64,000 bases of DNA from Blastopirellula sp. J2-11 (GTDB taxonomy: Bacteria > Planctomycetota > Planctomycetia > Pirellulales > Pirellulaceae): NCBI RefSeq assembly GCF_024584705.1, contig NZ_CP097384.1, forward strand, positions 5,270,001 to 5,334,000, written 5' to 3'. The notes beneath the pieces were generated by a model. It made no database searches, had not been told where the DNA came from, and was given only the letters and a program-made list of their open reading frames with translations. How positions within the stretch are numbered: the stretch's first letter is position 1; every line of letters starts with the position of its first letter. Shown piece by piece: positions 1 through 64,000 of this stretch. Position numbers and translations under genes: made by a program.

Positions 1-26
1 ACCGAGAGACAACGTTTCTCGGGCTT

Positions 27-42
27 TGATCTTTGACAATTT
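27..42 (+). promoter_or_regulatory. boxA-like antitermination site in the 16S leader
   Basis: The sequence TGATCTTTGACAATTT closely resembles the boxA element of bacterial rRNA leaders (E. coli TGCTCTTTAACAATTT), which recruits NusB/NusE. It lies about 190 bases before the 16S gene, a usual distance. The same bases contain TTGACA (33-38) followed 16 bases later by TGTTAA (55-60), so a promoter reading is also possible. The assignment rests on motif similarity and position only. Confidence 0.45.
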
Positions 43-233
43 GGTTGTGACCTCTGTTAAGTTCGGCGTGAGACTGGACTTCACTGAGACCGATTCAGGC
101 CTTCGGGTTGGAAGGAGTTTCAGGGAAGACAATCACGATGAACTGTATTTGAATTGTTTTGCAAAGAGCAGTTCAAACGCTTTAACTGTTGCTCATAAGC
201 GATTCGCTTCGGCGAGTCGTACAAGCATATAAC

Positions 234-2115
<1,882 letters not shown>

Positions 2116-2925
2116 ATGTCCTCTCACAAACCTGCGTCGGATCGCATTACCGTCCCTAAGTTCGTCGCGATGAAACGGGACGGCAAAAAAATCTCCATGC
2201 TGACCGCCTACGATTACACGATGGCGCAGTTGCTTGACGAGGCAGGCGTCGATTCTGTGTTGGTGGGCGATAGTCTTTCGATGGTCGTGCAAGGACACGA
2301 CACGACCTTGCCGGTTACGCTCGACGAAATGATCTATCACGCCAAAATGGTGGCGCGCGCGGTCCAACGCGCCTTGGTAATTGTGGATCTGCCGTTTCCC
2401 AGTTTTCATCTCGGCGTTTACAGTGCGATCGAAAGCGCTGGACGCATTTTGAAAGAGACCGGCGCCCAAGCGGTCAAACTAGAGGGGGGAGTCGAGCAAG
2501 CTGAAGTGATCGCAGGTCTCGTATCGGCAGGCATTCCCGTCATGGCCCATGTGGGACTGCGTCCGCAACTGGTCATGCAAATGGGAGGCTACAAAGTCCA
2601 GCGTGACGAAGAGCAACTGATGGCTGACGCCTTGGCGGCGCAAAACGCCGGAGCTTTTGGCATGGTGCTAGAGTGCGTTCCTCGCAGCGCCGCCGCGAAA
2701 ATCTCGTCCGAATTGACAATTCCGACGATCGGCATCGGCGCCGGCGTCGGCTGCGATGGCCAGGTTCTCGTGGTCAACGACATGTTGGGGCTTACCGGCG
2801 GGTACGTGCCGAAATTTGTGAAAGCATACGCAGATCTACGGGGACAAATCTCTTCGGCCGCCAAGCAGTACTGCGAAGAAGTCCGCGACGGAGCATTTCC
2901 GGCCGACAAGCATAGTTTCCAATAA
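2116..2925 (+). CDS. panB: 3-methyl-2-oxobutanoate hydroxymethyltransferase
   Basis: PanB transfers a hydroxymethyl group from 5,10-methylene-tetrahydrofolate to 2-oxoisovalerate, giving ketopantoate, the first committed step of pantothenate and CoA synthesis in the cytoplasm. The 269-residue product has family signatures: MLTAYDYT near the N-terminus, the metal-binding VGDSLSMVVQG segment, VKLEGG, MAHVGLRPQ and GIGAG. The frame is open from 1996, but the ATG at 2116 follows an AGGAAAG ribosome site at about 2097 and gives the normal length. It is the first gene after the 16S terminator, and the next gene starts 56 bases downstream on the same strand. Identification is firm. Confidence 0.96.
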   Translation: MSSHKPASDRITVPKFVAMKRDGKKISMLTAYDYTMAQLLDEAGVDSVLVGDSLSMVVQGHDTTLPVTLDEMIYHAKMVARAVQRALVIVDLPFPSFHLGVYSAIESAGRILKETGAQAVKLEGGVEQAEVIAGLVSAGIPVMAHVGLRPQLVMQMGGYKVQRDEEQLMADALAAQNAGAFGMVLECVPRSAAAKISSELTIPTIGIGAGVGCDGQVLVVNDMLGLTGGYVPKFVKAYADLRGQISSAAKQYCEEVRDGAFPADKHSFQ

Positions 2926-2981
2926 TTTCAGCAGTCGCGGGCAGCGTTTCCTTGTCGTAACTTGCTCCGCCGGAGATCGAA

Positions 2982-5048
2982 ATGGCGAATCGCCTGGCTC
3001 ACGAATCGAGTCCTTATTTACTGCAGCACGCCGCCAATCCGGTCCATTGGCGGCCCTGGGACCAAGCGGCGATCGCCGAGGCGGTCGAAACAGATAAACC
3101 GATCTTCCTATCGATCGGCTACTCGGCTTGTCACTGGTGTCATGTGATGGAGCACGAGAGTTTTGAAAACCAGGAAATCGCCGACTATCTGAACGAGCAT
3201 TTCGTCTCGATCAAGGTGGACCGGGAAGAACGGCCTGACCTAGATCAGATTTACATGAACGCGGTGCAAATGCTGACCGGTCGCGGCGGTTGGCCGATGT
3301 CAGTCTTTTTGACGCCGCAGCTCAAACCGTTCTTCGGCGGAACCTACTGGCCCCCCGCGCCGCGAGGCGGAATGCCTGGTTTTGACCAGGTATTGCGGGC
3401 CGTGATGGATGCCTGGGAAAATCGTCGCGCGATCGCCCTGGAACAGTCGGAGAAATTCGCCGAGCGTTTGCAAGAGATCGGCCAGGCCGAAGACTCTGGC
3501 GAACTGATCGACCTGCATTTGCTGGACGACGCGTATAAGTATCTCGAATCGATCTACGATTTTCGCCACGGCGGTTTCGGCGGAGCCCCAAAATTTCCCC
3601 ACACGATGGATATCGAACTCTGTCTTCGGTACAGTCGCCGCCAACCAAGTAGTCGCGCCCTAGAGATGGCGATCCACAATTTGGATCAAATGGCCCGCGG
3701 CGGCATCTACGATCATCTGGGGGGCGGGTTTGCTCGCTACTCGGTCGATGCGCGATGGCTCGTTCCCCACTTTGAAAAAATGCTGTACGACAATGCGCTC
3801 CTCGCCGGAGTTTACGTCGACGGCTATCGCGCCACCGGTCGCGAAGACTTCGCTCGCGTCGCACGAGAAACGTGCGACTACGTCCTCTACTATCTGACCG
3901 ACGAAACAGGCGGTTTCCAAAGCACGGAAGACGCCGACAGTGAAGGGGAGGAAGGGAAGTTTTATGTCTGGACTCCGCAAGAAATCGTGGACATTCTCGG
4001 AGAAGGGGAGGGGCGTCGTTTTTGTGAGATCTACGACGTCAGCGAGTCTGGAAACTTCGAGGGAAAAAACATTCTGAACCTGCCGCAGTCGATCGAAGAC
4101 TGGGGCTCCGCATCCAACCTCGACGTTGTCGAACTTCGCCGCGAACTTGATGTCGCTCGCGAAAAGCTCTTGAAGGTTCGCGACCAGCGCATCCGTCCCG
4201 CCAAGGATGACAAAGTCCTGGTCAGCTGGAATGGCCTGATGATCGACAGCCTGGCCAGAGCGGCAGGCGCTTTGAACGAACCCAAGTATCTAATCGCGGC
4301 CGAGCGAGCCGCCGATTTTGTGTTCGACAGGATGTTCGATGACTCGGGCCGACTGTTGCATTCGTATCGGCACGGCGTCGCCAAATTGGCCGCCTATTTG
4401 GACGACTATGCGAATCTCGCCAACGCTTGCATTTCACTGTATGAAGCGAGCTTCGCCGAACGATGGCTACAGCGCGCGATCGAGCTGACGAATCTTATGA
4501 TTCGTCATTTTGGCGATCCCGTTGGCGGAGGGTTCTACTTTACGGCCGACGACCACGAAAAGTTGATCGCACGCAACAAAGACATGTACGACAACAGCGT
4601 GCCCAGCGGTAATTCGATGGCGGCGGTCGTTTTGCTGCGATTGAGCGCCTTGCTAGGAAATACCGAATTGCTGGACGAAGCCGTGACGACGATCCGCGTC
4701 GCCGCGCCGCTGATGAAGAAACATCCGACGGCGACCGGCCAGATGTTGGCGGCGGTTGATCGATATTTGGGACCAGCGCGAGAAGTGGTGATTTTGGGGA
4801 ATACGGATTCCGACGCGACCAGCGAATTTTTGGCGGAACTACGTCGCCGCTACACCCCCAATAGCGTTATCGCCTGCATTTCACCAGAGACGACATTGCC
4901 TGACGATTCGCCGCTGGCTCCGATCTTTGCGGGAAAGGCTCCTTTGCCCGAGGCTGACGGAACAATTTTCGTTTGCGAGAATTTCGCCTGCCAGCGACCG
5001 GTGACGGCCGCCGAGGCGATCGCCGATCTGCGTCAATCTCCCGCGTGA
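2982..5048 (+). CDS. Thioredoxin domain-containing protein, YyaL/DUF255 family
   Basis: The 688-residue protein begins with the DUF255 thioredoxin-like domain: ESSPYLLQHAANPVHW at residues 8-23, the redox motif CHWC at 50-53, and RGGWPMSVFLTP near 107. A long alpha/alpha-toroid region resembling N-acylglucosamine 2-epimerases follows (WLVPHFEKMLYDNA near 258; KDDKVLVSWNGLM near 406). Relatives are bacterial YyaL and animal SPATA20; their substrate is not established, so no function is assigned beyond a likely cytoplasmic redox or sugar-binding role. Length is typical. It lies between panB and lysA on the same strand with short gaps, so co-transcription is possible. Confidence 0.9.
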   Translation: MANRLAHESSPYLLQHAANPVHWRPWDQAAIAEAVETDKPIFLSIGYSACHWCHVMEHESFENQEIADYLNEHFVSIKVDREERPDLDQIYMNAVQMLTGRGGWPMSVFLTPQLKPFFGGTYWPPAPRGGMPGFDQVLRAVMDAWENRRAIALEQSEKFAERLQEIGQAEDSGELIDLHLLDDAYKYLESIYDFRHGGFGGAPKFPHTMDIELCLRYSRRQPSSRALEMAIHNLDQMARGGIYDHLGGGFARYSVDARWLVPHFEKMLYDNALLAGVYVDGYRATGREDFARVARETCDYVLYYLTDETGGFQSTEDADSEGEEGKFYVWTPQEIVDILGEGEGRRFCEIYDVSESGNFEGKNILNLPQSIEDWGSASNLDVVELRRELDVAREKLLKVRDQRIRPAKDDKVLVSWNGLMIDSLARAAGALNEPKYLIAAERAADFVFDRMFDDSGRLLHSYRHGVAKLAAYLDDYANLANACISLYEASFAERWLQRAIELTNLMIRHFGDPVGGGFYFTADDHEKLIARNKDMYDNSVPSGNSMAAVVLLRLSALLGNTELLDEAVTTIRVAAPLMKKHPTATGQMLAAVDRYLGPAREVVILGNTDSDATSEFLAELRRRYTPNSVIACISPETTLPDDSPLAPIFAGKAPLPEADGTIFVCENFACQRPVTAAEAIADLRQSPA

Positions 5049-5148
5049 ACCGCAGGCGAAGGGGCGTGTCCCGATCGAGGATCAGAATCTAAAATGAGCG
5101 ATTCGATCCGCTTTATTTCCACTTTCGATGCCCAGAGGTAGACCAGCT

Positions 5149-6426
5149 ATGCCGACCGTGCCGCAATTTAAAACGTTTCGCACCGAAATCGCCGGAGTCT
5201 CGGTTCTTGATTTGGCGGCGAAATACGGCACTCCCACTTTTGTCTACGACGCCGCAAAAATTGTCGAACGAATCGAGGATCTGCGTGCGTTCGACGTGAT
5301 TCGCTACGCTCAAAAGGCCTGCTCCAATCTGGCGATCCTCAACCTGATGCGCAAGAACGGCGTGATGGTCGACGCGGTCAGCGCCTGGGAAATCCGTCGC
5401 GCGCTGGCGGCCGGATACGGCACGCAGGGAGAACCGGCGCCGCTCGTCTACACCGCCGATATTTTTGATCACGAAGCGTTGGCCCTCTGCGTCGAGCATG
5501 GACTGCACGTCAATTGCGGTTCGCCTGACATGATCGCCCAATTAGGCGAAGCGGCGCCGGGCAGCGAAATCACGTTGCGAATCAATCCTGGTTTTGGTCA
5601 TGGCCATAGCCAGAAGACCAACACCGGCGGACAACAATCGAAGCACGGCATCTGGCACGAGCAACTCAACGATTGTTTGCTGATCGCCGATCAGCACGGC
5701 GTTCGCGTGACCGGACTGCACATGCACATCGGATCGGGCACCGACCTGGAGCACTTGGCCCAGGTTTGCGGTTCGATGGAGAAAGCGGCGATCGAAGTTG
5801 GACGGACGATCACCACAATCAGCGCCGGTGGCGGCTTACCGATTCCGTACAACGCTTCGCAAACCTATGTCGATCTCGATCAGTACTTCGAGCTGTGGAA
5901 CGGCGTCCGCAATCGGCTGCAAGACTCGTTCGGACACGCGATCTCGCTGGAAATCGAACCGGGCCGCTACCTGTCGGCGGAATCCGGATTCTTACTGGCC
6001 GAAATTCGCGCCATCAAAACGATGGGCGAGAACAAATTTTATGTGGTCGATGCAGGCTTCAACAACTTGGCGCGGCCGATTCTGTACGGCTCGTACCATC
6101 CGATGTCGATCGCGCTGGCTAGTGGCGAAACGGACGAACGGCCCCATTTGGACGTCGTTGTCGGTGGACCGCTCTGCGAGTCAGGCGACATCTTCACACA
6201 GGAAGAAGGGGGCTTTGTCGGTACGCGCAGCTTGCCTGCCGCATCGATCGGCGATTTTCTCGTGATCGAGTGCGCAGGAGCATACGGCTTTGTGATGGGA
6301 TCAAATTACAATTCGAAACCCTTGGCCGCCGAAGTGTTGATTCAAGACGGCCAAACCCATTTGATCCGCGAGCGTCAGACATTTGAGAACCTGATCGCAG
6401 GCGAGCATATCCCTGGCGTAGCATAG
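5149..6426 (+). CDS. lysA: Diaminopimelate decarboxylase (PLP, fold type III)
   Basis: LysA removes CO2 from meso-diaminopimelate to give lysine, using pyridoxal phosphate. The 425-residue product shows the PLP-lysine context YAQKACSN (Lys56), where most family members read YAxKAN; the HIGSGT motif; GGGLPIPY; EIEPGRYL; and the substrate-binding CESGD near residue 350. The ATG at 5149 has AGAGGT about ten bases upstream and is preferred to the in-frame ATG at 5128. The stop codon lies inside an inverted repeat (6424-6508). Related PLP decarboxylases such as carboxynorspermidine decarboxylase share the fold, but CESGD and overall length favour LysA. Confidence 0.93.
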   Translation: MPTVPQFKTFRTEIAGVSVLDLAAKYGTPTFVYDAAKIVERIEDLRAFDVIRYAQKACSNLAILNLMRKNGVMVDAVSAWEIRRALAAGYGTQGEPAPLVYTADIFDHEALALCVEHGLHVNCGSPDMIAQLGEAAPGSEITLRINPGFGHGHSQKTNTGGQQSKHGIWHEQLNDCLLIADQHGVRVTGLHMHIGSGTDLEHLAQVCGSMEKAAIEVGRTITTISAGGGLPIPYNASQTYVDLDQYFELWNGVRNRLQDSFGHAISLEIEPGRYLSAESGFLLAEIRAIKTMGENKFYVVDAGFNNLARPILYGSYHPMSIALASGETDERPHLDVVVGGPLCESGDIFTQEEGGFVGTRSLPAASIGDFLVIECAGAYGFVMGSNYNSKPLAAEVLIQDGQTHLIRERQTFENLIAGEHIPGVA

Positions 6427-6508
6427 GGCAGGCCGCGCCTGCCGAATGCCCGCAAGCTCGATTTCGAACAGCGCCAACCACAAAGCGCGGCAGGCACGGC
6501 CTGCCCTA
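6424..6508. repeat. 85-bp element bounded by 20-bp inverted repeats
   Basis: The left arm TAGGGCAGGCCGCGCCTGCC (6424-6443) and right arm (6489-6508) are reverse complements at 19 of 20 positions. They enclose 45 bp between the convergent lysA and HAD genes, and the first three bases are the lysA stop codon. Each arm is itself partly palindromic. It could act as a bidirectional transcription stop or be a small non-autonomous palindromic element of the REP/MITE kind. No target duplication is clear, and no second copy is seen in this window. Confidence 0.75.
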
Positions 6509-6524
6509 CTTTGGGCGGCGCAAT

Positions 6525-7385
6525 TTATGCGCCGCGGGCAGCTGCGTACATCGAACGTTCACTCTCTTCCATCGGATGCGGCGTGACGCCGTGATCCCAT
6601 GCCGGAAGCATCGCGTCGTTCTCGATGTCTTCGATCAAGTCGACGACCGAATTGATCACGCGATCAGGACGGAATGCGTAGGAGGGTAAATCTTCGGCCC
6701 GCGAACCGCCGCTGAGCGTCAACGTAGCGTAATAGCCCATCTGTACGGCGCCTAGGATATCGGTCTCCATCGTGTCGCCGATCATCACGGTTTCCCATGA
6801 GCGAACGCCGAGTTCCCATTGAGCCGAACGCATCATCACCGGGCTCGGTTTACCGACGCTAAACGCCGTCTTTCCCGTCGCTTTCTCGATGAACGAAACC
6901 GTCGCTCCACAACCGCTGCGGGTACCAGACTTGGTTGGGCAGTTGGGGTCAAGATTGGTCGCGATCAATTGCGCGCCGTCGAGCACCATCTGCACCGCCG
7001 CATCCAACATCTCCAGCGTGATCGAACGCGCTTCGCCGACGACCACATAGTCGGGCGCATGATCCACAATCGCGTAGCCATTGCGATGCAGCGCATTGTG
7101 CAATCCCCCTTCGCCGATCACGAACGCTGTGCCGCCAGGCTTTTGTTTGGCCAGAAATCGCGCGGTCGCCATCGCACAAGTAAAGATGCGATCTTCGTCG
7201 ACACCAATTCCCATGCGAAACAACTTGGCCGCGACGTCGCGCCGCGTGCGCTGACTATTGTTGGTCAGGAATAAAAAAGGGATCTGCTTCTTTTTCAGTG
7301 TTGCGATAAAGCGGTCAGCGCCGTCAATCAGCTGACTGCCGCGATAGATAACGCCATCCATGTCAATCAAAAATCCAAGGCCCAT
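6525..7385 (-). CDS. HAD-superfamily phosphatase, NagD/HAD-IIA type
   Basis: The 286-residue protein has the HAD-IIA layout: motif I DMDGVIYRG (residues 8-16, nucleophile Asp8), motif II FLTNNSQ near 40, a C2-type cap, Lys in the GKPSP segment near 178, and motif IV GDTMETDI near 200. The family dephosphorylates small sugar phosphates, nucleotides or phosphoglycolate; the substrate cannot be read from sequence. An AAGGAAAG ribosome site precedes the ATG at 7385. It converges on lysA across the inverted-repeat element and is divergent from nadA. Confidence 0.92.
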   Translation of the reverse strand: MGLGFLIDMDGVIYRGSQLIDGADRFIATLKKKQIPFLFLTNNSQRTRRDVAAKLFRMGIGVDEDRIFTCAMATARFLAKQKPGGTAFVIGEGGLHNALHRNGYAIVDHAPDYVVVGEARSITLEMLDAAVQMVLDGAQLIATNLDPNCPTKSGTRSGCGATVSFIEKATGKTAFSVGKPSPVMMRSAQWELGVRSWETVMIGDTMETDILGAVQMGYYATLTLSGGSRAEDLPSYAFRPDRVINSVVDLIEDIENDAMLPAWDHGVTPHPMEESERSMYAAARGA

Positions 7386-7811
7386 CGTTCTCTTTCCTTG
7401 TTAAGTCGAACCGGTAAGCAAAAGGTCGGACCAGACTACGTTAGGCAATTGACATGCCAAACCGACAAGGCGACCGCTCTCCACCTAATTACCATCTAAC
7501 GGATTGGTTTAGGTGAAGATGTAAGGCACTGCTTAATTCATGCGCAGTGATGACGGCGGCGTCTTCCACGTTACGAGGATGCGAGCTAGCACCGCATTTC
7601 GCGCCTTGTGCGCGGCTATCTTGCGTTTCGTTGCGCATGGGTCGCTATCATGTGCCGAGCAAGGCGTTTTGGCCTATGAAAAACTATGGGAACTAACGCA
7701 GAACTTCTCACATTGATTTCTGACAGGTTTCGCTGGCCCTACAGCACGTAGTCGCCCAGAGGTATAATTGGCTGTTTCCTTCTTACTTTCGGTAGAAAAG
7801 CAAATTGCGCC
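7386..7811. other. 426-bp divergent intergenic region, no gene
   Basis: This region separates the HAD phosphatase (minus) from nadA (plus) and must carry promoters for both. It holds a 7-bp inverted repeat CACCTAA/TTAGGTG (7482-7488 and 7509-7515) with a 20-base gap, which could be an operator or weak hairpin, and a TATAAT hexamer before nadA. I see no tRNA, small ORF with a ribosome site, or longer repeat. Confidence 0.6.
7763..7768 (+). promoter_or_regulatory. Candidate -10 element of nadA
   Basis: A perfect TATAAT lies 43 bases before the nadA ATG. The -35 region at the right spacing (about 7740) reads TACAGC, a poor match, so this is a tentative sigma-70-type promoter with an atypical or activator-dependent -35. 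Confidence 0.4.
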
Positions 7812-8948
7812 ATGACGACGACGCTTGAGACTCCGGCATTCGACTTTGCTCCTTATCGCTCGCTCAGCAATGAAGAGCTGACAGATCGCATCAACGCGGT
7901 CCGCCAAAAGCAGGGAAGTCGCCTGATGATCTTGGGGCATCACTATCAGCAGGATGAGGTGATTGCACAGTCCGACTTGCGCGGCGACAGTTATCAGTTG
8001 AGCAAGATGGCGGCAGACAGCGGCGATTGTCGCCACATTGTGTTCTGCGGCGTTCACTTTATGGCCGAGACCGCAGACATCTTAGCAAATCGTCCTGAGA
8101 AGATCGCCGCTCGCGACGGGCATCGCGTCGACGTGATTTTGCCCGACATGGCGGCCGGTTGTTCGATGGCCGATATGGCGGCGATCGATCAGGTCGAAAA
8201 CGCGTGGGAAGATCTGGGCGAACTGATCGACACCAACGACATCACGCCGGTCACCTACATCAATTCGGCCGCCAGCTTAAAGTCGTTCGTCGGTCGACAT
8301 GGAGGCATCGTCTGCACGTCAAGCAACGCTGCGTCGGTTTTGAAATGGGCGTTCGCACGCACCAGTCGCGTTCTCTTCTTCCCCGATCAACATCTCGGCC
8401 GCAACACGGCGCAGACCATGGGGATCCCCAACGATCAGATGCCGGTCTGGAACCCGTACGACTTGGAGTTTGGCGGAAATACCGCCGAGGCGATTCGCAA
8501 CTCGAAAGTGATCCTGTGGAAAGGACACTGCAGCGTTCATCAGATGTTCAAGAAGGAACATGTCGCGGCGTTTCGGCGCGATTACCCCGGAATACAGATT
8601 TTGGTCCATCCCGAATGCATGCAGGAAGTGAACGAAATCGCCGACGTGTCCGGCTCGACCGGAAAAATTATCGAGACCGTTCGCAATGCGCCTGCCGGAA
8701 CCAAATGGGCGATCGGCACCGAACTCCATCTGGTGAACCGTCTGAAGCAAGAGCACCCTGAACAAGAGATTCATTTTCTCTCGCCGGTCGTCTGCATGTG
8801 CGCCACAATGTACCGGATCGACCTGGCGCATCTTTGCTGGAGTCTGGAAAATCTGGACGCAGGCAGTCCGGTAAATGTGGTGCGCGTGGATGACGAGACT
8901 TCGAAGTGGTCGCGTACCGCGCTCGAAAGAATGCTGAGCGTCACGTAA
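7812..8948 (+). CDS. nadA: Quinolinate synthase
   Basis: NadA condenses iminoaspartate with dihydroxyacetone phosphate to give quinolinate, the precursor of NAD, using a labile 4Fe-4S cluster held by three cysteines. The 378-residue product shows ILGHHYQQDEVIAQSD near residue 37, FCGVHFMAETADIL near 77, a candidate cysteine in CTSSNA, FFPDQHLGRN, the HPEC motif, and the final cysteines in VVCMCATM. Length is normal. It is a single plus-strand gene with more than 200 bases on either side. nadB and nadC are not in the window. Confidence 0.96.
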   Translation: MTTTLETPAFDFAPYRSLSNEELTDRINAVRQKQGSRLMILGHHYQQDEVIAQSDLRGDSYQLSKMAADSGDCRHIVFCGVHFMAETADILANRPEKIAARDGHRVDVILPDMAAGCSMADMAAIDQVENAWEDLGELIDTNDITPVTYINSAASLKSFVGRHGGIVCTSSNAASVLKWAFARTSRVLFFPDQHLGRNTAQTMGIPNDQMPVWNPYDLEFGGNTAEAIRNSKVILWKGHCSVHQMFKKEHVAAFRRDYPGIQILVHPECMQEVNEIADVSGSTGKIIETVRNAPAGTKWAIGTELHLVNRLKQEHPEQEIHFLSPVVCMCATMYRIDLAHLCWSLENLDAGSPVNVVRVDDETSKWSRTALERMLSVT

Positions 8949-9154
8949 TTCTCGCGCTGGCGCAGCAGCGCCGAGACAGATAGAATTCGTACAATCGGCA
9001 CGACCTGCCCCAAGGCTCGTAAACATTCTCCGCTGGAAATCCTCTGCGGCATTGCGCGCGTGATGGATGCCAGGCGAGTGTTAGAGTTGCCGAGGTTTCT
9101 ACGTATCGGCCGCTGGGCCGAACGGCAACTTTCACTTCGTCAGCGGATGCCGCC

Positions 9155-10279
9155 ATGTCGTCCCGTATTGCGATCATCGCCGTTCTGGTTCTGGTTTTCG
9201 GCTCGCTCTTGGTCTATAGCCAGTTGCGACACGAACCGCTCAAGGTCTCCGGATATATCGAAGCGGAGGATATCCGACTCGGTTCGCGCGTCGGCGGACG
9301 GATCGCCGAAGTATTAGCCGACGAAGGAGACCACGTCCAAAAAGGCCAGGTCCTCGTTCGCTTGGAACCGTTTGATCTCAACGAGCAACTGGCCGCCGCC
9401 AAAGCCGAGCAAGACGATAAGCAGGCGGTTCTCAGCAAACTAAAGTCGGGCTATCGCGTGGAAGAAGTCGCCCAAGCGAAAGCCCAAGTGGATCAATTGA
9501 CGGCACGGCTGAAGAAGCTAGTCGATGGCCCGCGAAAACAGGAAATTGACGCGGCGAGAGCAGAGCTAAAAATGGCCTCTTCCCAACTGGAACTGGCCCA
9601 AGCCAATTTCAAACGCGAAAAAGAGGTCTTCGAGAAAGGCGCCGGCACGCAGGAGAAGATTGATCGCGTCGCCGATCTCTTGCGTGAAGCCGAAAGTTCC
9701 TCGGTCGTGAGGGAGAACAACCTTTCGCTATTGGTCGAAGGAACGCGCCAGGAAGAAATTGACGAAGCTCGCGCGGCGCTCGACGAGGCGACGCAGCAGT
9801 ATGAGTTGATGAAATCCGGCTTTCGCACCGAAGATATCGCCCAAGCCGCAGCCGCCGTCGCCGCCGCAACCGCGAATGTGGCCGCGATTCAACAGCGGAT
9901 TGAAGAGCTAAATATCGTCGCGCCCAATGACGCGATCGTCGAAGCGCTCGAGTTAGAGCCCGGCGACTTGATGGCGCCCAATGCGCCGATGCTGACGTTG
10001 ATCGATCCCAACAAACTGTGGGTGCGCGCTTACGTTCCTGAAAACCATCTGAATATCGAACTTGGCCAGAAGTTGCCAATCACCGTCGATAGCTTTGACG
10101 GCGAGTTTCAGGGAGAAATTACCTTTATCGCACGGAACGCCGAGTTTACGCCTAACAATGTGCAAACGCCGGAAGAACGTTCGAAGCAGGTCTTTCGCAT
10201 CAAAGTGACCTTACTCGACGGACGTGACAAACTGCGATCGGGCATGGCGGCTGACGTTTGGCTCGAGCCGAGAAAGTAA
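9155..10279 (+). CDS. HlyD-family membrane-fusion (adaptor) protein
   Basis: The 374-residue protein has one N-terminal membrane anchor (residues 5-22), then the split lipoyl/barrel-sandwich halves (VSGYIEAEDIRLGSRVGGRI near 30; IVAPNDAIVEAL near 252). A long alpha-helical hairpin lies between them, about residues 80-245 and unusually rich in Ala, Glu and Gln. A beta-barrel domain with LRSGMAADVWLEP ends the protein. It should bridge the inner-membrane ABC exporter encoded four bases downstream to the cell envelope, like E. coli YbhG beside YbhFSR. No TolC-like gene is nearby and the cargo is unknown. Confidence 0.92.
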   Translation: MSSRIAIIAVLVLVFGSLLVYSQLRHEPLKVSGYIEAEDIRLGSRVGGRIAEVLADEGDHVQKGQVLVRLEPFDLNEQLAAAKAEQDDKQAVLSKLKSGYRVEEVAQAKAQVDQLTARLKKLVDGPRKQEIDAARAELKMASSQLELAQANFKREKEVFEKGAGTQEKIDRVADLLREAESSSVVRENNLSLLVEGTRQEEIDEARAALDEATQQYELMKSGFRTEDIAQAAAAVAAATANVAAIQQRIEELNIVAPNDAIVEALELEPGDLMAPNAPMLTLIDPNKLWVRAYVPENHLNIELGQKLPITVDSFDGEFQGEITFIARNAEFTPNNVQTPEERSKQVFRIKVTLLDGRDKLRSGMAADVWLEPRK

Positions 10280-10283
10280 TCTC

Positions 10284-12503
10284 ATGAGCGAGCCAGTCAT
10301 CCGAGTCGAAGGACTCTCCCGTTCGTTCGGCGATCTCGTCGCCGTGGACGACGTCAGCTTCGAGGTTCGCCGCGGCGCCATCTTCGGCCTGCTCGGCCCC
10401 AACGGCAGCGGCAAGTCGACCATCATCCGCATGCTCTGCGGCGTGCTAGAGCCATCCTCCGGCGACGCATCGGTGCTGGGCTATGACGTGCTTCAAGATC
10501 CGGAAGCGATCAAACGCCGCATCGGCTACATGTCGCAGAAGTTCAGTCTGTATAGCGATCTGTCGGTTCGCGAGAATCTCGACTTCTACGGGCGCATCTA
10601 CGGACTGACCGACGAACGTTTAGCGGAGCGTCGCCAAGCGGTGCTTGAACTGACCAACATGAACGATCGAATCGATCAGTTGGGCGGCAATCTCTCGGGA
10701 GGCTGGAAGCAGCGATTGGCGCTCGCTTGCGCGCTGATCCATGAACCGGATGTGCTCTTTTTGGATGAGCCGACTGCCGGTATCGATCCGGTTGCGCGTC
10801 GTCAGTTGTGGGACCTGCTGTTTGAGTTGGCGGCGCAAGGGGTGACCTTGTTCGTCACAACTCACTACATGGACGAAGCGGAACGTTGCACCGATGTCGG
10901 CTATATCTTCATGTCGAAACTGCTGGTGCTCGGCCGCGGCGAAGAACTGAAGCAATTGCCCGACGTTACGCCGGAGGGGACCAGACGGATCGAGATTGAC
11001 GCTGACAATCCATCGGCAGGGCTCACCAAATTGATCCACGTCGAACAGGTCCGCGATGCGACGCTGTTTGGCGAAATGATCCATGCGTTGGTCGACGAAT
11101 CTTACACGCACGAGCAACTGGCCGCCGATCTGGGGACGACGGTCGATCAACTACCGATTCGCGAAATAGCGCCGACACTGGAAGATGTCTTCGTCACGCT
11201 CACCAAAAATGCGGAAGAGCGTCACCACAACGGCGATCCGGCGAAGACGGTCCGTTTGGAATCGGCGACTGAGGATTCCCCGGACGAAGTCGAAGCAGAA
11301 TCGGCGCCATCCCCTGCTCTGCACAAAAATCAGGAGTCGACGCTCACGGGACGTTCAACCGATGGACTGTTGGCCGTGTTCGTCAAAGAAATGTCGCACA
11401 TTCGCCGTCAACCGAGCACGCTCTTCTTTATGTTTGTCGTGCCGGTCATGCAGGTGTTGATATTCGGCTACGCGATCGATATTCAGATCGAAAACATTCC
11501 GATGGTGGTCTACGACCTTGATGGTCGACAAGATAGCCAGCGCTTGATTGATTCGCTGGTCAATACGCGCAAGCTGAAATTGATCGGCAAAGTCTATGAC
11601 GAAGAAAGCTTTCAACGCTCGCTCACCTCGGGCCGGGCGAAAGTTGGCGTGCTGATACCGCCCAACTACAGCGATAGTCTAGCGCAAGGTCGCCAGGCGC
11701 AGGTGCAAGTATTGATCGACGGTAGCGACTCTCAAGTTGCGACCACGGCGCAGAACGCCGTGGCGCTGCTTGGCTTGAACCTTTCGATTGGTCGGGCCAA
11801 ATCAGCCGCGACGGATGCACAAAAAGCGCCAGCTCGCGATCAGTGGGGCGAACTGGCCCTGCCGATCGATGTTCGCCCACGCTTGCTTTATAACCCCGAT
11901 CTGGAAAGCGCCCGGTTCTTTGTACCTGGCCTGGTCGGCATTATTTTGCAGTTGGTCACGCTCTTCCTGACGGCGTTCGCAATCGTGCGCGAACGGGAGT
12001 TGGGAACGTTGGAACAACTATTTGTGACGCCGGTCGGGCGTGCTGGCCTGGTGCTGGGGAAACTGGTCCCCTATTCGATCATCGGCATGGTCGAAATGCT
12101 GCTGGTGCTGACCGTAATGGTCTACATCTTTGGCGTGCCGATCCGCGGCAACCTGATGCTGCTGATCGTGCTGTCGGGCCTGTTTATCGTCTGCTCACTT
12201 GGCCTGGGCCTGTTGGTCTCGACCTTAGCCAAAACCCAAGTCGCGGCGCTGCAGTTCGCCTTTTTAATCATGCTGCCGTCGGTGCTGCTCTCGGGCTTCA
12301 TGTTCCCGCGCAGCGAAATGCCGCTACCGATCTATCTGATCACGTTTGCGATCCCAGTGACCTACTTCATCGAGATCCTCCGCGGCATCGTCCTCCGCGA
12401 CGCCGACTTTATTGATCTAGTCCCATCGATCGCGGGCCTGTCGATCTGTTGCCTGGTGATTTTGACGGCCAGCATTGCGCGGTTTAGAAAGCAGTTGGAC
12501 TAA
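10284..12503 (+). CDS. ABC exporter, ATPase fused to ABC-2 permease
   Basis: This 739-residue protein joins an ATP-binding domain to a permease. Walker A GPNGSGKST is at residues 38-46, the signature LSGGW near 137-141, and Walker B with VLFLDE near 157-162. A charged, low-complexity linker (about 330-375) leads to an ABC-2 membrane domain with one N-terminal helix, a large external loop and five C-terminal helices. Homologues are usually separate ATPase and permease genes (YbhF, YbhS/YbhR). A single fusion implies a homodimeric exporter. The ATG at 10284, four bases after the HlyD stop, is preferred to an upstream in-frame ATG. It overlaps the convergent gene by four bases. Confidence 0.93.
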   Translation: MSEPVIRVEGLSRSFGDLVAVDDVSFEVRRGAIFGLLGPNGSGKSTIIRMLCGVLEPSSGDASVLGYDVLQDPEAIKRRIGYMSQKFSLYSDLSVRENLDFYGRIYGLTDERLAERRQAVLELTNMNDRIDQLGGNLSGGWKQRLALACALIHEPDVLFLDEPTAGIDPVARRQLWDLLFELAAQGVTLFVTTHYMDEAERCTDVGYIFMSKLLVLGRGEELKQLPDVTPEGTRRIEIDADNPSAGLTKLIHVEQVRDATLFGEMIHALVDESYTHEQLAADLGTTVDQLPIREIAPTLEDVFVTLTKNAEERHHNGDPAKTVRLESATEDSPDEVEAESAPSPALHKNQESTLTGRSTDGLLAVFVKEMSHIRRQPSTLFFMFVVPVMQVLIFGYAIDIQIENIPMVVYDLDGRQDSQRLIDSLVNTRKLKLIGKVYDEESFQRSLTSGRAKVGVLIPPNYSDSLAQGRQAQVQVLIDGSDSQVATTAQNAVALLGLNLSIGRAKSAATDAQKAPARDQWGELALPIDVRPRLLYNPDLESARFFVPGLVGIILQLVTLFLTAFAIVRERELGTLEQLFVTPVGRAGLVLGKLVPYSIIGMVEMLLVLTVMVYIFGVPIRGNLMLLIVLSGLFIVCSLGLGLLVSTLAKTQVAALQFAFLIMLPSVLLSGFMFPRSEMPLPIYLITFAIPVTYFIEILRGIVLRDADFIDLVPSIAGLSICCLVILTASIARFRKQLD

Positions 12504-13186
12504 CCCGTCTTGCGTCGACGAGATTTCGCTTTCGTCGGCGCCGGTTCAACCAGTTCCATCTTCGGTCGCGGGATCTTGATTCCGTAGACGCGGCCGAACT
12601 GTTGATGCAACTGGGCGAAATCGAGTTCGAGAAACTGGTAAAGCGACCGCAGCGGCGCCGTCATCAGGTATTTGTTGGCCAAAACGCCCATCTGCTCGTC
12701 GTACTCTTTTTGTGAGTGCGAATGAGCGTAGCAGCGGCCGGGGAGGCGACGGATATCACCGTCGAACTTCGGGCTAACGTGCCAAAGCTCGTGGAAGATG
12801 GTGATCAGCTTCTCTTGAAAGTCCATATCCATGAATCGCGGCAGATAGAACGTGAGGATGTAGAGCATCTCGCGTCCTCGTTCGTCAGCCAGCCTCTGAA
12901 CGCGATAGGTGCGTCCGCGACGCTTGGTGACTTCCGCTCCTCCTTCAAACCGCAGCGGCGTCAGTGACGCGAATATGCCGTAAGGAACATCTTTGCGGGC
13001 TTGGGCGACGGCGACGGCGATCCGGCTGAGATCGATATGCTTCAGTTCGGGCGAGCGGTCGATCATATCGGCGACCAACAGCCGCATGCTTCCAGAGAAG
13101 TCAAAGCCGGAATGCGGGTTTCGCTTTGCCAACGGTATTGCTCGTCGTCCAGTCATCGCCAAAGGTCGCATGCGTCGATCGTCCAT
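12500..13186 (-). CDS. Putative zinc metallopeptidase (HELWH motif)
   Basis: I do not recognise a named family for this 228-residue protein. It contains a metallopeptidase-type HExxH motif, FHELWH at residues 131-136, inside a helix-like segment, followed by a His-rich HSHSQKEYDEQ stretch that may hold a third ligand. There is no signal peptide or membrane segment, and the C-terminus is Lys/Arg-rich. Starts at 13171 and 13156 are in frame, and the rplQ terminator lies just upstream, so the gene needs its own promoter and the first ATG is doubtful. It overlaps the convergent ABC gene by four bases. Confidence 0.75.
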   Translation of the reverse strand: MDDRRMRPLAMTGRRAIPLAKRNPHSGFDFSGSMRLLVADMIDRSPELKHIDLSRIAVAVAQARKDVPYGIFASLTPLRFEGGAEVTKRRGRTYRVQRLADERGREMLYILTFYLPRFMDMDFQEKLITIFHELWHVSPKFDGDIRRLPGRCYAHSHSQKEYDEQMGVLANKYLMTAPLRSLYQFLELDFAQLHQQFGRVYGIKIPRPKMELVEPAPTKAKSRRRKTG

Positions 13187-13191
13187 CCATG

Positions 13192-13231
13192 AAAAAAGCC
13201 GTTATGCTCCGTGGGGGAGTATAACGGCTTT
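13192..13231 (-). terminator. Intrinsic terminator after rplQ
   Basis: On the minus strand, AAAGCCGTTAT-CTCC pairs with GGAG-ATAACGGCTTT across a short loop and is followed by TTTTTT. It lies 34 bases after the rplQ stop and ends the ribosomal cluster. The plus-strand reading also has a T-rich tail, so it may work in both directions. Confidence 0.88.
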
Positions 13232-13264
13232 CTTTTATTTTAAGCAAAGCGAATCGGGCGTAAA

Positions 13265-13921
13265 TTACGCTTCTTCGCCGGCGGCGGCGGTTTCGCCTTC
13301 AAAGGCGGGACGCTCGGCGGCTTCGTGCTTCCGATCGCGATCGTTACCGACAAATTCGATAATCGCACGCGTTCCGGCGTCGCCCAAGCGAGGCGTGGCC
13401 AAACGCAAAATGCGGGTGTAACCCCCTTCGCGATCTTCAAACTTCGGGGCCAACTGATCAAACAGCAGGTCCGCCGCTTGATGATTGCCCAACAGCGAAA
13501 CAGCGCGGCGACGCAGCGCCAAAGCGGGCGCCTGAGCGTTGTTCCACGCGACCCATTGATCGCTTTCGCGCCATTCGCGATAGGCGGAGGTCATTTTGCC
13601 ATTAGAATCGTACTTGTCGGCCGTCGTCTTCAACTTCTCGGCGGCACGCAGGTGCGGCAAAGCTTTGCGGGCGAGGGTGATCACCTTTTCGATATACGGA
13701 CGAATTTCTTTCGCCTTCGAGATCGTGGTGATGATCCGGCCTTTGACCTTCGGCACGTTACGGCCCGAGTCGGGCGTATCGGTCGAGAGGTACTCATAGC
13801 CCGACTCATTCACGTCGTCGCTACGTAGCGAAAGGAGAAGGCTGCTCGCCATGTTCCGCATCATCGCTTTGCGATGGGGAGACGAACGCCCGAGAACCCG
13901 GCCTTTTTTTCGATGTCGCAT
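13265..13921 (-). CDS. rplQ: 50S ribosomal protein L17, enlarged
   Basis: The N-terminus [20 protein letters not shown] and the C-terminal part with [18 protein letters not shown] are clear L17. At 218 residues it is much longer than the usual 115-135. The extra length lies in two insertions: about residues 33-60 ([20 protein letters not shown]) and about 88-135, where a Trp- and charge-rich segment interrupts the core. A Glu/Ala-rich tail follows. L17 sits near the peptide exit tunnel of the large subunit. It is the last gene of the minus-strand cluster, 62 bases after rpoA. Confidence 0.97.
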
Positions 13922-13983
13922 GCTACTGAAGTCTTAAAAACTATATGCGTGTGAATTGCAAATGACGGTTATCGACGCGCCGG

Positions 13984-14970
13984 TTAGCGAGGCGCCGACT
14001 GAACACGCATTCCCAAGTGCAGGCCAAGCTCTTTCAGCTTTTCACGCACTTCGGTCAGCGTCGTTTCGCCAAAGTTACGGACTTCCATCAACTGATCTTC
14101 GGTACGGCGAACCAAGTCGCGAACCGTATTGATGTTTTCCGATTCCAGGCAGTTGCTGGCTCGCACCGACAGGTGCATCTCAGCCAGGCTCATGTTCAGC
14201 TTCGACTCCAGCACCGGATCCAAACCGCTCGACTGCGTACGGCTGGGGATGCTGATCTTTGAGCCGAGTTCGTTGTATTGGACGAACGGGTTCAGGTGCT
14301 TGCGAAGGATCTTCGCCGCTTCGACCAGCGAGTATTCAGGATGAATCGAACCGTCGGTCCAAATCTCCAGAGTCAGCTTGTCGTAGTTGGTCTTTTGACC
14401 GACGCGGGTTTCTTCGACTTCGTAGCGAACGCGCGTCACCGGGCTATAAACGGCGTCAACCGGGATAATGCCGATCTCGTGCTCAGCGGTGCTATGTTCG
14501 GTAGCCGGAATGTATCCACGGCCCGATTCAACGACCATTTCCATCATGAACGGAATGTCGCCGGTGATCGTGCAGATGTGGATGTCTTTGTTGATGATGT
14601 CGACTTCCGGATCGCACTGAATGTCGGCGCCGGTAATCGTGCAGGGTCCCTGCTTCTCGATCGTGACGACTTTCGTCATCTCGGAATGCTTTTTGACGAC
14701 GATCGCCTTGGTGTTCAGGACGATCTCGGTCATGTCTTCGACAACGCCGGGGATCGAGGTGAACTCGTGCTGAGCTCCGCGGACCTTGATCTGCGTAACC
14801 GCGGCGCCTTCCAGGCTCGACAGCAAAATGCGTCGCAAGCTATTGCCGATCGTCACGCCAAAACCGCGTTCAAACGGCTCCGCGATAAACTTGCCGTAGT
14901 TCGGCGAGAGCGTTTCGGCTTCGCAGTTAACGACGCTCGGCAGTTCCAAACCGCGCCAGCGAATATGCAT
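13984..14970 (-). CDS. rpoA: DNA-directed RNA polymerase subunit alpha
   Basis: The 328-residue product has both alpha domains. The N-terminal dimerisation domain carries [20 protein letters not shown] near residue 33 and the GRGYIPA segment. The C-terminal domain, about 245-328, carries [20 protein letters not shown] and [14 protein letters not shown], the helix-hairpin-helix region that contacts UP elements and activators. Length and layout are canonical. It lies between rpsK and rplQ, as in most bacteria, but without the rpsD gene that usually precedes it. Confidence 0.98.
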
Positions 14971-15047
14971 TGATTCTCTCCGTTCGACGAACTTCGATAC
15001 AGCTGTGGGGGGAAAACAGAAACGCGCTGCCCAAAAGCGTTACGCTT

Positions 15048-15428
15048 TTAGACGCGGCGCTTCTTCGGCGGACGGCAACCATTGTGCGGGATCGGTGTGC
15101 AATCTTCGATCGATCGAACGTTCAAGCCGGCGGCGGCCAAAGCGGTGATCGCACTTTCACGGCCCGAACCAGGACCCTTCACGCGAACTTCCACTTCTTT
15201 CACGCCGAACTTTAACGCTTTTTCGGCAGCCTGTTGGGCGGCGCATTGGCCGGCGAACGGGGTGCTTTTGCGACTACCCTTGAAACCGCAAGTGCCGGCG
15301 CTTGCCCAGCAAAGCGAGTCCCCTTTGGCGTCGGTAATCGTCACTTGGGTATTGTTGAAGGTCGCTTTGATATGCACGACCGCCTGCAATACGTTGCGAC
15401 GAATTTTCTTCTTTGCTGCCTTGGCCAC
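15048..15428 (-). CDS. rpsK: 30S ribosomal protein S11
   Basis: The 126-residue product shows the S11 core: [15 protein letters not shown] near residue 18, [14 protein letters not shown]-like sequence near 48, [14 protein letters not shown] near 82, and the conserved C-terminus [19 protein letters not shown]11 is a platform protein of the small subunit that contacts 16S near the E site. It lies 77 bases after rpsM and 77 before rpoA. Confidence 0.98.
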
Positions 15429-15505
15429 TGCGCCAATACTCCTGAAAGGTGAATGTTCGCTCGTCTCTCATTGTTCTCAAAAGGGGGAACAACAAGCCTG
15501 CAAAA

Positions 15506-15889
15506 TTATCGCAGGTCCTTCACGCCCTTCTTGCCGGCGACCGTCTTTTTCGGTCCCTTGCGAGTTCGAGCGTTGGTGCGAGTTCGCTGACCGCGAACCG
15601 GCAGACCGCGACGATGACGCATGCCGCGATAGCAAACGATGCGATTCAAACGTTGAATATTTTGAGCGATTTGTCGGCGGAGGGGACCTTCGACGGTGTA
15701 TTCCGTTTCCAGCAGCCCGGCGATGCGGCTTAGCTCATCTTCGTGCAGCTCGCCCGCTTTGCGTTCCTGCGAGATACCAACTTTCACGCACAGCTCACGA
15801 GCGGTGCGTGGTCCGACTCCGTACAAGTACGTCAGCGAAATCCAGGTTGGTTTGTCGTTCGGAATGTCGACACCCATCAAACGGGGCAT
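15506..15889 (-). CDS. rpsM: 30S ribosomal protein S13
   Basis: The 127-residue product begins MPRLMGVDIPNDKP and has the helix-two-turn-helix segment TYLYGVGPRTARELC, then CYRGMRHRRGLPVRGQRTRTN and a basic tail, all typical of S13. It sits in the head of the small subunit and contacts the P-site tRNA and the intersubunit bridge. It follows rpmJ by about 155 bases, an unusually wide gap for this operon. Confidence 0.98.
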   Translation of the reverse strand: MPRLMGVDIPNDKPTWISLTYLYGVGPRTARELCVKVGISQERKAGELHEDELSRIAGLLETEYTVEGPLRRQIAQNIQRLNRIVCYRGMRHRRGLPVRGQRTRTNARTRKGPKKTVAGKKGVKDLR

Positions 15890-16030
15890 AACTCTACTCC
15901 TGCCAAGACGCCGCAGCGTCGAAATTACTCTATGTGCTTAAAATTGAACGGGTTGCGTGCGGTGGAGAAGCTGCATTTTTCATTCCTATTGCGGAATTAT
16001 CGCTGCAACTACTCCGAGTCGCCGTCAAAC

Positions 16031-16049
16031 CTAGATCTTCGAGATCTAG
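16031..16049. other. Perfect 8-bp hairpin overlapping the rpmJ stop
   Basis: CTAGATCT-TCG-AGATCTAG is a perfect inverted repeat whose right arm covers the rpmJ stop codon. No T-run follows on the minus strand, so it is not a standard terminator. It may be an attenuation or processing hairpin that lowers rpmJ read-through into rpsM, or protects an mRNA end. Confidence 0.5.
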
Positions 16050-16159
16050 CCCTGACGTTGCTTGTGGCGGGGATTCTCGCAGATCACGAAAATCCGGCCG
16101 CGGCGGCGGACCACTTTGCACTTATCGCAGATGCGTTTTACGCTTGCTCGAACTTTCAT
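16046..16159 (-). CDS. rpmJ: 50S ribosomal protein L36
   Basis: A 37-residue frame below usual ORF cut-offs reads [20 protein letters not shown] and ends PRHKQRQG. The zinc ligands of the L36 ribbon are present: Cys11, Cys14, Cys27 and His32, the C+ form that needs zinc. It heads the cluster rpmJ-rpsM-rpsK-rpoA-rplQ in the conserved order. The usual upstream neighbours secY, map and infA are absent; a sulfatase gene ends 200 bases upstream, so the cluster promoter should lie in 16160-16358. Confidence 0.95.
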
Positions 16160-16358
16160 CGCCTACAGCTTCCAATCAATGCTTATGGTGGAAGCGAGCC
16201 AGTATAACGCTCCTCGCGACTGGCTTGCAAGGCCTCCACACAGGAAAACTGACCGCGAAGTCTACCCCAATTTCGAGCCGTCGAGCAAATGGCAATTTAG
16301 AGAAGATTGCGCGGCGATCTTCTCCATTTCTCAGGGTTTACGCGAATTCCTCGACGAT

Positions 16359-17777
16359 CTACAGCCAATCCGCATACGGCTTTTTCAGATCCAAATCGTC
16401 TCCGACCTCGGTTTGCAGCTTCAACAAGCGATTCAATAATTGTTGAATTCGCCCGCGTTGATCCGGATTAGCCGCCAAATCTTCCCTCTCTTGCGGGTCG
16501 GCTGTCAGATCAAACAACTTGATCTTGGCGATGGTCGGGTACAGGATCAGCTTGTACCCATCGGCGGTGATCATTCGCTGGCGCTCGAGATAGGCGCCGT
16601 AGATCGCGTCGTACTGCACGTCGCGTTCACCGCGAATCACCGGCAAAAGGCTCCGAAATTCGACATGATCCGGCTTTTCGACGCCGGCCAGCTCCAAAGT
16701 CGTCGCCATCACGTCCTGCAGATAGACCGGCGTTTCGCACACGTTCCCTTGCGGCAAACCGGGCCCAGCGACCAACAGCGGCACACGGACGCTGTGGTCA
16801 TACATGTTTTGCTTCCCTAGCAACCCATGGTGACCGACCGCCAATCCATGATCGGCGGTAAAAAAAATGTAAGTGTTGTCGGCTTTGCCGGTTTTCTGCA
16901 ACGCATCTAGTATTCGGCCAATTTGAGCATCCATGTGCTCGATAATCGCGTAATACTCGCTGCGATGGACCTGAATCGCATGGGGAGTACGGGGAAACGG
17001 CGCTAGTTTTTCATCACGGAGCGATTTCCCGGCGCCCATCGCCTCTCGTTCGGGATACAAAGGCAGAAAGTCGTCAGGCACGTCGGTCTTTTCGGCAGGA
17101 TAGCGATCCACGTAATCCTGCGGCGACTGTCGCGGATCATGGACGGCGTTGAACGCCAAGTACATGAAGAACGGCTTATCCCGCTTTGCCGCCGTATCGA
17201 GAAAATCGATCGCGTCATCCGCGACCACTTCGCTCCAATGTTTACCCCCGGTCCAGAACCCGCCAAATTGCGGATCGGACGGCGACCAGGGATCTTCGCC
17301 CACAGCCGGCGGGCGATTATAGCCATGGTTCGTATCTTTCGGCATTCCACCCCGAATATGAGCGCTCGTCTCAAAGGCTTTGGCGGCGTTGGCCGGAACG
17401 TGCCATTTGCCAGTCATGTAGGTGTCATAACCAGCCTTCTTCATATACTCCGACCAAAAACGCCCGGCGACACGCTCATTCTCGGCCGTTTTATAGACTT
17501 TCTCGGCGTGCCAAACAAAGCGTCCCGTGTTGAGCATTGTGCGGCTGGCGACACAAACGGCGCCGCTCCATGACCCCATGTTGTAGGCATGCGTAAAGCG
17601 GGTGCTTCGCCGGGCCAACTGGTCTAAGTTGGGCGTCTGCACCAGCGGATGCCCATAGGCTCCGACACACTCGTAGCTATAGTCGTCGGCGAAGAGAAAG
17701 ATGATGTTCGGCTTGTCGGCGGCATAGCTGAAGGAAGCAGCCAGCCAAACAACAATCAACGCGACAAATCTAGGCAT
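16359..17777 (-). CDS. Secreted sulfatase
   Basis: The mature protein begins after a type I signal peptide (residues 1-20, cleavage near SYA-AD). PNIIFLFADDYSYECVGAYG holds the first calcium-binding aspartates. The formylglycine motif is C-V-A-S-R (Cys75), the C-x-A-x-R variant of C-x-P-x-R that maturation enzymes can still accept. TADHGLAVGHHGLLGKQNMYDHSVRVPLL supplies later metal and active-site residues. It should cleave sulfate esters from polysaccharides outside the cytoplasm; Planctomycetes carry many such genes. The 472-residue form from the ATG at 17777 is preferred to an upstream extension that would block the signal peptide. Confidence 0.94.
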   Translation of the reverse strand: MPRFVALIVVWLAASFSYAADKPNIIFLFADDYSYECVGAYGHPLVQTPNLDQLARRSTRFTHAYNMGSWSGAVCVASRTMLNTGRFVWHAEKVYKTAENERVAGRFWSEYMKKAGYDTYMTGKWHVPANAAKAFETSAHIRGGMPKDTNHGYNRPPAVGEDPWSPSDPQFGGFWTGGKHWSEVVADDAIDFLDTAAKRDKPFFMYLAFNAVHDPRQSPQDYVDRYPAEKTDVPDDFLPLYPEREAMGAGKSLRDEKLAPFPRTPHAIQVHRSEYYAIIEHMDAQIGRILDALQKTGKADNTYIFFTADHGLAVGHHGLLGKQNMYDHSVRVPLLVAGPGLPQGNVCETPVYLQDVMATTLELAGVEKPDHVEFRSLLPVIRGERDVQYDAIYGAYLERQRMITADGYKLILYPTIAKIKLFDLTADPQEREDLAANPDQRGRIQQLLNRLLKLQTEVGDDLDLKKPYADWL

Positions 17778-17865
17778 GATAAGAACTTCTGGCGGGAGTT
17801 TTCTGCATGAGGGGATTAAAGTCGGGACTCCCTTTATACCCCCCCCAAAGCTCGTTTGCCAAATA

Positions 17866-17896
17866 GAAAACGCCGGCAGCGGAGGCCGGCGTTTTC
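17866..17896 (-). terminator. Intrinsic terminator after the cyclophilin gene
   Basis: GAAAACGCCGGC and GCCGGCGTTTTC pair in a 12-bp stem around a seven-base loop; the minus-strand stem ends in a short T-run. It lies 33 bases past the cyclophilin stop and upstream of the sulfatase start, so it separates the two transcripts. Confidence 0.85.
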
Positions 17897-17928
17897 GGGT
17901 TCGTTCGTAATTTTCCAGCACGCGTCGA

Positions 17929-18528
17929 CTATTTGTCGTAGACGCCGCAGTTGACGATCGTCACTGTCGCACGAGGTTTGCCGCTCTGCGAACCAAGGGA
18001 TTCAAGCGTTTTGACAACCTCCATCCCTTCCACCACGCGGCCAAAGACGACATGCTTGCCGTCGAGCCAATCAGTCTTGACGGTGGTGATAAAGAACTGC
18101 GAGCCATTGGTCCCCGGTCCCGAGTTCGCCATGCTCAATACGCCGGGACCGTCATGGGTCAGATCGAAGTTCTCGTCGGCGAACTTGGCGCCATAGATGC
18201 TTTCGCCACCGGTGCCGTTGCCGTTCGTGAAATCGCCCCCCTGCAGCATGAACCGCGGGATAATGCGATGGAACGAGCTCCCTTTATAGGTCAGCATTTT
18301 TCCCGATCGCCCTTTTCCCTTTTCTCCGGTGCACAGAGCGCGGAAGTTCGCGGCCGTCTTCGGCACCGTATCGCCAAACAGGCCGATCACAATCCGGCCG
18401 GCCGGTTTGCCGTTGACATCGACTTCGAGAAAGACCTTGTCGGTCACTTTGCCCTGCGAAGCAGGAGCAGCCAATAACGAGGAAGCGGAAAAGACCGCAA
18501 ACGCAACAAACATCGCCAAGCGCAACAT
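17929..18528 (-). CDS. Peptidyl-prolyl cis-trans isomerase, cyclophilin, exported
   Basis: The 199-residue protein begins with a signal peptide ([20 protein letters not shown], residues 1-20) and then a complete cyclophilin domain. [20 protein letters not shown] holds the catalytic Arg and the Phe/Gln pocket. [16 protein letters not shown] and the Trp in [13 protein letters not shown] are also present. It should speed prolyl isomerisation of exported proteins. The ATG at 18528, preceded by CCGGAG, is preferred to an upstream extension that would bury the signal peptide. It has its own terminator and is divergent from the lipoprotein gene. Confidence 0.95.
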
Positions 18529-18812
18529 GAACAACTCCGGGGAGAAATGGTGGTGACTTCGACATGCAGACCTACATTTTGCAATTTTCCTCCTAATACC
18601 GCCAGACGAACCTGAGTTCGCCTTTTTCCAGGAGAGCGGCTCAGCGGCGCTGGACGCAGTTTCTCCGGCGCCAACTCTCCCCATTTTGAACCATCGACGA
18701 CCGCAGATGAGGAAACGGTAAAGATCGTGAGAATTTACGTTGACTTGGGTCAGCGAAGCGGACGTGATCGCCTAGAATCGGCCTCTTATAGCGATTTCGA
18801 AGGTGACCGATC

Positions 18813-20864
18813 TTGAACATGAATTCCAGCTCTCCACGACCGTACTTTGTCTTGCTGCTACTCCTCGCGCTGCTGCACGGGGGCTGCAGTTGCAGTTCAG
18901 AGGCCGAAAACCGTATGAACGCGATCTCGTTTAGTCGTTCGTCGGATGATGATGCCGAGCCAACGCCTCCGCCCAAGGCGCCGGCCCCGAAGAAAAAAGC
19001 CCCGGTCAAACCTCCGGTCGCAAAGCCAGCCGTCGCAAAAACCTCGGCTCCAGTAGCAACGACGCCAGCGGACGAAGAAATGCCAAAAGTCGAGGCTCCG
19101 CCAGTCAATTCAAAATACGCCGAGCGCCGAGAACGTATCGAGCGGCTGGCGAAGAACCCACCGGCCGACAAAAGCGCCGAGACCCAAGCGAAACTGGAAA
19201 TTATCGGTGAAGCGCTGGCCGAAATGATTAGGGAAACAGGGGAGATCCCCTCGGCGGTCCGTAAAGATGCACGGGGCAATACTTTGCTGGGATGGCGAAT
19301 CCATCTGTTGCCGTATCTTGGCTACCAAGATTTGTACGATCAATTTGCCGTCGACAAGCCCTGGAATGACAAGCAAAACCTGGCCCTTGCCGGCAAGATT
19401 CCGCCGGTTTATCAGTCGCCTGAGCGGAAAGATGAAGCAACCAATTTTCTGATGGCGTTTGGTCCGACCTGTGCCGCCAGGGCTTCTTCCCCGACCAGCT
19501 TGGACACGGTCGGACGCCGGTCGCTGAGCACCATTCCGTTGATCGTAGAAGCGGACGACCCGATGTCGGTCAGCTGGGTTAAGCCGTTCGATCTCGAGTT
19601 CAACCCGGCCGCGCCGCGTGAAGGAATGGGAAAACTTCGCGGAGGCTTCATCTTTGTGGTGACTGCCGACGGCAAAGCGCACCATGTTCCGCCGGCCATC
19701 ACGCCGACCGAAATGACCGACTTTTTCGTGCTAGCGAACGGCTTTGATGTTCGAAAATTTGGAGACGCAGCATCTGCCGAAACATCAAAGGCCGACAAAA
19801 TCGCAGACGCAGCCGCGATCAGCAATCAAGTCGCGTCGAATGCGAACATAATGCGATCGGATGGCGATTTAGGGCCTGCTCTTGGCGATCCGCTCGCAAG
19901 CGGCGGAAAGCGTAGCATCGGCAAATTACCAATTCCTGATCCCAAGCTAACAGATGAGGCGGAAGCGCGGATTCGCGAGATATTCGCCAACGAATTCCGC
20001 ACTGCCGACTCGGATAACCGACGAGCGGAACTCGCCAAAACACTCGTCGATTCGTCAGAAAAGCTTGGCGATGATCCGATTCAGCAATTCGCGATGCTTT
20101 CGCTCGCCTATCAAATGGCTCAAAAAGGCAAAGCGCCGGTCTACGCCAAAGAGGCGTTCGAGCGACTGAACAAGCAGTATGAATTCGACACGATCAATCA
20201 GCAGCTGCAGTTGCTGAGATTTGCGACCGAAAATGTGGCTCGCATTCCCCACGATCGCAAAGAGGAATTCAAGCAACTTGCGATCAAAATTTGGCAAGTT
20301 TCGTATGACCGAAACAACTTCAAAGCAGTCGACGAATTGTTTGCGATCATCGAGACCTTCGCTCGGTCGCAAAACGACACGCAAATGTTGAACCGTGTCT
20401 CCGCATTGCGAGACCAAACCGCGGAAGCGCGCAAGGTCTACGTCGAAATTGAATCGCAGTTTCTTTCGCTCGAACGTCCCTCTTTCAATCCCGATGGAAA
20501 CTTACTGGTCGGCCGTTACCTTTGTCTCCATCGCAATCAATGGCGGCAGGGACTCCCCTTCCTCGCCAAATGCAGCAATCAAAAGATCAAAGACGCGGCG
20601 CTGCTCGAGTTAGAATCTCCGACCGCTCCGACGCTTCAGGCCGAAATCGGCGATATGTGGTGGGACGCAGTCTCCGGTTTTAACCCGGTCGAAAAGAGAC
20701 GCCTCCAAAGCCGCGCCGCTCAGTGGTACCAGGCCGCCGTCCAAGGATTGCCTAACAACATCGAACGCATCAAAGTGCAGCGGAACTTGGATGAGTTCAA
20801 GAAGCTGTATCCAAACGACAAGATCGCACCGCTGTCACCGGGGATTGATACGGCGAGCCGATAG
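18813..20864 (+). CDS. Lipoprotein with DUF1559-like domain and helical C-terminus
   Basis: The 683-residue product has a lipoprotein signal (hydrophobic stretch, then LLHGGCS, lipidated Cys near residue 25). A Pro/Lys/Ala-rich tether follows (about 50-95). The next domain carries GWRIHLLPYLGYQDLYDQF near 160 and FIFVVTADGKAHHVPPAI near 277, which match the core and end of DUF1559 proteins common in Planctomycetes. Unlike most of that family it lacks a pilin-type N-terminus. The last 300 residues are helical and TPR-like in composition. Function is unknown; it is probably membrane-anchored facing the periplasm. A start six bases later is possible. Confidence 0.8.
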   Translation: MNMNSSSPRPYFVLLLLLALLHGGCSCSSEAENRMNAISFSRSSDDDAEPTPPPKAPAPKKKAPVKPPVAKPAVAKTSAPVATTPADEEMPKVEAPPVNSKYAERRERIERLAKNPPADKSAETQAKLEIIGEALAEMIRETGEIPSAVRKDARGNTLLGWRIHLLPYLGYQDLYDQFAVDKPWNDKQNLALAGKIPPVYQSPERKDEATNFLMAFGPTCAARASSPTSLDTVGRRSLSTIPLIVEADDPMSVSWVKPFDLEFNPAAPREGMGKLRGGFIFVVTADGKAHHVPPAITPTEMTDFFVLANGFDVRKFGDAASAETSKADKIADAAAISNQVASNANIMRSDGDLGPALGDPLASGGKRSIGKLPIPDPKLTDEAEARIREIFANEFRTADSDNRRAELAKTLVDSSEKLGDDPIQQFAMLSLAYQMAQKGKAPVYAKEAFERLNKQYEFDTINQQLQLLRFATENVARIPHDRKEEFKQLAIKIWQVSYDRNNFKAVDELFAIIETFARSQNDTQMLNRVSALRDQTAEARKVYVEIESQFLSLERPSFNPDGNLLVGRYLCLHRNQWRQGLPFLAKCSNQKIKDAALLELESPTAPTLQAEIGDMWWDAVSGFNPVEKRRLQSRAAQWYQAAVQGLPNNIERIKVQRNLDEFKKLYPNDKIAPLSPGIDTASR

Positions 20865-21067
20865 AAGAAGAGATGAATTGGGCTCATCACTTCAATCCGT
20901 GTTGGTAAGCCAGTCCTATTCGCTAGCGCCCGCTGCTCCTTCCTAAAAGATTGTCGGTTGACGAAGCGCACAGATTCGTGGTCGATTGCCGTGCAGCGGC
21001 AAAGAGATCCGTGTGCTCCGCCAACTCAAGAACGAGCGCCACGCGCCATCTCTCGTCTGGCTTGGAC

Positions 21068-21081
21068 GCTCTTTGACAATT
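21068..21081 (+). promoter_or_regulatory. boxA-like sequence away from any rRNA gene
   Basis: GCTCTTTGACAATT differs from the E. coli rRNA boxA core GCTCTTTAACAATT at one base and shares CTTTGACAATT with the leader of the 16S gene in this window. It precedes the 13-bp repeat array on the same strand by about 125 bases. Whether the region is transcribed is not visible. Confidence 0.3.
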
Positions 21082-21206
21082 CGCGTTTCAAAACGGGGTC
21101 CGGTCCAATTGGTAAAGCCGTAGACCAGTCCGTGCCTGACGCAACCCAAACTTCCCATTTTAACCGAGGGCGCCTTGGGCAATTTGATCGAAAAAAGTGA
21201 AGCGGT

Positions 21207-21357
21207 CCTGTCCGATAGTCCTGTCCGATAGTCCTGTCCGATAGTCCTGTCCGATAGTCCTGTCCGATAGTCCTGTCCGATAGTCCTGTCCGATAGTCCT
21301 GTCCGATAGTCCTGTCCGATAGTCCTGTCCGATAGTCCTGTCCGATGGTCCTGTCCG
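21207..21357. repeat. Tandem array of the 13-mer CCTGTCCGATAGT
   Basis: Eleven full copies of the 13-bp unit stand head to tail from 21207 to 21349. The first ten are identical; the eleventh has A to G at position 11 (GATGGT). A partial eight-base copy follows (21350-21357). There are no spacers, so it is not a CRISPR array. Near-identity suggests recent expansion by slippage, a candidate variable-number repeat. The 14-mer TGTCCGATAGTCCT from the array also occurs once at 38192-38205 before the flagellin gene. Confidence 0.97.
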
Positions 21358-21470
21358 TTTTGGATGTCAGGAGGGACAGACAAACTACCCAGTCTTCCAT
21401 TGAGACCGTTTGCGGAAGACGAAAAACATTGCAGCAGTCCGGTCCGCTCAGACCTACTGCCTGCTGGTCC

Positions 21471-22610
21471 TCACGATCGCATCGATTCCGACATATACGT
21501 CGCAAACGGGACGAACAACATCAGCGGAAACCAAGCCGCAAAAGCAGGACTGACCATGTAGTTGGCGCCAAGTCCGCGGCTGGCCATCGTGACGCCAAAG
21601 AACAAAACAACCACCGCGCCGCACAGGCCGACCGCCACAAAAACGTTACGATTGTCGTTTTTCAGCACCAGCGGCAAACCCAGCAGCAGCAGCGTCATAT
21701 CAAGAAACGGCTGCGTTAGTCGGCTATGAATCTCTACCCGGACGTCAGCGCCGAAGTCGAGCGAACGATTTCGGAGCGCGGAGATCAACGCCCAGGTTGA
21801 GGCGCTGCTGCGCCACTCGCGACTGGCCGTCAGTTGCTCGAAAGTCAGATCGCTGACTACAAAACATTGATTGGGGGCGAGCCAGGGATTGTCTTGCGGC
21901 ATCATTACGAAGACGTTCCCGTCGCGATCCGTCAGCGAAGGAATCTCGGCCAGATTTTCCGGCTCCGATACTTGATCCAACAAATAGCCGCTGGGGCGAT
22001 CGGCTTCGGCCGGTTTGAAAAATGCGTTTTCAGCGTTGAGTTTCGTCCCAACCCCAGGCTGAGATCGCGGCAGGCGAAACTTGGGCGCTTCGATCCGCAA
22101 CTCGTTAGCGAACGTATGATTTCCGCTGATCAGCACGTCGGTCAGATTGTCATATTTCGGCTGCAGTTGTTTTGCCGATTCGCCCAGCCAATCTTGCGCG
22201 TTGCGACTGAGTGCGTCGGAATACTCCGGCACAACGAACTCGCGATTCAGGGCTCCCAGAATCGCAATCAAGCCGACCGCGATGATTACCGGTCGGACGA
22301 TACGTTCCTTGGTGATGCCGGCCGCCATGAGTGCGGTCATTTCGTTGTGTCGCTGCAGCCAAGTGACCGTAAACATCGCGGCAATCAGTGTCAAAATGCC
22401 GCCGGTCATGTTAAAGAAGGTAAAAATCCGCGGCGTGTAGTAATCAAACAAAATGGGAAACGCGCCGCGCCCCGTTTGCTCGCCGTAACGGAGAAACTCG
22501 TCCAGGTTATTGAACGAATCGATCACGACATACAGCCCTGTAAAGCTGATGAAGAAGATCAGAAACGACTTGATGAACTGCGTCAGTAGATAGCGGTCGA
22601 TGATGTACAC
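21471..22610 (-). CDS. LptF/LptG (YjgP/YjgQ) family permease
   Basis: The product starts YIIDRYLLTQFIKSFLIFF, the typical first helix of LptF/LptG. It has three further N-terminal helices with the RHNEMTALMAAG coupling segment near residue 90, a long periplasmic domain, and two to three C-terminal helices (SRLTQPFLDMTLLLLGLPLV near 288). The family forms the inner-membrane channel that lifts lipopolysaccharide toward the outer membrane with ATPase LptB. A GTG start at 22610 gives 379 residues, the usual size; an upstream extension lacks homology. It is divergent from comF, and no lptA/B/C lies nearby. Confidence 0.88.
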   Translation of the reverse strand: MYIIDRYLLTQFIKSFLIFFISFTGLYVVIDSFNNLDEFLRYGEQTGRGAFPILFDYYTPRIFTFFNMTGGILTLIAAMFTVTWLQRHNEMTALMAAGITKERIVRPVIIAVGLIAILGALNREFVVPEYSDALSRNAQDWLGESAKQLQPKYDNLTDVLISGNHTFANELRIEAPKFRLPRSQPGVGTKLNAENAFFKPAEADRPSGYLLDQVSEPENLAEIPSLTDRDGNVFVMMPQDNPWLAPNQCFVVSDLTFEQLTASREWRSSASTWALISALRNRSLDFGADVRVEIHSRLTQPFLDMTLLLLGLPLVLKNDNRNVFVAVGLCGAVVVLFFGVTMASRGLGANYMVSPAFAAWFPLMLFVPFATYMSESMRS

Positions 22611-22728
22611 GGCCGGGGCAATCTCGACGTTAGTGGCGAAACGGTTAGGGAAATCGCCTGGAGTTATACCCGCACAGAGATTTTTCCCAAAGGTGAATCG
22701 GCGACCGCTTTCCCCTATACTGGGCCAA

Positions 22729-23514
22729 ATGTCGACTCCCCCTACCAAAATCAACTGGGGCAAATTCACAAGCTGGGCGACTTGGCCTTGGCGGAGTCTG
22801 TTGTTGCCGGCCCACTGTCCGCTTTGCCTGGATTCGCTATCCAGCAGTACGGACAACTCGGCCGAGTATTGCGCCGCATGCTGCGATCAAATCGTCCGCG
22901 AAGAGGCTCGCTGCCGACGTTGCGGAAATCGACTTCCGCCTGGCCATGGACCGGGCCGAGATGATTGCGATATCTGCCGCAACCTTCGTTTAAAATGGGA
23001 CGGGGTGATCGCATTGGGCGATCATTCTGGTCTACTGCAACAAGCGGTTATTGCGGCGAAACAAGCCAGCGGAGCACCGGTCGCCGCTGCGATGGCCGAG
23101 TTGTTAGCGACAACTGCGGCCCAAACGGATTGGCTAGGAAAGGTTGATCTGGTTATTCCGACGCCGATTTATTGGCTCCGACGAATTCGTCGAGGCGTAA
23201 ATCCCGCCGAACGACTCGGCGCGGCGTTGGCGAGACGGCTGAATGTGAAATTTTGCCCCCGCTTGATAAAAGTCGCGCGAATCATGCGTAAGCAATCGGA
23301 ACTTCGGATTGCCGCACGCCGAGCGAACGTGCGAGATGGTTTTCGGGTGAAAACTCCACATTTGTTGACTGGCGCAACGGTTCTGTTGGTCGATGACGTG
23401 ATGACCAGCGGCGCGACGGCGGCCGAGATAACCGGTAAAATGCAAAAATGCGGCGCCTCTCGTGTAATCGTGGCCGTCGCCGCACGTGCGCCACGCGGCG
23501 AAACAGGAAACTAG
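22729..23514 (+). CDS. comF: ComF-family amidophosphoribosyltransferase-like protein
   Basis: The 261-residue product has an N-terminal zinc-ribbon region with paired cysteines (CPLC at 30-33, then CAAC, CRRC and CDIC pairs). A type I phosphoribosyltransferase domain follows, with the PRPP-binding loop VLLVDDVMTSGAT near residue 216. ComF proteins are linked to DNA uptake in naturally competent bacteria, but many non-competent species carry them. The ATG at 22729 starts just before the conserved part; an upstream extension would overlap the divergent permease. The next gene begins 85 bases downstream. Confidence 0.92.
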   Translation: MSTPPTKINWGKFTSWATWPWRSLLLPAHCPLCLDSLSSSTDNSAEYCAACCDQIVREEARCRRCGNRLPPGHGPGRDDCDICRNLRLKWDGVIALGDHSGLLQQAVIAAKQASGAPVAAAMAELLATTAAQTDWLGKVDLVIPTPIYWLRRIRRGVNPAERLGAALARRLNVKFCPRLIKVARIMRKQSELRIAARRANVRDGFRVKTPHLLTGATVLLVDDVMTSGATAAEITGKMQKCGASRVIVAVAARAPRGETGN

Positions 23515-23599
23515 CGTTTCCAGATCACTCGATGGGCTATCGAAGGTCGAAGAAGTTCGTGCAGTACCGCGCACTGCTAGCAAACCCCTTCAGCATGAT

Positions 23600-24568
23600 A
23601 TGAATTCGGAAGAGCAACCCCAAAAACCGAGCGGAATCCAGGCCTTTCGCCGTGCGCTGTTGCGCGGGCTGGGACTGGTGTTGCCGCCGCTGTTGACGGT
23701 GTTGATCCTGATTTGGGTCCTCACCACGGTCCAGAACTATGTTCTGATGCCGGTCGAGTCAACGGCCCGCTACGTCGTTTCGATGGCGATCCGCGATGTC
23801 CGCCAGACGATGCCAGACGCGAAGCCGGGGGACGAGACGGCGATGCTCGACAACCAGGTCTATCATCGGACCGCCAACGGAAACTGGATTCCAGAATACG
23901 TTTACACGACGGTCCAAGACAATCTGCACGATCAGCCGATCCCTTACTCCGGCGCCGCGATCTATCAGGAATATGTCCAGATTCGCTTTCTGCAGCGACG
24001 CTATACGATTCCCTCGCTCCTCTGCATCTTTGTGCTGATTCTGTATTTCACCGGCAAATTTGTCGCGATCGGGGTCGGACGGATCTTGTGGACGGCTTCG
24101 GAACGCCAAATCTTGCATCGCTTGCCGGTCGTGCGAAATGTCTATTCGTCGGTCAAGCAAGTGACCGACTTCTTGCTCAATGATCGCGAACTGGAATTCA
24201 CGCGGGTCGTCGCCGTCGAATATCCCCGCAAAGGGATCTGGTCACTCGGCTTTGTGACGAGCGAGAGCCTGTTGGATATCCGCAGCGTCGCCAACGAACC
24301 GGTCATGACCGTGCTCATTCCGACCTCGCCGATGCCGGCGACCGGCTTTACGGTGAATGTCAAGAAAAGTGAGACCGTCGACCTGAATATCTCGCTGGAC
24401 CAAGCCCTGCAGTTTATTGTGAGCTGCGGCGTTGTCGTTCCGGATCACCAGATGACGCGTGAAGTCGCCAATCGAATTTCGACGCAAATCGCCGAGGCCC
24501 AGCAGAACGGCATGCATGAAGACGACCAGGAGCCGGTCGAACAATCACCCCCCTTTGTGCAGAAATAG
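23600..24568 (+). CDS. DUF502 family membrane protein
   Basis: The 322-residue protein has a first membrane helix near residues 25-46 (LVLPPLLTVLILIWVL) and a second near 135-158 (LCIFVLILYFTGKFVAIGVG). A soluble region with FVTSESL and the signature TVLIPTSPMPATGFTVNV near 230 identifies DUF502. A roughly 70-residue loop after the first helix is longer than in most relatives. The family has no established function in bacteria, though plant homologues (LCV/COV proteins) act in vascular patterning. It lies between comF and hemC on the same strand. The start has no strong ribosome site. Confidence 0.86.
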   Translation: MNSEEQPQKPSGIQAFRRALLRGLGLVLPPLLTVLILIWVLTTVQNYVLMPVESTARYVVSMAIRDVRQTMPDAKPGDETAMLDNQVYHRTANGNWIPEYVYTTVQDNLHDQPIPYSGAAIYQEYVQIRFLQRRYTIPSLLCIFVLILYFTGKFVAIGVGRILWTASERQILHRLPVVRNVYSSVKQVTDFLLNDRELEFTRVVAVEYPRKGIWSLGFVTSESLLDIRSVANEPVMTVLIPTSPMPATGFTVNVKKSETVDLNISLDQALQFIVSCGVVVPDHQMTREVANRISTQIAEAQQNGMHEDDQEPVEQSPPFVQK

Positions 24569-24721
24569 CCCCCTCCTTTGCCGCCAAGTCTCGCTAATTT
24601 CCGCCGCTTGCGGTATTCTGTCGGGGGATATGCAAATCACGATATCAAGGGCGTCCCTCGCTTGGGCAAGTCTGGGCGGCGCCTCGCAAGAACATTGGCT
24701 TCCCTTATCGTATAGAGAATC

Positions 24722-25648
24722 ATGCCAGCAATACGGATTGGAACGCGAGGCAGCCAGCTCGCACAGTGGCAAGCCAATTGGGTCGCCGATCAGCTTCGCG
24801 CTGTTGGAACCGATGTGGAGATCATTCACATCGCTACCCAAGGTGACGTAACGCAAGGTCCGCTCGACTCGATCGGCGGGCGCGGCGTTTTTACGACCGA
24901 GATCCAAGCTGCACTATTGGATAATCGGATCGATGTCGCCGTCCATAGCTTGAAAGACCTGCCGACCGAAGTGGTCGAGGGTCTCCGGCTTGCCGCGGTT
25001 CCCACGCGTGGAGCCGATGGAGACGTGCTGATCACGTCCAAGGCTAGCGACGTGTTGAGTCTGCCGCACGAGGCGATCATCGGCACCGGCAGCATGCGCC
25101 GCAAAGCGCAGCTGCTCCATTTGCGACGTGACTTTCAGATTCGCGACATTCGGGGTAATCTCGATACCCGCCTGCGAAAACTGGACGATGGTCTGTACGA
25201 CGCGATTATTTTGGCCGAAGCGGGACTGCGGCGGCTCGAATTGATCGAGCGAATTCGCCATGTCATCCCCAAGGCGCAGATGCTGCCTGCCGTCGGCCAA
25301 GGGGCGCTTGGCCTGGAGATCCGTGAGCGAGATTCCGCAACCGCCGCGCTGCTGGCGCCGCTCAATCACGAAACTTCACATTACTCGGTGCTCGCCGAAC
25401 GTTCGATGCTACGAAATCTCCGCGGCGGATGTTTGGCTCCCGTCGGAGCTTGGGGACGAATCGATCCCGAAAAGCAGTTGCTGTTTCTCGATGGAGTCGT
25501 CGTTAGCGGCGACGGCCATCATAAGGTCACCGCTTCCGCTTGCGGACCGCCTGATCGGGCCGAAGACATCGGCCGCCAGGTCGCCGATCAATTGGCGATC
25601 CAAGGCGCGGAACGCCTGATCGCGTTCGCCCGAGCGACCGGCAGCTAA
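24722..25648 (+). CDS. hemC: Hydroxymethylbilane synthase (porphobilinogen deaminase)
   Basis: HemC joins four porphobilinogen units into hydroxymethylbilane in tetrapyrrole synthesis. The 308-residue product has IRIGTRGSQLA at the N-terminus, HIATQGD near 36, the catalytic Asp in SLKDLP near 76, GTGSMRRKAQL near 121, RDIRGNLDTRL near 141, and the dipyrromethane attachment Cys237 in LRGGCLAP. Length is standard. No other heme gene is nearby. About 260 bases separate it from the flagellar operon. Confidence 0.97.
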   Translation: MPAIRIGTRGSQLAQWQANWVADQLRAVGTDVEIIHIATQGDVTQGPLDSIGGRGVFTTEIQAALLDNRIDVAVHSLKDLPTEVVEGLRLAAVPTRGADGDVLITSKASDVLSLPHEAIIGTGSMRRKAQLLHLRRDFQIRDIRGNLDTRLRKLDDGLYDAIILAEAGLRRLELIERIRHVIPKAQMLPAVGQGALGLEIRERDSATAALLAPLNHETSHYSVLAERSMLRNLRGGCLAPVGAWGRIDPEKQLLFLDGVVVSGDGHHKVTASACGPPDRAEDIGRQVADQLAIQGAERLIAFARATGS

Positions 25649-25843
25649 TCCGGTCGGCAAATCGCGACGCTTGCGGCAACTCTTTCCGCTAGCGTCAAGC
25701 AATCCCTGCGGCTTCGGCAACTTCTGCGGGTTCGAAGCATCATCGCTTCGCTGACGGCTGCGAATAATTTGCATGCCGTATCTCTCGAAAATTACCGCAC
25801 TTGCGACATTCTTTGGTTCGCCGTGCTGCGGCTGCTTCTGTTT

Positions 25844-25859
25844 CGGCACGTCCCTTGCA
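25844..25859 (+). promoter_or_regulatory. Sigma-54 (RpoN) promoter of the flagellar operon
   Basis: CGGCACGTCCCTTGCA matches the RpoN consensus TGGCACG-N4-TTGCA at every position except the first T. It has the required ten bases between GG (-24) and GC (-12). Transcription would start near 25870, 37 bases before flgF. RpoN with an FlgR/FleQ-type activator drives middle flagellar genes in many bacteria; neither activator gene is in this window. Confidence 0.75.
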
Positions 25860-25906
25860 TTAGATGAGCGACGCCTGGGGGGGCGAATCATGGACGAAAC
25901 GCAACA

Positions 25907-26674
25907 ATGCCATACGGCCTATACATCGCCGCGGAAGGCGCCCAAGCCCAAGCCCAACGGGTCGAAGTTCTCGCGAACAACATCGCGAACGTCGACACGA
26001 CCGGCTTCAAACGCGATTTGGCCGTTCTGCAAGCTCGTTATTCCCAGGCCATTGAAGACGGCATCGACTATCCCAATTCGGGCTCGATCAACGATGTCGG
26101 CGGCGGCGTCTACGTCAGCGAAAAAGTAACCGACTATTCGCGCGGCGTTCTCAAAGGAACCAACATTCCGACTGACTTGGCGATCGCCGGAGAAGGCTTC
26201 TTCCAGGTGGAGATCGATGGCGAGACCTATCTGACGCGAGCCGGCAATTTTACCTTCACCGCCGAGGGCGCATTGGTCACTTCGGCCGGCAACGCCGTCT
26301 TGGATGCTGAAGGAACCCCGGTTCAAGTCGATCCGGAAGCGTTGGCCAACCACGTCGGCAACTACTTCGACGAAAACGGATTTTGCACCGTCGGCGGCGA
26401 CGTCGTGCCGTTGGCGATGGTCAAACCCAAATCGAACAGCGATCTAGCCAAGTATGGCGACAACGCCTTTTTCCCGCTGGCTCCGGTCGAACCGTTGGCC
26501 CTGGAAGAACGTCAGACCCGCGCCGGCTACCTGGAAGGGTCCGGCGTCAACTCGATCACCGAAATGATGACGATGATCGAAGCCCAACGTGCTTACGAAG
26601 CGAATGTGAACCTGATCAAGAATCACGATGAGATGCTCGGCAACCTGATAAGCCGCGTTCTCCGCCAAGGCTAA
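25907..26674 (+). CDS. flgF: Flagellar basal-body rod protein FlgF
   Basis: The 255-residue product has the axial-protein N-terminal motif LANNIANVDTTGFKRD near residue 22, a central hook-family region (AIAGEGFFQVEIDG, LTRAGNFTF), and the C-terminal EMMTMIEAQRAYEANVNLI helix. FlgF and FlgG share this plan; position before flgG and the lack of the FlgG insert favour FlgF, a proximal rod subunit. It is the first gene after the sigma-54 promoter, and flgG follows after 36 bases. Confidence 0.92.
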   Translation: MPYGLYIAAEGAQAQAQRVEVLANNIANVDTTGFKRDLAVLQARYSQAIEDGIDYPNSGSINDVGGGVYVSEKVTDYSRGVLKGTNIPTDLAIAGEGFFQVEIDGETYLTRAGNFTFTAEGALVTSAGNAVLDAEGTPVQVDPEALANHVGNYFDENGFCTVGGDVVPLAMVKPKSNSDLAKYGDNAFFPLAPVEPLALEERQTRAGYLEGSGVNSITEMMTMIEAQRAYEANVNLIKNHDEMLGNLISRVLRQG

Positions 26675-26710
26675 TCGCCGGCGTCTTTCCCCCTTGGATA
26701 AGTAGCGATC

Positions 26711-27511
26711 ATGAGCGTTCAAACCCTTTATACCGCCGCGACTGGGATGCAGACTCTGCAGACCAAGCTTGATGTGATCTCCAATAATCTGGCGAACGTG
26801 AACACGACCGCCTTCAAAAAAGATCGCGTCAATTTCGAGGATCTGTTTTACGACAATCGCGTCTTGCCGGGCAAACTGGACGGCGCCTCCAACCCGACGC
26901 CAACCGGCACGCATATCGGCTTGGGCGTTCGCGTGCAGAGTACGCAGACCGACTATCAACAAGGCGCCTTTCGCGAAACCGATCGCTCGCTCGATTGGAC
27001 CATTCGCGGCAAAGGCTTCTTCCAAGTGCTCGATCCGACCGGACAGACCTACTACACGCGAGCCGGCAACTTCTCGATCAACGCCAACGGCGAAATCGTG
27101 ACCGGTTCGGCCGGCATCGGTCGTCCGCTCGAACCCTCGATCACCATACCGCAAGATACGACCGGCATCGAAGTTTCCTCCGACGGCATTGTATCGGTGC
27201 AGCGTCCCGGTCAGCAAACGCTGGAAGAAGTGGGACAGATTCAACTTGCCAACTTCATCAATCCTGAAGGGTTGCTGAAGTTGGGAGATAACCTGTACGC
27301 CGAAACCAACTCTTCCAGCGCGGCGATCATCGGCAACCCAAACATCGACGGTTTTGGCAGCGTCGAAAAAGGCTTTCTAGAAGCGTCCAACGTCGAGCCG
27401 GTGCAAGAGCTGGTCGACCTGATCACCACGCAACGTGCTTTTGAGCTGAACTCGCAAACGGTGCAAGCCGGCGATCAAATCCTGCAGCTCGTCTCGAACT
27501 TGCGTCGTTAA
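26711..27511 (+). CDS. flgG: Flagellar distal rod protein FlgG
   Basis: The 266-residue product begins MSVQTLYTAATGMQTLQTKLDVISNNLANVNTTAFKK in typical FlgG form. The Gly-rich insert LPGKLDGASNPTPTGTHIGLGV distinguishes FlgG from hook FlgE, and the C-terminus ends with VDLITTQRAFELNSQTVQAGDQIL. Subunits are exported through the flagellar type III apparatus and form the drive shaft through the L and P rings. It lies within the run flgF-G-A-H-I-J-N-K-L. Confidence 0.96.
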   Translation: MSVQTLYTAATGMQTLQTKLDVISNNLANVNTTAFKKDRVNFEDLFYDNRVLPGKLDGASNPTPTGTHIGLGVRVQSTQTDYQQGAFRETDRSLDWTIRGKGFFQVLDPTGQTYYTRAGNFSINANGEIVTGSAGIGRPLEPSITIPQDTTGIEVSSDGIVSVQRPGQQTLEEVGQIQLANFINPEGLLKLGDNLYAETNSSSAAIIGNPNIDGFGSVEKGFLEASNVEPVQELVDLITTQRAFELNSQTVQAGDQILQLVSNLRR

Positions 27512-27541
27512 TCGCCTGAACGCCTAGAAAGAATCATTCGC

Positions 27542-28405
27542 ATGCTTCGTCACCTCACCACCATCGCCTTGCTCCTGACCGGTCTGACCAGCGTCGCTCA
27601 GGGCTACGATGTCGTCCTTCGCCGTGAAGCGGTGGTGGTCGATTCCATCGTTCGGCTCGGCGATCTGGCCGAGATCGGTGGGCCTTCGCAACGTTTCGTG
27701 CAAGAGCTGGAACAGTTGGAACTGTTTCCGGCGCCCAGCCTCAATCGCTCTCGCTTTGTCACCATCAATGACATTCGCGCGCAACTGACGGCGCGCGGCT
27801 TTCAGGACGCCGACCTTTACTTTACCGGGGCCAGCCGCACGCGAGTCGCTCGCACTGATGGCGTCGCGCCCCTTAGCAAAATCATTCGCAACGCTTCTCA
27901 ATCGGGCGTGCAGCAAACCAGCTGGAGCGGCGGTCCTTTGGCCGAAGGAGAAGCTCTGGTCGTCTATACGGTTCGTCCGATTCGTCGCGGCGAAGTGATT
28001 CAAGCTGAAGACTTGACCGTACAACCGCTCAACACCGTTCGGACCGAAGGTGATTTTGAAACTCGGATCGAAGCGCTCGTTGGCAAAGAGGCGATTCGCT
28101 CCCTGCCGGCCCAACGTCCCATCGAGTCTGGCTCGATCCGCGAACCGGTGGTCATCCAACAAAACGACGTCGTCACCGTCATCGCCCAAATCGGCGGGCT
28201 CGTCATTCGCCGCGACGCGATCGCCGCCGGCGACGCCAGTGTTGGCGATCTGTTGATGGTGCAAGCGATCTCTCCCGACGCCAAACGAGGTCAACAGCGG
28301 GGAGAAATGTTTCAGGTTCGCGCCTATGGCCCAGGTCAGGCGATGACGCTCAACAGCGATCCACGTCAAGCCGCGACCGTCACCGCATCAAGGGGAACCC
28401 GCTAA
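27542..28405 (+). CDS. flgA: Flagellar P-ring assembly chaperone FlgA
   Basis: The 287-residue protein has a signal peptide (MLRHLTTIALLLTGLTSVAQG, residues 1-21). The SAF domain and C-terminal FlgA region contain VVYTVRPIRRGEVIQAEDL near residue 140 and a final VRAYGPGQAMTLNSD-like end. FlgA is periplasmic and helps FlgI polymerise into the P ring. Its stop codon shares one base with the flgH start (TAATG), so the two are translationally coupled. Confidence 0.93.
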   Translation: MLRHLTTIALLLTGLTSVAQGYDVVLRREAVVVDSIVRLGDLAEIGGPSQRFVQELEQLELFPAPSLNRSRFVTINDIRAQLTARGFQDADLYFTGASRTRVARTDGVAPLSKIIRNASQSGVQQTSWSGGPLAEGEALVVYTVRPIRRGEVIQAEDLTVQPLNTVRTEGDFETRIEALVGKEAIRSLPAQRPIESGSIREPVVIQQNDVVTVIAQIGGLVIRRDAIAAGDASVGDLLMVQAISPDAKRGQQRGEMFQVRAYGPGQAMTLNSDPRQAATVTASRGTR

Positions 28406-29100
28406 TGAACCGAGTCACGATTTTATGTTCCCTGATGCTGACCATCGCGACGACTTCGCTCGCGGCGGCGCAAGGGCCAACTTCGAGCCTGGCTCAGCGC
28501 AGCTTGCCGGGCAACCCGTCCGTTCCCGGCGAACAAGTCGACGGTGCGAACCGCGACCTCAGTTGGTATTACCGCGAACTGCCGCCGCCGCGCAAGATTC
28601 AAATCAAAGACATCGTCCATATTCGCGTCGATGAAGCGGCCGAAATGGAATCCGAAGGCAACCTGAATCGCCGTAAGCAGGCCAACTTCAACGCACTGCT
28701 GGCCAACTGGGTTCATCTCGAAAATCTAAAAGCGATCGTACCCGATCAACAGGAAGATGGCTCGCCTCAGATCACTGGCCAGTTGACCAGCCGCTACCGC
28801 ACGCAAGGAACGTTGGAAACGTTGGAAGAAGTTCGCTTCCGCGTCGCCGCGACGGTCTCTGAGATCATGCCGAACGGCACGCTGAAGATCGAAGCCCAAA
28901 AAGAGATTCAGGTAAACAACGAAACTTGGACCTACTATCTGCGCGGCGTTTGCCGCGTCGAAGACATCGACCCGAACAATGTTGTGTTGAGCGAACGCCT
29001 GGCGAATCTCAGCATCACCAAGCAAGAGACCGGACACATCCGTGATTCGTACAAACGCGGCTGGTTATTGAAGATCTGGGACGGTTGGAAGTGGTTCTAA
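28405..29100 (+). CDS. flgH: Flagellar L-ring protein FlgH, without lipobox
   Basis: The 231-residue product has the FlgH core: GDIVHIRV-like KIQIKDIVHIRVDEAAE near residue 70, LTSRYRTQGTLETLEEVRFRVAATV, LKIEAQKEIQVNNE, and LRGVCRVEDIDPNNVVLSERLANLSI near the end. It forms the L ring in the outer membrane. The N-terminus (MNRVTILCSLMLTIATTSLA-AAQ) looks like a type I signal peptide with no lipobox cysteine at the cleavage site, whereas enterobacterial FlgH is a lipoprotein. It overlaps flgA by one base. Confidence 0.94.
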   Translation: MNRVTILCSLMLTIATTSLAAAQGPTSSLAQRSLPGNPSVPGEQVDGANRDLSWYYRELPPPRKIQIKDIVHIRVDEAAEMESEGNLNRRKQANFNALLANWVHLENLKAIVPDQQEDGSPQITGQLTSRYRTQGTLETLEEVRFRVAATVSEIMPNGTLKIEAQKEIQVNNETWTYYLRGVCRVEDIDPNNVVLSERLANLSITKQETGHIRDSYKRGWLLKIWDGWKWF

Positions 29101-29102
29101 AC

Positions 29103-30248
29103 ATGAAAACGAAACCGATCAAAACCGCCATGAAAACGACTGCTTTGCTGATGTTCGTGGGGATCGCCGGCTACTCCGCCGCGGCTCAAGCACAACCGCA
29201 ATCGCCGCCGCAGCCCTTGGTCGCTGAGCGATTTCAAATCACCCAGCCGTTATCAACTTTCGTCCGCGTCAAAGGACAGGAAGAAAACTACCTGCAAGGG
29301 ATCGGCCTGGTGGTCGGCCTGAAGGGAACCGGCGACAAAAATCTGACCCCGACGCACAAAGCGTTGTCGTTGGTGATGAAACACCTCGGCAGCAACTCCG
29401 GCGCCGGGCCGGATGGAGAGTATTTGCCCGACGCGTTGAAGACCGTCACCAACACCGCGTTGGTAATTGTACGAGCTCGCGTGCCGGCCGAAGGCGCCGA
29501 AGAAGGAGACATGATCGATTGCGAAGTAAGTTCGCTAGGCGCCAAGAGCTTGGAAGGAGGATCGCTGGCGATCAGCACTTTGCAAGGCCCGAACCCGCAC
29601 GACAAGACGGTCTGGGCGATGGCGACCGGCAACCTCGAAACCTTTAGCAAAGCAGTCCCAACCAACGCTCGCATCAAGTCGGGCTGCCGCATCGAAAAGT
29701 CAATTCGCAACTCGTTTGTGACGCCGGACAAAAAAGTCTATCTGGTGCTGAACGACGGCTACAAAGATTGGCAAATGGCTCAAGAGATCGTTTTTAGCGT
29801 CGGCAATCTGCTGCAAGTTGGTCAGGGATCTTCCAGCAACGTGCAAATCGCGCGGGCCCTGGACCAAAAGACGATCGAAGTCCAAATTCCGCCGCAGTAT
29901 CAATCCGACCCGGTCTTTTTCGTCTCGATCCTGATGGATACGCCGATCGTCGACAAACAGCTCAATAACAAAGTAGTCATCAACAAGGCCAGCGGCGTGA
30001 TCGTCGTCGGCTCGGACGTCGAGATCGGTCCTGACGTCGTCACCCACAACGGCATCAAGATCGAAACGATCGATCCCGAGTCTTCCAAGTTTGTCGAGGT
30101 CAATACGCAACCGGCGTATGCGACTCGCTTGAAAGATCTGGTCGACGCTTTGAACACGCTTAAAGTCCCTGCCGAAGACGTGATCGACATCATCGTGGCG
30201 ATCCATCACCAAGGCAAACTGTACGGCGAATTGATCTTTGTGAACTAG
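29103..30248 (+). CDS. flgI: Flagellar P-ring protein FlgI
   Basis: The 381-residue product has a signal peptide (about residues 1-31, ending SAAAQAQ) and FlgI signatures: ENYLQGIGLVVGLKGTGD near 61, VIVRARVPA, IDCEVSSLGAKSLEGGSL, and the C-terminal VPAEDVIDIIVAIHHQGKLYGELI. The ATG at 29103, two bases after the flgH stop, gives a proper signal peptide and is preferred to one inside flgH. It forms the periplasmic P ring, folded with FlgA help. Length is typical. Confidence 0.96.
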   Translation: MKTKPIKTAMKTTALLMFVGIAGYSAAAQAQPQSPPQPLVAERFQITQPLSTFVRVKGQEENYLQGIGLVVGLKGTGDKNLTPTHKALSLVMKHLGSNSGAGPDGEYLPDALKTVTNTALVIVRARVPAEGAEEGDMIDCEVSSLGAKSLEGGSLAISTLQGPNPHDKTVWAMATGNLETFSKAVPTNARIKSGCRIEKSIRNSFVTPDKKVYLVLNDGYKDWQMAQEIVFSVGNLLQVGQGSSSNVQIARALDQKTIEVQIPPQYQSDPVFFVSILMDTPIVDKQLNNKVVINKASGVIVVGSDVEIGPDVVTHNGIKIETIDPESSKFVEVNTQPAYATRLKDLVDALNTLKVPAEDVIDIIVAIHHQGKLYGELIFVN

Positions 30249-30268
30249 CAAACGCCGAGAAACGAACC

Positions 30269-30688
30269 ATGGTAACCAGCGCCCCCGCCAATTTGACTTC
30301 CGCCGCTCCCGCTGCTCAGCAGTCGGAACTGCGGGAAAAGTTCGACCAGTTCGTCGGGGAATCGCTATTCGGCCAAATGCTGAAGTCGATGCGGAAGTCG
30401 GTCGGCAAGCCTGCCTATTTTCATGGCGGTCGCGGCGAAGAAGTCTTCCAATCGCAACTCGATCAACTGCTTGTAGAAAAACTATCCGAAGCCAGCGCTC
30501 AGGAGCTGTCAGGTCCCATGTTTGAACAATTTATGACTCAGTCGAATCTCAGTCCCGAATCGAATTCGAGTTCGTCTTCTAACGAAACGTCGCAACGATC
30601 GCCTCACTGGAAGCAAGTCAGCCTGATTCAGGCCGTGCAGACGTTGAACGATCAACCGAGCGCTCCGCTGTTGGACGCTTTGGCGTAA
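30269..30688 (+). CDS. flgJ: FlgJ-like rod-binding protein, no muramidase domain
   Basis: The 139-residue product has the short rod-binding domain: FDQFVGESLFGQMLKSMRKS near residue 24 and GGRGEEVFQSQLDQLLVEKL near 48. A Ser-rich tail (about 95-110) follows. The C-terminal glucosaminidase domain of enterobacterial FlgJ is absent, as in many alpha-proteobacterial and planctomycete-type forms, so a separate enzyme must open peptidoglycan for the rod. It lies between flgI and flgN, as expected. Confidence 0.85.
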   Translation: MVTSAPANLTSAAPAAQQSELREKFDQFVGESLFGQMLKSMRKSVGKPAYFHGGRGEEVFQSQLDQLLVEKLSEASAQELSGPMFEQFMTQSNLSPESNSSSSSNETSQRSPHWKQVSLIQAVQTLNDQPSAPLLDALA

Positions 30689-30729
30689 ACACCGCTTTCA
30701 TCGCAAGCCGCTAGAGTAAGGTTTTCGCT

Positions 30730-31251
30730 ATGCCCTTTACGCCCGTAGACGACGCGTTGGAAACTTCGACCGTCGACTGGGAAGCGTCCACCGCCGAAGT
30801 TCTGCAAGAACTGACCAGCGTCCAGGACGAACTCATCGAAGTGCTGGGGACTAAACGCAGCCAGATGGTCGCACGCGACATCCCCGGGATGGAAGCGACG
30901 CAACTGCGTGAGCTCGATCTGATCCAGCGACTCGAACAACTGCGCGACGCGCGCCATGACTTGCTGCTATCAGCGCAAAAGCAGGGATTGCCTGGCGATA
31001 GCATCGAATCGCTAGCCGTACTTGCTGATGGCGCCGAAGGTGAGAAACTGCGCGAGATAGCAAGCACAGCGAAGCAACGAATGCGCACTATCCAGAACGA
31101 GACGCTAGTAAACTTCGTGCTAGCCCAACGCAGCGTCCTACATTTGTCGCAGATTTTGCAGATCATTGCGACCGGCGGCAAACTTCAGCCGACTTATGAA
31201 CAGGAGAACTCCGCACATCAAGGAGGGACTCTTGTGGACCATGAAGCCTAA
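30730..31251 (+). CDS. flgN: FlgN-type chaperone
   Basis: The 173-residue product is almost entirely helical, with heptad-like LTSVQDELIEVLGTKR and ELDLIQRLEQLRDARHDLL segments and a FlgN-like C-terminal helix QRSVLHLSQILQIIATGG. FlgN proteins keep FlgK and FlgL unfolded and soluble before export. Sequence similarity in this family is low; the call leans on helix content, size and position directly before flgK and flgL, whose products it would serve. The FlgL client here is four times normal size. Confidence 0.8.
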   Translation: MPFTPVDDALETSTVDWEASTAEVLQELTSVQDELIEVLGTKRSQMVARDIPGMEATQLRELDLIQRLEQLRDARHDLLLSAQKQGLPGDSIESLAVLADGAEGEKLREIASTAKQRMRTIQNETLVNFVLAQRSVLHLSQILQIIATGGKLQPTYEQENSAHQGGTLVDHEA

Positions 31252-31288
31252 TTTTGACCAGGCGAAGGTCCATGGAGGATAGTCAAGG

Positions 31289-32992
31289 ATGACTCTTTTT
31301 ACATCGCTTCAGCAATCCAAGAACGCGCTGGTCGCCGCTCAAATCGGGATCCAAGTGACGGGCAATAATATTGCCAACGTCAATACGCCCGATTATCTGC
31401 GCGAACGAGTTATCTATACCCCTGCGCCGACCCAAGCTTACGGCAACCTGCGGCTCGGAATGGGCGTGCAGGTCGAAGCGGTCGTTCAACAGGTCGACCA
31501 ATTCCTCGAAGAACGCCTACGAAATTCGATCAGCGATCTCGCCAACGGCGAAACCCAAGAGAGCGTCTATCTACAGCTTGAGGCGCTTGTCGGCGAATTA
31601 AGCGATACCGACATCAGCACCTCGCTGAATGATTTTTTGGGGAGCATCAATGACATCCTCAATCAGCCCGAAGATGTCAGCGTTCGCAACTTGTCGGTCC
31701 TTCGTGGCCAGACGCTAGCAAGAGACATCAGCCGTTTGTATGGCCGCGCCAAGGAAGTTCACACCGATCTCAATAAGCAAATTAAGCAGGCGGCCACCGA
31801 CATCAACTCGCTGCTGAATGATATCGCCGATTTGAACGTCAAGATCACGACACTGGAAGCTGGGCCGATCACCAAAAGCGACGCGATCGGTCTGCGTGAT
31901 CAACGCCAGCGCAAGCTGACCGAATTGGCCGGCATCATCGACATTAAGGGAGTCGAGCAAGAGAATGGATCGACCTCGGTATTTCTCGGCGGCGAATACC
32001 TGGTCATCGACGGCATCGCTCGGCAGGTCGAAACAAAATCGGTCGCCGAAGACGGCCTTACCAATGTGAAGCTCACGTTGGCCGGCACCGACTCGCCGAT
32101 TCTAGCGAGTTCCGGAAAATTGGCAGGTATGATCACTTCGCGCGATGCGATTGTCGGCGAGTTCATGAACAATCTGGATGACTTCGCCCAGACGTTAACC
32201 TTTGAATTCAATCGCGTTTTTTCGAGCGGACAAGGACAAACCGGTTATCAGACGATGACCAGCGAGTTCTTCGTCGAAGACGCATCGATCGATCAACCTT
32301 TAGACCAGGTTGGGCTCCCCTACACGCCGACCAACGGCTCTTTCAAGATATTCACTCAGAACCTGCAGACAGGCCTGAAGAACACCATCGACATCTCGGT
32401 CAAGCTGAACGGCTTGCCGGATGATACGTCGCTGCAAGGTCTGGCTGACGCGATCAGCGAAGTGGACGGCCTGACTGCATCGATCTCACTGGATGGTCAC
32501 CTGCAGATTGACAGCGATTCGCAGAACGTCGAATTCGCCTTCGGTAGTGATACGAGCGGCGTTCTAGCGGCGTTAGGCCTTGGCACGTTCTTTACCGGGA
32601 CATCGGCCAGCACCATCGGCATTCAACAGGTGATCAAAGAGGACCCCTCCAAATTCGCCGCGAGCAAGAACGGTATCGGCGTCGACACCGACAATGCCGT
32701 TGAAATGGCCGGATTCCTCGATCGTCCCTTGGATAGTCGCAATGGACAAACGCTCGACAATGTTTATGCACAATTGGTTGGCGAAGTGACGCAATCGGCT
32801 TCGGTCGCCAAATCGGTCGCCGAAGGTTACCGCGTCTTCAAAGAAACGCTAGATGGGCAAAAGCAGGGACTTAGCGGCGTCAGCCTGGACGAAGAAGCGG
32901 TCAACTTGATTACCTTTCAGCGTCAATTTCAAGCAGCGTCGCGGTTGATTTCCGTCATCGATGAACTGCTCGAAGTATTGGTCAACATTTAG
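31289..32992 (+). CDS. flgK: Flagellar hook-associated protein 1 (FlgK)
   Basis: The 567-residue product has the N-terminal axial motif VTGNNIANVNTPDYLRERV near residue 25, a coiled-coil-rich region (about 60-190), LGGEYLVIDGIARQVE near 231, and the C-terminal GVSLDEEAVNLITFQRQFQAASRLISVIDEL helix. FlgK forms the first ring of the hook-filament junction. Length is normal, so unlike its partner FlgL it carries no giant insertion. GGAGG-like bases precede the start. Confidence 0.95.
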   Translation: MTLFTSLQQSKNALVAAQIGIQVTGNNIANVNTPDYLRERVIYTPAPTQAYGNLRLGMGVQVEAVVQQVDQFLEERLRNSISDLANGETQESVYLQLEALVGELSDTDISTSLNDFLGSINDILNQPEDVSVRNLSVLRGQTLARDISRLYGRAKEVHTDLNKQIKQAATDINSLLNDIADLNVKITTLEAGPITKSDAIGLRDQRQRKLTELAGIIDIKGVEQENGSTSVFLGGEYLVIDGIARQVETKSVAEDGLTNVKLTLAGTDSPILASSGKLAGMITSRDAIVGEFMNNLDDFAQTLTFEFNRVFSSGQGQTGYQTMTSEFFVEDASIDQPLDQVGLPYTPTNGSFKIFTQNLQTGLKNTIDISVKLNGLPDDTSLQGLADAISEVDGLTASISLDGHLQIDSDSQNVEFAFGSDTSGVLAALGLGTFFTGTSASTIGIQQVIKEDPSKFAASKNGIGVDTDNAVEMAGFLDRPLDSRNGQTLDNVYAQLVGEVTQSASVAKSVAEGYRVFKETLDGQKQGLSGVSLDEEAVNLITFQRQFQAASRLISVIDELLEVLVNI

Positions 32993-33113
32993 CAAGCAGA
33001 TAAGAAGTCGCGGTAATTTGTGATTCGAGCGACGCCGCCGAAAGATCGCCGGCTGCGTTCGCGTTTTTGTACATTCCCATTTCATCCTTGCGTTCCAAGC
33101 AGCGCCTACCGCC

Positions 33114-36100
33114 ATGACTCGAATCGTACCAGTCCCGACTACCCGCGTAAGCGACGGCAACTTGCATTCTCGTTTGCTGTCGCAATTAGCGGCAAGTCAA
33201 GCCAACCTGTTCAGCCTGCAAAACCAGCTCAGCACGGGCCGTCGGCTGTTGGCGCCTAGCGACGATGCGCCGGCCGCGATTCGCGGCATCACGTTGCAGT
33301 CGTTGATCGAACGGAAGACGCAGATCAGCGTCAATCTGTCGACCAGCCAGTCGTACCTGGCCGCGACCGATACGGCGATGGCCGGCGCCGCCGATTTGTT
33401 GGCCGAAATGCGTGGTCTGGCCGTCACGATGGTCGATTCGACAGCAACCGATACCGAAGTCGCGGCGGCGAGTCAAACTTTCCAGAACGCGCTGCAGCAA
33501 TTCGTGGATATTGGAAATCGGCAGTTCCGCGGTCGCTACCTCTTCGGCGGCTCTAATACCACGACGACTCCGTTTACCATCAAAGACGGCCTGGTCCAAT
33601 ACAACGGCAACACGAATAGCCTGAACAGCTTTGCCGATATCGATTTGCTCTTTGATACGACCGTGAACGGCAACGACGCTTTCGGTGCGATCTCGCCGGA
33701 AGTCAAAAGTCAGATCGATCTGAATCCCGTACTAACCAAAAATACAAAGCTCTCCAATCTGCGCGGCGGCGGTGGAATTGCATCCGGCAGCTTTGTCATT
33801 TCCGATGGCGTCAATCCAGTCACAATTGACATTCGCTCGGCCGAAACTGTCGGTGACGTCATCAACTTGATTGAGAAGAACCCGCCGCCGGGACGAACAA
33901 TCACTGCGCGAATCGACAACAACAGTCTGATCGTTGATATAGACGATGCTGGCGGCGGCAACTTGACGATCCGCGAAACCGGCGGAAGTCATGTCGCCGC
34001 CCAACTAGGGATCCTGAAAACCAACGGCAACGGCGTCAATCCGATTGAAGGCGCTGATCTGAATCCGATTATTACGGCGACCACCAAGCTGTCAGACATT
34101 TTGGGGTCCAAGTCGCAAGCAGTCGTTTCTTACGCCGGCGCCAATAACGACATCGTCCTGAACGCCAAAAATAACGGCGCCGATGCAAACGGCGTCACGC
34201 TGCAATTGGTCAATGATGATCTGCTGCAAGCCAAGCCGGGGCTGACCAAAGGGAACGAAGTCGTCACGCTGGCCGAAGATTTGCAACGTGCGCAGACGAC
34301 GCTCGACCTGGATGGGGCCGGCAACAGTTTGTTGCTCACCGCAAACTCGACCGATGGCAGTCTGGACGGCGCACGAATCGTCTTCGATTCTACCGGCGAC
34401 ATCGGCGACACTGCCGTGATCGGTCCAACTACCGTCGTCAACGGCGTGAAGACAATCACCGTCCAGATTGACGATACCGATGAAACTTCGCTGCAATCAC
34501 TGTCGGACGCGTTCATCGCCGATGGGCGATTCTCGGTTGGATTTGATACGTCCACCGGCGAATCATTCAACGCAGCGAGCCCGGTTCTCGCCACCAATAG
34601 CGGCAACGCCTATACGACCTACGTTCAACAAGATGGCGTGAAAGCACGCGCCGCGGTCCCACTCTCCGGCGGTAACAACGACTTAATCTTGACCGCCAAC
34701 CAAGCGGGATTTGATTTTAACAACGTCAACATCGTGATCGACGCCTCGGGAGACATCGGCAACACGGCGACGGCGACTTACACCGACGATGGCTCTACAC
34801 GCACGTTGACGCTCGCCGTCGACGACAGCGATGAGACTTCGCTGCAAACCTTGATGAACGCGATCATCGCGGAAGGATCGTTCTCGGTTCGCCCCGATAG
34901 CTCCAACGGCAATACGTTTAACCCCAACTCGTTCGTTTCGGCGACCGACGATGGTTCGATCGGAAACACCGGCAATAGCGGCGGCGACTCCAAGACGATT
35001 TTTGCCCGCGTTGACGCCGATCGCACCAACGCCAACCAGCTTGTTTCGGCGCTGAATAACAACGCAAAATTTAGCGAACTGTATACAGCCGAGATTGACG
35101 AACACGATACGGTTTCGGATTTTCAACGCGGAACGGGGGTTGTCGATCTCTCGGTGATCGCTGAGTTCCAAGGAGGAAGCGGCGCCAATTTTGACGCTTC
35201 GTCTGGGCTGCAAATCATCAACGGCGGCGATCCGCAAATTCTTAAGTTTGATGACGCGAAGACAGTCGAGGATCTGCTGAACGTATTTAACGGCGCCGGT
35301 TTGGGCGTCCTGGCCGAAATCAATAGTGCCGGAAACGGCATCAACGTTCGCTCGGTCGTAAGCGGCGGCGATTTCACCATCGGTGAGAACGGCGGCACGA
35401 CTGCGTCCCAGCTAGGCCTGCGTACTTTTAATGAATCTACGCCGCTTAATTCGCTCAACTACGGCCTGGGAGTTCACGCGACTGAAGGGACCGATTTCAC
35501 GATAACTCGCAATGACGGCCAGCAGTTGGAGATTGATGTCTCGAGTGCTAAAACCGTGGGCGACGTTCTCAATCTGATCAACAACCATCCCGACAATCAA
35601 GACGGTAGCCCGGTTGTCGCGCGACTCTCTGACTTTGGCAACGGCATCGAACTGGTCGACGACAATCCGGCCGGCGTTGGTCGTTTGACAATTGAACGAG
35701 ATATTTTGAGTTCGGCGATCATCGATCTTGGGTTGATGCCGGCAGGTGAAACGGTGACAACCGTTTCTGATTCGCCAACCGCAACAGCGGCGACCGCGAC
35801 AGTCGAATTTTCTCCGCCTACAAACGAAAATAACGCGATTCAGATCAGCGCCAACTTACCAGGCACGACGTTTAACAACGTGCAGGTCGAATTCGTCAAC
35901 TCGGCCGCTTCCGGCGACCAGGCGATCGTGAACTATGATCCGAATACGAAAAAGTTGACGATCGATGTTGATCCCGCGGCGACCACTGCAAATACGGTCA
36001 TCGCGGCGATCAACGCTGAAGGAACCTTCTCAGCAGATACGGCGCTTCAGAGCGATCCCACTAACAATGGCGAAGGATTGATCGTTCAAACCGGCGTGAT

Positions 36101-36845
36101 CACTTCGACCAACGGCGGAACCCCCATCGCTGACGCCGAACCGTCCGCCGCCTCGGTCAGCTTTGCGGCCCCGGAAGATCTGAACACCGCGTTCACGTTG
36201 GAGTCGCTTTATCCGGGCACCGCTCATAACGATGTCCAGATCGTCTTCACGGATACGCTGTCGTCGGGATCGCCGACCGCCGTTTACAACTCGGGGTCAA
36301 AAACGCTGACCCTCTCGATCGACGCCGGCGTAACGACAACATCGGAGATCGTCAACGCGATCAACCTCGAAGGGACATTCCACTCTCAACTTGATCGCAG
36401 CGTCGACATCACAAACGACGGGACAGGCGCCGTTTCGGCGACAGGGACAGTCGGCACCACATCTGGCGGCACAGCCGAAGTGATGTCTGGAAAAGACGTC
36501 AACCCGCGAGAAACCAAAAGCGTTTTCAACACGCTGATCAAATTAAACGAGGCGATCGTCGCACGCGACTACGTGCAGATCAGTCGCCTGGTTGATTCGC
36601 TGGACACGGATCTCTCCAGACTCAGCTTTTCACGTGGCGAACTCGGCGCCCGTTCGCAGAACGTCGATTTGATGAAGACGCGACTTGAAGACGACATGGT
36701 CGAATTGGATGCGAACTTGTCGACCGAGATCGAGGTCGACTTCGTCAAAGCGGCCTCTGATTTCGCCGCGCAACAAGCTTCGTACCAGGCGTCGCTGCAA
36801 ACGATCGGACAGATTTATCAATTGTCGCTGCTCGACTATATCTAA
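33114..36845 (+). CDS. flgL: Flagellar hook-associated protein 3 (FlgL), giant form
   Basis: The ends are plainly FlgL. The N-terminus TTRVSDGNLHSRLLSQLAAS with NQLSTGRRLLAPSDDAPAA and the C-terminus FSRGELGARSQNVDLMKTR and FVKAASDFAAQQASYQASLQ are diagnostic. At 1243 residues it is about four times the usual 300. Residues about 190-1115 are insertion: flagellin-IN-like segments (ETVGDVINLIE near 247; KTVGDVLNLIN near 815) and four clear plus one degenerate copies of a repeat shared with flagellin and FliD, starting near residues 344, 403, 520, 905 and 1023. Asp, Asn, Gly and Thr dominate and cysteine is absent. It forms the second junction ring. Confidence 0.93.
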   Translation: MTRIVPVPTTRVSDGNLHSRLLSQLAASQANLFSLQNQLSTGRRLLAPSDDAPAAIRGITLQSLIERKTQISVNLSTSQSYLAATDTAMAGAADLLAEMRGLAVTMVDSTATDTEVAAASQTFQNALQQFVDIGNRQFRGRYLFGGSNTTTTPFTIKDGLVQYNGNTNSLNSFADIDLLFDTTVNGNDAFGAISPEVKSQIDLNPVLTKNTKLSNLRGGGGIASGSFVISDGVNPVTIDIRSAETVGDVINLIEKNPPPGRTITARIDNNSLIVDIDDAGGGNLTIRETGGSHVAAQLGILKTNGNGVNPIEGADLNPIITATTKLSDILGSKSQAVVSYAGANNDIVLNAKNNGADANGVTLQLVNDDLLQAKPGLTKGNEVVTLAEDLQRAQTTLDLDGAGNSLLLTANSTDGSLDGARIVFDSTGDIGDTAVIGPTTVVNGVKTITVQIDDTDETSLQSLSDAFIADGRFSVGFDTSTGESFNAASPVLATNSGNAYTTYVQQDGVKARAAVPLSGGNNDLILTANQAGFDFNNVNIVIDASGDIGNTATATYTDDGSTRTLTLAVDDSDETSLQTLMNAIIAEGSFSVRPDSSNGNTFNPNSFVSATDDGSIGNTGNSGGDSKTIFARVDADRTNANQLVSALNNNAKFSELYTAEIDEHDTVSDFQRGTGVVDLSVIAEFQGGSGANFDASSGLQIINGGDPQILKFDDAKTVEDLLNVFNGAGLGVLAEINSAGNGINVRSVVSGGDFTIGENGGTTASQLGLRTFNESTPLNSLNYGLGVHATEGTDFTITRNDGQQLEIDVSSAKTVGDVLNLINNHPDNQDGSPVVARLSDFGNGIELVDDNPAGVGRLTIERDILSSAIIDLGLMPAGETVTTVSDSPTATAATATVEFSPPTNENNAIQISANLPGTTFNNVQVEFVNSAASGDQAIVNYDPNTKKLTIDVDPAATTANTVIAAINAEGTFSADTALQSDPTNNGEGLIVQTGVITSTNGGTPIADAEPSAASVSFAAPEDLNTAFTLESLYPGTAHNDVQIVFTDTLSSGSPTAVYNSGSKTLTLSIDAGVTTTSEIVNAINLEGTFHSQLDRSVDITNDGTGAVSATGTVGTTSGGTAEVMSGKDVNPRETKSVFNTLIKLNEAIVARDYVQISRLVDSLDTDLSRLSFSRGELGARSQNVDLMKTRLEDDMVELDANLSTEIEVDFVKAASDFAAQQASYQASLQTIGQIYQLSLLDYI
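34143..36460 (+). repeat. FlgL share of the flagellar surface repeat
   Basis: Copies begin near 34143 (degenerate), 34320, 34671, 35826 and 36180. Each has an opening beta-type strand (LTAN/ISAN), a short FNNVQ-like turn, an Asp-rich loop, a KTLTLSID-like strand and a helix with IVNAIN before a final F-x-x. The 34320 and 34671 copies are close to each other (DETSLQ-L, FSV), pointing to local duplication. Boundaries were set by eye. Confidence 0.7.
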
Positions 36846-36924
36846 TCTGGAATACGTAAGAAAACGTGGCGCCGCACGTTCTGCGACGGATATTCGGATT
36901 TTATGGATTCGTCCTGGTTCAGTC

Positions 36925-36932
36925 GCCGATAA
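36925..36932 (+). promoter_or_regulatory. FliA-like -10 box before fliW
   Basis: GCCGATAA is identical to the sigma-28 (FliA) -10 consensus and lies 75 bases before the fliW ATG. The -35 position, 15 bases upstream, reads GATT rather than TAAA, so the promoter is only a candidate. Confidence 0.4.
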
Positions 36933-37007
36933 ATCAGAATGTCAGAAATTAGGTCGCTACTAGGGCGATCATGCCAGCATTGCATCACTGATCGAGATGT
37001 TTCGACC

Positions 37008-37448
37008 ATGGATATCTATACGGCTCGCTTCGGAAAGCTTGAAATCGTGGATGAGGACGTAATCCTGTTCGCGGACGGTTTGATCGGCTTCGAAAGTCTG
37101 GTTAACTGGATTCTACTTTCCGATGAGAAATCGGAGGACCTTGGCTGGTTGCAATCACTAGAGCAACCGGAAGTGGCGTTGGCCGTCGTCAGCCCGCGAC
37201 GCTATGCCCCCGAATATCGGGTTCGTCTCGAGAAAGAAGAAGTTTCGCCGATTCGGCTGACCGCCGACGACGAGGTTTTCGTACTTACCATCGTCAGCAA
37301 GCACGAAGATTCGCTGACGGTCAATCTTCGCGCACCGGTCGTGATCAACCTAACCAAGCAACTTGGACGGCAAATTGTGACGTCGGACGATCAGCCGCTG
37401 CAGTACGAGATCCAAGGCGGCGCTTCTTATTACCGCAAGAGCGCCTAG
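37008..37448 (+). CDS. fliW: Flagellar assembly factor FliW
   Basis: FliW binds CsrA and flagellin alternately: free flagellin releases CsrA, which then represses flagellin translation. The 146-residue product has the N-terminal DEDVILFADGLIGFES segment near residue 15, FxxLQSLEQPEVALAVVSP near 45, and VNLRAPVVINLTKQLGRQIV near 105, all typical. The ATG at 37008 gives the family length; an upstream in-frame ATG at 36939 is unlikely. It lies 248 bases before csrA in the conserved fliW-csrA order, with flagellin following. Confidence 0.95.
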   Translation: MDIYTARFGKLEIVDEDVILFADGLIGFESLVNWILLSDEKSEDLGWLQSLEQPEVALAVVSPRRYAPEYRVRLEKEEVSPIRLTADDEVFVLTIVSKHEDSLTVNLRAPVVINLTKQLGRQIVTSDDQPLQYEIQGGASYYRKSA

Positions 37449-37544
37449 TTCGCTCGAATCTGCAGGCAGAATTCCGGCGGTACATTCGATTCCGCCGACA
37501 GAAGTCGACCATTGCGGCGGATATTGATTGGGCGTCAGCCAAAG

Positions 37545-37552
37545 TCCGATAG
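37545..37552 (+). promoter_or_regulatory. FliA-like -10 box before csrA
   Basis: TCCGATAG resembles the sigma-28 -10 consensus GCCGATAA at six of eight bases and lies 144 bases before csrA. GATT sits 15 bases upstream, the same arrangement as before fliW. The identical octamer is the core of the 13-bp repeat at 21207-21357. Confidence 0.3.
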
Positions 37553-37696
37553 ATGCTACTGCGGCCGGCGCCGCGACAGCGATGCTATCCCACGCTTGGG
37601 CCGCTAGCTGACTCCCGCTTAAAATAAATACGCCCTACCGTTCTCCGGCGTCGCCGTTAAACGGATTAGAACAGCGCACCGAGGAAGGAGCCTGAT

Positions 37697-37918
37697 ATGC
37701 TCGTCTTGTCGAGGCATCGTGACGAAAGCATCATGATCGGCGATAACATCGTCATCACCATCGTCGATATTCGCGGCGACAAAGTTCGTCTTGGCATCGC
37801 CGCACCGCAAGACATCCCCGTACATCGTCAAGAAGTGTACGAAGCGATTCAACGCGAAAACCAGCAAGCGTCTCGTTTGCAGCCGAACGAAGCCGCCGCT
37901 CTCCGTAAGACGAAGTAG
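37697..37918 (+). CDS. csrA: Carbon storage regulator CsrA
   Basis: The 73-residue product begins [20 protein letters not shown] and continues [24 protein letters not shown], with the RNA-binding Leu4/Arg6 edge and the Arg in VHR of the second surface. CsrA dimers bind GGA motifs in mRNA leaders and here should block flagellin translation until FliW captures them. An AGGAAGGAG ribosome site precedes the start. It sits between fliW and the flagellin gene. Confidence 0.97.
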
Positions 37919-38172
37919 TTTTGCGCACTTGCCGCGCAACGAACTACTCCTCCCTTTCGTCTTACCCGTCGTAATCCGCTCAATGGCGCCTGGCCCGGCG
38001 CCTTTCTTTGTCGCTGCTGCGACGTCGGATTATCCCTCGAAGCTTCGTAAAATGCGCTGCGGAAACGCGCAGCCAAACTAGGCGAAGTCGCCGTTTTCGA
38101 TGCTCTGTAACGGTCGTAACGCTAAGGCCTATTAGGTTCCCTAATCGCGCAAGGAAAACTTCATCAATCACC

Positions 38173-38201
38173 TCAAGCACGCCAGTAATCATGTCCGATA
38201 G
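38173..38201 (+). promoter_or_regulatory. Candidate sigma-28 promoter of the flagellin gene
   Basis: TCAAG at 38173-38177 and TCCGATAG at 38194-38201 are 16 bases apart and resemble the FliA elements TAAA and GCCGATAA at near-normal spacing. The bases 38192-38205 (TGTCCGATAGTCCT) match the 13-bp tandem repeat of 21207-21357 over 14 positions. Confidence 0.4.
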
Positions 38202-38401
38202 TCCTCGATAGATGATCGTGCATAGGATCGGTCGAGCGCTGGAGAGTACCACTTTTACCAGAGCGAAATTGCAGGTTGACCTGCAGGGGCAAGAAGCCTC
38301 CTCAAATGACAAGTAGATAGGTTTGAATAGGGCTGCGTTTGCAGCCGACCGTTCCGATTCAATTGACTCCCCAGGCGTCGGACGGGCTTCAAAGTAGTCC
38401 C

Positions 38402-38425
38402 TGGATTTAGGAGGGGTGACTCCCA
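38402..38425 (+). promoter_or_regulatory. Flagellin ribosome site with candidate CsrA sites
   Basis: The Shine-Dalgarno AGGAGG (38409-38414) lies 11 bases before the ATG. Its GGA, and a second GGA in TGGATTT just upstream (38403-38405), are possible CsrA contacts. GGAG (38410-38413) can pair with CTCC (38420-38423), so the ribosome site can be held in a hairpin. Placement beside fliW-csrA makes CsrA control of this leader likely. Confidence 0.5.
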
Positions 38426-41400
38426 ATGACCCGCATCAATACAAACGTTAGTTCACTTGTTGCTCAAAAGAACTTGGGCCGCTCGAACGCGGACCTGAAC
38501 ACGACCCTGACCCGTCTTAGCACCGGTCTCCGCATCAACAGCGGTAAAGACGATCCGGCCGGTTTGATCGCCAGCGAAGCGCTTCGTAGCGATATCACGA
38601 GCGTCGAAAAAGCGATCACCAATAGCGAACGCGCCAATCAGTTGATCGCGACGGCCGACAGCGCCCTCGGTCAGGTCAGCTCGTTGCTGAACGACATTCG
38701 CGGGTTGATCTCGGAAGCGGCGAATACCGGCGCCCTCAGTGACGAACAAATCGCGGCGAATCAGCTGCAAATCGACTCGTCACTCGAAGCGATTGACCGT
38801 ATCGCTCAGGTCACCTCGTTCCAGGGCAAACGTCTGCTCGACGGTAACTTGGACTTCATCACGCAGAACGTCAACAGCTCGGCGATCGAAGGTCTGCGTA
38901 TCGATCAAGCCAACTTCGGCACGCAAAGCTCGATCGGCGTTAAAGTCAACGTCGTTCAGCAAGCGACCCGTGGTACGCTGAACTACGGTTTCGGTGCGGT
39001 CGCCGACGATCTGGTTCTAGAAATCGGCGGCGCCAACGGTACCGAAGCGTTCAACTTCGCCAAGGGTTCGACGATCGAAGAAATCGCCTCGGCCGTGAAT
39101 CTGGTCTCGGACGCCACCGGCGTCGAAGCGCTTCTGGAAACGGCCGCGACCAAGGGCGAACTGACCGTCAGCAGCTTTGGCACGGACAATGACATCTTGC
39201 TGACGGCCAACGAAGCCGGGTTCGATCCAGGCGACGTCCGCATCAAGTACAGCAAGGGAACCAGCAGCACAACCACCGCCAGCTACACCGCTCCGGTTGG
39301 CGCTGATCCCGGCAAGTTGGAAGTGACGCTCGGCGTTTCGGACTATGAAGCGGCCTCGTTGGTGGTTGACACCGTCGGCGATAACAACGCCTTCACTCTG
39401 ACCGCCAACGAAGCGGGCGCCGACTACAACGGCACCCAAGTCGTCTTCGCCGACGGCGCCGAACTGGGTGACGAATCGGCCTCGTACGATGCGTCGACCA
39501 AGACGTTGACGATCACCAAGAACGCCGCATCGAACGCCGATGCGATCGTCGCCGCGATCAACAACGCCACAGAACGGACCGCTGCGTCGTTCACCACCTC
39601 CGGCGCCGCGAACGCTTCTCTCACCGTGACGTCGAAGATCTTGGGTGACGAAACGAACAGCGTCGGCATCGAGTATGTCGACAACGCCTCACTCACGGGA
39701 GGCGCGCTCGTCTCGTTTGACGAAGCCAACAACAAGCTGGTGGTCCAGATCGACACCGGCGTTTCGACCGGTACCGAAGTTCGCGACGCGATCAACGCTC
39801 AAGTCGGCGACCTGTTCTCGGCCGCTTACGCGACGGGTAACGATGGTTCCGGCGCTGTGGCAACTGGTGATATCGCGGGTAGTTCAACTTTCGCCGGCGG
39901 CACGACGACAGCTCGTTCGCAAGCCTCGGTGTTGGTCGAAGCAGGTAATGCTGACGCTTCGATCCATGTTCGCGCTCTGACCGGCGGCACGGAGATCGAT
40001 GGCGTTCAGCTGATCTATTCGACCTCAGGCGCCGTGGCCAAAGGCGCTGAAACGGCCGCTTATGACGCCGACGCCAATACCTTGACGGTTCAGATCAACG
40101 TCGCGTCGACCGGCGCCGAAGTCGTCACGGCCATTGACTCCCTGACCGGACTGTTCGACGCCCGAAACGCTCTCGGAAGCGATGGTTCTGGCGTTGTTCA
40201 AGTGGGCGACACGACCGGCACGACGCTGTTTATCGGCGGCGACCGCCAGAAGACCACCGATCTGTTCACCGCCGCAGTGGTGGAAACCACAGGCTATGGC
40301 GCCGGAGCCGGCATTGTCGCCACCACCGGAGCCTACGGGTCGACCGCGTCGGGCGGCATCACGGGGGGTGACATTGTCGCGACGGCGAATGACGTCATCG
40401 AGGCGATCAACGCCGCCACTGGCAACAACAAGGTTACTGCTTCGCTGGCCGCTGGTAACGACGGACACGATACGGTCACCGAGTTTACGAACTACGCCTA
40501 TAGCGGCGTCGCCGAGCAGAACACCAGTCTGCAGTTCCTGTCGCCGGAAGATTCGCCGAACGTTCGCTTTGTCTCGAACGCCGACACCAGCCTGAGCATT
40601 GACACGACGACCGACCCGCGTGTCGAAGGCCTGTCACAGGCGATCATTCAGAACGCTGACGCCAACGGCACTTTCTCCATCACCGCCAAGCTGAAGGGCA
40701 CCGACTACGACGGTTACACGATCAGCTTCGTTGACAACAACGACTTGGCCGGCGGTGGCGACGAATACGCCGTGCTCGACAAAGAAGCCAAGACGCTTGT
40801 CTTGAACATCCAGGATGGCGTTTCGACGGCTGAAGACGCGATCAACGCGATCAACAACGACGCATACGTCAGCCAGTTCTTCGAGGCCGAGAACTTCGGT
40901 TCCAGCGACGGAACGGACGCGCTCGACATCAACGAACTAACCATTCCGGCCGGCACCGACGGCGGCCTGGTTAGCGAAGGCACATTGATCGTCAACCTCG
41001 AAACCGACGCAGACGGAAACGTCAAGACGACGGCGGACGACCTGATCGCCTTCTTCGATGATCCCAGCGCGTTCATTTCGGATCCCACCGAAGCCGCCAA
41101 CACGTTGGCGTACTTGCAGGATCGCGGCATCAGCGTCACTAACGTCAGCGGCAGCGACGGCAGCGGCATCCTGTCCGCCACGACCGAAGACATCACCTTC
41201 GCGACCAGCGGAACCGAACTGGAAGACGCCCAGGCGTCAGGTACGACCTATTCGGTGAACGGCGTCAATGCTCAGCTGAGCTTCACGGCGATCAACTCTG
41301 GCGCCGACTACGACAACGTCAAGGTCCAGTTCGTGAACGACGCTACGGTCACCGCAGGTGTGGATGAACGCGGCGAATACGATGCGGCCAACAAGACGCT

Positions 41401-42319
41401 GACCTTCTACATCGAGGAAGGTCTTACGACCGCAGCCGATATCGCGGACATCTTCGATAGTGCGGACGGCAACTATGACGAAAGCCTATCGTTGCTGTTC
41501 AGCGCAACCGCCAGCGGCGGCGCCACCGTCACCACCGACGACACGGCGACGCTGACCGGCGGCGTGATCGACACTGGTTCGACCGACGGAGCCGCGTTGC
41601 TCGGCAACTCGGACCTGGAAAATACCGGTCTGTCATTCCAAGCGACCAACTTTGGCGCCGACTCGTTCGTCAGCGTGAAGGCCCTCACCGGCACCTTCAA
41701 TCTGACCGATCAAAGCGGCAACACCAATGTGGATCGTTCGTCGGGTACGGACGTTGATGTTCGCATCAACGGTATTCAAGCGATCGGCGACGGTTTGAAA
41801 GCCTCGATCAACACTTCTTCGCTTGACCTGAGCTTCTCGCTCGGCGAAAACGTCGAAGATGACTCCAGCTTTGAATTCGAGATCGTCGGCGGCGGAGCCT
41901 TGTTCCAACTCGGTCCGGACGTGGTCAGCAATCAGCAAGCCCGTCTTGGTATCCAAAGCGTCAGCACCGCCACCTTGGGCGGCGTCAGCGGACGTTTGTT
42001 CGAGCTTCGCTCGGGCGGTAGCAAGAGCTTGTCGGAAGATGTCGGCGGAGCCGCCAAGGTTGTGGACGAAGTCATCTCGGTGGTGACCTCGCTTCGCGGT
42101 CGATTGGGCGCCTTCCAGAAGACGACCTTGGACTCGAATATCTACTCGTTGAACGATACCCTGGCCAACCTGACCGAAGCCGAAAGCTCGATCCGTGACG
42201 CCGACTTCGCTGCGGAATCGGCCAAACTGACGCGAGCTCAGATTCTCGTCCAGGCCGGCACCAACACGTTGGGCATCGCCAACCAGAACCCGCAAAACGT
42301 GCTCAGCCTGCTCCGATAA
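38426..42319 (+). CDS. fliC: Flagellin, giant form
   Basis: The conserved ends are textbook flagellin. The N-terminus is MTRINTNVSSLVAQKNLGRS, with TLTRLSTGLRINSGKDDPAG near residue 28 and FQGKRLLDG near 132. The C-terminus has SLRGRLGAFQKTTLDSNI near 1213 and ends LGIANQNPQNVLSLLR. At 1297 residues it is two to four times the usual size. A flagellin-IN-like part (about 190-250) is followed by six copies of a 75-95 residue repeat, near residues 254, 319, 395, 508, 745 and 947. The middle would be the exposed D2/D3 region of the filament. It is acidic and has no cysteine that I noticed. Confidence 0.96.
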   Translation: MTRINTNVSSLVAQKNLGRSNADLNTTLTRLSTGLRINSGKDDPAGLIASEALRSDITSVEKAITNSERANQLIATADSALGQVSSLLNDIRGLISEAANTGALSDEQIAANQLQIDSSLEAIDRIAQVTSFQGKRLLDGNLDFITQNVNSSAIEGLRIDQANFGTQSSIGVKVNVVQQATRGTLNYGFGAVADDLVLEIGGANGTEAFNFAKGSTIEEIASAVNLVSDATGVEALLETAATKGELTVSSFGTDNDILLTANEAGFDPGDVRIKYSKGTSSTTTASYTAPVGADPGKLEVTLGVSDYEAASLVVDTVGDNNAFTLTANEAGADYNGTQVVFADGAELGDESASYDASTKTLTITKNAASNADAIVAAINNATERTAASFTTSGAANASLTVTSKILGDETNSVGIEYVDNASLTGGALVSFDEANNKLVVQIDTGVSTGTEVRDAINAQVGDLFSAAYATGNDGSGAVATGDIAGSSTFAGGTTTARSQASVLVEAGNADASIHVRALTGGTEIDGVQLIYSTSGAVAKGAETAAYDADANTLTVQINVASTGAEVVTAIDSLTGLFDARNALGSDGSGVVQVGDTTGTTLFIGGDRQKTTDLFTAAVVETTGYGAGAGIVATTGAYGSTASGGITGGDIVATANDVIEAINAATGNNKVTASLAAGNDGHDTVTEFTNYAYSGVAEQNTSLQFLSPEDSPNVRFVSNADTSLSIDTTTDPRVEGLSQAIIQNADANGTFSITAKLKGTDYDGYTISFVDNNDLAGGGDEYAVLDKEAKTLVLNIQDGVSTAEDAINAINNDAYVSQFFEAENFGSSDGTDALDINELTIPAGTDGGLVSEGTLIVNLETDADGNVKTTADDLIAFFDDPSAFISDPTEAANTLAYLQDRGISVTNVSGSDGSGILSATTEDITFATSGTELEDAQASGTTYSVNGVNAQLSFTAINSGADYDNVKVQFVNDATVTAGVDERGEYDAANKTLTFYIEEGLTTAADIADIFDSADGNYDESLSLLFSATASGGATVTTDDTATLTGGVIDTGSTDGAALLGNSDLENTGLSFQATNFGADSFVSVKALTGTFNLTDQSGNTNVDRSSGTDVDVRINGIQAIGDGLKASINTSSLDLSFSLGENVEDDSSFEFEIVGGGALFQLGPDVVSNQQARLGIQSVSTATLGGVSGRLFELRSGGSKSLSEDVGGAAKVVDEVISVVTSLRGRLGAFQKTTLDSNIYSLNDTLANLTEAESSIRDADFAAESAKLTRAQILVQAGTNTLGIANQNPQNVLSLLR
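39185..41530 (+). repeat. Flagellin share of the flagellar surface repeat
   Basis: Copies begin near 39185, 39380, 39608, 39947, 40658 and 41264. The best-kept parts are an LTAN-EAG opening, a YDN/YDG turn, a Y-D-A-x-x-KTLT strand and a helix reading xxAINx. Several copies end in DGSGxV (GNDGSGAV, GSDGSGVV). The Phe and Ala spacing matches copies in FlgL and FliD. Boundaries were set by eye. Confidence 0.75.
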
Positions 42320-42345
42320 CATTCGGGCTGAATACGCCAAGCTAC

Positions 42346-42382
42346 AAAAGCCTTCGCCATCTTTGGCGGAGGCTTTTTTTTT
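42346..42382 (+). terminator. Intrinsic terminator after flagellin
   Basis: AAAAGCCTTCGCCA pairs with TGGCGGAGGCTTTT around a short loop, followed by nine T. It lies 27 bases after the flagellin stop and should make the flagellin mRNA a single-gene transcript. Confidence 0.95.
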
Positions 42383-42438
42383 GGTTGATCGGCTCCAACT
42401 ACCTAATCGGAATAAGCTGGAGATTTTACCGCCGTTTG

Positions 42439-42446
42439 GTCGATAA
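42439..42446 (+). promoter_or_regulatory. Weak FliA-like -10 box before fliD
   Basis: GTCGATAA matches the sigma-28 -10 consensus at seven of eight bases and lies 75 bases before fliD, after the flagellin terminator, so fliD needs a promoter here. No matching -35 was found at the right distance. Confidence 0.3.
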
Positions 42447-42521
42447 AGGATGATGACGCTATCTAAACATTGACGTTAATGCAGGCCGCGCGGGCCGCCT
42501 GAGAAAGCGACGATTTCCCCC

Positions 42522-45500
42522 ATGGCTGGGATTAGCAGCAGCACCGGCTTAATATCCGGCATCAACATTACCGATACGGTAAAGCAACTGCTTTCTATCG
42601 AAGCGCGTCCTCGCGACTTGCTGATTTCGCGCACAGCCATCGTCTCGGACGAGCAAGGTGCGCTCAGCAAGGTCACAGCGGCGATTCTGAGTCTGCAGTT
42701 TTCCGCCAAAGCGCTTGCCAAGCCATCGATCTTCAATGCCCGCACTGCGGTGACGAGCAATGCTACCGCGTTGACGGCGACGGTAACCGGTACGCCGCGC
42801 ATCGGCGTCACGCAATTGACTCCTGTGCGGACGGCACAGTCTCAGCAGTACCTCAGCTCTGGGGTCGCTTCGCTTACCGAATCGCTGTCGGCGGGCTCGA
42901 TATCGATCAGCTCAAGTCCTCGATTGGACCAGGGAATCGATCTCAATCGATTGAACGGCGGCGAAGGCGTTGGTCCCGGTAAGATCAAAATCACCGACCG
43001 GGCAGGGGACAGCGGTACAATCGATCTGCGTTACGCTACCACGATTGACGACGTGCTAGCTGCGATCAACGCCAATGACGACATCGACGTGACCGCGACG
43101 ATCGAGGGAGACCGAATCAAGCTGACCGACAACACCGGTCAAACGACCAGCAACCTAGTCGTCAAAGAGCTGTCAGGCGGATCCACCGCCGCCGACCTCG
43201 GCCTGCGCGACGTCAACGTCGCCGCCAGCAGCTACGTTGGCAATGACATTCTCTCGCTCCATAGCGAAACGCGACTCAGTTCGCTTCGAGATGGCGCCGG
43301 AATTCGCTTGAGCAGCGATCTGGACGATCTGACGATCGCATTTCGCGACGGCACGACAAAAAATATCGGCTTGCGTCAGGGCGCCAAACCAGAAGACTTC
43401 GCTACCGCTTCCACCGCGACGTTCGACTCCAAGTTCAGCATTACGGCCAACAATGCCGGCGCCGAATACGAAGGGGTCGCCGTCATTTTCGAGAACAACG
43501 GTTCGATCACCCAAGGCAACGAAACGGTCGTCTACGACGATCTCGCCAAGACCGTCACCGTACAAATTGCCGAAGGAAGCACGACCGCATCCGATGTGAT
43601 CAGCGCGATCAATAACGACGCTAACGCGGGTCTCTACTTCACCGCGGCGACGGTTGACGGCGGAACCGGCGGCGGACTGATTGACTCGATCGACACCGCG
43701 ATCACCTCAGGCGGCACGGCCTTATCGACGGCCGTTACGACGGCGGCGAACGCTAACGCCAGCATCGAGATCAGCGCCATCAACGCCGGCGCCGAATACG
43801 ACGACGTCCAGATCCTGTTTGTCGACGATCCAGGCGTCACTCAAGGGAACGAGCTCGTAGAATATGACGACAGCGATCCCTTCAACAAGACGCTGACGGT
43901 CCGCATCAAAGCCGGCGAGACCACCGCGGATGACGTTGTCGCTACAATTGGAAGTGATCCGCTTGTCAGCCCGCTATTTTCCGCTGCGAACGCGTCGGGA
44001 AGCAACGGCTCTGGGCTGATCGACGTCACTGACACCGGCACGACAACGGGAGGTGAACAAAACGCGGTCGGCATCTCGACCGCACAAGCGGTTGACGGAG
44101 TCGTCAAACTTACCGCCAAGCAATTGGGGGGAGAGTACGACAACGTCACCCTCCGCTATGTCGACGATCCCGCCGTGACCGCTGGAAACGAAGTCGTCCA
44201 ATACGACGATAGTGATCCCGATAACATCACGCTCACCGTGCGGATTCAAGCTGGCGGCACGACGGCCGACAATGTCATCACGGCGATCAACAACAACGCG
44301 ACGACTTCCGCACGGTTCACCGCGGCCACCGCAGTCGGCGGAAACGGCGACCGAATCGTCGACACTAACAGCACCGCGCTGACCACGGGAGGCGCAGCGC
44401 GTGAAGAGCGTTCGCCGCAAACTCTGGGCGACCTACTCACCATCTTCAACGAAATCGACCCGACGCGGCTGCAAGCCCAAATTTCGTCCGATGGCGACCG
44501 AATTGAATTGATCGATCTCTCCACCGACAACGGCGGCTCCTTTTCAGTCAGCAGTTTTGGCGATGGGCATGCGGCGGAAGATCTGGGCATCGCCTTCTCT
44601 ACCACCAGCGACACCATCTCCAGCGGGCGCTATGTCGGAGGACTCAATTCCAAATTAATTAGTTCGCTCAACGGCGGACAAGGTTTGGATCTGGGAGAGA
44701 TCAAGGTGACCGACCGCAGCGGCGCCTCGGCGACGATCGATCTATCTGGCGCTGAAACGGTCCAAGATATCTTGACCGCGTTGAACGATTCCGGTCTCGG
44801 TATCGAAGCGGAATACAACAGTTCTGGCAACGGGATCACCCTCCGCGACACGACGGGGCAATTTTTCAGCAACTTCAAAGTTGAGAATACCGGCGCGACA
44901 AACTCGGCGGATCTGCTGAACATCGCCCAATCTTCAGCGAAAACCAAGGTCGAATCAGGTTCGTTGCATTTCCAATACGTCAGCGAACAGACCGAACTCA
45001 GTTCGCTAAACGGCGGGAGCGGCATTCCCAAAGGCAAATTCCTGGTCCGTGACAGCGCCGGCGGCGCTCGCGTTTTTGATCTGTCGGACGACAGCATCCA
45101 AACGCTCGGGGATCTCATTGATACGATCAATGGTCAAACCGGCGTCAAAGTGAAAGCACAGATCAACGACACCGGCGACGGGATAAAAATCGTCGATCAA
45201 GCAGGCGGATCGGGCGAGCTCCGTATTCAGGACTCAGGCACGTCGCAAACAGGGACCGCATTGGGGATCGTCGGAACCGGGGCCGTCGCCGAAGGAGAAT
45301 CCAAGCAGAGTCTCTCAGGCTCGTTTAACAAGGTCGTTCAAATCGAGGCCGGCGATACGATCACCGACGTGATCACCAAGATCAACGACCTGGACGCCGG
45401 ATTCTCGGCGAACGTGTTCGATTATGGCGCCGGCTCCGAACGTTATCGGATCTCGTTGGTTTCGGACAAAACTGGCAACGATGGAGCCTTTCAGATCGAC

Positions 45501-46304
45501 TCGTTGAGTTCAAGTTTTGAATTTGACGAAACGGTGCGTGGTCAAGACGCGCTGCTGTTATTTGGATCCAACACGAACGGATCGGCCGGGATTCTGACCA
45601 CCTCATCGACGAACACGTTTACGGGGGTCGTCGAAGGGGTAAGCGTGACGATCAAAGAAGCGACGAACACGCCGATCAACGTTACGATTTCTGACTCGGA
45701 CAGTTCGCTTGTCACCGCCGCAAATGCGTTTGTCACGCAGTACAACGCGCTGGTGGATTTGATGGACGAATACACGGCGTTTAACGAAGCGGACAGTTCG
45801 ACCGGCATTCTGTTCGGCTCGAACGTAGCGAATCGCATCGACTCGGAGCTGAACGAGATTCTTACGCGGCGCTACCCGAGCCTCGGCAGCGTTCAATCGC
45901 TGGAACAACTTGGCTTTAGCTTTAACGGCGAGACCGGCAAAATGTCGCTCGACGAATTGAAGTTGAAGTTGAAGTACGCGGAGGATCCCGATGCGGTCGA
46001 AGATTTCTTCACCAAAGAACAAACGATCGGCGGAGAAACGAAGCAACTCGGTTTTGCGAAAAAGTTTGACGATCTCATGGAATCGTTTGCAGGCGCCGGC
46101 AGATCATTGTTAATTAGTCGCATCGAAACTCTTCAATCCAAAATCGATCTCAATCAGTCACGAATTGACACCTGGAATGAGAAGTTGGAAAAGAGGCAAG
46201 AAGTCTTGCTGAACAAGTTCTACGATTTGGAGACGACCCTGGCCGGCATCCAATCGAACCTGTCTTACCTGGACGCGATTCAGCCGATTACGTTTCCCGA
46301 ATAG
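42522..46304 (+). CDS. fliD: Flagellar filament cap protein FliD, giant form
   Basis: The N-terminus (SSTGLISGINITDTVKQLLSIEARP, with a conserved GI-x-D-x-V-x-x-LL pattern) and the C-terminus (LISRIETLQSKIDLNQSRID, then LNKFYDLETTLAGIQSNLSYL) are FliD. At 1260 residues it is more than twice the usual 450-550. The middle holds flagellin-IN-like motifs (TIDDVLAAINAND near 176; ETVQDILTALNDSG near 745; QTLGDLIDTINGQ near 860) and three copies of the repeat shared with FlgL and flagellin, near residues 302, 410 and 524. FliD caps the growing filament. No strong ribosome site is visible before this ATG. Confidence 0.94.
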   Translation: MAGISSSTGLISGINITDTVKQLLSIEARPRDLLISRTAIVSDEQGALSKVTAAILSLQFSAKALAKPSIFNARTAVTSNATALTATVTGTPRIGVTQLTPVRTAQSQQYLSSGVASLTESLSAGSISISSSPRLDQGIDLNRLNGGEGVGPGKIKITDRAGDSGTIDLRYATTIDDVLAAINANDDIDVTATIEGDRIKLTDNTGQTTSNLVVKELSGGSTAADLGLRDVNVAASSYVGNDILSLHSETRLSSLRDGAGIRLSSDLDDLTIAFRDGTTKNIGLRQGAKPEDFATASTATFDSKFSITANNAGAEYEGVAVIFENNGSITQGNETVVYDDLAKTVTVQIAEGSTTASDVISAINNDANAGLYFTAATVDGGTGGGLIDSIDTAITSGGTALSTAVTTAANANASIEISAINAGAEYDDVQILFVDDPGVTQGNELVEYDDSDPFNKTLTVRIKAGETTADDVVATIGSDPLVSPLFSAANASGSNGSGLIDVTDTGTTTGGEQNAVGISTAQAVDGVVKLTAKQLGGEYDNVTLRYVDDPAVTAGNEVVQYDDSDPDNITLTVRIQAGGTTADNVITAINNNATTSARFTAATAVGGNGDRIVDTNSTALTTGGAAREERSPQTLGDLLTIFNEIDPTRLQAQISSDGDRIELIDLSTDNGGSFSVSSFGDGHAAEDLGIAFSTTSDTISSGRYVGGLNSKLISSLNGGQGLDLGEIKVTDRSGASATIDLSGAETVQDILTALNDSGLGIEAEYNSSGNGITLRDTTGQFFSNFKVENTGATNSADLLNIAQSSAKTKVESGSLHFQYVSEQTELSSLNGGSGIPKGKFLVRDSAGGARVFDLSDDSIQTLGDLIDTINGQTGVKVKAQINDTGDGIKIVDQAGGSGELRIQDSGTSQTGTALGIVGTGAVAEGESKQSLSGSFNKVVQIEAGDTITDVITKINDLDAGFSANVFDYGAGSERYRISLVSDKTGNDGAFQIDSLSSSFEFDETVRGQDALLLFGSNTNGSAGILTTSSTNTFTGVVEGVSVTIKEATNTPINVTISDSDSSLVTAANAFVTQYNALVDLMDEYTAFNEADSSTGILFGSNVANRIDSELNEILTRRYPSLGSVQSLEQLGFSFNGETGKMSLDELKLKLKYAEDPDAVEDFFTKEQTIGGETKQLGFAKKFDDLMESFAGAGRSLLISRIETLQSKIDLNQSRIDTWNEKLEKRQEVLLNKFYDLETTLAGIQSNLSYLDAIQPITFPE
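43425..44360 (+). repeat. FliD share of the flagellar surface repeat
   Basis: Three copies begin near 43425, 43749 and 44091 and are the most regular set. Each shows an AGAEY- or GGEYDN-type turn, a V-x-x-GNE-x-V-x-YDD segment, a TVTVQI- or TLTVRI-type strand, G-x-TTA-x-DV and a final F-x-AA. They are separated by short Gly/Thr linkers containing TGG. Confidence 0.8.
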
Positions 46305-46322
46305 TGGTCGCGGAAATTCGCA

Positions 46323-46350
46323 CAAAGCTTCACCCGCCAGCGACCGATAG
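46323..46350 (+). promoter_or_regulatory. Candidate sigma-28 promoter of fliS
   Basis: CAAAG (46323-46327) and ACCGATAG (46343-46350) stand 15 bases apart, like the FliA pattern TAAAG-N14-15-GCCGATAA. Transcription would start near 46358, about 50 bases before the fliS ATG. Confidence 0.4.
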
Positions 46351-46409
46351 ATAAAGCAAGGCCAAAAGCCTTGCGGATAGTTTTCTTGATACCTAACCCG
46401 GCAGTGACC

Positions 46410-46961
46410 ATGTTCGAATACGGCGCAACCAATTCCTATCTCGAAACGGAAGTCCTGACCGCCACGCCGCAAAAACTGCAAATGTTACTGATCGGCGGCG
46501 CGATCCGTTTCGGACAACAAGCGCTGAATCTGAAGAACGACGGCCAGGACGAAGCCGCCTGGGAAGCTCTGCTGCGATGCCGCGGCGTCATCACCGAAAT
46601 CCTAATCAACCTGAAACCCAATGTGGCGCCGGTCGCTAGTCAGGTTGCTGGCATCTATCTGTTTCTGTTTCGCGAACTGTCTGACATCCAGATCTCGAAC
46701 CAATACGAAAAGATCGCCGCGCTCTTGCCGGTCTTAGAAGAAGAACGCGAAACCTGGCGACAAGTCTGTGAAGTGATGCCGGAAGCGCCAGAAGGGCCTC
46801 GCGAAGAGGTAAAAGAAATCACCGCTGCGAACTCGCAACCCTTGGCAGGCGACGTCAGCAGCGCCACGCCGAGCGGAGCCCACTGGGGATCGACCGCGGC
46901 CACCCATTCGGCTGGCCAATATCAATCAGAGCATGGTTCTGGATTCTCGCTCGACGCCTAG
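46410..46961 (+). CDS. fliS: Flagellin chaperone FliS
   Basis: FliS binds flagellin C-termini in the cytoplasm and prevents early polymerisation. The 183-residue product begins FEYGATNSYLETEVLTATPQKLQMLLIGGAIRF-like, with the YLE-TEV and P-x-KLQ-ML motifs of the family. IYLFLFRELSDIQISNQ follows near residue 80. About 50 extra residues at the C-terminus (after ETWRQVCEVM) are Pro, Ala and Ser rich and probably disordered. The ATG at 46410 starts the conserved part; the upstream in-frame ATG lacks support. It follows fliD, as is usual. Confidence 0.92.
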   Translation: MFEYGATNSYLETEVLTATPQKLQMLLIGGAIRFGQQALNLKNDGQDEAAWEALLRCRGVITEILINLKPNVAPVASQVAGIYLFLFRELSDIQISNQYEKIAALLPVLEEERETWRQVCEVMPEAPEGPREEVKEITAANSQPLAGDVSSATPSGAHWGSTAATHSAGQYQSEHGSGFSLDA

Positions 46962-47167
46962 TCGAGCAAACGTCGTATCGGCGTGACTCGAAACAAGACC
47001 AATCGGCGCGCAGTTTCTGCCAAATCTGTTGCGCGCGCCGGAATCATGCGGTTCTCTCGATAAGGTCGTCTTTCTTCCCCCTGTGACCCCGGTTGCGTGT
47101 TACGGGAAGATCGGCGACGATTGTCAGATTAGTCTGCATTTTGCGATTTTGTTCTGGAGATCTTCCC

Positions 47168-48028
47168 TTGTCCACTTCGACTCAACTGATTCGCGTCGGC
47201 CATAGTCCCGATCCCGACGACGCTTTCATGTTTTATGCGTTGGCCGCCGACAAAATCGAAACCGGCGAATATCGCTTTGAGCATGAATTGGTCGACATCG
47301 AGACCCTCAATCGCCGCGCTTTCCAAGGAGAGTTGGAGCTAACCGCGATCAGCATTCACGCGTACGCACACCTGGCCGACAAATACGCAATCTGCTTGTG
47401 CGGCGCCAGCATGGGGGACAACTATGGCCCCATGGTCGTCGCGAAGCAGGCCTGCTCGCTCGAAGACCTGAAGTCCAAAACGATCGCCGTTCCCGGCACG
47501 TTGACCTCAGCCTTTCTAGGCTTGCGACTCTGCCTGGGCGCCGATTTCAAGCATGTCGTTGTGCCGTTTGATCAAATCATCGAAACCGTCGCTGCAGGCG
47601 AGTTTGAAGGGCAAAAGATCGACGCCGGGCTCATCATTCACGAAGGGCAACTCACCTTCGGTCGTGAGAAGTTGGAATTGATCGTCGATCTCGGCGTCTG
47701 GTGGCATGATCTGACCGGCGGCTTACCGCTGCCGTTGGGCGCCAACGGAATTCGCAAAGACATGGGCGAAGAAAACATCCGCGAAGTTACCCGACTGCTG
47801 AAAGAAAGCATCGTCTTCGGTCTCGACCATCGCCAAGAGGCGCTCGATTACGCGCTGCAATTTGGCCGCGGACTCGACAACGAACTTGCCGACAAATTTG
47901 TCGGCATGTACGTCAACGACTGGACGGTTGACTTTGGCGAGAAAGGTCGCGAAGCGGTTCGCCTGTTTCTGAAGATGGGATACGAAGCCGGCGTTATCCC
48001 GACATTGATCGAACCAGAGTTCGTTTAG
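47168..48028 (+). CDS. mqnD: Futalosine-pathway protein MqnD (1,4-dihydroxy-6-naphthoate synthase)
   Basis: The product has HSPDPDDAFMFYAL near residue 12, the diagnostic MqnD N-terminal segment (HSPCPNDTF type), then LTAISIHAYAHLADKYAI, IAVPGTLTSAFLGLRL near 108, and GGLPLPLGANGIR near 190. The fold is that of periplasmic-binding proteins, but no signal peptide is present. MqnD converts cyclic dehypoxanthinylfutalosine in an alternative menaquinone route. A TTG start at 47168 with GGAG about ten bases upstream gives 286 residues; an ATG at 47093 would add 25 unsupported residues. Other mqn genes are not in the window, and MqnA is a related alternative. Confidence 0.85.
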   Translation: MSTSTQLIRVGHSPDPDDAFMFYALAADKIETGEYRFEHELVDIETLNRRAFQGELELTAISIHAYAHLADKYAICLCGASMGDNYGPMVVAKQACSLEDLKSKTIAVPGTLTSAFLGLRLCLGADFKHVVVPFDQIIETVAAGEFEGQKIDAGLIIHEGQLTFGREKLELIVDLGVWWHDLTGGLPLPLGANGIRKDMGEENIREVTRLLKESIVFGLDHRQEALDYALQFGRGLDNELADKFVGMYVNDWTVDFGEKGREAVRLFLKMGYEAGVIPTLIEPEFV

Positions 48029-48073
48029 TTCAGATCTGAAAATCGACGATCTGTCTAAACCACCCTGTTGATA

Positions 48074-48099
48074 AAAGGCTCCCTTGGGAGTCTTTTTTT
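48074..48099 (+). terminator. Intrinsic terminator after mqnD
   Basis: AAAGGCTCCC and GGGAGTCTTT form a ten-bp stem (one G-T pair) with a two-base gap that will open to a small loop. A run of seven T follows. It lies 45 bases after the mqnD stop. Confidence 0.93.
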
Positions 48100-48201
48100 A
48101 TGCGCCTTTTGCAGCGATTGTAGCGGCCAGATGGCGCCTCAAAATGCTACAGTAAACGAGGAAACATTAACTTTTGCCTGACTACCGCGTACTCTTTAGA
48201 C

Positions 48202-49434
48202 ATGATCGAACGAGCCTGGCAATCCGAACTCGCCGCGATGATCACCGCTCAAGAAGCGAAGTGGATCAACTTCCGGCGGCGATTGCATCAAAATCCAGAG
48301 CCCTCAGGGCATGAATATCAAACGAGCCTAGCCATTTATCAAGAGCTGAGCTCACTCGGCGTCGATTTGCGCATGGGGCCGGAAGGTCGCGGAGTTTTGT
48401 CAGATTGGCGAACGCCGCATGTCGAAGGTTTAGACGAGGCCATCGCGATTCGGGGTGATATCGACGCGTTGCGAATTCAGGATCAAAAGGAAGTCCCTTA
48501 TCAAAGCCAATGCCCGGGGTTGATGCATGCCTGCGGTCATGACGCGCATGCGACCATGGCGCTATGGGCGACGACGCTGATTGTCGAACTCGATCGCGCC
48601 GGCGCCCTCCCCTGGCCTTTGCGACTGCGGTCGATCTTTCAACCGGCGGAAGAGACGTGCATCGGCGCGTTAGAGATGATCTCGGCCGGCGCGTTGAAAG
48701 ACGTACGCGAGATTTACGCGTCGCATGTCGACCCCACATTGCCAACCGGCCGCATCGGCCTGCGCGTCGGCGCGCTGACCGCCAGCTGCGATGCGGTGCG
48801 AATCCTGATTCATGGCCAAGGGGGGCATGGCGCTCGACCGCACGAATCACGCGATCCCATCGCCGCGTCCGCTCAACTAATCAACGCACTTTACTTGTCG
48901 ATCCCGCGTGTTACCGACAGCCAAGACGCAGTCGTGTTGACTTTCGGCCGAATCCACGGCGGCGAGAACCTCAACGTCATCCCTGAACAAGTCGAATTAT
49001 TTGGCACGCTACGGACTCTCGACACGGACGTTCGCCAGAGAACGATCGACCATATTCATCGCATCACCGCAGGAATCCAACGAGCGACTGACACGACGAT
49101 CGAAGTCTGCTTTGACGTCGGCACCAGTGCTGTTATCAACCAAGCAAAACCGATTTCTCGACTGAAAAGCGCCATCGTCGAGTCATTCGGCCATGAAGCG
49201 ATCTACGAAATTCCGCGAGCGAGCATGGGGGGCGAGGACTTTGCTTTCTATCTCGATCATGTTCCCGGCGCGATGGCGCGGCTTGGTTGCCGTCCTCCGG
49301 CGGTCGATCGCGCGCCGTTGTTGCACAGTCCAATGTTTGACATTGATGAAGCCGTATTAGCGATCGGCGCTCGCATGTTAGCAAGCGCCGTGATTCATGC
49401 ATTTGAACCGACACAGGCTCACGAGCAGTTGTAG
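48202..49434 (+). CDS. M20-family amidohydrolase/peptidase
   Basis: The 410-residue product has the M20D layout: LHQNPEPSGHEYQTS near residue 29, the metal-binding IRGDIDALRI and HACGHDAHATMAL near 109-121, and catalytic Glu in FQPAEET. A dimerisation domain contains GQGGHGARPHESRDPI, and the last metal ligand is in GGEDFAFYL near 345. Relatives cleave N-acyl amino acids such as hippurate, N-acetyl-diaminopimelate or indole-acetyl conjugates; the substrate is unknown here. The next gene, on the same strand, starts 45 bases later. Confidence 0.92.
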   Translation: MIERAWQSELAAMITAQEAKWINFRRRLHQNPEPSGHEYQTSLAIYQELSSLGVDLRMGPEGRGVLSDWRTPHVEGLDEAIAIRGDIDALRIQDQKEVPYQSQCPGLMHACGHDAHATMALWATTLIVELDRAGALPWPLRLRSIFQPAEETCIGALEMISAGALKDVREIYASHVDPTLPTGRIGLRVGALTASCDAVRILIHGQGGHGARPHESRDPIAASAQLINALYLSIPRVTDSQDAVVLTFGRIHGGENLNVIPEQVELFGTLRTLDTDVRQRTIDHIHRITAGIQRATDTTIEVCFDVGTSAVINQAKPISRLKSAIVESFGHEAIYEIPRASMGGEDFAFYLDHVPGAMARLGCRPPAVDRAPLLHSPMFDIDEAVLAIGARMLASAVIHAFEPTQAHEQL

Positions 49435-49479
49435 CTCACTTGTCGTACTTTGGATCCTGCTTGAGGGATACGCGCCGCT

Positions 49480-50616
49480 ATGAGCAAGTTAGTTTTTACG
49501 TCCAACGACGCATTTACCGTTGGCATAGAGCTGGAACTGGGGCTCGTTGACTCCCAAACAATGGCGCTATCCAGTTCAGTGCAACGACTGCTCGACGCTG
49601 CGCCCGCCGAGATCGCGTCGCGGATCAAGCCCGAGTTGATGCAATGCTGCCTGGAAATTAATACCGAGGTCTGCACGACCATGGCTGAGGCCGAAAGCGA
49701 TCTGCGCCGCAAACTGCTCGCCGTGCAAGGATTAACCGACGACTTGGGACTGCGACTCTGGTGGGGATCGACTCATCCCTTTTCGCATTGGTGCGATCAG
49801 AAAGTAACGCAGAATGAGCGGTATCTAAATCTTGTCGATCTGCTGCAAGAGATGGCGCGGCGTCTGGTGACTAACGGACTGCATGTGCATGTTGGCGTCG
49901 AATCAGGCGACAAAGCGGTGATGATCTGCGACCGCATCATGCAATACCTGCCGCTGCTCTTGGCCCTTTCGACCAGTAGTCCCTACTGGGAAGGACGCGA
50001 CACCGGACTCGCTTCGCACCGCAGTAAAATTATGGAAGGCCTGCCGACAGCCGGCTTACCGCCGCTGATGCGCAATTGGAGCGAGTACGTCTGGCTCGTC
50101 AATCACATGGTCGACACCGGCTTTATCAACACGATTCGTGAAATCTGGTGGGATGTTCGCCCGCATCACAACTTCGGGACGGTTGAAGTCCGCGTCTGCG
50201 ATATGCCAGGCAACCTGGAAGATGCGATGACCATTTCGGCGATGATCCAGTGCCTGGTGAAGCAACTGTCAGACGAAATCGACCACGGCGCCTATCAGCA
50301 TGATTGCCATCCGATGATGGTGCGACAAAACAAATGGCGCGCATGCCGCTTTGGCTCCGACGCCAAACTGGTCAATTCGTACACCTATCAGGTCGAATCG
50401 GTCAGCACGGTCGTCGCCCGCTTGGTCGAACGTCTGATGGCGCCGGCGATCGAGTTGGGCTGCGAGCAATACTTGTTGCGAGCGCAAGACATTGCCGACC
50501 GTCCCACTTGGTCCGATCGGCAACGATTGATTCTGCAAGAGACCGGCGATCCGACCGAAATCGTTCGACAAATGACCGAACAATCTCGCATCGAAACTTC
50601 GGCCGCCGCCGAATAG
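49480..50616 (+). CDS. YbdK-type carboxylate-amine ligase (GCS2 family)
   Basis: The 378-residue product has FTVGIELELGLVDSQTM near residue 11, the Glu-rich metal site of the glutamate-cysteine ligase 2 fold. LWWGSTHPFSHW near 88, ALSTSSPYWEGRDTGLASHR near 163 and VEVRVCDMPGNLEDAM near 229 follow. Members form gamma-glutamyl or similar amide bonds using ATP; E. coli YbdK has weak glutamate-cysteine ligase activity, and the true substrate is often unknown. Size is typical. It lies 45 bases after the M20 hydrolase, so the two might share a transcript. Confidence 0.9.
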   Translation: MSKLVFTSNDAFTVGIELELGLVDSQTMALSSSVQRLLDAAPAEIASRIKPELMQCCLEINTEVCTTMAEAESDLRRKLLAVQGLTDDLGLRLWWGSTHPFSHWCDQKVTQNERYLNLVDLLQEMARRLVTNGLHVHVGVESGDKAVMICDRIMQYLPLLLALSTSSPYWEGRDTGLASHRSKIMEGLPTAGLPPLMRNWSEYVWLVNHMVDTGFINTIREIWWDVRPHHNFGTVEVRVCDMPGNLEDAMTISAMIQCLVKQLSDEIDHGAYQHDCHPMMVRQNKWRACRFGSDAKLVNSYTYQVESVSTVVARLVERLMAPAIELGCEQYLLRAQDIADRPTWSDRQRLILQETGDPTEIVRQMTEQSRIETSAAAE

Positions 50617-50636
50617 CGGCCTCCAAGTTAGATCCC

Positions 50637-51218
50637 TTACGACTTGAAGTAGTCAGGCTCGCCGCCGGGAATCCACTTAATATTACAGCCGATGCTGGGG
50701 GCCTGATCTTCGCTCGGCTTCTCGCCGCGCAAGATCGTATCGACCGCTTTGCGGAGATCTTCGCCGGTCACCGGAATCTCGTTGCCGGGTCGGCTGGCGT
50801 CAAACTGTCCGCGATAGGCGAGCTTCTGATCTTTGTCAAACACAAAAAAATCAGGAGTACACGCCGCTTTGTACGCTTTGGCGACTTCTTGCGATTCGTC
50901 GTAGAGATAGGGGAACGTGTAACCCCGCGCCTCGGCTTCGGCAACCATCTGCTCCGGCGAATCGGCCGGATAGTTGCTTGCGTCGTTCGGACTGATGCCG
51001 ACCACCGCGGCGCCTTTCGCTTGGTACTCGCTCGCGAAGCTCGCCAGATCGTCGGCCAGGTGTTTGACAAACGGGCAGTGATTGCACATGAACATCACAA
51101 CCAACGCCGGCGCGCCGGCGAAATCGGCAAGCGAGACGGACGAGCCGTCGACATTGATTAGCGAAAAATCGGGGGCTGGCGTGCCAAGCGGCAACATGGT
51201 GCTGGCGGTTTTGACCAT
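50637..51218 (-). CDS. Thioredoxin-like redoxin (AhpC/TSA type)
   Basis: The 193-residue product has a peroxiredoxin-like fold: PAPDFSLINVDGSSVSLADF near residue 14, then FMCNHCPFVK with Cys45 and Cys48 as a CxxC pair, GISPNDASNYPADSPEQM near 76, and the cis-Pro equivalent in CTPDFFVFD near 120. No signal peptide or lipobox is present, so it is probably cytoplasmic. Family members reduce disulfides or peroxides; the partner is unknown. It converges on the YbdK-type gene and leads into tatD on the same strand, 100 bases away. Confidence 0.9.
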   Translation of the reverse strand: MVKTASTMLPLGTPAPDFSLINVDGSSVSLADFAGAPALVVMFMCNHCPFVKHLADDLASFASEYQAKGAAVVGISPNDASNYPADSPEQMVAEAEARGYTFPYLYDESQEVAKAYKAACTPDFFVFDKDQKLAYRGQFDASRPGNEIPVTGEDLRKAVDTILRGEKPSEDQAPSIGCNIKWIPGGEPDYFKS

Positions 51219-51320
51219 GAGTCAAACTCCTCTACTGTTTCTTGAAACTGGCGATGCGGGTTGTCTCCTATTGTAGCGCAATCCTATCAAGCGGGAAACC
51301 AACCGCGACCAGCGCTTCAC

Positions 51321-52106
51321 TCAAACTTCGCTAACGCGGCGGAATAATCGCCGCGCGTTGACGCTCGTGAGTTGGGCGAATTCTTCAAGAGATTCACCCC
51401 GGGCAGCGGCGACGCAGGAAGCCGTATGCGCCACATAACCAGGCTCGTTCGGCCGTTTGCCGCGAACCGGTTCGGGGCTCAGATAAGGGGAATCGGTTTC
51501 GATCAAGATTCGATCGGCGGGAACCAATTTCGCCACGTCGCGCAAGTCGCCGCTCTTTTTGAATGTCACCATGCCAGCAAAGCTGATGTACATATCGAGA
51601 TCCAAACATTGCTGCAGCAGCGACGCATCGCCAGTAAACGAGTGCATCACGCCGCGCAGCGGACCACGTTCGGCCGCCGTTTGCAGCATCGCGACAATCT
51701 CGGCGCCGCAATCGCGCATGTGGACGATGAAGGGAAAGTCGCGCTCTTGCGATAGTCGCAAATGTCGATCGAAATAATCTTGCTGCAATTCAAAAGGAGC
51801 GTAGTCCCAATAGCGATCGAGCCCTGTCTCGCCCAGCGCAACCACCTTGGGATGATCGAGCAGTTCGACAATACAATCCCAATCGCCGGGCTGAGCTTGC
51901 GCGCAGTTATTGGGCTGAATGCCGACCGCCGCGTGGATCTCAGCAAAACGCTCGGCCAATTCGATCGCCGTCACGCTATCTTCGGCTGTGGTTCCCACCG
52001 CCAACATTTGCGAGACGCCAGCGGCGTTGGCCCGAGCGACGACATCATCGATCTGAGAAATCAGCGTTTCATCAAAAAGATGAGCGTGGGTATCAAACAG
52101 CATCAT
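51321..52106 (-). CDS. tatD: TatD-family metal-dependent hydrolase/DNase
   Basis: The 261-residue product has the TIM-barrel metal ligands in order: FDTHAHL (HxH, residues 4-10), GETGLDRYW with Glu near 96, PFIVHMRD His near 130, MHSFTGD His near 155, and ETDSPYLSPEPVRGKRNEPG-like Asp near 208. It resembles YcfH/TatD 3'-5' exonucleases, which act in DNA repair and RNA quality control. Length is standard. It is 17 bases upstream of, and so probably co-transcribed with, no known partner except the small helical gene on its other side. Confidence 0.93.
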   Translation of the reverse strand: MMLFDTHAHLFDETLISQIDDVVARANAAGVSQMLAVGTTAEDSVTAIELAERFAEIHAAVGIQPNNCAQAQPGDWDCIVELLDHPKVVALGETGLDRYWDYAPFELQQDYFDRHLRLSQERDFPFIVHMRDCGAEIVAMLQTAAERGPLRGVMHSFTGDASLLQQCLDLDMYISFAGMVTFKKSGDLRDVAKLVPADRILIETDSPYLSPEPVRGKRPNEPGYVAHTASCVAAARGESLEEFAQLTSVNARRLFRRVSEV

Positions 52107-52123
52107 AACCGGAAGACTCTTGA

Positions 52124-52558
52124 TTAGGACGCGGCGAGATCGGCGGCGGCGTCTTGCAGATTTTTAAGATGGCCTTTGGCTAGGCCCCAAGCTTCTTCGG
52201 CAATTTCGCGCGGGACGGTTTCATCCGGTAGTGCGTCGACCAGATTTTCCAGTCGCAGAATGAAGCCCTCTTGATACTGCAGGGTTCGCTGCACCAGATA
52301 TTCGATCGACAAATCGTGCAGGCTGGTGTACTCCATCGGGAAGTTCCCCAGATGCGATTCCAGTCCATCCGCTTCCAAGAGAGTCGTCACCTTGTCGATG
52401 ACGTACTGATGGTCAACGGCGATCTGTCGCAGCATATTGACCGCATCATCGTCTCCTTCAGCTGCCCACGGACGCGTGTAGCTGAGATACGAAGGGAGCG
52501 ACGTACGATGAAGCGCCGCAAGTTGATTCAACAGCAGAGCGGCAGGCAATGAAGTCAT
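52124..52558 (-). CDS. Small helical protein of unknown function
   Basis: I do not recognise this 144-residue protein. It is predicted by eye to be four long amphipathic helices (LLLNQLAALHRTSLPSYL, VNMLRQIAVDHQYVIDKVTTLL, LHDLSIEYLVQRTLQYQEGFI, EIAEEAWGLAKGHLKNLQDA). This resembles ferritin-like or hemerythrin-like bundles, with scattered His and Glu (DHQ, LHD, EY) that could bind metal, but no complete ligand set is clear. It ends 17 bases before tatD, suggesting an operon, and starts 43 bases after nuoN. Confidence 0.75.
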   Translation of the reverse strand: MTSLPAALLLNQLAALHRTSLPSYLSYTRPWAAEGDDDAVNMLRQIAVDHQYVIDKVTTLLEADGLESHLGNFPMEYTSLHDLSIEYLVQRTLQYQEGFILRLENLVDALPDETVPREIAEEAWGLAKGHLKNLQDAAADLAAS

Positions 52559-52601
52559 GCGACAGAGACTTAGCTTTTGGAGGACTTAACTTGAACTACG
52601 A

Positions 52602-54314
52602 TTAAGTGATGATGTGCGAAACAGCTTCCAGCAGCCAGGCGTTCAGAAAATCCCAATTAAACAACAGCAGCACTAGCGGCGCCGTGACTAACACCAGGTA
52701 GCCGTTCTGAATGATCCCAATCGGCTTTTGCATCGGCGCCGTATCGTCCGATTCGCTATCGATCGTCATCACTTTCGCGATCCGCAGATAGTAAAACAGG
52801 CTAATCGCCGTGTTCAAACCGCCGGCGACTAAGAGGAACATCAAAAAGGGAGACGACGTTAGATTCCAGGCCTGGGCGATCGCCGCAAAAATGGCGAACT
52901 TGCCGATGAAACCCGCCAGCGGCGGCAACCCAATCAAGCTGACCAGGATCAAAGTAAAACAAACCGCCAATGTCGGGCCTCGCTTCAACATGCCGGCGTA
53001 ATCCTTGATCTCTTCGCTGCCGACCGCTTCGCGGACAAACGCAATCGCCGCAAACGCGCCCAAGTTCATAAAGAGATAGATCACCGCATACAACGCCAAA
53101 TAGGCGATCGCCTGACGAGCCGAATTCTTGTCGACTTCGGCCACCGCGATCGCAGCCGGAACCGCCATCATCATGTAGCCTGCGTGTGCGATCGTGGAAT
53201 AAGCGAGCAAACGTTTAATGTTCGTTTGCGCATAGGCGGCTAGATTGCCAAACGTGCAGGTCACCACCGCAACGACGCCGATCAACAAAACGACAAACTT
53301 GCGAGCCGGCGCCAGCGGATCCGAGCTCTTTGCCACCTTCTCCGGCGCCGCTTCGGCATCGACAAAGGCAACTTGCTCAATCGTCGGCGGAGTCGCCCGG
53401 ACGACTTGATCTGGCTCGGCAGGAAGCGTCGTAAAGCCGACCGCCACTCGCACTAAGAGGGCCAGTGCGGCTGTCTTGGACGCGATCGAGAGAAACGCGT
53501 TCACTTCGGCCGAAGCCCCTTCAAACACGTCAGGGCACCAAAAGTGAAACGGAAACGCGGAGAGCTTGAACGAGAGCCCCACGCCCAACATCAATCCGCC
53601 GAGCGCCAAAACCAACACTTCCGATCCACTGGGCTCCGAGGCGAACAACTCGCTTAGCCGGGTCGCCATCGTCGGCAAATGAGCCGAGTTCAAGACGCCG
53701 CACAAAAGGCTGACGCCATACAGCATGACGCCTGCGGCGCCGGCGCCAAAGACGGCGTATTTGAGCGCCGCTTCCGACCCCTTCTTATTGCGGCGCTGCA
53801 GCGCCGCCAACGCGTACGAGGGAACGCTCGCCATCTCCACGCCCATGAAGATCATGAGCATGTGATTGGCCGAAGACATAACGAACATGCCCAGGATCGA
53901 GCCGAGCGCCAGCACGACAAAATCGGCGCTGTCAAAGCGCGATGAGAGTTTGGTGATCTTCGTCAGCAAAAAGAAGAGCAGCAAAAAGAAGAGCAAGATC
54001 GCTTTGATCGCGATCGCGAAACCGTCATGCGTCAACATGCCGGTGAACGTTTCGGTCGGTTGCAATTGCCCCATTGCGATCGCGACCGGCCCATCGGCGC
54101 CGATCGACCACGGCTGAAAAGGGCGCAATACGACCAGCGCGGCGATCACGCCGACAATTCCCAGCCAGACCGCGTCAACCTTTTCCAACACCGGCAGCAT
54201 GCGACAGAGCAGGATCAGGACGATCGCGACCACTAACGTCAATTCGGCTCCAAACAAAGGCAAGCTCTGCTGCAGCGTATCGATTCGTAGTTGCTCGATC
54301 AGTTGGTAAAACAT
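52602..54314 (-). CDS. nuoN: NADH-quinone oxidoreductase subunit N
   Basis: NuoN is one of three antiporter-like, proton-pumping subunits of complex I. The 570-residue product has about 14 membrane helices and family signatures (MFMGVEMASVPSYALAAL near 155, then FHFWCPDVFEGA near 250 and IAHAGYMMMA near 375). It is longer than the usual 480. A hydrophilic insertion of about 55 residues (near 290-345, with PDQVVRATPPTIEQ) sits in the middle. It is the last nuo gene of the cluster, 21 bases after nuoM, and precedes no other complex I gene. Confidence 0.95.
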   Translation of the reverse strand: MFYQLIEQLRIDTLQQSLPLFGAELTLVVAIVLILLCRMLPVLEKVDAVWLGIVGVIAALVVLRPFQPWSIGADGPVAIAMGQLQPTETFTGMLTHDGFAIAIKAILLFFLLLFFLLTKITKLSSRFDSADFVVLALGSILGMFVMSSANHMLMIFMGVEMASVPSYALAALQRRNKKGSEAALKYAVFGAGAAGVMLYGVSLLCGVLNSAHLPTMATRLSELFASEPSGSEVLVLALGGLMLGVGLSFKLSAFPFHFWCPDVFEGASAEVNAFLSIASKTAALALLVRVAVGFTTLPAEPDQVVRATPPTIEQVAFVDAEAAPEKVAKSSDPLAPARKFVVLLIGVVAVVTCTFGNLAAYAQTNIKRLLAYSTIAHAGYMMMAVPAAIAVAEVDKNSARQAIAYLALYAVIYLFMNLGAFAAIAFVREAVGSEEIKDYAGMLKRGPTLAVCFTLILVSLIGLPPLAGFIGKFAIFAAIAQAWNLTSSPFLMFLLVAGGLNTAISLFYYLRIAKVMTIDSESDDTAPMQKPIGIIQNGYLVLVTAPLVLLLFNWDFLNAWLLEAVSHIIT

Positions 54315-54335
54315 CAGCGCTAGGCCTTGAGGTCG

Positions 54336-56186
54336 TTAAATTTCGCCATCCACAACGGCGACAGCCGGCACAGCATCAACATGCACTGCCGCAGCGTCCG
54401 CCGCATGTTGCTGCAAACCGGGCGCAACGGCGGCGGTCGCTGCTTGTTCGGTTTTCTCCGCTTGCAGTCGCGGGATCTTCGTTTCTTTGGTCCAGGTCGC
54501 AAGATCCTGCACTTGTTGGTCGATCGTCGCATCCATGTAGCGGAAGACAGTATGCGGCAGGACGCCAAACAAGATCGCCAGTACGCAAAGCGGTACGGCG
54601 ATCGTCATCTCACGAATGTTGATCTCGGTCAGCGCCTCGGCATGCGGGCCCTTGTACTCGGCGCCTAGATAGACGCGTTGCACCGCCCATAGGATATAGC
54701 CGGCTGTTAAAATCACGACGAAGGCTCCGGCGACAGCGAGTCCTGCGCTGAACTTCCAGACCGAGAGAACGACAAACGCTTCTCCGATAAACCCGCACAG
54801 CCCCGGCAAACCAAGACCGGCGAAAAAGACGATGATCGCCATCGACGTGTAAACCGGCATCTTGCCAAAGAGCCCGCCAAACTCGTTCAGATTGCGATGA
54901 TGAACACGGTCATAAATAACGCCCACCATAAAGAACATGCCGGCCGAGCTGACGCCGTGCCCAATCATTTGGAACATCGCCCCTTTGACGCCCATGTTCC
55001 AAGCAACCGGATCGCCGACGACCGTGGCGCTCCAAACACCCAATCCCAACACCACATAGCCCATGTGACTGACCGAACTATAGGCGACCATGCGTTTGAA
55101 GTCGGTTTGGGCCAGCGCGGCGAAAGCCCCGTAGATCATGCTGATCACGCCGATCGAGCAAACGACCCAAGCCAGATCATACCCGGCGTCAGGGCAGATC
55201 GGGTAGCAGATCCGAATAATGCCGTAGCCTCCCATCTTCAATAACACGCCCGCCAAAATCATCGAGATCGGCGTGGGCGCTTCGACGTGCGCATCGGGCA
55301 ACCAGGTATGGAACGGGACCGACGGGACTTTGATCGCGAACCCGATAAAGAGGAGCACAAACGCCCACCACTGCAGCGATTTGCCGAACAACAGCTCTTT
55401 GTCAAAGACTTCCGAGTGTTGCCCAAGCTGTTGCAAGGCCAGCAGGTTGAACGTGTGAACCGGCGTTTCGGCGGCCGATATCGACTCATGATATTTGGTG
55501 GCGGCGGCCAAATGTTGGTCAGGGGCGCCGAGATGCTCGACACCGGCCTGCCGGACGTTGCTGTCAACCAACTGCTGCGGCGATAGTTGCCGCAGATCGC
55601 TATTGAAGTAGATCATCAAGATGGCGACTAACATCAACACGCTGCCGAACAACGTATAGAGGAAGAACTTGATCGCCGCATATTCTTTGCGCGGCCCGCC
55701 CCAGACGCCGATCAAAAAGTACATCGGCAGCAGCATCACTTCCCAGAAGATGTAGAACAGGAAGAAGTCGAGCGAGACGAAGACCCCCATCATGCCGGTC
55801 AGCAGGATCAGATAGAGGACGCAATAACCTTTGACATGCTTTTCGATCGTCCAACTCGCGCCCATCGCCAAGGCGCTGATCAGCGCGGTCAATACGACCA
55901 GCGGAAAACTGATGCCGTCAAAGCCTAGGAAGTAGTCGATATTGAACGACGGAATCCAAGGGAGACTGACGACATTCTGCATGCCGGCCGTTTCGATGTC
56001 GAAACTGATCGTCTCGTTAGTAGGGAGCGCCATCCCCAATAACACGACCCCAAACATCACCAACGTCGCTAACAGCGTGGTGAAGCGGATCACGTTCTTT
56101 TGATCCCCAGGGATCAGAGATATCAGCGCAGCGGCGGCCAGCGGAAAAAATATCAGCGCCGACATAGAGCAAGTGACGAGATCCAT
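54336..56186 (-). CDS. nuoM: NADH-quinone oxidoreductase subunit M
   Basis: The 616-residue antiporter-like subunit has the key features: FSLVVLTALISALAM region, the conserved Glu in FWEVMLLPMYFLIG near 165, the Lys in FFLYTLFGSVLML, VPFHTWLPDAHVEAPTPISMILAGVLLKMGGYG near 320, and FKRMVAYSSVSHMGYV near 380. It is about 100 residues longer than usual. A roughly 70-residue soluble insertion (near 200-270, rich in His, Gln and Ala) and a 50-residue Ala-rich C-terminal tail account for this. It is 21 bases before nuoN and 54 after nuoL. Confidence 0.96.
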   Translation of the reverse strand: MDLVTCSMSALIFFPLAAAALISLIPGDQKNVIRFTTLLATLVMFGVVLLGMALPTNETISFDIETAGMQNVVSLPWIPSFNIDYFLGFDGISFPLVVLTALISALAMGASWTIEKHVKGYCVLYLILLTGMMGVFVSLDFFLFYIFWEVMLLPMYFLIGVWGGPRKEYAAIKFFLYTLFGSVLMLVAILMIYFNSDLRQLSPQQLVDSNVRQAGVEHLGAPDQHLAAATKYHESISAAETPVHTFNLLALQQLGQHSEVFDKELLFGKSLQWWAFVLLFIGFAIKVPSVPFHTWLPDAHVEAPTPISMILAGVLLKMGGYGIIRICYPICPDAGYDLAWVVCSIGVISMIYGAFAALAQTDFKRMVAYSSVSHMGYVVLGLGVWSATVVGDPVAWNMGVKGAMFQMIGHGVSSAGMFFMVGVIYDRVHHRNLNEFGGLFGKMPVYTSMAIIVFFAGLGLPGLCGFIGEAFVVLSVWKFSAGLAVAGAFVVILTAGYILWAVQRVYLGAEYKGPHAEALTEINIREMTIAVPLCVLAILFGVLPHTVFRYMDATIDQQVQDLATWTKETKIPRLQAEKTEQAATAAVAPGLQQHAADAAAVHVDAVPAVAVVDGEI

Positions 56187-56240
56187 AGTTCCAATTCCCG
56201 CGGTTAACTAACCTCGGTAAAGGTTGCCTAACGTAAACGA

Positions 56241-58766
56241 CTAGCGAGCAAAACCGTACGACCAAAAACTCATCAGCACGAACATCGCCAGCGCGCCGAC
56301 GACGATAAACATCACATATTGCCGCAGACTGCCGGTCTGCATTCCTCGCAGCGAATTGCCCGTAGAGTAGGTTTTCGCCGCAAACCAATTGATCGCCCCG
56401 TCGATCGCGCCCTGATCGACCCAAGCTTCTCCCCAGCGCGCGATTTGTCGCACCGACCAGGCGATCCCATGCAACAAGCGATCAATGCACTGCTTATCAA
56501 TCCAGACGCAACAAGCGGCGATGACTTTGGCGGGACGAACGAAGAGAACGTCGTACGCTTCGTCGAACCACCATTTGTGGATCAAAAATTTGTAGACCGG
56601 AGCAAATGTGCGCCGTGCGTCTGCCGAATCGAGCACGCGCCACAGATACATGACGCTCGCTAAAAAGATCCCCGTCATCGCAGCGCCAAACGCCATCAAC
56701 CCGACAGGGGTCCGAATTTCGTCGGCGTGACTCTTCGATTCGTGCAGCCAGACATAGCCGCCGTCGAGACTCGCCATGTCCGACCAAAGGCCGATCGGGC
56801 GTCCTTGTTCGATCACGTTGGTCAGTCCATAGTTGCCAAAAATCGGCCACGCGATCGCGACCGCCATGACGGACAACACGACCAGCGGCACGTACATCAC
56901 GCGCGGCGATTCGTGCGCATGATGGTAACGATGTTCATCGCGCGGCTCGCCTGCGAAGGTCAGGTACCACATGCGGAACATGTAGAACGCGGTGATCGCG
57001 GCGCCGCCGGTTGCGGCGTAAAAGAAGATCGAGCCCCAAATGGGATTCGCTGAGCGGAACAGATAGGCTTGCTCCAACATCAGGTCTTTGGAGTAGTAGC
57101 CTGAGAAACCGAACGGAATCCCCAAGGCCGACGGCACGCCGACGCCGGCGATCGCCAGACAGCCGACAAGCATCGTGTAGGCGGTGTACGGCATCTTCTT
57201 ACGAAGGCCGCCCATCTCGGTCATCTCGTTGGTGTGAACCGCATGGATCACCGAACCAGAGCACATAAAGAGCAAGCTCTTGAAGAACGCGTGCGTCACC
57301 AGATGCATCACGCCAGCCGCCCAACCGCCCACTCCCAAGGCCAACATCATGTAGCCAAGCTGACTGACGGTCGAATAAGCGAGAACTCGCTTGATATCGG
57401 TCGCGACGATCGCAATCGAACCGCCGATCAACAGCGTAATACAGCCAGCACAGGCGATGACCAGCAGCACTTCAGGTGCGAAAACCGGATAGAATCGTGC
57501 AACCAGAAACACGCCGGCCGCGACCATCGTCGCTGAGTGAACCAGCGCCGAAACCGGAGTCGGACCTTCCATCGCATCCGGCAGCCAGACATGGAGCGGA
57601 AACTGAGCGCTTTTGCCAACGCAGCCGCAGAAGATGCCGATGCCGGCGATCACTAGCAGCCAGTAACCATAGTGCGTCGCATCCCCTTCGGCTTTGCCGT
57701 CGCGCCAAAGCGGTACTTGCGCGAGAATCTGTGACTCCAGTTCCTTCGTCGTCGTCCCCGGCTTCGCGGCGACGATCAGCTCTTCCACTTTCCCTTTCGC
57801 TCCTTGCAGCACCATGCCGTCGGGCACGCGTAGCTCATGCAGGCCATTTTCGCCGGCAGGTCGCAGCAGCGAGAACAAGCCATATTCGTTGGCGTCCAGC
57901 TTGCCGTCGGCGTTGCGGTCGACATCGCCAAAGTTGAAGGTCGCCAAGCTCGCCCAGATCGCCATCAAACCGATCAGCATCCCAAAGTCGCCGACGCGAT
58001 TGACGATGAACGCTTTGTTCGCCGCGGTCGAAGCGCTGTGACGTTCGACGTAAAAACCGATCAAAAAGTAACTGCACGCGCCGACCAATTCCCAAAAGAC
58101 AAAGGTCATCGCGATGTTGCCGGCGATCACCAACCCTAACATGCTAAAGCAGAACAGGGACAGGTACTGGAAGAACCGATGATAGCGGCCGGGGCGTTTC
58201 AAATGCGTGCCGTCGGCCAAGGTCACTTCGTGGTCGGTCATCTCATGCAATTCTTCATGCATGTAACCGCCGGCATAAAAGTGAATGCAAGTCGCAATAA
58301 AGGTCACGACGCAAAACATCACGATCGTGAGCGCGTCAATGTAATAGTTGATCGCAACTTCAGAGCCGTAAAAACGCCCCAGCGAGTACCAATGTCCCGT
58401 GTAGACCGGAGGCACAAAGTGCGCTTCGTCCGCATGTTCGTCATGCTCGCCATGGACTAGGCCATCGGCGTGGTCATGCTCATGCTCTCCGTCATGCAGT
58501 GCGGTCAAACGTACGCGGGGCGCTGAGATCGCCGCATGCGACTCCTCATGATGAGCGTGATGCGTCTCCGGCGGAGCATGTTGCGACATCCAAATTGCGG
58601 CGGCCGAGAAAGAACACATCGCCGCGGCGGCGATCGCTCCGGTGGCGATATACGCTCCCAGTTGTTCGAGCCATTTGCCGAACAAGAAAATGACGAAGAA
58701 CGAAACCAGCGGAAGTAAAACCGCAAGTCCGAGCAGCAGCGGCAGACTGTCTTCGGGAGTCAGCAT
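56241..58766 (-). CDS. nuoL: NADH-quinone oxidoreductase subunit L, with EF-hand and His-rich inserts
   Basis: The 841-residue product is a clear NuoL: FVFWELVGACSYFLIGF near 223, KAFIVNRVGDFGMLIG near 251, KSAQFPLHVWLPDAMEGPTPVSALVHSATMV near 385, then the long C-terminal helix region. It exceeds the usual 610-660 residues. A His/Asp/Glu-rich segment lies at about 62-117. A soluble insertion at about 281-365 contains a perfect EF-hand loop (283-294). NuoL lies at the distal end of the membrane arm. Its ATG overlaps the nuoK stop by one base. Confidence 0.95.
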   Translation of the reverse strand: MLTPEDSLPLLLGLAVLLPLVSFFVIFLFGKWLEQLGAYIATGAIAAAAMCSFSAAAIWMSQHAPPETHHAHHEESHAAISAPRVRLTALHDGEHEHDHADGLVHGEHDEHADEAHFVPPVYTGHWYSLGRFYGSEVAINYYIDALTIVMFCVVTFIATCIHFYAGGYMHEELHEMTDHEVTLADGTHLKRPGRYHRFFQYLSLFCFSMLGLVIAGNIAMTFVFWELVGACSYFLIGFYVERHSASTAANKAFIVNRVGDFGMLIGLMAIWASLATFNFGDVDRNADGKLDANEYGLFSLLRPAGENGLHELRVPDGMVLQGAKGKVEELIVAAKPGTTTKELESQILAQVPLWRDGKAEGDATHYGYWLLVIAGIGIFCGCVGKSAQFPLHVWLPDAMEGPTPVSALVHSATMVAAGVFLVARFYPVFAPEVLLVIACAGCITLLIGGSIAIVATDIKRVLAYSTVSQLGYMMLALGVGGWAAGVMHLVTHAFFKSLLFMCSGSVIHAVHTNEMTEMGGLRKKMPYTAYTMLVGCLAIAGVGVPSALGIPFGFSGYYSKDLMLEQAYLFRSANPIWGSIFFYAATGGAAITAFYMFRMWYLTFAGEPRDEHRYHHAHESPRVMYVPLVVLSVMAVAIAWPIFGNYGLTNVIEQGRPIGLWSDMASLDGGYVWLHESKSHADEIRTPVGLMAFGAAMTGIFLASVMYLWRVLDSADARRTFAPVYKFLIHKWWFDEAYDVLFVRPAKVIAACCVWIDKQCIDRLLHGIAWSVRQIARWGEAWVDQGAIDGAINWFAAKTYSTGNSLRGMQTGSLRQYVMFIVVGALAMFVLMSFWSYGFAR
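57885..57920 (-). other. EF-hand calcium-binding loop inside NuoL
   Basis: Residues 283-294 read DRNADGKLDANE and fit the EF-hand loop pattern at all six ligand positions: Asp1, Asn3, Asp5, Lys7 backbone, Asp9 and Glu12, with Gly6 and Leu8. A single loop is present. It falls in a soluble insertion between membrane helices. Confidence 0.75.
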
Positions 58767-59101
58767 CAGCCCTTCAACTCATTCGCCTTGTCGACGTCAA
58801 TAGTGGAGTGGTTGTTGTAATAGTTGAGCGCAATCGCCAAGGCGACCGCCGCTTCCGCCGCCGCCAACACAATGACAAACAGCGCGAGCAAATTACCTTC
58901 GAGCCCTAGATTGTCTTCGCGAAAGTAAGGGCTGGCGAACGCGACGAAATTGATATTCGCACCGTTCAACACCAGTTCGACCCCCATCAGGATCCCCAGC
59001 GTGTTGCGTTTGGTCGCCATGCAAATGGCGCCGGTCACAAACAAAAAGGCGCCGACCGCCAGAAAATGGGAGAGCCCGACCGGCTCGGTCAAAAAGTTCA
59101 T
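58766..59101 (-). CDS. nuoK: NADH-quinone oxidoreductase subunit K
   Basis: The 111-residue, three-helix subunit has GVELVLNGANINFVAF near residue 40, with the conserved Glu of the quinone-side proton path, and ALFVIVLAAAEAAVALAIAL near 70 with the second Glu. Length is typical. It overlaps nuoJ by four bases (ATGA) and nuoL by one, so the three are translationally coupled. Confidence 0.97.
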   Translation of the reverse strand: MNFLTEPVGLSHFLAVGAFLFVTGAICMATKRNTLGILMGVELVLNGANINFVAFASPYFREDNLGLEGNLLALFVIVLAAAEAAVALAIALNYYNNHSTIDVDKANELKG

Positions 59102-59835
59102 CGATCGCCTCCCTCGGTCGCTTGCGAAACCGCGCTCCGTTTCGAACGCGCCAGATAGGCGGCGCCGACCAGCACGACCAACAAGTGGACCGATACAATT
59201 TCAAACGGGAGCAAGTAGCCTGAATAGCCGGGCGAATCGAGCTCCGGCTTGTCGACGCGAACCCCGACCAATCCCAAACCAATCTGCGAGGTCAGTTCGG
59301 GTTGGCCATATTTCACTTTCGCCAACAACGGACGTAGCTTCGCTTCTTCCGCCGCGGTCAACTCGGTCCGGTTATCGGCCGCCATCGCGGCGATGATTTC
59401 TTCTTCCGCCGCGGTCACTTCGGTTTGCAGTCGAGCCTGATAATCGCTCGCGTGCCAGGCCGGGATGCTAAACGCAATCTGCGTCAGCAGGGCCAACAGC
59501 GAACCGCCGACGATCAACGCCAAAATCCAATCTCCGGCTTTTGTCTTCATGCTGATAAACGCTTGTTGCGCCGTCAGCATGACGCCAAAGATCAGCAGCA
59601 CCACCGTGCCGCCGACGTAAATCATCAACTGCATCGCGCCGACAAAATGGGCGCCGGTCAAAAAAATCAACCCACTGGTCGCCGCCAGACTAAGGACCAA
59701 AAAGAAGGCCATCCGCACGACGTTGCTTGAGACGACCATCGCCAACGCAAAGCCGCACGCGATGAAAGAGGTGAGATAAAAGAAAACGGTGTGCCAATTA
59801 ATTTCGGCCGCAAACAACAAGGGGAAGTTGATCAT
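59098..59835 (-). CDS. nuoJ: NADH-quinone oxidoreductase subunit J, enlarged
   Basis: The 245-residue product has the NuoJ helices: VFFYLTSFIACGFALAMVVSSN near residue 16, LAATSGLIFLTGAHFVGAMQLMIYVGG near 50, and a final helix FEIVSVHLLVVLVGAAYLAR. The usual size is 160-200 residues. A hydrophilic, Glu/Ala-rich loop of about 65 residues (near 128-200) sits before the last helix. Four-base ATGA overlaps link it to nuoH and nuoK. Confidence 0.95.
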   Translation of the reverse strand: MINFPLLFAAEINWHTVFFYLTSFIACGFALAMVVSSNVVRMAFFLVLSLAATSGLIFLTGAHFVGAMQLMIYVGGTVVLLIFGVMLTAQQAFISMKTKAGDWILALIVGGSLLALLTQIAFSIPAWHASDYQARLQTEVTAAEEEIIAAMAADNRTELTAAEEAKLRPLLAKVKYGQPELTSQIGLGLVGVRVDKPELDSPGYSGYLLPFEIVSVHLLVVLVGAAYLARSKRSAVSQATEGGDR

Positions 59836-61136
59836 TGAGCGCCCTCCGGTTGTTGCATCGGGATCAGGGCGACTCGATCAGTGGAGTCATCCTCGAGCGA
59901 AGTTTGCGCCTCTTGTTGTGGACCGCCTTCGACCGCCGAGTTCAGTTCGTACGCTTCGGTCGCCAATCGTTTCTCTAACTGCTTCATCTCGTTGTCGATG
60001 TCTTGCACCCAACCTTCGCGAACATCTCCGCGGGACTGCATCGGCATGACGTCATTCAAAAAGGGAATATGGAGCGCCGTCCACAGGACCGAACCGAGAA
60101 AGCAAAACGCCGCGATCGGTACGCAATACTTCAGGCACATCGAGATGACCTGGTCGATCCGTAAGCGGGGAAGCGTCCAACGAACCCACATCATCACCAC
60201 AACCCCGATGACCGCTTTCAAAAGAAAGTTGCCCAGCCCAACCAGGTTGGCCAGCGTTTCCAGCGTAAAGTTGCCTTCCGGCACCCAGAAGAAAATCGGG
60301 ATCGGTCCGTTCCAGCCGCCGAAGAACAAAATCGCCGCTAAACCGCTCACCAAAAACATCGAGCCATATTCGGCCATGAAAAAGAGACTCCAGCGAATGC
60401 CGGAGTATTCGGTCAAAAACCCAGAGACCAATTCGCTTTCGGCTTCGGCCAGGTCAAACGGGGCGCGATTCACGCTGGCGATGCCGCAGGTAAAATAAAC
60501 CCAAAACAACAGCATGCAAAAGGGATCGTGAAAGAAGAGCCAATTGCTGAAGAGCCCTGACTGCTGATCGGCGATCGTCACCAGATCCATCGTGCCGCTG
60601 ATCAATACCGGCACGACCACGCAAATGCCGAGCGGAACTTCGTAGCTGACGACTTGCGCGGCTTGTCGCATGCCGCCGAACAGCGACCATTTGGAGCCAG
60701 ATCCATATCCGGCCAAGATCACGCCGAACACTTCCAAACCCAACACGGCGATCACAAAGAACAACGCGATGTTCAGTCGCACGCCTACCCAACCGCTGGC
60801 GAACGGCAAAGCCAGAAACGCCGTGAAACTAGCGGCCAACGAAATATAGGGAGCCAGCTTGAAGAGCAGGGGATCGGCGTCCCTGGGCATCAAGTCTTCT
60901 TTGCTCAGCAGCTTAATGCCGTCGGCCAGCGTTTGCAGCCAACCAAATTTGCCGCCGGTGCGCGTCGGTCCAAGTCGATCTTGGATGCGACCGGCGATCT
61001 TGCGCTCCATCCAGATAAAGACGACCGCGCCAACGGCGATCACATGCAACAGCAAGACGGCTTGAATGATCGCAGCCAATAACCAGCCGAGCCAATCCCA
61101 ACCTTCTGGAAACCAGGTTGAAAAATAGTCGGCCAT
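59832..61136 (-). CDS. nuoH: NADH-quinone oxidoreductase subunit H
   Basis: NuoH forms much of the quinone channel of complex I. The 434-residue product has ERKIAGRIQDRLGPTRTGGKFG near residue 47, SKEDLMPRDADPLLFKLAP, NRAPFDLAEAESELVSGFLTEYSG near 225 and the VRWTLPRLRIDQV motif near 320. It is about 100 residues longer than E. coli NuoH. Extra length includes a soluble C-terminal tail (about 375-434, Gln and Glu rich). nuoI, which usually follows, is absent; nuoJ overlaps its stop by four bases. A 137-base gap precedes it. Confidence 0.96.
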   Translation of the reverse strand: MADYFSTWFPEGWDWLGWLLAAIIQAVLLLHVIAVGAVVFIWMERKIAGRIQDRLGPTRTGGKFGWLQTLADGIKLLSKEDLMPRDADPLLFKLAPYISLAASFTAFLALPFASGWVGVRLNIALFFVIAVLGLEVFGVILAGYGSGSKWSLFGGMRQAAQVVSYEVPLGICVVVPVLISGTMDLVTIADQQSGLFSNWLFFHDPFCMLLFWVYFTCGIASVNRAPFDLAEAESELVSGFLTEYSGIRWSLFFMAEYGSMFLVSGLAAILFFGGWNGPIPIFFWVPEGNFTLETLANLVGLGNFLLKAVIGVVVMMWVRWTLPRLRIDQVISMCLKYCVPIAAFCFLGSVLWTALHIPFLNDVMPMQSRGDVREGWVQDIDNEMKQLEKRLATEAYELNSAVEGGPQQEAQTSLEDDSTDRVALIPMQQPEGAQ

Positions 61137-61273
61137 TCGTTCGCGATCCTTACGCTATGCCGTGGTAATTGGAGTAAATCTCGGCGCTGTTTGATGCGGA
61201 TATCATAACGCTCGAGGCCGGTGATCGAAACTACTTAGAGCCTGAAAATAATCATCGAAAGGCTAGCCAGCGG

Positions 61274-62479
61274 CTAGCGATCAATTTCTCCCATCACAAT
61301 ATCGAGCGAGCCGATGATCGCCGGAACGTCGGCAATCAAGCAGTCGCGACACAGTTCTGGCGCTACCGACAAATTGCAAAAGCAGCTGCTGCGTGCTCGC
61401 GCCCGCAGCGGAATCGATCCGCTGCCGTCGCTCACAATATAGAAACCCATTTGCCCGCGTGGGCACTCCGTCTCTAAATACGCTTCCCCCTTGGGCAACT
61501 TGGCGGCCAATTTGATCGGCGTTCCCCAGTCTCCTGTCGATTGACTATATTTTTCGATTCCCTGTCGCAACAGATCGATCGCTTGAATCACTTCGAGCAT
61601 CCGCACGTAAAAACGGTGCCAGCAATCGCCCAGCACCGCATCGGACGGAACCGGCGGATACTCGTGATCGCGCGGATAGCTGCCGTTCTTCTCGACGATC
61701 ACTTCAAACGCATACCCTGCGTACAGCGAGGTATATCGCTCTTCACCGTCGCGACGCAGATCATAATCGACGCCCGATCCGCGCAAAACGGGGCCTGAAC
61801 ACCCATAGTCGATCGCCATCTCGGCAGACATCACGCCGATATTGGCGGTTCGCTTGATGAAAATCGCGTTGTTGGTCAGCAGCGCGTGATAGTCCAAAAT
61901 CACCGGCTCGAACTGATCGAGAAACGCCGTCAATTTTTGCAGCCAGCCCGGCGGCAAGTCAGCGGTTGCGCCTCCCGGCGTGAGATAGCTGTAAGTCAGC
62001 CGAGCGCCGCACGCATCTTCGAGCAGATCGAGAATTCGTTCTCGCTCGCGAAACGCGTACAAAAAGGGACTGAACGAACCGAGATCGAGTCCATACGTGC
62101 CCATGCCGACCAGATGACTCGCGACACGATTCAGCTCGGCGATGATGACCCGCAGATGGCGAGCTTTCTCAGGCAGGTCGTAGTCGATCAATTTTTCGAC
62201 CGCCAACGCCCAGCCGAGATTCATGTTCATACCAGCCAGATAGTCCATCCGGTCGGTATAGGGAATCCATTGCCGCGGCGTCAGATTCTCGCCGATTTTT
62301 TCGGCGCAGCGATGCAAATAGCCGATATGCGGCGTCGCTTCCGAAACAACTTCGCCATCGGTTCGCAGCACTAACCGCAACACGCCATGCGTGCTGGGAT
62401 GCTGCGGGCCCATGTTGACCAGCATTTCATCGGTTCGGACGTCAATCTCAACGATGCCGGAAGTAGATGCCGTCGCCAT
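61274..62479 (-). CDS. nuoD: NADH-quinone oxidoreductase subunit D (49-kDa type)
   Basis: The 401-residue product has NMGPQHPSTHGVLRLVLRTDGE near residue 22, EKIGENLTPRQWIPYTDRMDYL near 57, the quinone-pocket His and Tyr contained there, and the C-terminal MGEIDR. NuoD and NuoC surround the quinone site with NuoB and hold no redox centre themselves. The ATG at 62479 gives the normal length; an upstream extension overlaps the nuoC-nuoD gap and is unlikely. No nuoE, F or G gene follows: nuoH is next. Confidence 0.97.
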   Translation of the reverse strand: MATASTSGIVEIDVRTDEMLVNMGPQHPSTHGVLRLVLRTDGEVVSEATPHIGYLHRCAEKIGENLTPRQWIPYTDRMDYLAGMNMNLGWALAVEKLIDYDLPEKARHLRVIIAELNRVASHLVGMGTYGLDLGSFSPFLYAFRERERILDLLEDACGARLTYSYLTPGGATADLPPGWLQKLTAFLDQFEPVILDYHALLTNNAIFIKRTANIGVMSAEMAIDYGCSGPVLRGSGVDYDLRRDGEERYTSLYAGYAFEVIVEKNGSYPRDHEYPPVPSDAVLGDCWHRFYVRMLEVIQAIDLLRQGIEKYSQSTGDWGTPIKLAAKLPKGEAYLETECPRGQMGFYIVSDGSGSIPLRARARSSCFCNLSVAPELCRDCLIADVPAIIGSLDIVMGEIDR

Positions 62480-62543
62480 AACCGCTTCGTTCCGCTGATG
62501 CCAACAAATGTTACTAAACTGACCGTCAAACTCTTCGCCGCAA

Positions 62544-63074
62544 CTAACGTCCGCGAATGCCGTGGTATTCCAACGGCATCTCATAATCTTTCCGCAAGGG
62601 ATAGCCGACCCAATCTTCGGGACACAAGATTCGCTGGAGATTGGGATGCCCGGTGAACCAGACGCCTGACAGGTCGTACGCTTCCCGTTCGTGCCAGTCG
62701 GCGGTGCTCCAGATGCCGGAGACGCTAGGAACTTCGGGCAATTGCCCCGGCACGTCCTCTTTCCAGCGGGGCAGCATCACTTTCACGACTAGCGTCGTTT
62801 TGTACTGAATGCTGGAAAGGTGATAAACCACTTCCAGATGCGGGCCCCAAGCAGTCTTGGCCGCTTTCTTTGCGTCGGGCTCAAAATAGTCGACGACGCA
62901 AATCGAATTGCAGTAATTAAACCGCAAGTCTTCGGCGTCGCGCAGATAGCGGCAAAGCTCGATCACTCCGCCTGGCTCGACTTCGATCCACGGATCGATC
63001 GCTTCCAACTCGACACGCGCCACCAAATCGCCGAATCGCTTTTCGAGTCGCTCGATAAATTGTTTACCGCTCAT
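62544..63074 (-). CDS. nuoC: NADH-quinone oxidoreductase subunit C (30-kDa type)
   Basis: The 176-residue product has the 30-kDa signatures: VVYHLSSIQYKTTLVVKVMLP near residue 84, VPSVSGIWSTADWHEREAYDLSGVWF near 115, and the ending YPLRKDYEMPLEYHGIRGR. This is the separate form; some bacteria fuse nuoC and nuoD. It lies 45 bases after nuoA; the nuoB gene normally in between is missing. Confidence 0.97.
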   Translation of the reverse strand: MSGKQFIERLEKRFGDLVARVELEAIDPWIEVEPGGVIELCRYLRDAEDLRFNYCNSICVVDYFEPDAKKAAKTAWGPHLEVVYHLSSIQYKTTLVVKVMLPRWKEDVPGQLPEVPSVSGIWSTADWHEREAYDLSGVWFTGHPNLQRILCPEDWVGYPLRKDYEMPLEYHGIRGR

Positions 63075-63119
63075 GTCGTTCGCCGCTCAAGTTGTGATCT
63101 CAAAGTTGAATCAATACGT

Positions 63120-63749
63120 CTAGCGAGTTTCGGCCAGTTGCTGGGGCCGAGGAGGGGTCGTATGAACCGACATGCTTGGCCCAGCGCGCGTATCGCGTGT
63201 GATCGCGCGCACCCAATCCAGATCGCCTCGCTTCCAAACATACGCGAAGCCAACCAGCAGCACCGCGAAGAAAACGCCGATATCGGCAATGCAGGTCCAA
63301 AGCAGCGAACTCGCGCCTTTGCGAACTTGCTCTGGAGTCACCGTGCCTGCGAGAACCTCTTCGTTCAACGTTTCCGGCAAACCAAATTCGCGATGCAGTC
63401 CAGCAACCGCCGGAGAGAGGGTGACCGCTCCTTCGACGCTTTCATAAACGACCGGAGCGCCAGGGTCGGACAATTGCGCCGACTTGCCAAACACAACCGC
63501 CCACGGAAAGAAGAACGCGACTTCGACATCAAAGATGATGAACAGCAACGCGACAACGTAAAAGCGAAGATCGAACTGAACAAAGCTAGAGCCAATCGTT
63601 GGCTCGCCGCATTCGTAGATCTCCAGCTTTTCATCGCCGGGATTGTTCGGCCGCAGGAACATGCCCAACAAGATATTGAAGAACACGAACGCCATACCGA
63701 CACCGCCGAACAGCAATAGATAGCCGACGATCGTCGTAGAAAGTGTCAT
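63120..63749 (-). CDS. nuoA: NADH-quinone oxidoreductase subunit A, enlarged
   Basis: The 209-residue product has the NuoA core: helix 1 (about residues 6-30), the conserved loop YECGEPTIGSSFVQFDLRFYVVAL near 45, and FIIFDVEVAFFFPWAVVFG near 72. The usual length is 115-150. A roughly 60-residue soluble loop (about 92-150) precedes the third helix, and a Pro/Arg-rich tail ends the protein. It heads the minus-strand nuo cluster, and 250 bases of upstream region reach the window edge. Confidence 0.96.
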   Translation of the reverse strand: MTLSTTIVGYLLLFGGVGMAFVFFNILLGMFLRPNNPGDEKLEIYECGEPTIGSSFVQFDLRFYVVALLFIIFDVEVAFFFPWAVVFGKSAQLSDPGAPVVYESVEGAVTLSPAVAGLHREFGLPETLNEEVLAGTVTPEQVRKGASSLLWTCIADIGVFFAVLLVGFAYVWKRGDLDWVRAITRDTRAGPSMSVHTTPPRPQQLAETR

Positions 63750-63855
63750 AGCGATCCCTGCGATGGCGATGGGAAAACCTTGCCGTGCCTGCGGATCGAT
63801 CGTTGATAGAAATCGCCGATCTGATCTTTAGGGACGACAGAAGCAATTAACCCCG

Positions 63856-63883
63856 GATTGTAGAACTACGGGGGATCAATGCA
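63856..63883 (-). promoter_or_regulatory. Candidate promoter of the nuo cluster
   Basis: On the minus strand TTGCAT (63883-63878) and TACAAT (63861-63856) are 16 bases apart, resembling sigma-70 -35 and -10 elements at fair quality. The -10 lies 107 bases before nuoA. The remaining upstream sequence to 64000 shows no gene. Confidence 0.3.
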
Positions 63884-64000
63884 ACTAGCTGGCGGTCAAG
63901 GAGAAGAAATTTCCCGCAACTGTTGAATTAATTCTGAAAGATGGTGTCTGACGTGATCGGCTGACGACCGGCGAAACCAGCGTCCATTTCGTGCCAATGC

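Follow-up and report, generated by a model that had tools for sequence, protein, structure and literature searches.

Three axial proteins of the flagellum, those of the junction (FlgL), the filament (flagellin) and the cap (FliD), are encoded close together in Blastopirellula sp. J2-11, and each has a long, repetitive middle. Is this one domain present in all three, and if so, how did it come to be shared? We addressed the question in a window of 64,000 nt (the whole stretch of DNA that was analysed) from the host genome, which is a single contig of 6.43 Mb. The genes flgL (33114-36845, 1243 aa), fliC (38426-42319, 1297 aa) and fliD (42522-46304, 1260 aa) lie where they had originally been placed and have the expected terminal domains. 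The order of the locus is flgA, flgH, flgI, a rod-binding gene, flgN, flgK, flgL, fliW, a small frame (37697-37918) that we take to be csrA-like, fliC, fliD, and fliS. The FliD of the window shares 95% identity (best segment) with that of Blastopirellula marina DSM 3645, also of the order Pirellulales. PHROG families of unknown function match the ends of flagellin (phrog_16088, 8.3e-33) and of FlgL (phrog_28924, 7.2e-13), so flagellin-like proteins are present in some records of viruses or prophages.

One repeat unit in FlgL, flagellin, and FliD

Profiles built from the copies of each protein detected the other two in every direction (whole-protein E-values): the profile from the three FliD copies found flagellin at 1.3e-55 and FlgL at 2.1e-24, that from the FliC copies found FliD at 6.1e-52 and FlgL at 2.4e-30, and that from the FlgL copies found FliC at 5.4e-38 and FliD at 5.8e-21. 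The search of FlgL and flagellin with the FliD copies was the one that could have refuted a common unit, and both proteins stood far above the shuffled background (1000 shuffled proteins; top scores of 8.0, 8.3, and 9.0 bits with the three profiles). The window's FlgK was listed by two profiles, at E-values of 0.028 and 0.073, and was unlisted with the FliD profile; the best score among 34 FlgK proteins of the fetched sets (some genomes having been fetched twice) was 7.1 bits; FlgK thus lacks the unit, as the original prediction held. The predicted number of copies was right for FliD, which has three full units. Flagellin, for which six had been counted, has five full units and the N-terminal half of another (residues 252-289); in FlgL the four clear copies are full units, and the copy taken as degenerate is the N-terminal half of a split unit whose C-terminal half is found at residues 608-662 (see below). 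The units, all on the forward strand (+), are as follows (residues in parentheses):

34131..34277, +, FlgL outer unit, N-terminal half (340-388; the copy earlier called degenerate)
34305..34553, +, FlgL nested unit 1 (398-480), the additional copy seen in locus L072 and in the genus of the window
34662..34904, +, FlgL nested unit 2 (517-597), aligned with the one nested unit seen in relatives
34932..35099, +, FlgL outer unit, C-terminal half (608-662)
35817..36047, +, FlgL unit (902-978)
36171..36401, +, FlgL unit (1020-1096)
39179..39292, +, flagellin, N-terminal half of a unit (about 252-289); possible C-terminal half near 40370-40450 (weak)
39368..39601, +, flagellin unit (315-392)
39599..39838, +, flagellin unit (393-471)
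39938..40177, +, flagellin unit (505-584)
40649..40900, +, flagellin unit (742-825)
41252..41518, +, flagellin last unit (943-1031), belonging to the class closest to the FliD units
43239..43406, +, FliD IN-type host domain, stretch preceding the units (bounds judged by eye)
43410..43661, +, FliD unit 1 (297-380)
43740..44000, +, FliD unit 2 (407-493), the modelled one
44082..44339, +, FliD unit 3 (521-606)
44394..44606, +, FliD IN-type host domain, stretch following the units (bounds judged by eye)

The copies are old at the DNA level: no tandem repeats were found above threshold, and the only similarity reported between the genes consists of stretches of 24-33 nt at 64-85% identity. The genome as a whole contains 20 unit matches at E ≤ 0.01, 15 of them in flgL, fliC, and fliD and five in a second flagellin elsewhere on the chromosome. 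This second giant flagellin (1188 aa; L050:5737-9300, near 2.93 Mb), far from the flagellar cluster, has four full units and a half.

Predicted fold and kinship with the Flagellin_IN motif

A model of FliD unit 2, made from 110 aligned units (pLDDT 89.1, pTM 0.78), has strands at 10-14, 25-30, 40-44, and 52-57, a helix at 64-73, and a strand at 81-85; the unit is accordingly described here as a domain of about 85 residues with a predicted beta-beta-beta-beta-alpha-beta fold. No Pfam family matched the units over its cut-off. When the 110 units were aligned with 298 IN repeats by hhalign, unit columns 44-79 were matched (Prob 81.5, E 1.1e-5, score 30.4), compared with scores of at most 14.0 for 59 column shuffles and 12.1 for the reversed control; a smaller comparison of this type gave a Prob of only 15.2. 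Since these columns cover strand 4, the helix, and strand 5, the C-terminal half of the unit is, as judged from this alignment, a relative of the Flagellin_IN motif, and the N-terminal half is an addition. The Pfam model itself (PF07196, 55 positions) found five of 76 units at E ≤ 0.1 (best 0.015), below its cut-off, and its matches in the window's flagellin (198-250) and FliD (730-776) both lie outside the units. Like the unit, Flagellin_IN is a short motif repeated in several axial proteins (FlgK, FlgL, FliC, and FliD of the relatives have it), but the unit differs in its extra three-stranded N-terminal half and in being itself nested. The unit is acidic, yet this is not specific to it, the outer part of FlgK also having a pI of 4.05.

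Units nested within units

In FlgL, the two outer pieces (340-388 and 608-662) match complementary stretches of the FliD profile (3-44 and 44-82), the C-terminal half beginning 220 residues further on, and two whole units stand between them. By sequence, the whole units sit inside an older unit, at its beta3-beta4 hairpin. A model of FlgL 312-672 (12 rows; pLDDT 85.6, pTM 0.84) has strands in both half-units, and the two outer halves would pair into one domain. The intermediate states are found in relatives. We aligned 34 of 40 FlgL frames (six were dropped as repeats) and classed them by eye: two rows, from one genome, have no unit; nine have one intact unit; 18 (17 genomes) have a unit cut at the hairpin by one whole unit; four have it cut by two; and one row is too incomplete to class. 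Among the rows with two nested units, the extra copy lies upstream in the window and L072 and downstream in L060 and L076, so the double nesting probably arose by two separate duplications.

FliD offers a second series. In 12 aligned FliD proteins the units are located between the hairpin and the helix of an IN-type domain; the site is empty in L063, from another family of the order, and holds one, two, or three units in the others. The FliD units fill a loop of the IN-type domain, again giving domains within domains. For flagellin, weak half-matches suggest a split unit like that of FlgL.

The living genera thereby keep a readable record of how an outer domain grew: first a site lacking the unit, then a single domain, then a domain inside another, and finally duplicates. 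Such a record makes it possible to test how giant flagellins fold with tandem or split domains, a matter left open for Oceanospirillales in the accessible text of PMC6248924, and whether junction, filament, and cap need matching surfaces.

The unit sits in the variable middle of FlgL, of flagellin and, in some genera, of FliD, and its positions recur in other genera. The conserved ends of these proteins make the polymer core, so units added at loops would extend outward, and their addition could thicken the shell while export and assembly are left undisturbed; a coat of this kind might serve attachment, stability, or protection of the filament. Junction, filament, and cap might also present one continuous surface, as the original prediction proposed. 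It is unlikely, in our judgement, that the units are instead neutral filler, with a variable middle that accepts any folded insert and a copy number that drifts without any coat role. Copy number does vary between relatives, gene by gene, and filler would suit both the FliD proteins of relatives, presumably functional with anything from no unit to three, and the genome whose FlgL has none. However, the fold and the nested positions are kept at about 30-70% identity between genera, which by argument, if not by experiment, goes beyond what filler would lead one to expect.

Distribution among genomes and loci

The unit occurs mainly in the order Pirellulales. Among relatives, 40 of 60 genomes (the host genome included) have units at 1e-3; a draw from the phylum gave four of 294 genomes at 1e-6, all four of Pirellulales; and a draw from the class, with a deeper profile, gave 72 of 297 at 1e-4, eight of which are outside the order. 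The best match of seven of these eight genomes falls in open frames of 2,094-8,800 aa; that of the eighth (G587) falls in a frame of 609 aa that by eye is flagellin-like. Within Pirellulales, too, two genomes carry units in giant frames, of 7050 and 6861 aa, so the units are not purely flagellar; the best matches in giant frames have E-values from 1.6e-20 to 3.1e-5. Distant versions of the unit, single or few, are seen in giant planctomycete open frames (L150:2503-18999; L179-L188), and the scanned part of the L150 frame contains 23 RTX calcium-binding stretches.

These giant frames raise the idea that the unit is generic, a mobile module belonging to the large surface proteins of planctomycetes, and that it landed independently in the flagellar genes and has no common flagellar history or role there. 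We find this quite unlikely: all 20 matches in the host genome fall in FlgL, FliD, and the two flagellins, Pirellulales account for 64 of the 72 genomes found positive in the class draw, and against independent landings stand both the conservation of positions between genera and the way in which FliD units track one class of flagellin unit (see below).

In 80 loci, kept from 181 confirmed stretches of one FliD-based scan, at least one full unit was found in 12 of 13 complete FlgL proteins, 22 of 36 FliC, 17 of 74 FliD, and none of eight FlgK; here and in the presence counts, a full unit covers at least 56 profile positions, which lets in an occasional half-unit (the window's FlgL counts five). 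All three proteins have units in four of the 12 loci in which FlgL, FliC, and FliD are complete. By presence in flagellin and FliD, 12 loci have units in flagellin and not in FliD, three in FliD and not in flagellin, nine in both, and eight in neither. In genome G052, two flagellins of 1038 and 1052 aa (L056:3124-6237 and 6631-9786) stand side by side and have their units arranged alike, apparently through a recent whole-gene duplication.

Spread of the unit between genes

The original prediction had the domain spreading by gene conversion among adjacent genes. We compared 118 full units (score > 35, at least 61 profile positions) from the window and 20 fetched stretches, representing 20 genomes. 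Units of different genes share 30.7% identity when both come from one genome (295 pairs) and 31.6% when they come from different genera (3571 pairs); if each genus is represented by a single genome, the values are 31.3% (168 pairs) and 31.9% (2063 pairs). For 94 of the 98 units that were scored, the best match in the same gene of another genus exceeds the best match in another gene at home (means 53.7% vs 38.7%).

The unit trees cluster by gene (19 changes, against a mean of 77.3 when shuffled; 21 against 51.2 in a second tree). Beyond this their resolution is poor, and FliD does not form a single clade; in one tree, all 36 FliD rows fall outside a branch of 59 FlgL and 55 FliC rows (SH-aLRT 94). 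A link between two of the genes was seen in a count of nearest units over 193 units (score > 30), made after removal of a duplicate flagellin and of 11 loci that repeated the same genomes or the genus of the window: for 36 of 39 FliD units, which are interrelated and do not count as 39 independent cases, the nearest non-FliD unit is the last unit of a flagellin, although such last units are only 35 of the 154. The last unit of the flagellin at home ranks first for two of 22 FliD units, its median rank being 11 of 35, which makes the relation an old one.

Gene conversion that spreads the unit and keeps its copies alike would account for three adjoining genes with a unit in common, and for the resemblance of FliD units to one class of flagellin unit, but it is highly improbable, since it would make the units of different genes more alike within a genome, which they are not, and since neither the 94 of 98 units closest to their own gene elsewhere, nor the low rank of the home flagellin's last unit, nor the lack of long DNA identity between the genes agrees with it.

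An old transfer between genes, relating the FliD units to the last flagellin unit, is likely from these comparisons. The direction from flagellin to FliD is favoured by the 12 loci with units in flagellin only, against three in FliD only; the latter, in which FliD has units and the adjacent flagellin has none, speak against a simple transfer in that direction. The spread between genes would have been rare and ancient, with the FliD unit derived from the last unit of the neighbouring flagellin gene, or from a common source with it, and vertical descent would have followed. Taken as a whole, we consider it probable that the units are a surface domain of Pirellulales flagella, nested, with a C-terminal half akin to the IN motif, that spread from gene to gene rarely and long ago and was then inherited vertically.

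Comparison with known systems

Giant flagellins of more than 1000 aa grow by domain duplication, with Planctomycetes among the lineages named in the accessible text of PMC6248924, and flagellin diversity is high in Planctomycetes according to the accessible part of PMC7018530. Some giant flagellins have duplicated DE regions; as far as the accessible text of PMC6248924 goes, such regions are described only in flagellins of Oceanospirillales and related gammaproteobacteria, and FliD is unmentioned. Another precedent is the FliD of Pseudomonas aeruginosa, whose head domains, in the accessible part of PMC5072837, are similar to domains of FlgK and flagellin, head domain 2 being a loop insertion in head domain 1. 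There, too, one domain fold occurs in different axial proteins, but the likeness is one of fold (14-17% identity, one copy each, in that same part of PMC5072837), whereas the unit is detectable by sequence, multi-copy, and recursive. FliD head domain 2 and flagellin D2 were unlisted among the PDB matches, whether for the unit or for the FlgL region, an absence that excludes nothing.

The claim that a unit shared across axial proteins is undescribed therefore holds in part. Shared folds of FliD, FlgK, and flagellin have been published (PMC5072837, accessible part), and the IN motif is common to four axial proteins; in a literature search of partial coverage, with most subscription papers outside it, we found no publication that describes this unit or nesting of this kind. 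On the sequence evidence, the locus holds a real homologous domain common to junction, filament, and cap proteins, and the steps of its nesting are recorded in an unusual way.

A possible relation to phage tail sheaths

Several weak results point to the outer domain of phage tail sheaths (Phage_sheath_domII, PF17481; 3lml, a sheath protein of Listeria) as a possible distant homologue of the unit, in sequence as well as in fold. PF17481 matched four of 76 units at E ≤ 0.1 (best 0.0088), below its cut-off of 31.4 bits, and the unrelated HMA family also matched four of 76 (best 0.0014); one PF17481 match, in the unit array of genome G262, reached 22.3 bits. The sheath domain resembles the unit also in being an added domain outside a tubular polymer, as the accessible part of PMC9230969 describes it. 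Tentatively, and with the odds somewhat against it, the unit could have come from the outer domain of phage tail sheaths and of virion proteins related to them, or from a direct common ancestor with it, and have been recruited as a modular flagellar coat that spread from flagellin to the cap and grew recursively at one hairpin. If the link were true, two classes of tubular machines would be joined at the level of their decorations.

A second repeat family

FlgL and FliD have in common a further IN-type repeat family, of about 105 residues (blastp 2.2e-13, and alignment), which is absent from the original prediction. Its copies are located at:

33726-34046, 35097-35420, and 35445-35768, in FlgL
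42918-43220, 44613-44918, and 44937-45260, in FliD

The consensus of this second family is LNGGxG...TIDLSxAxTVxDVLxxIN.
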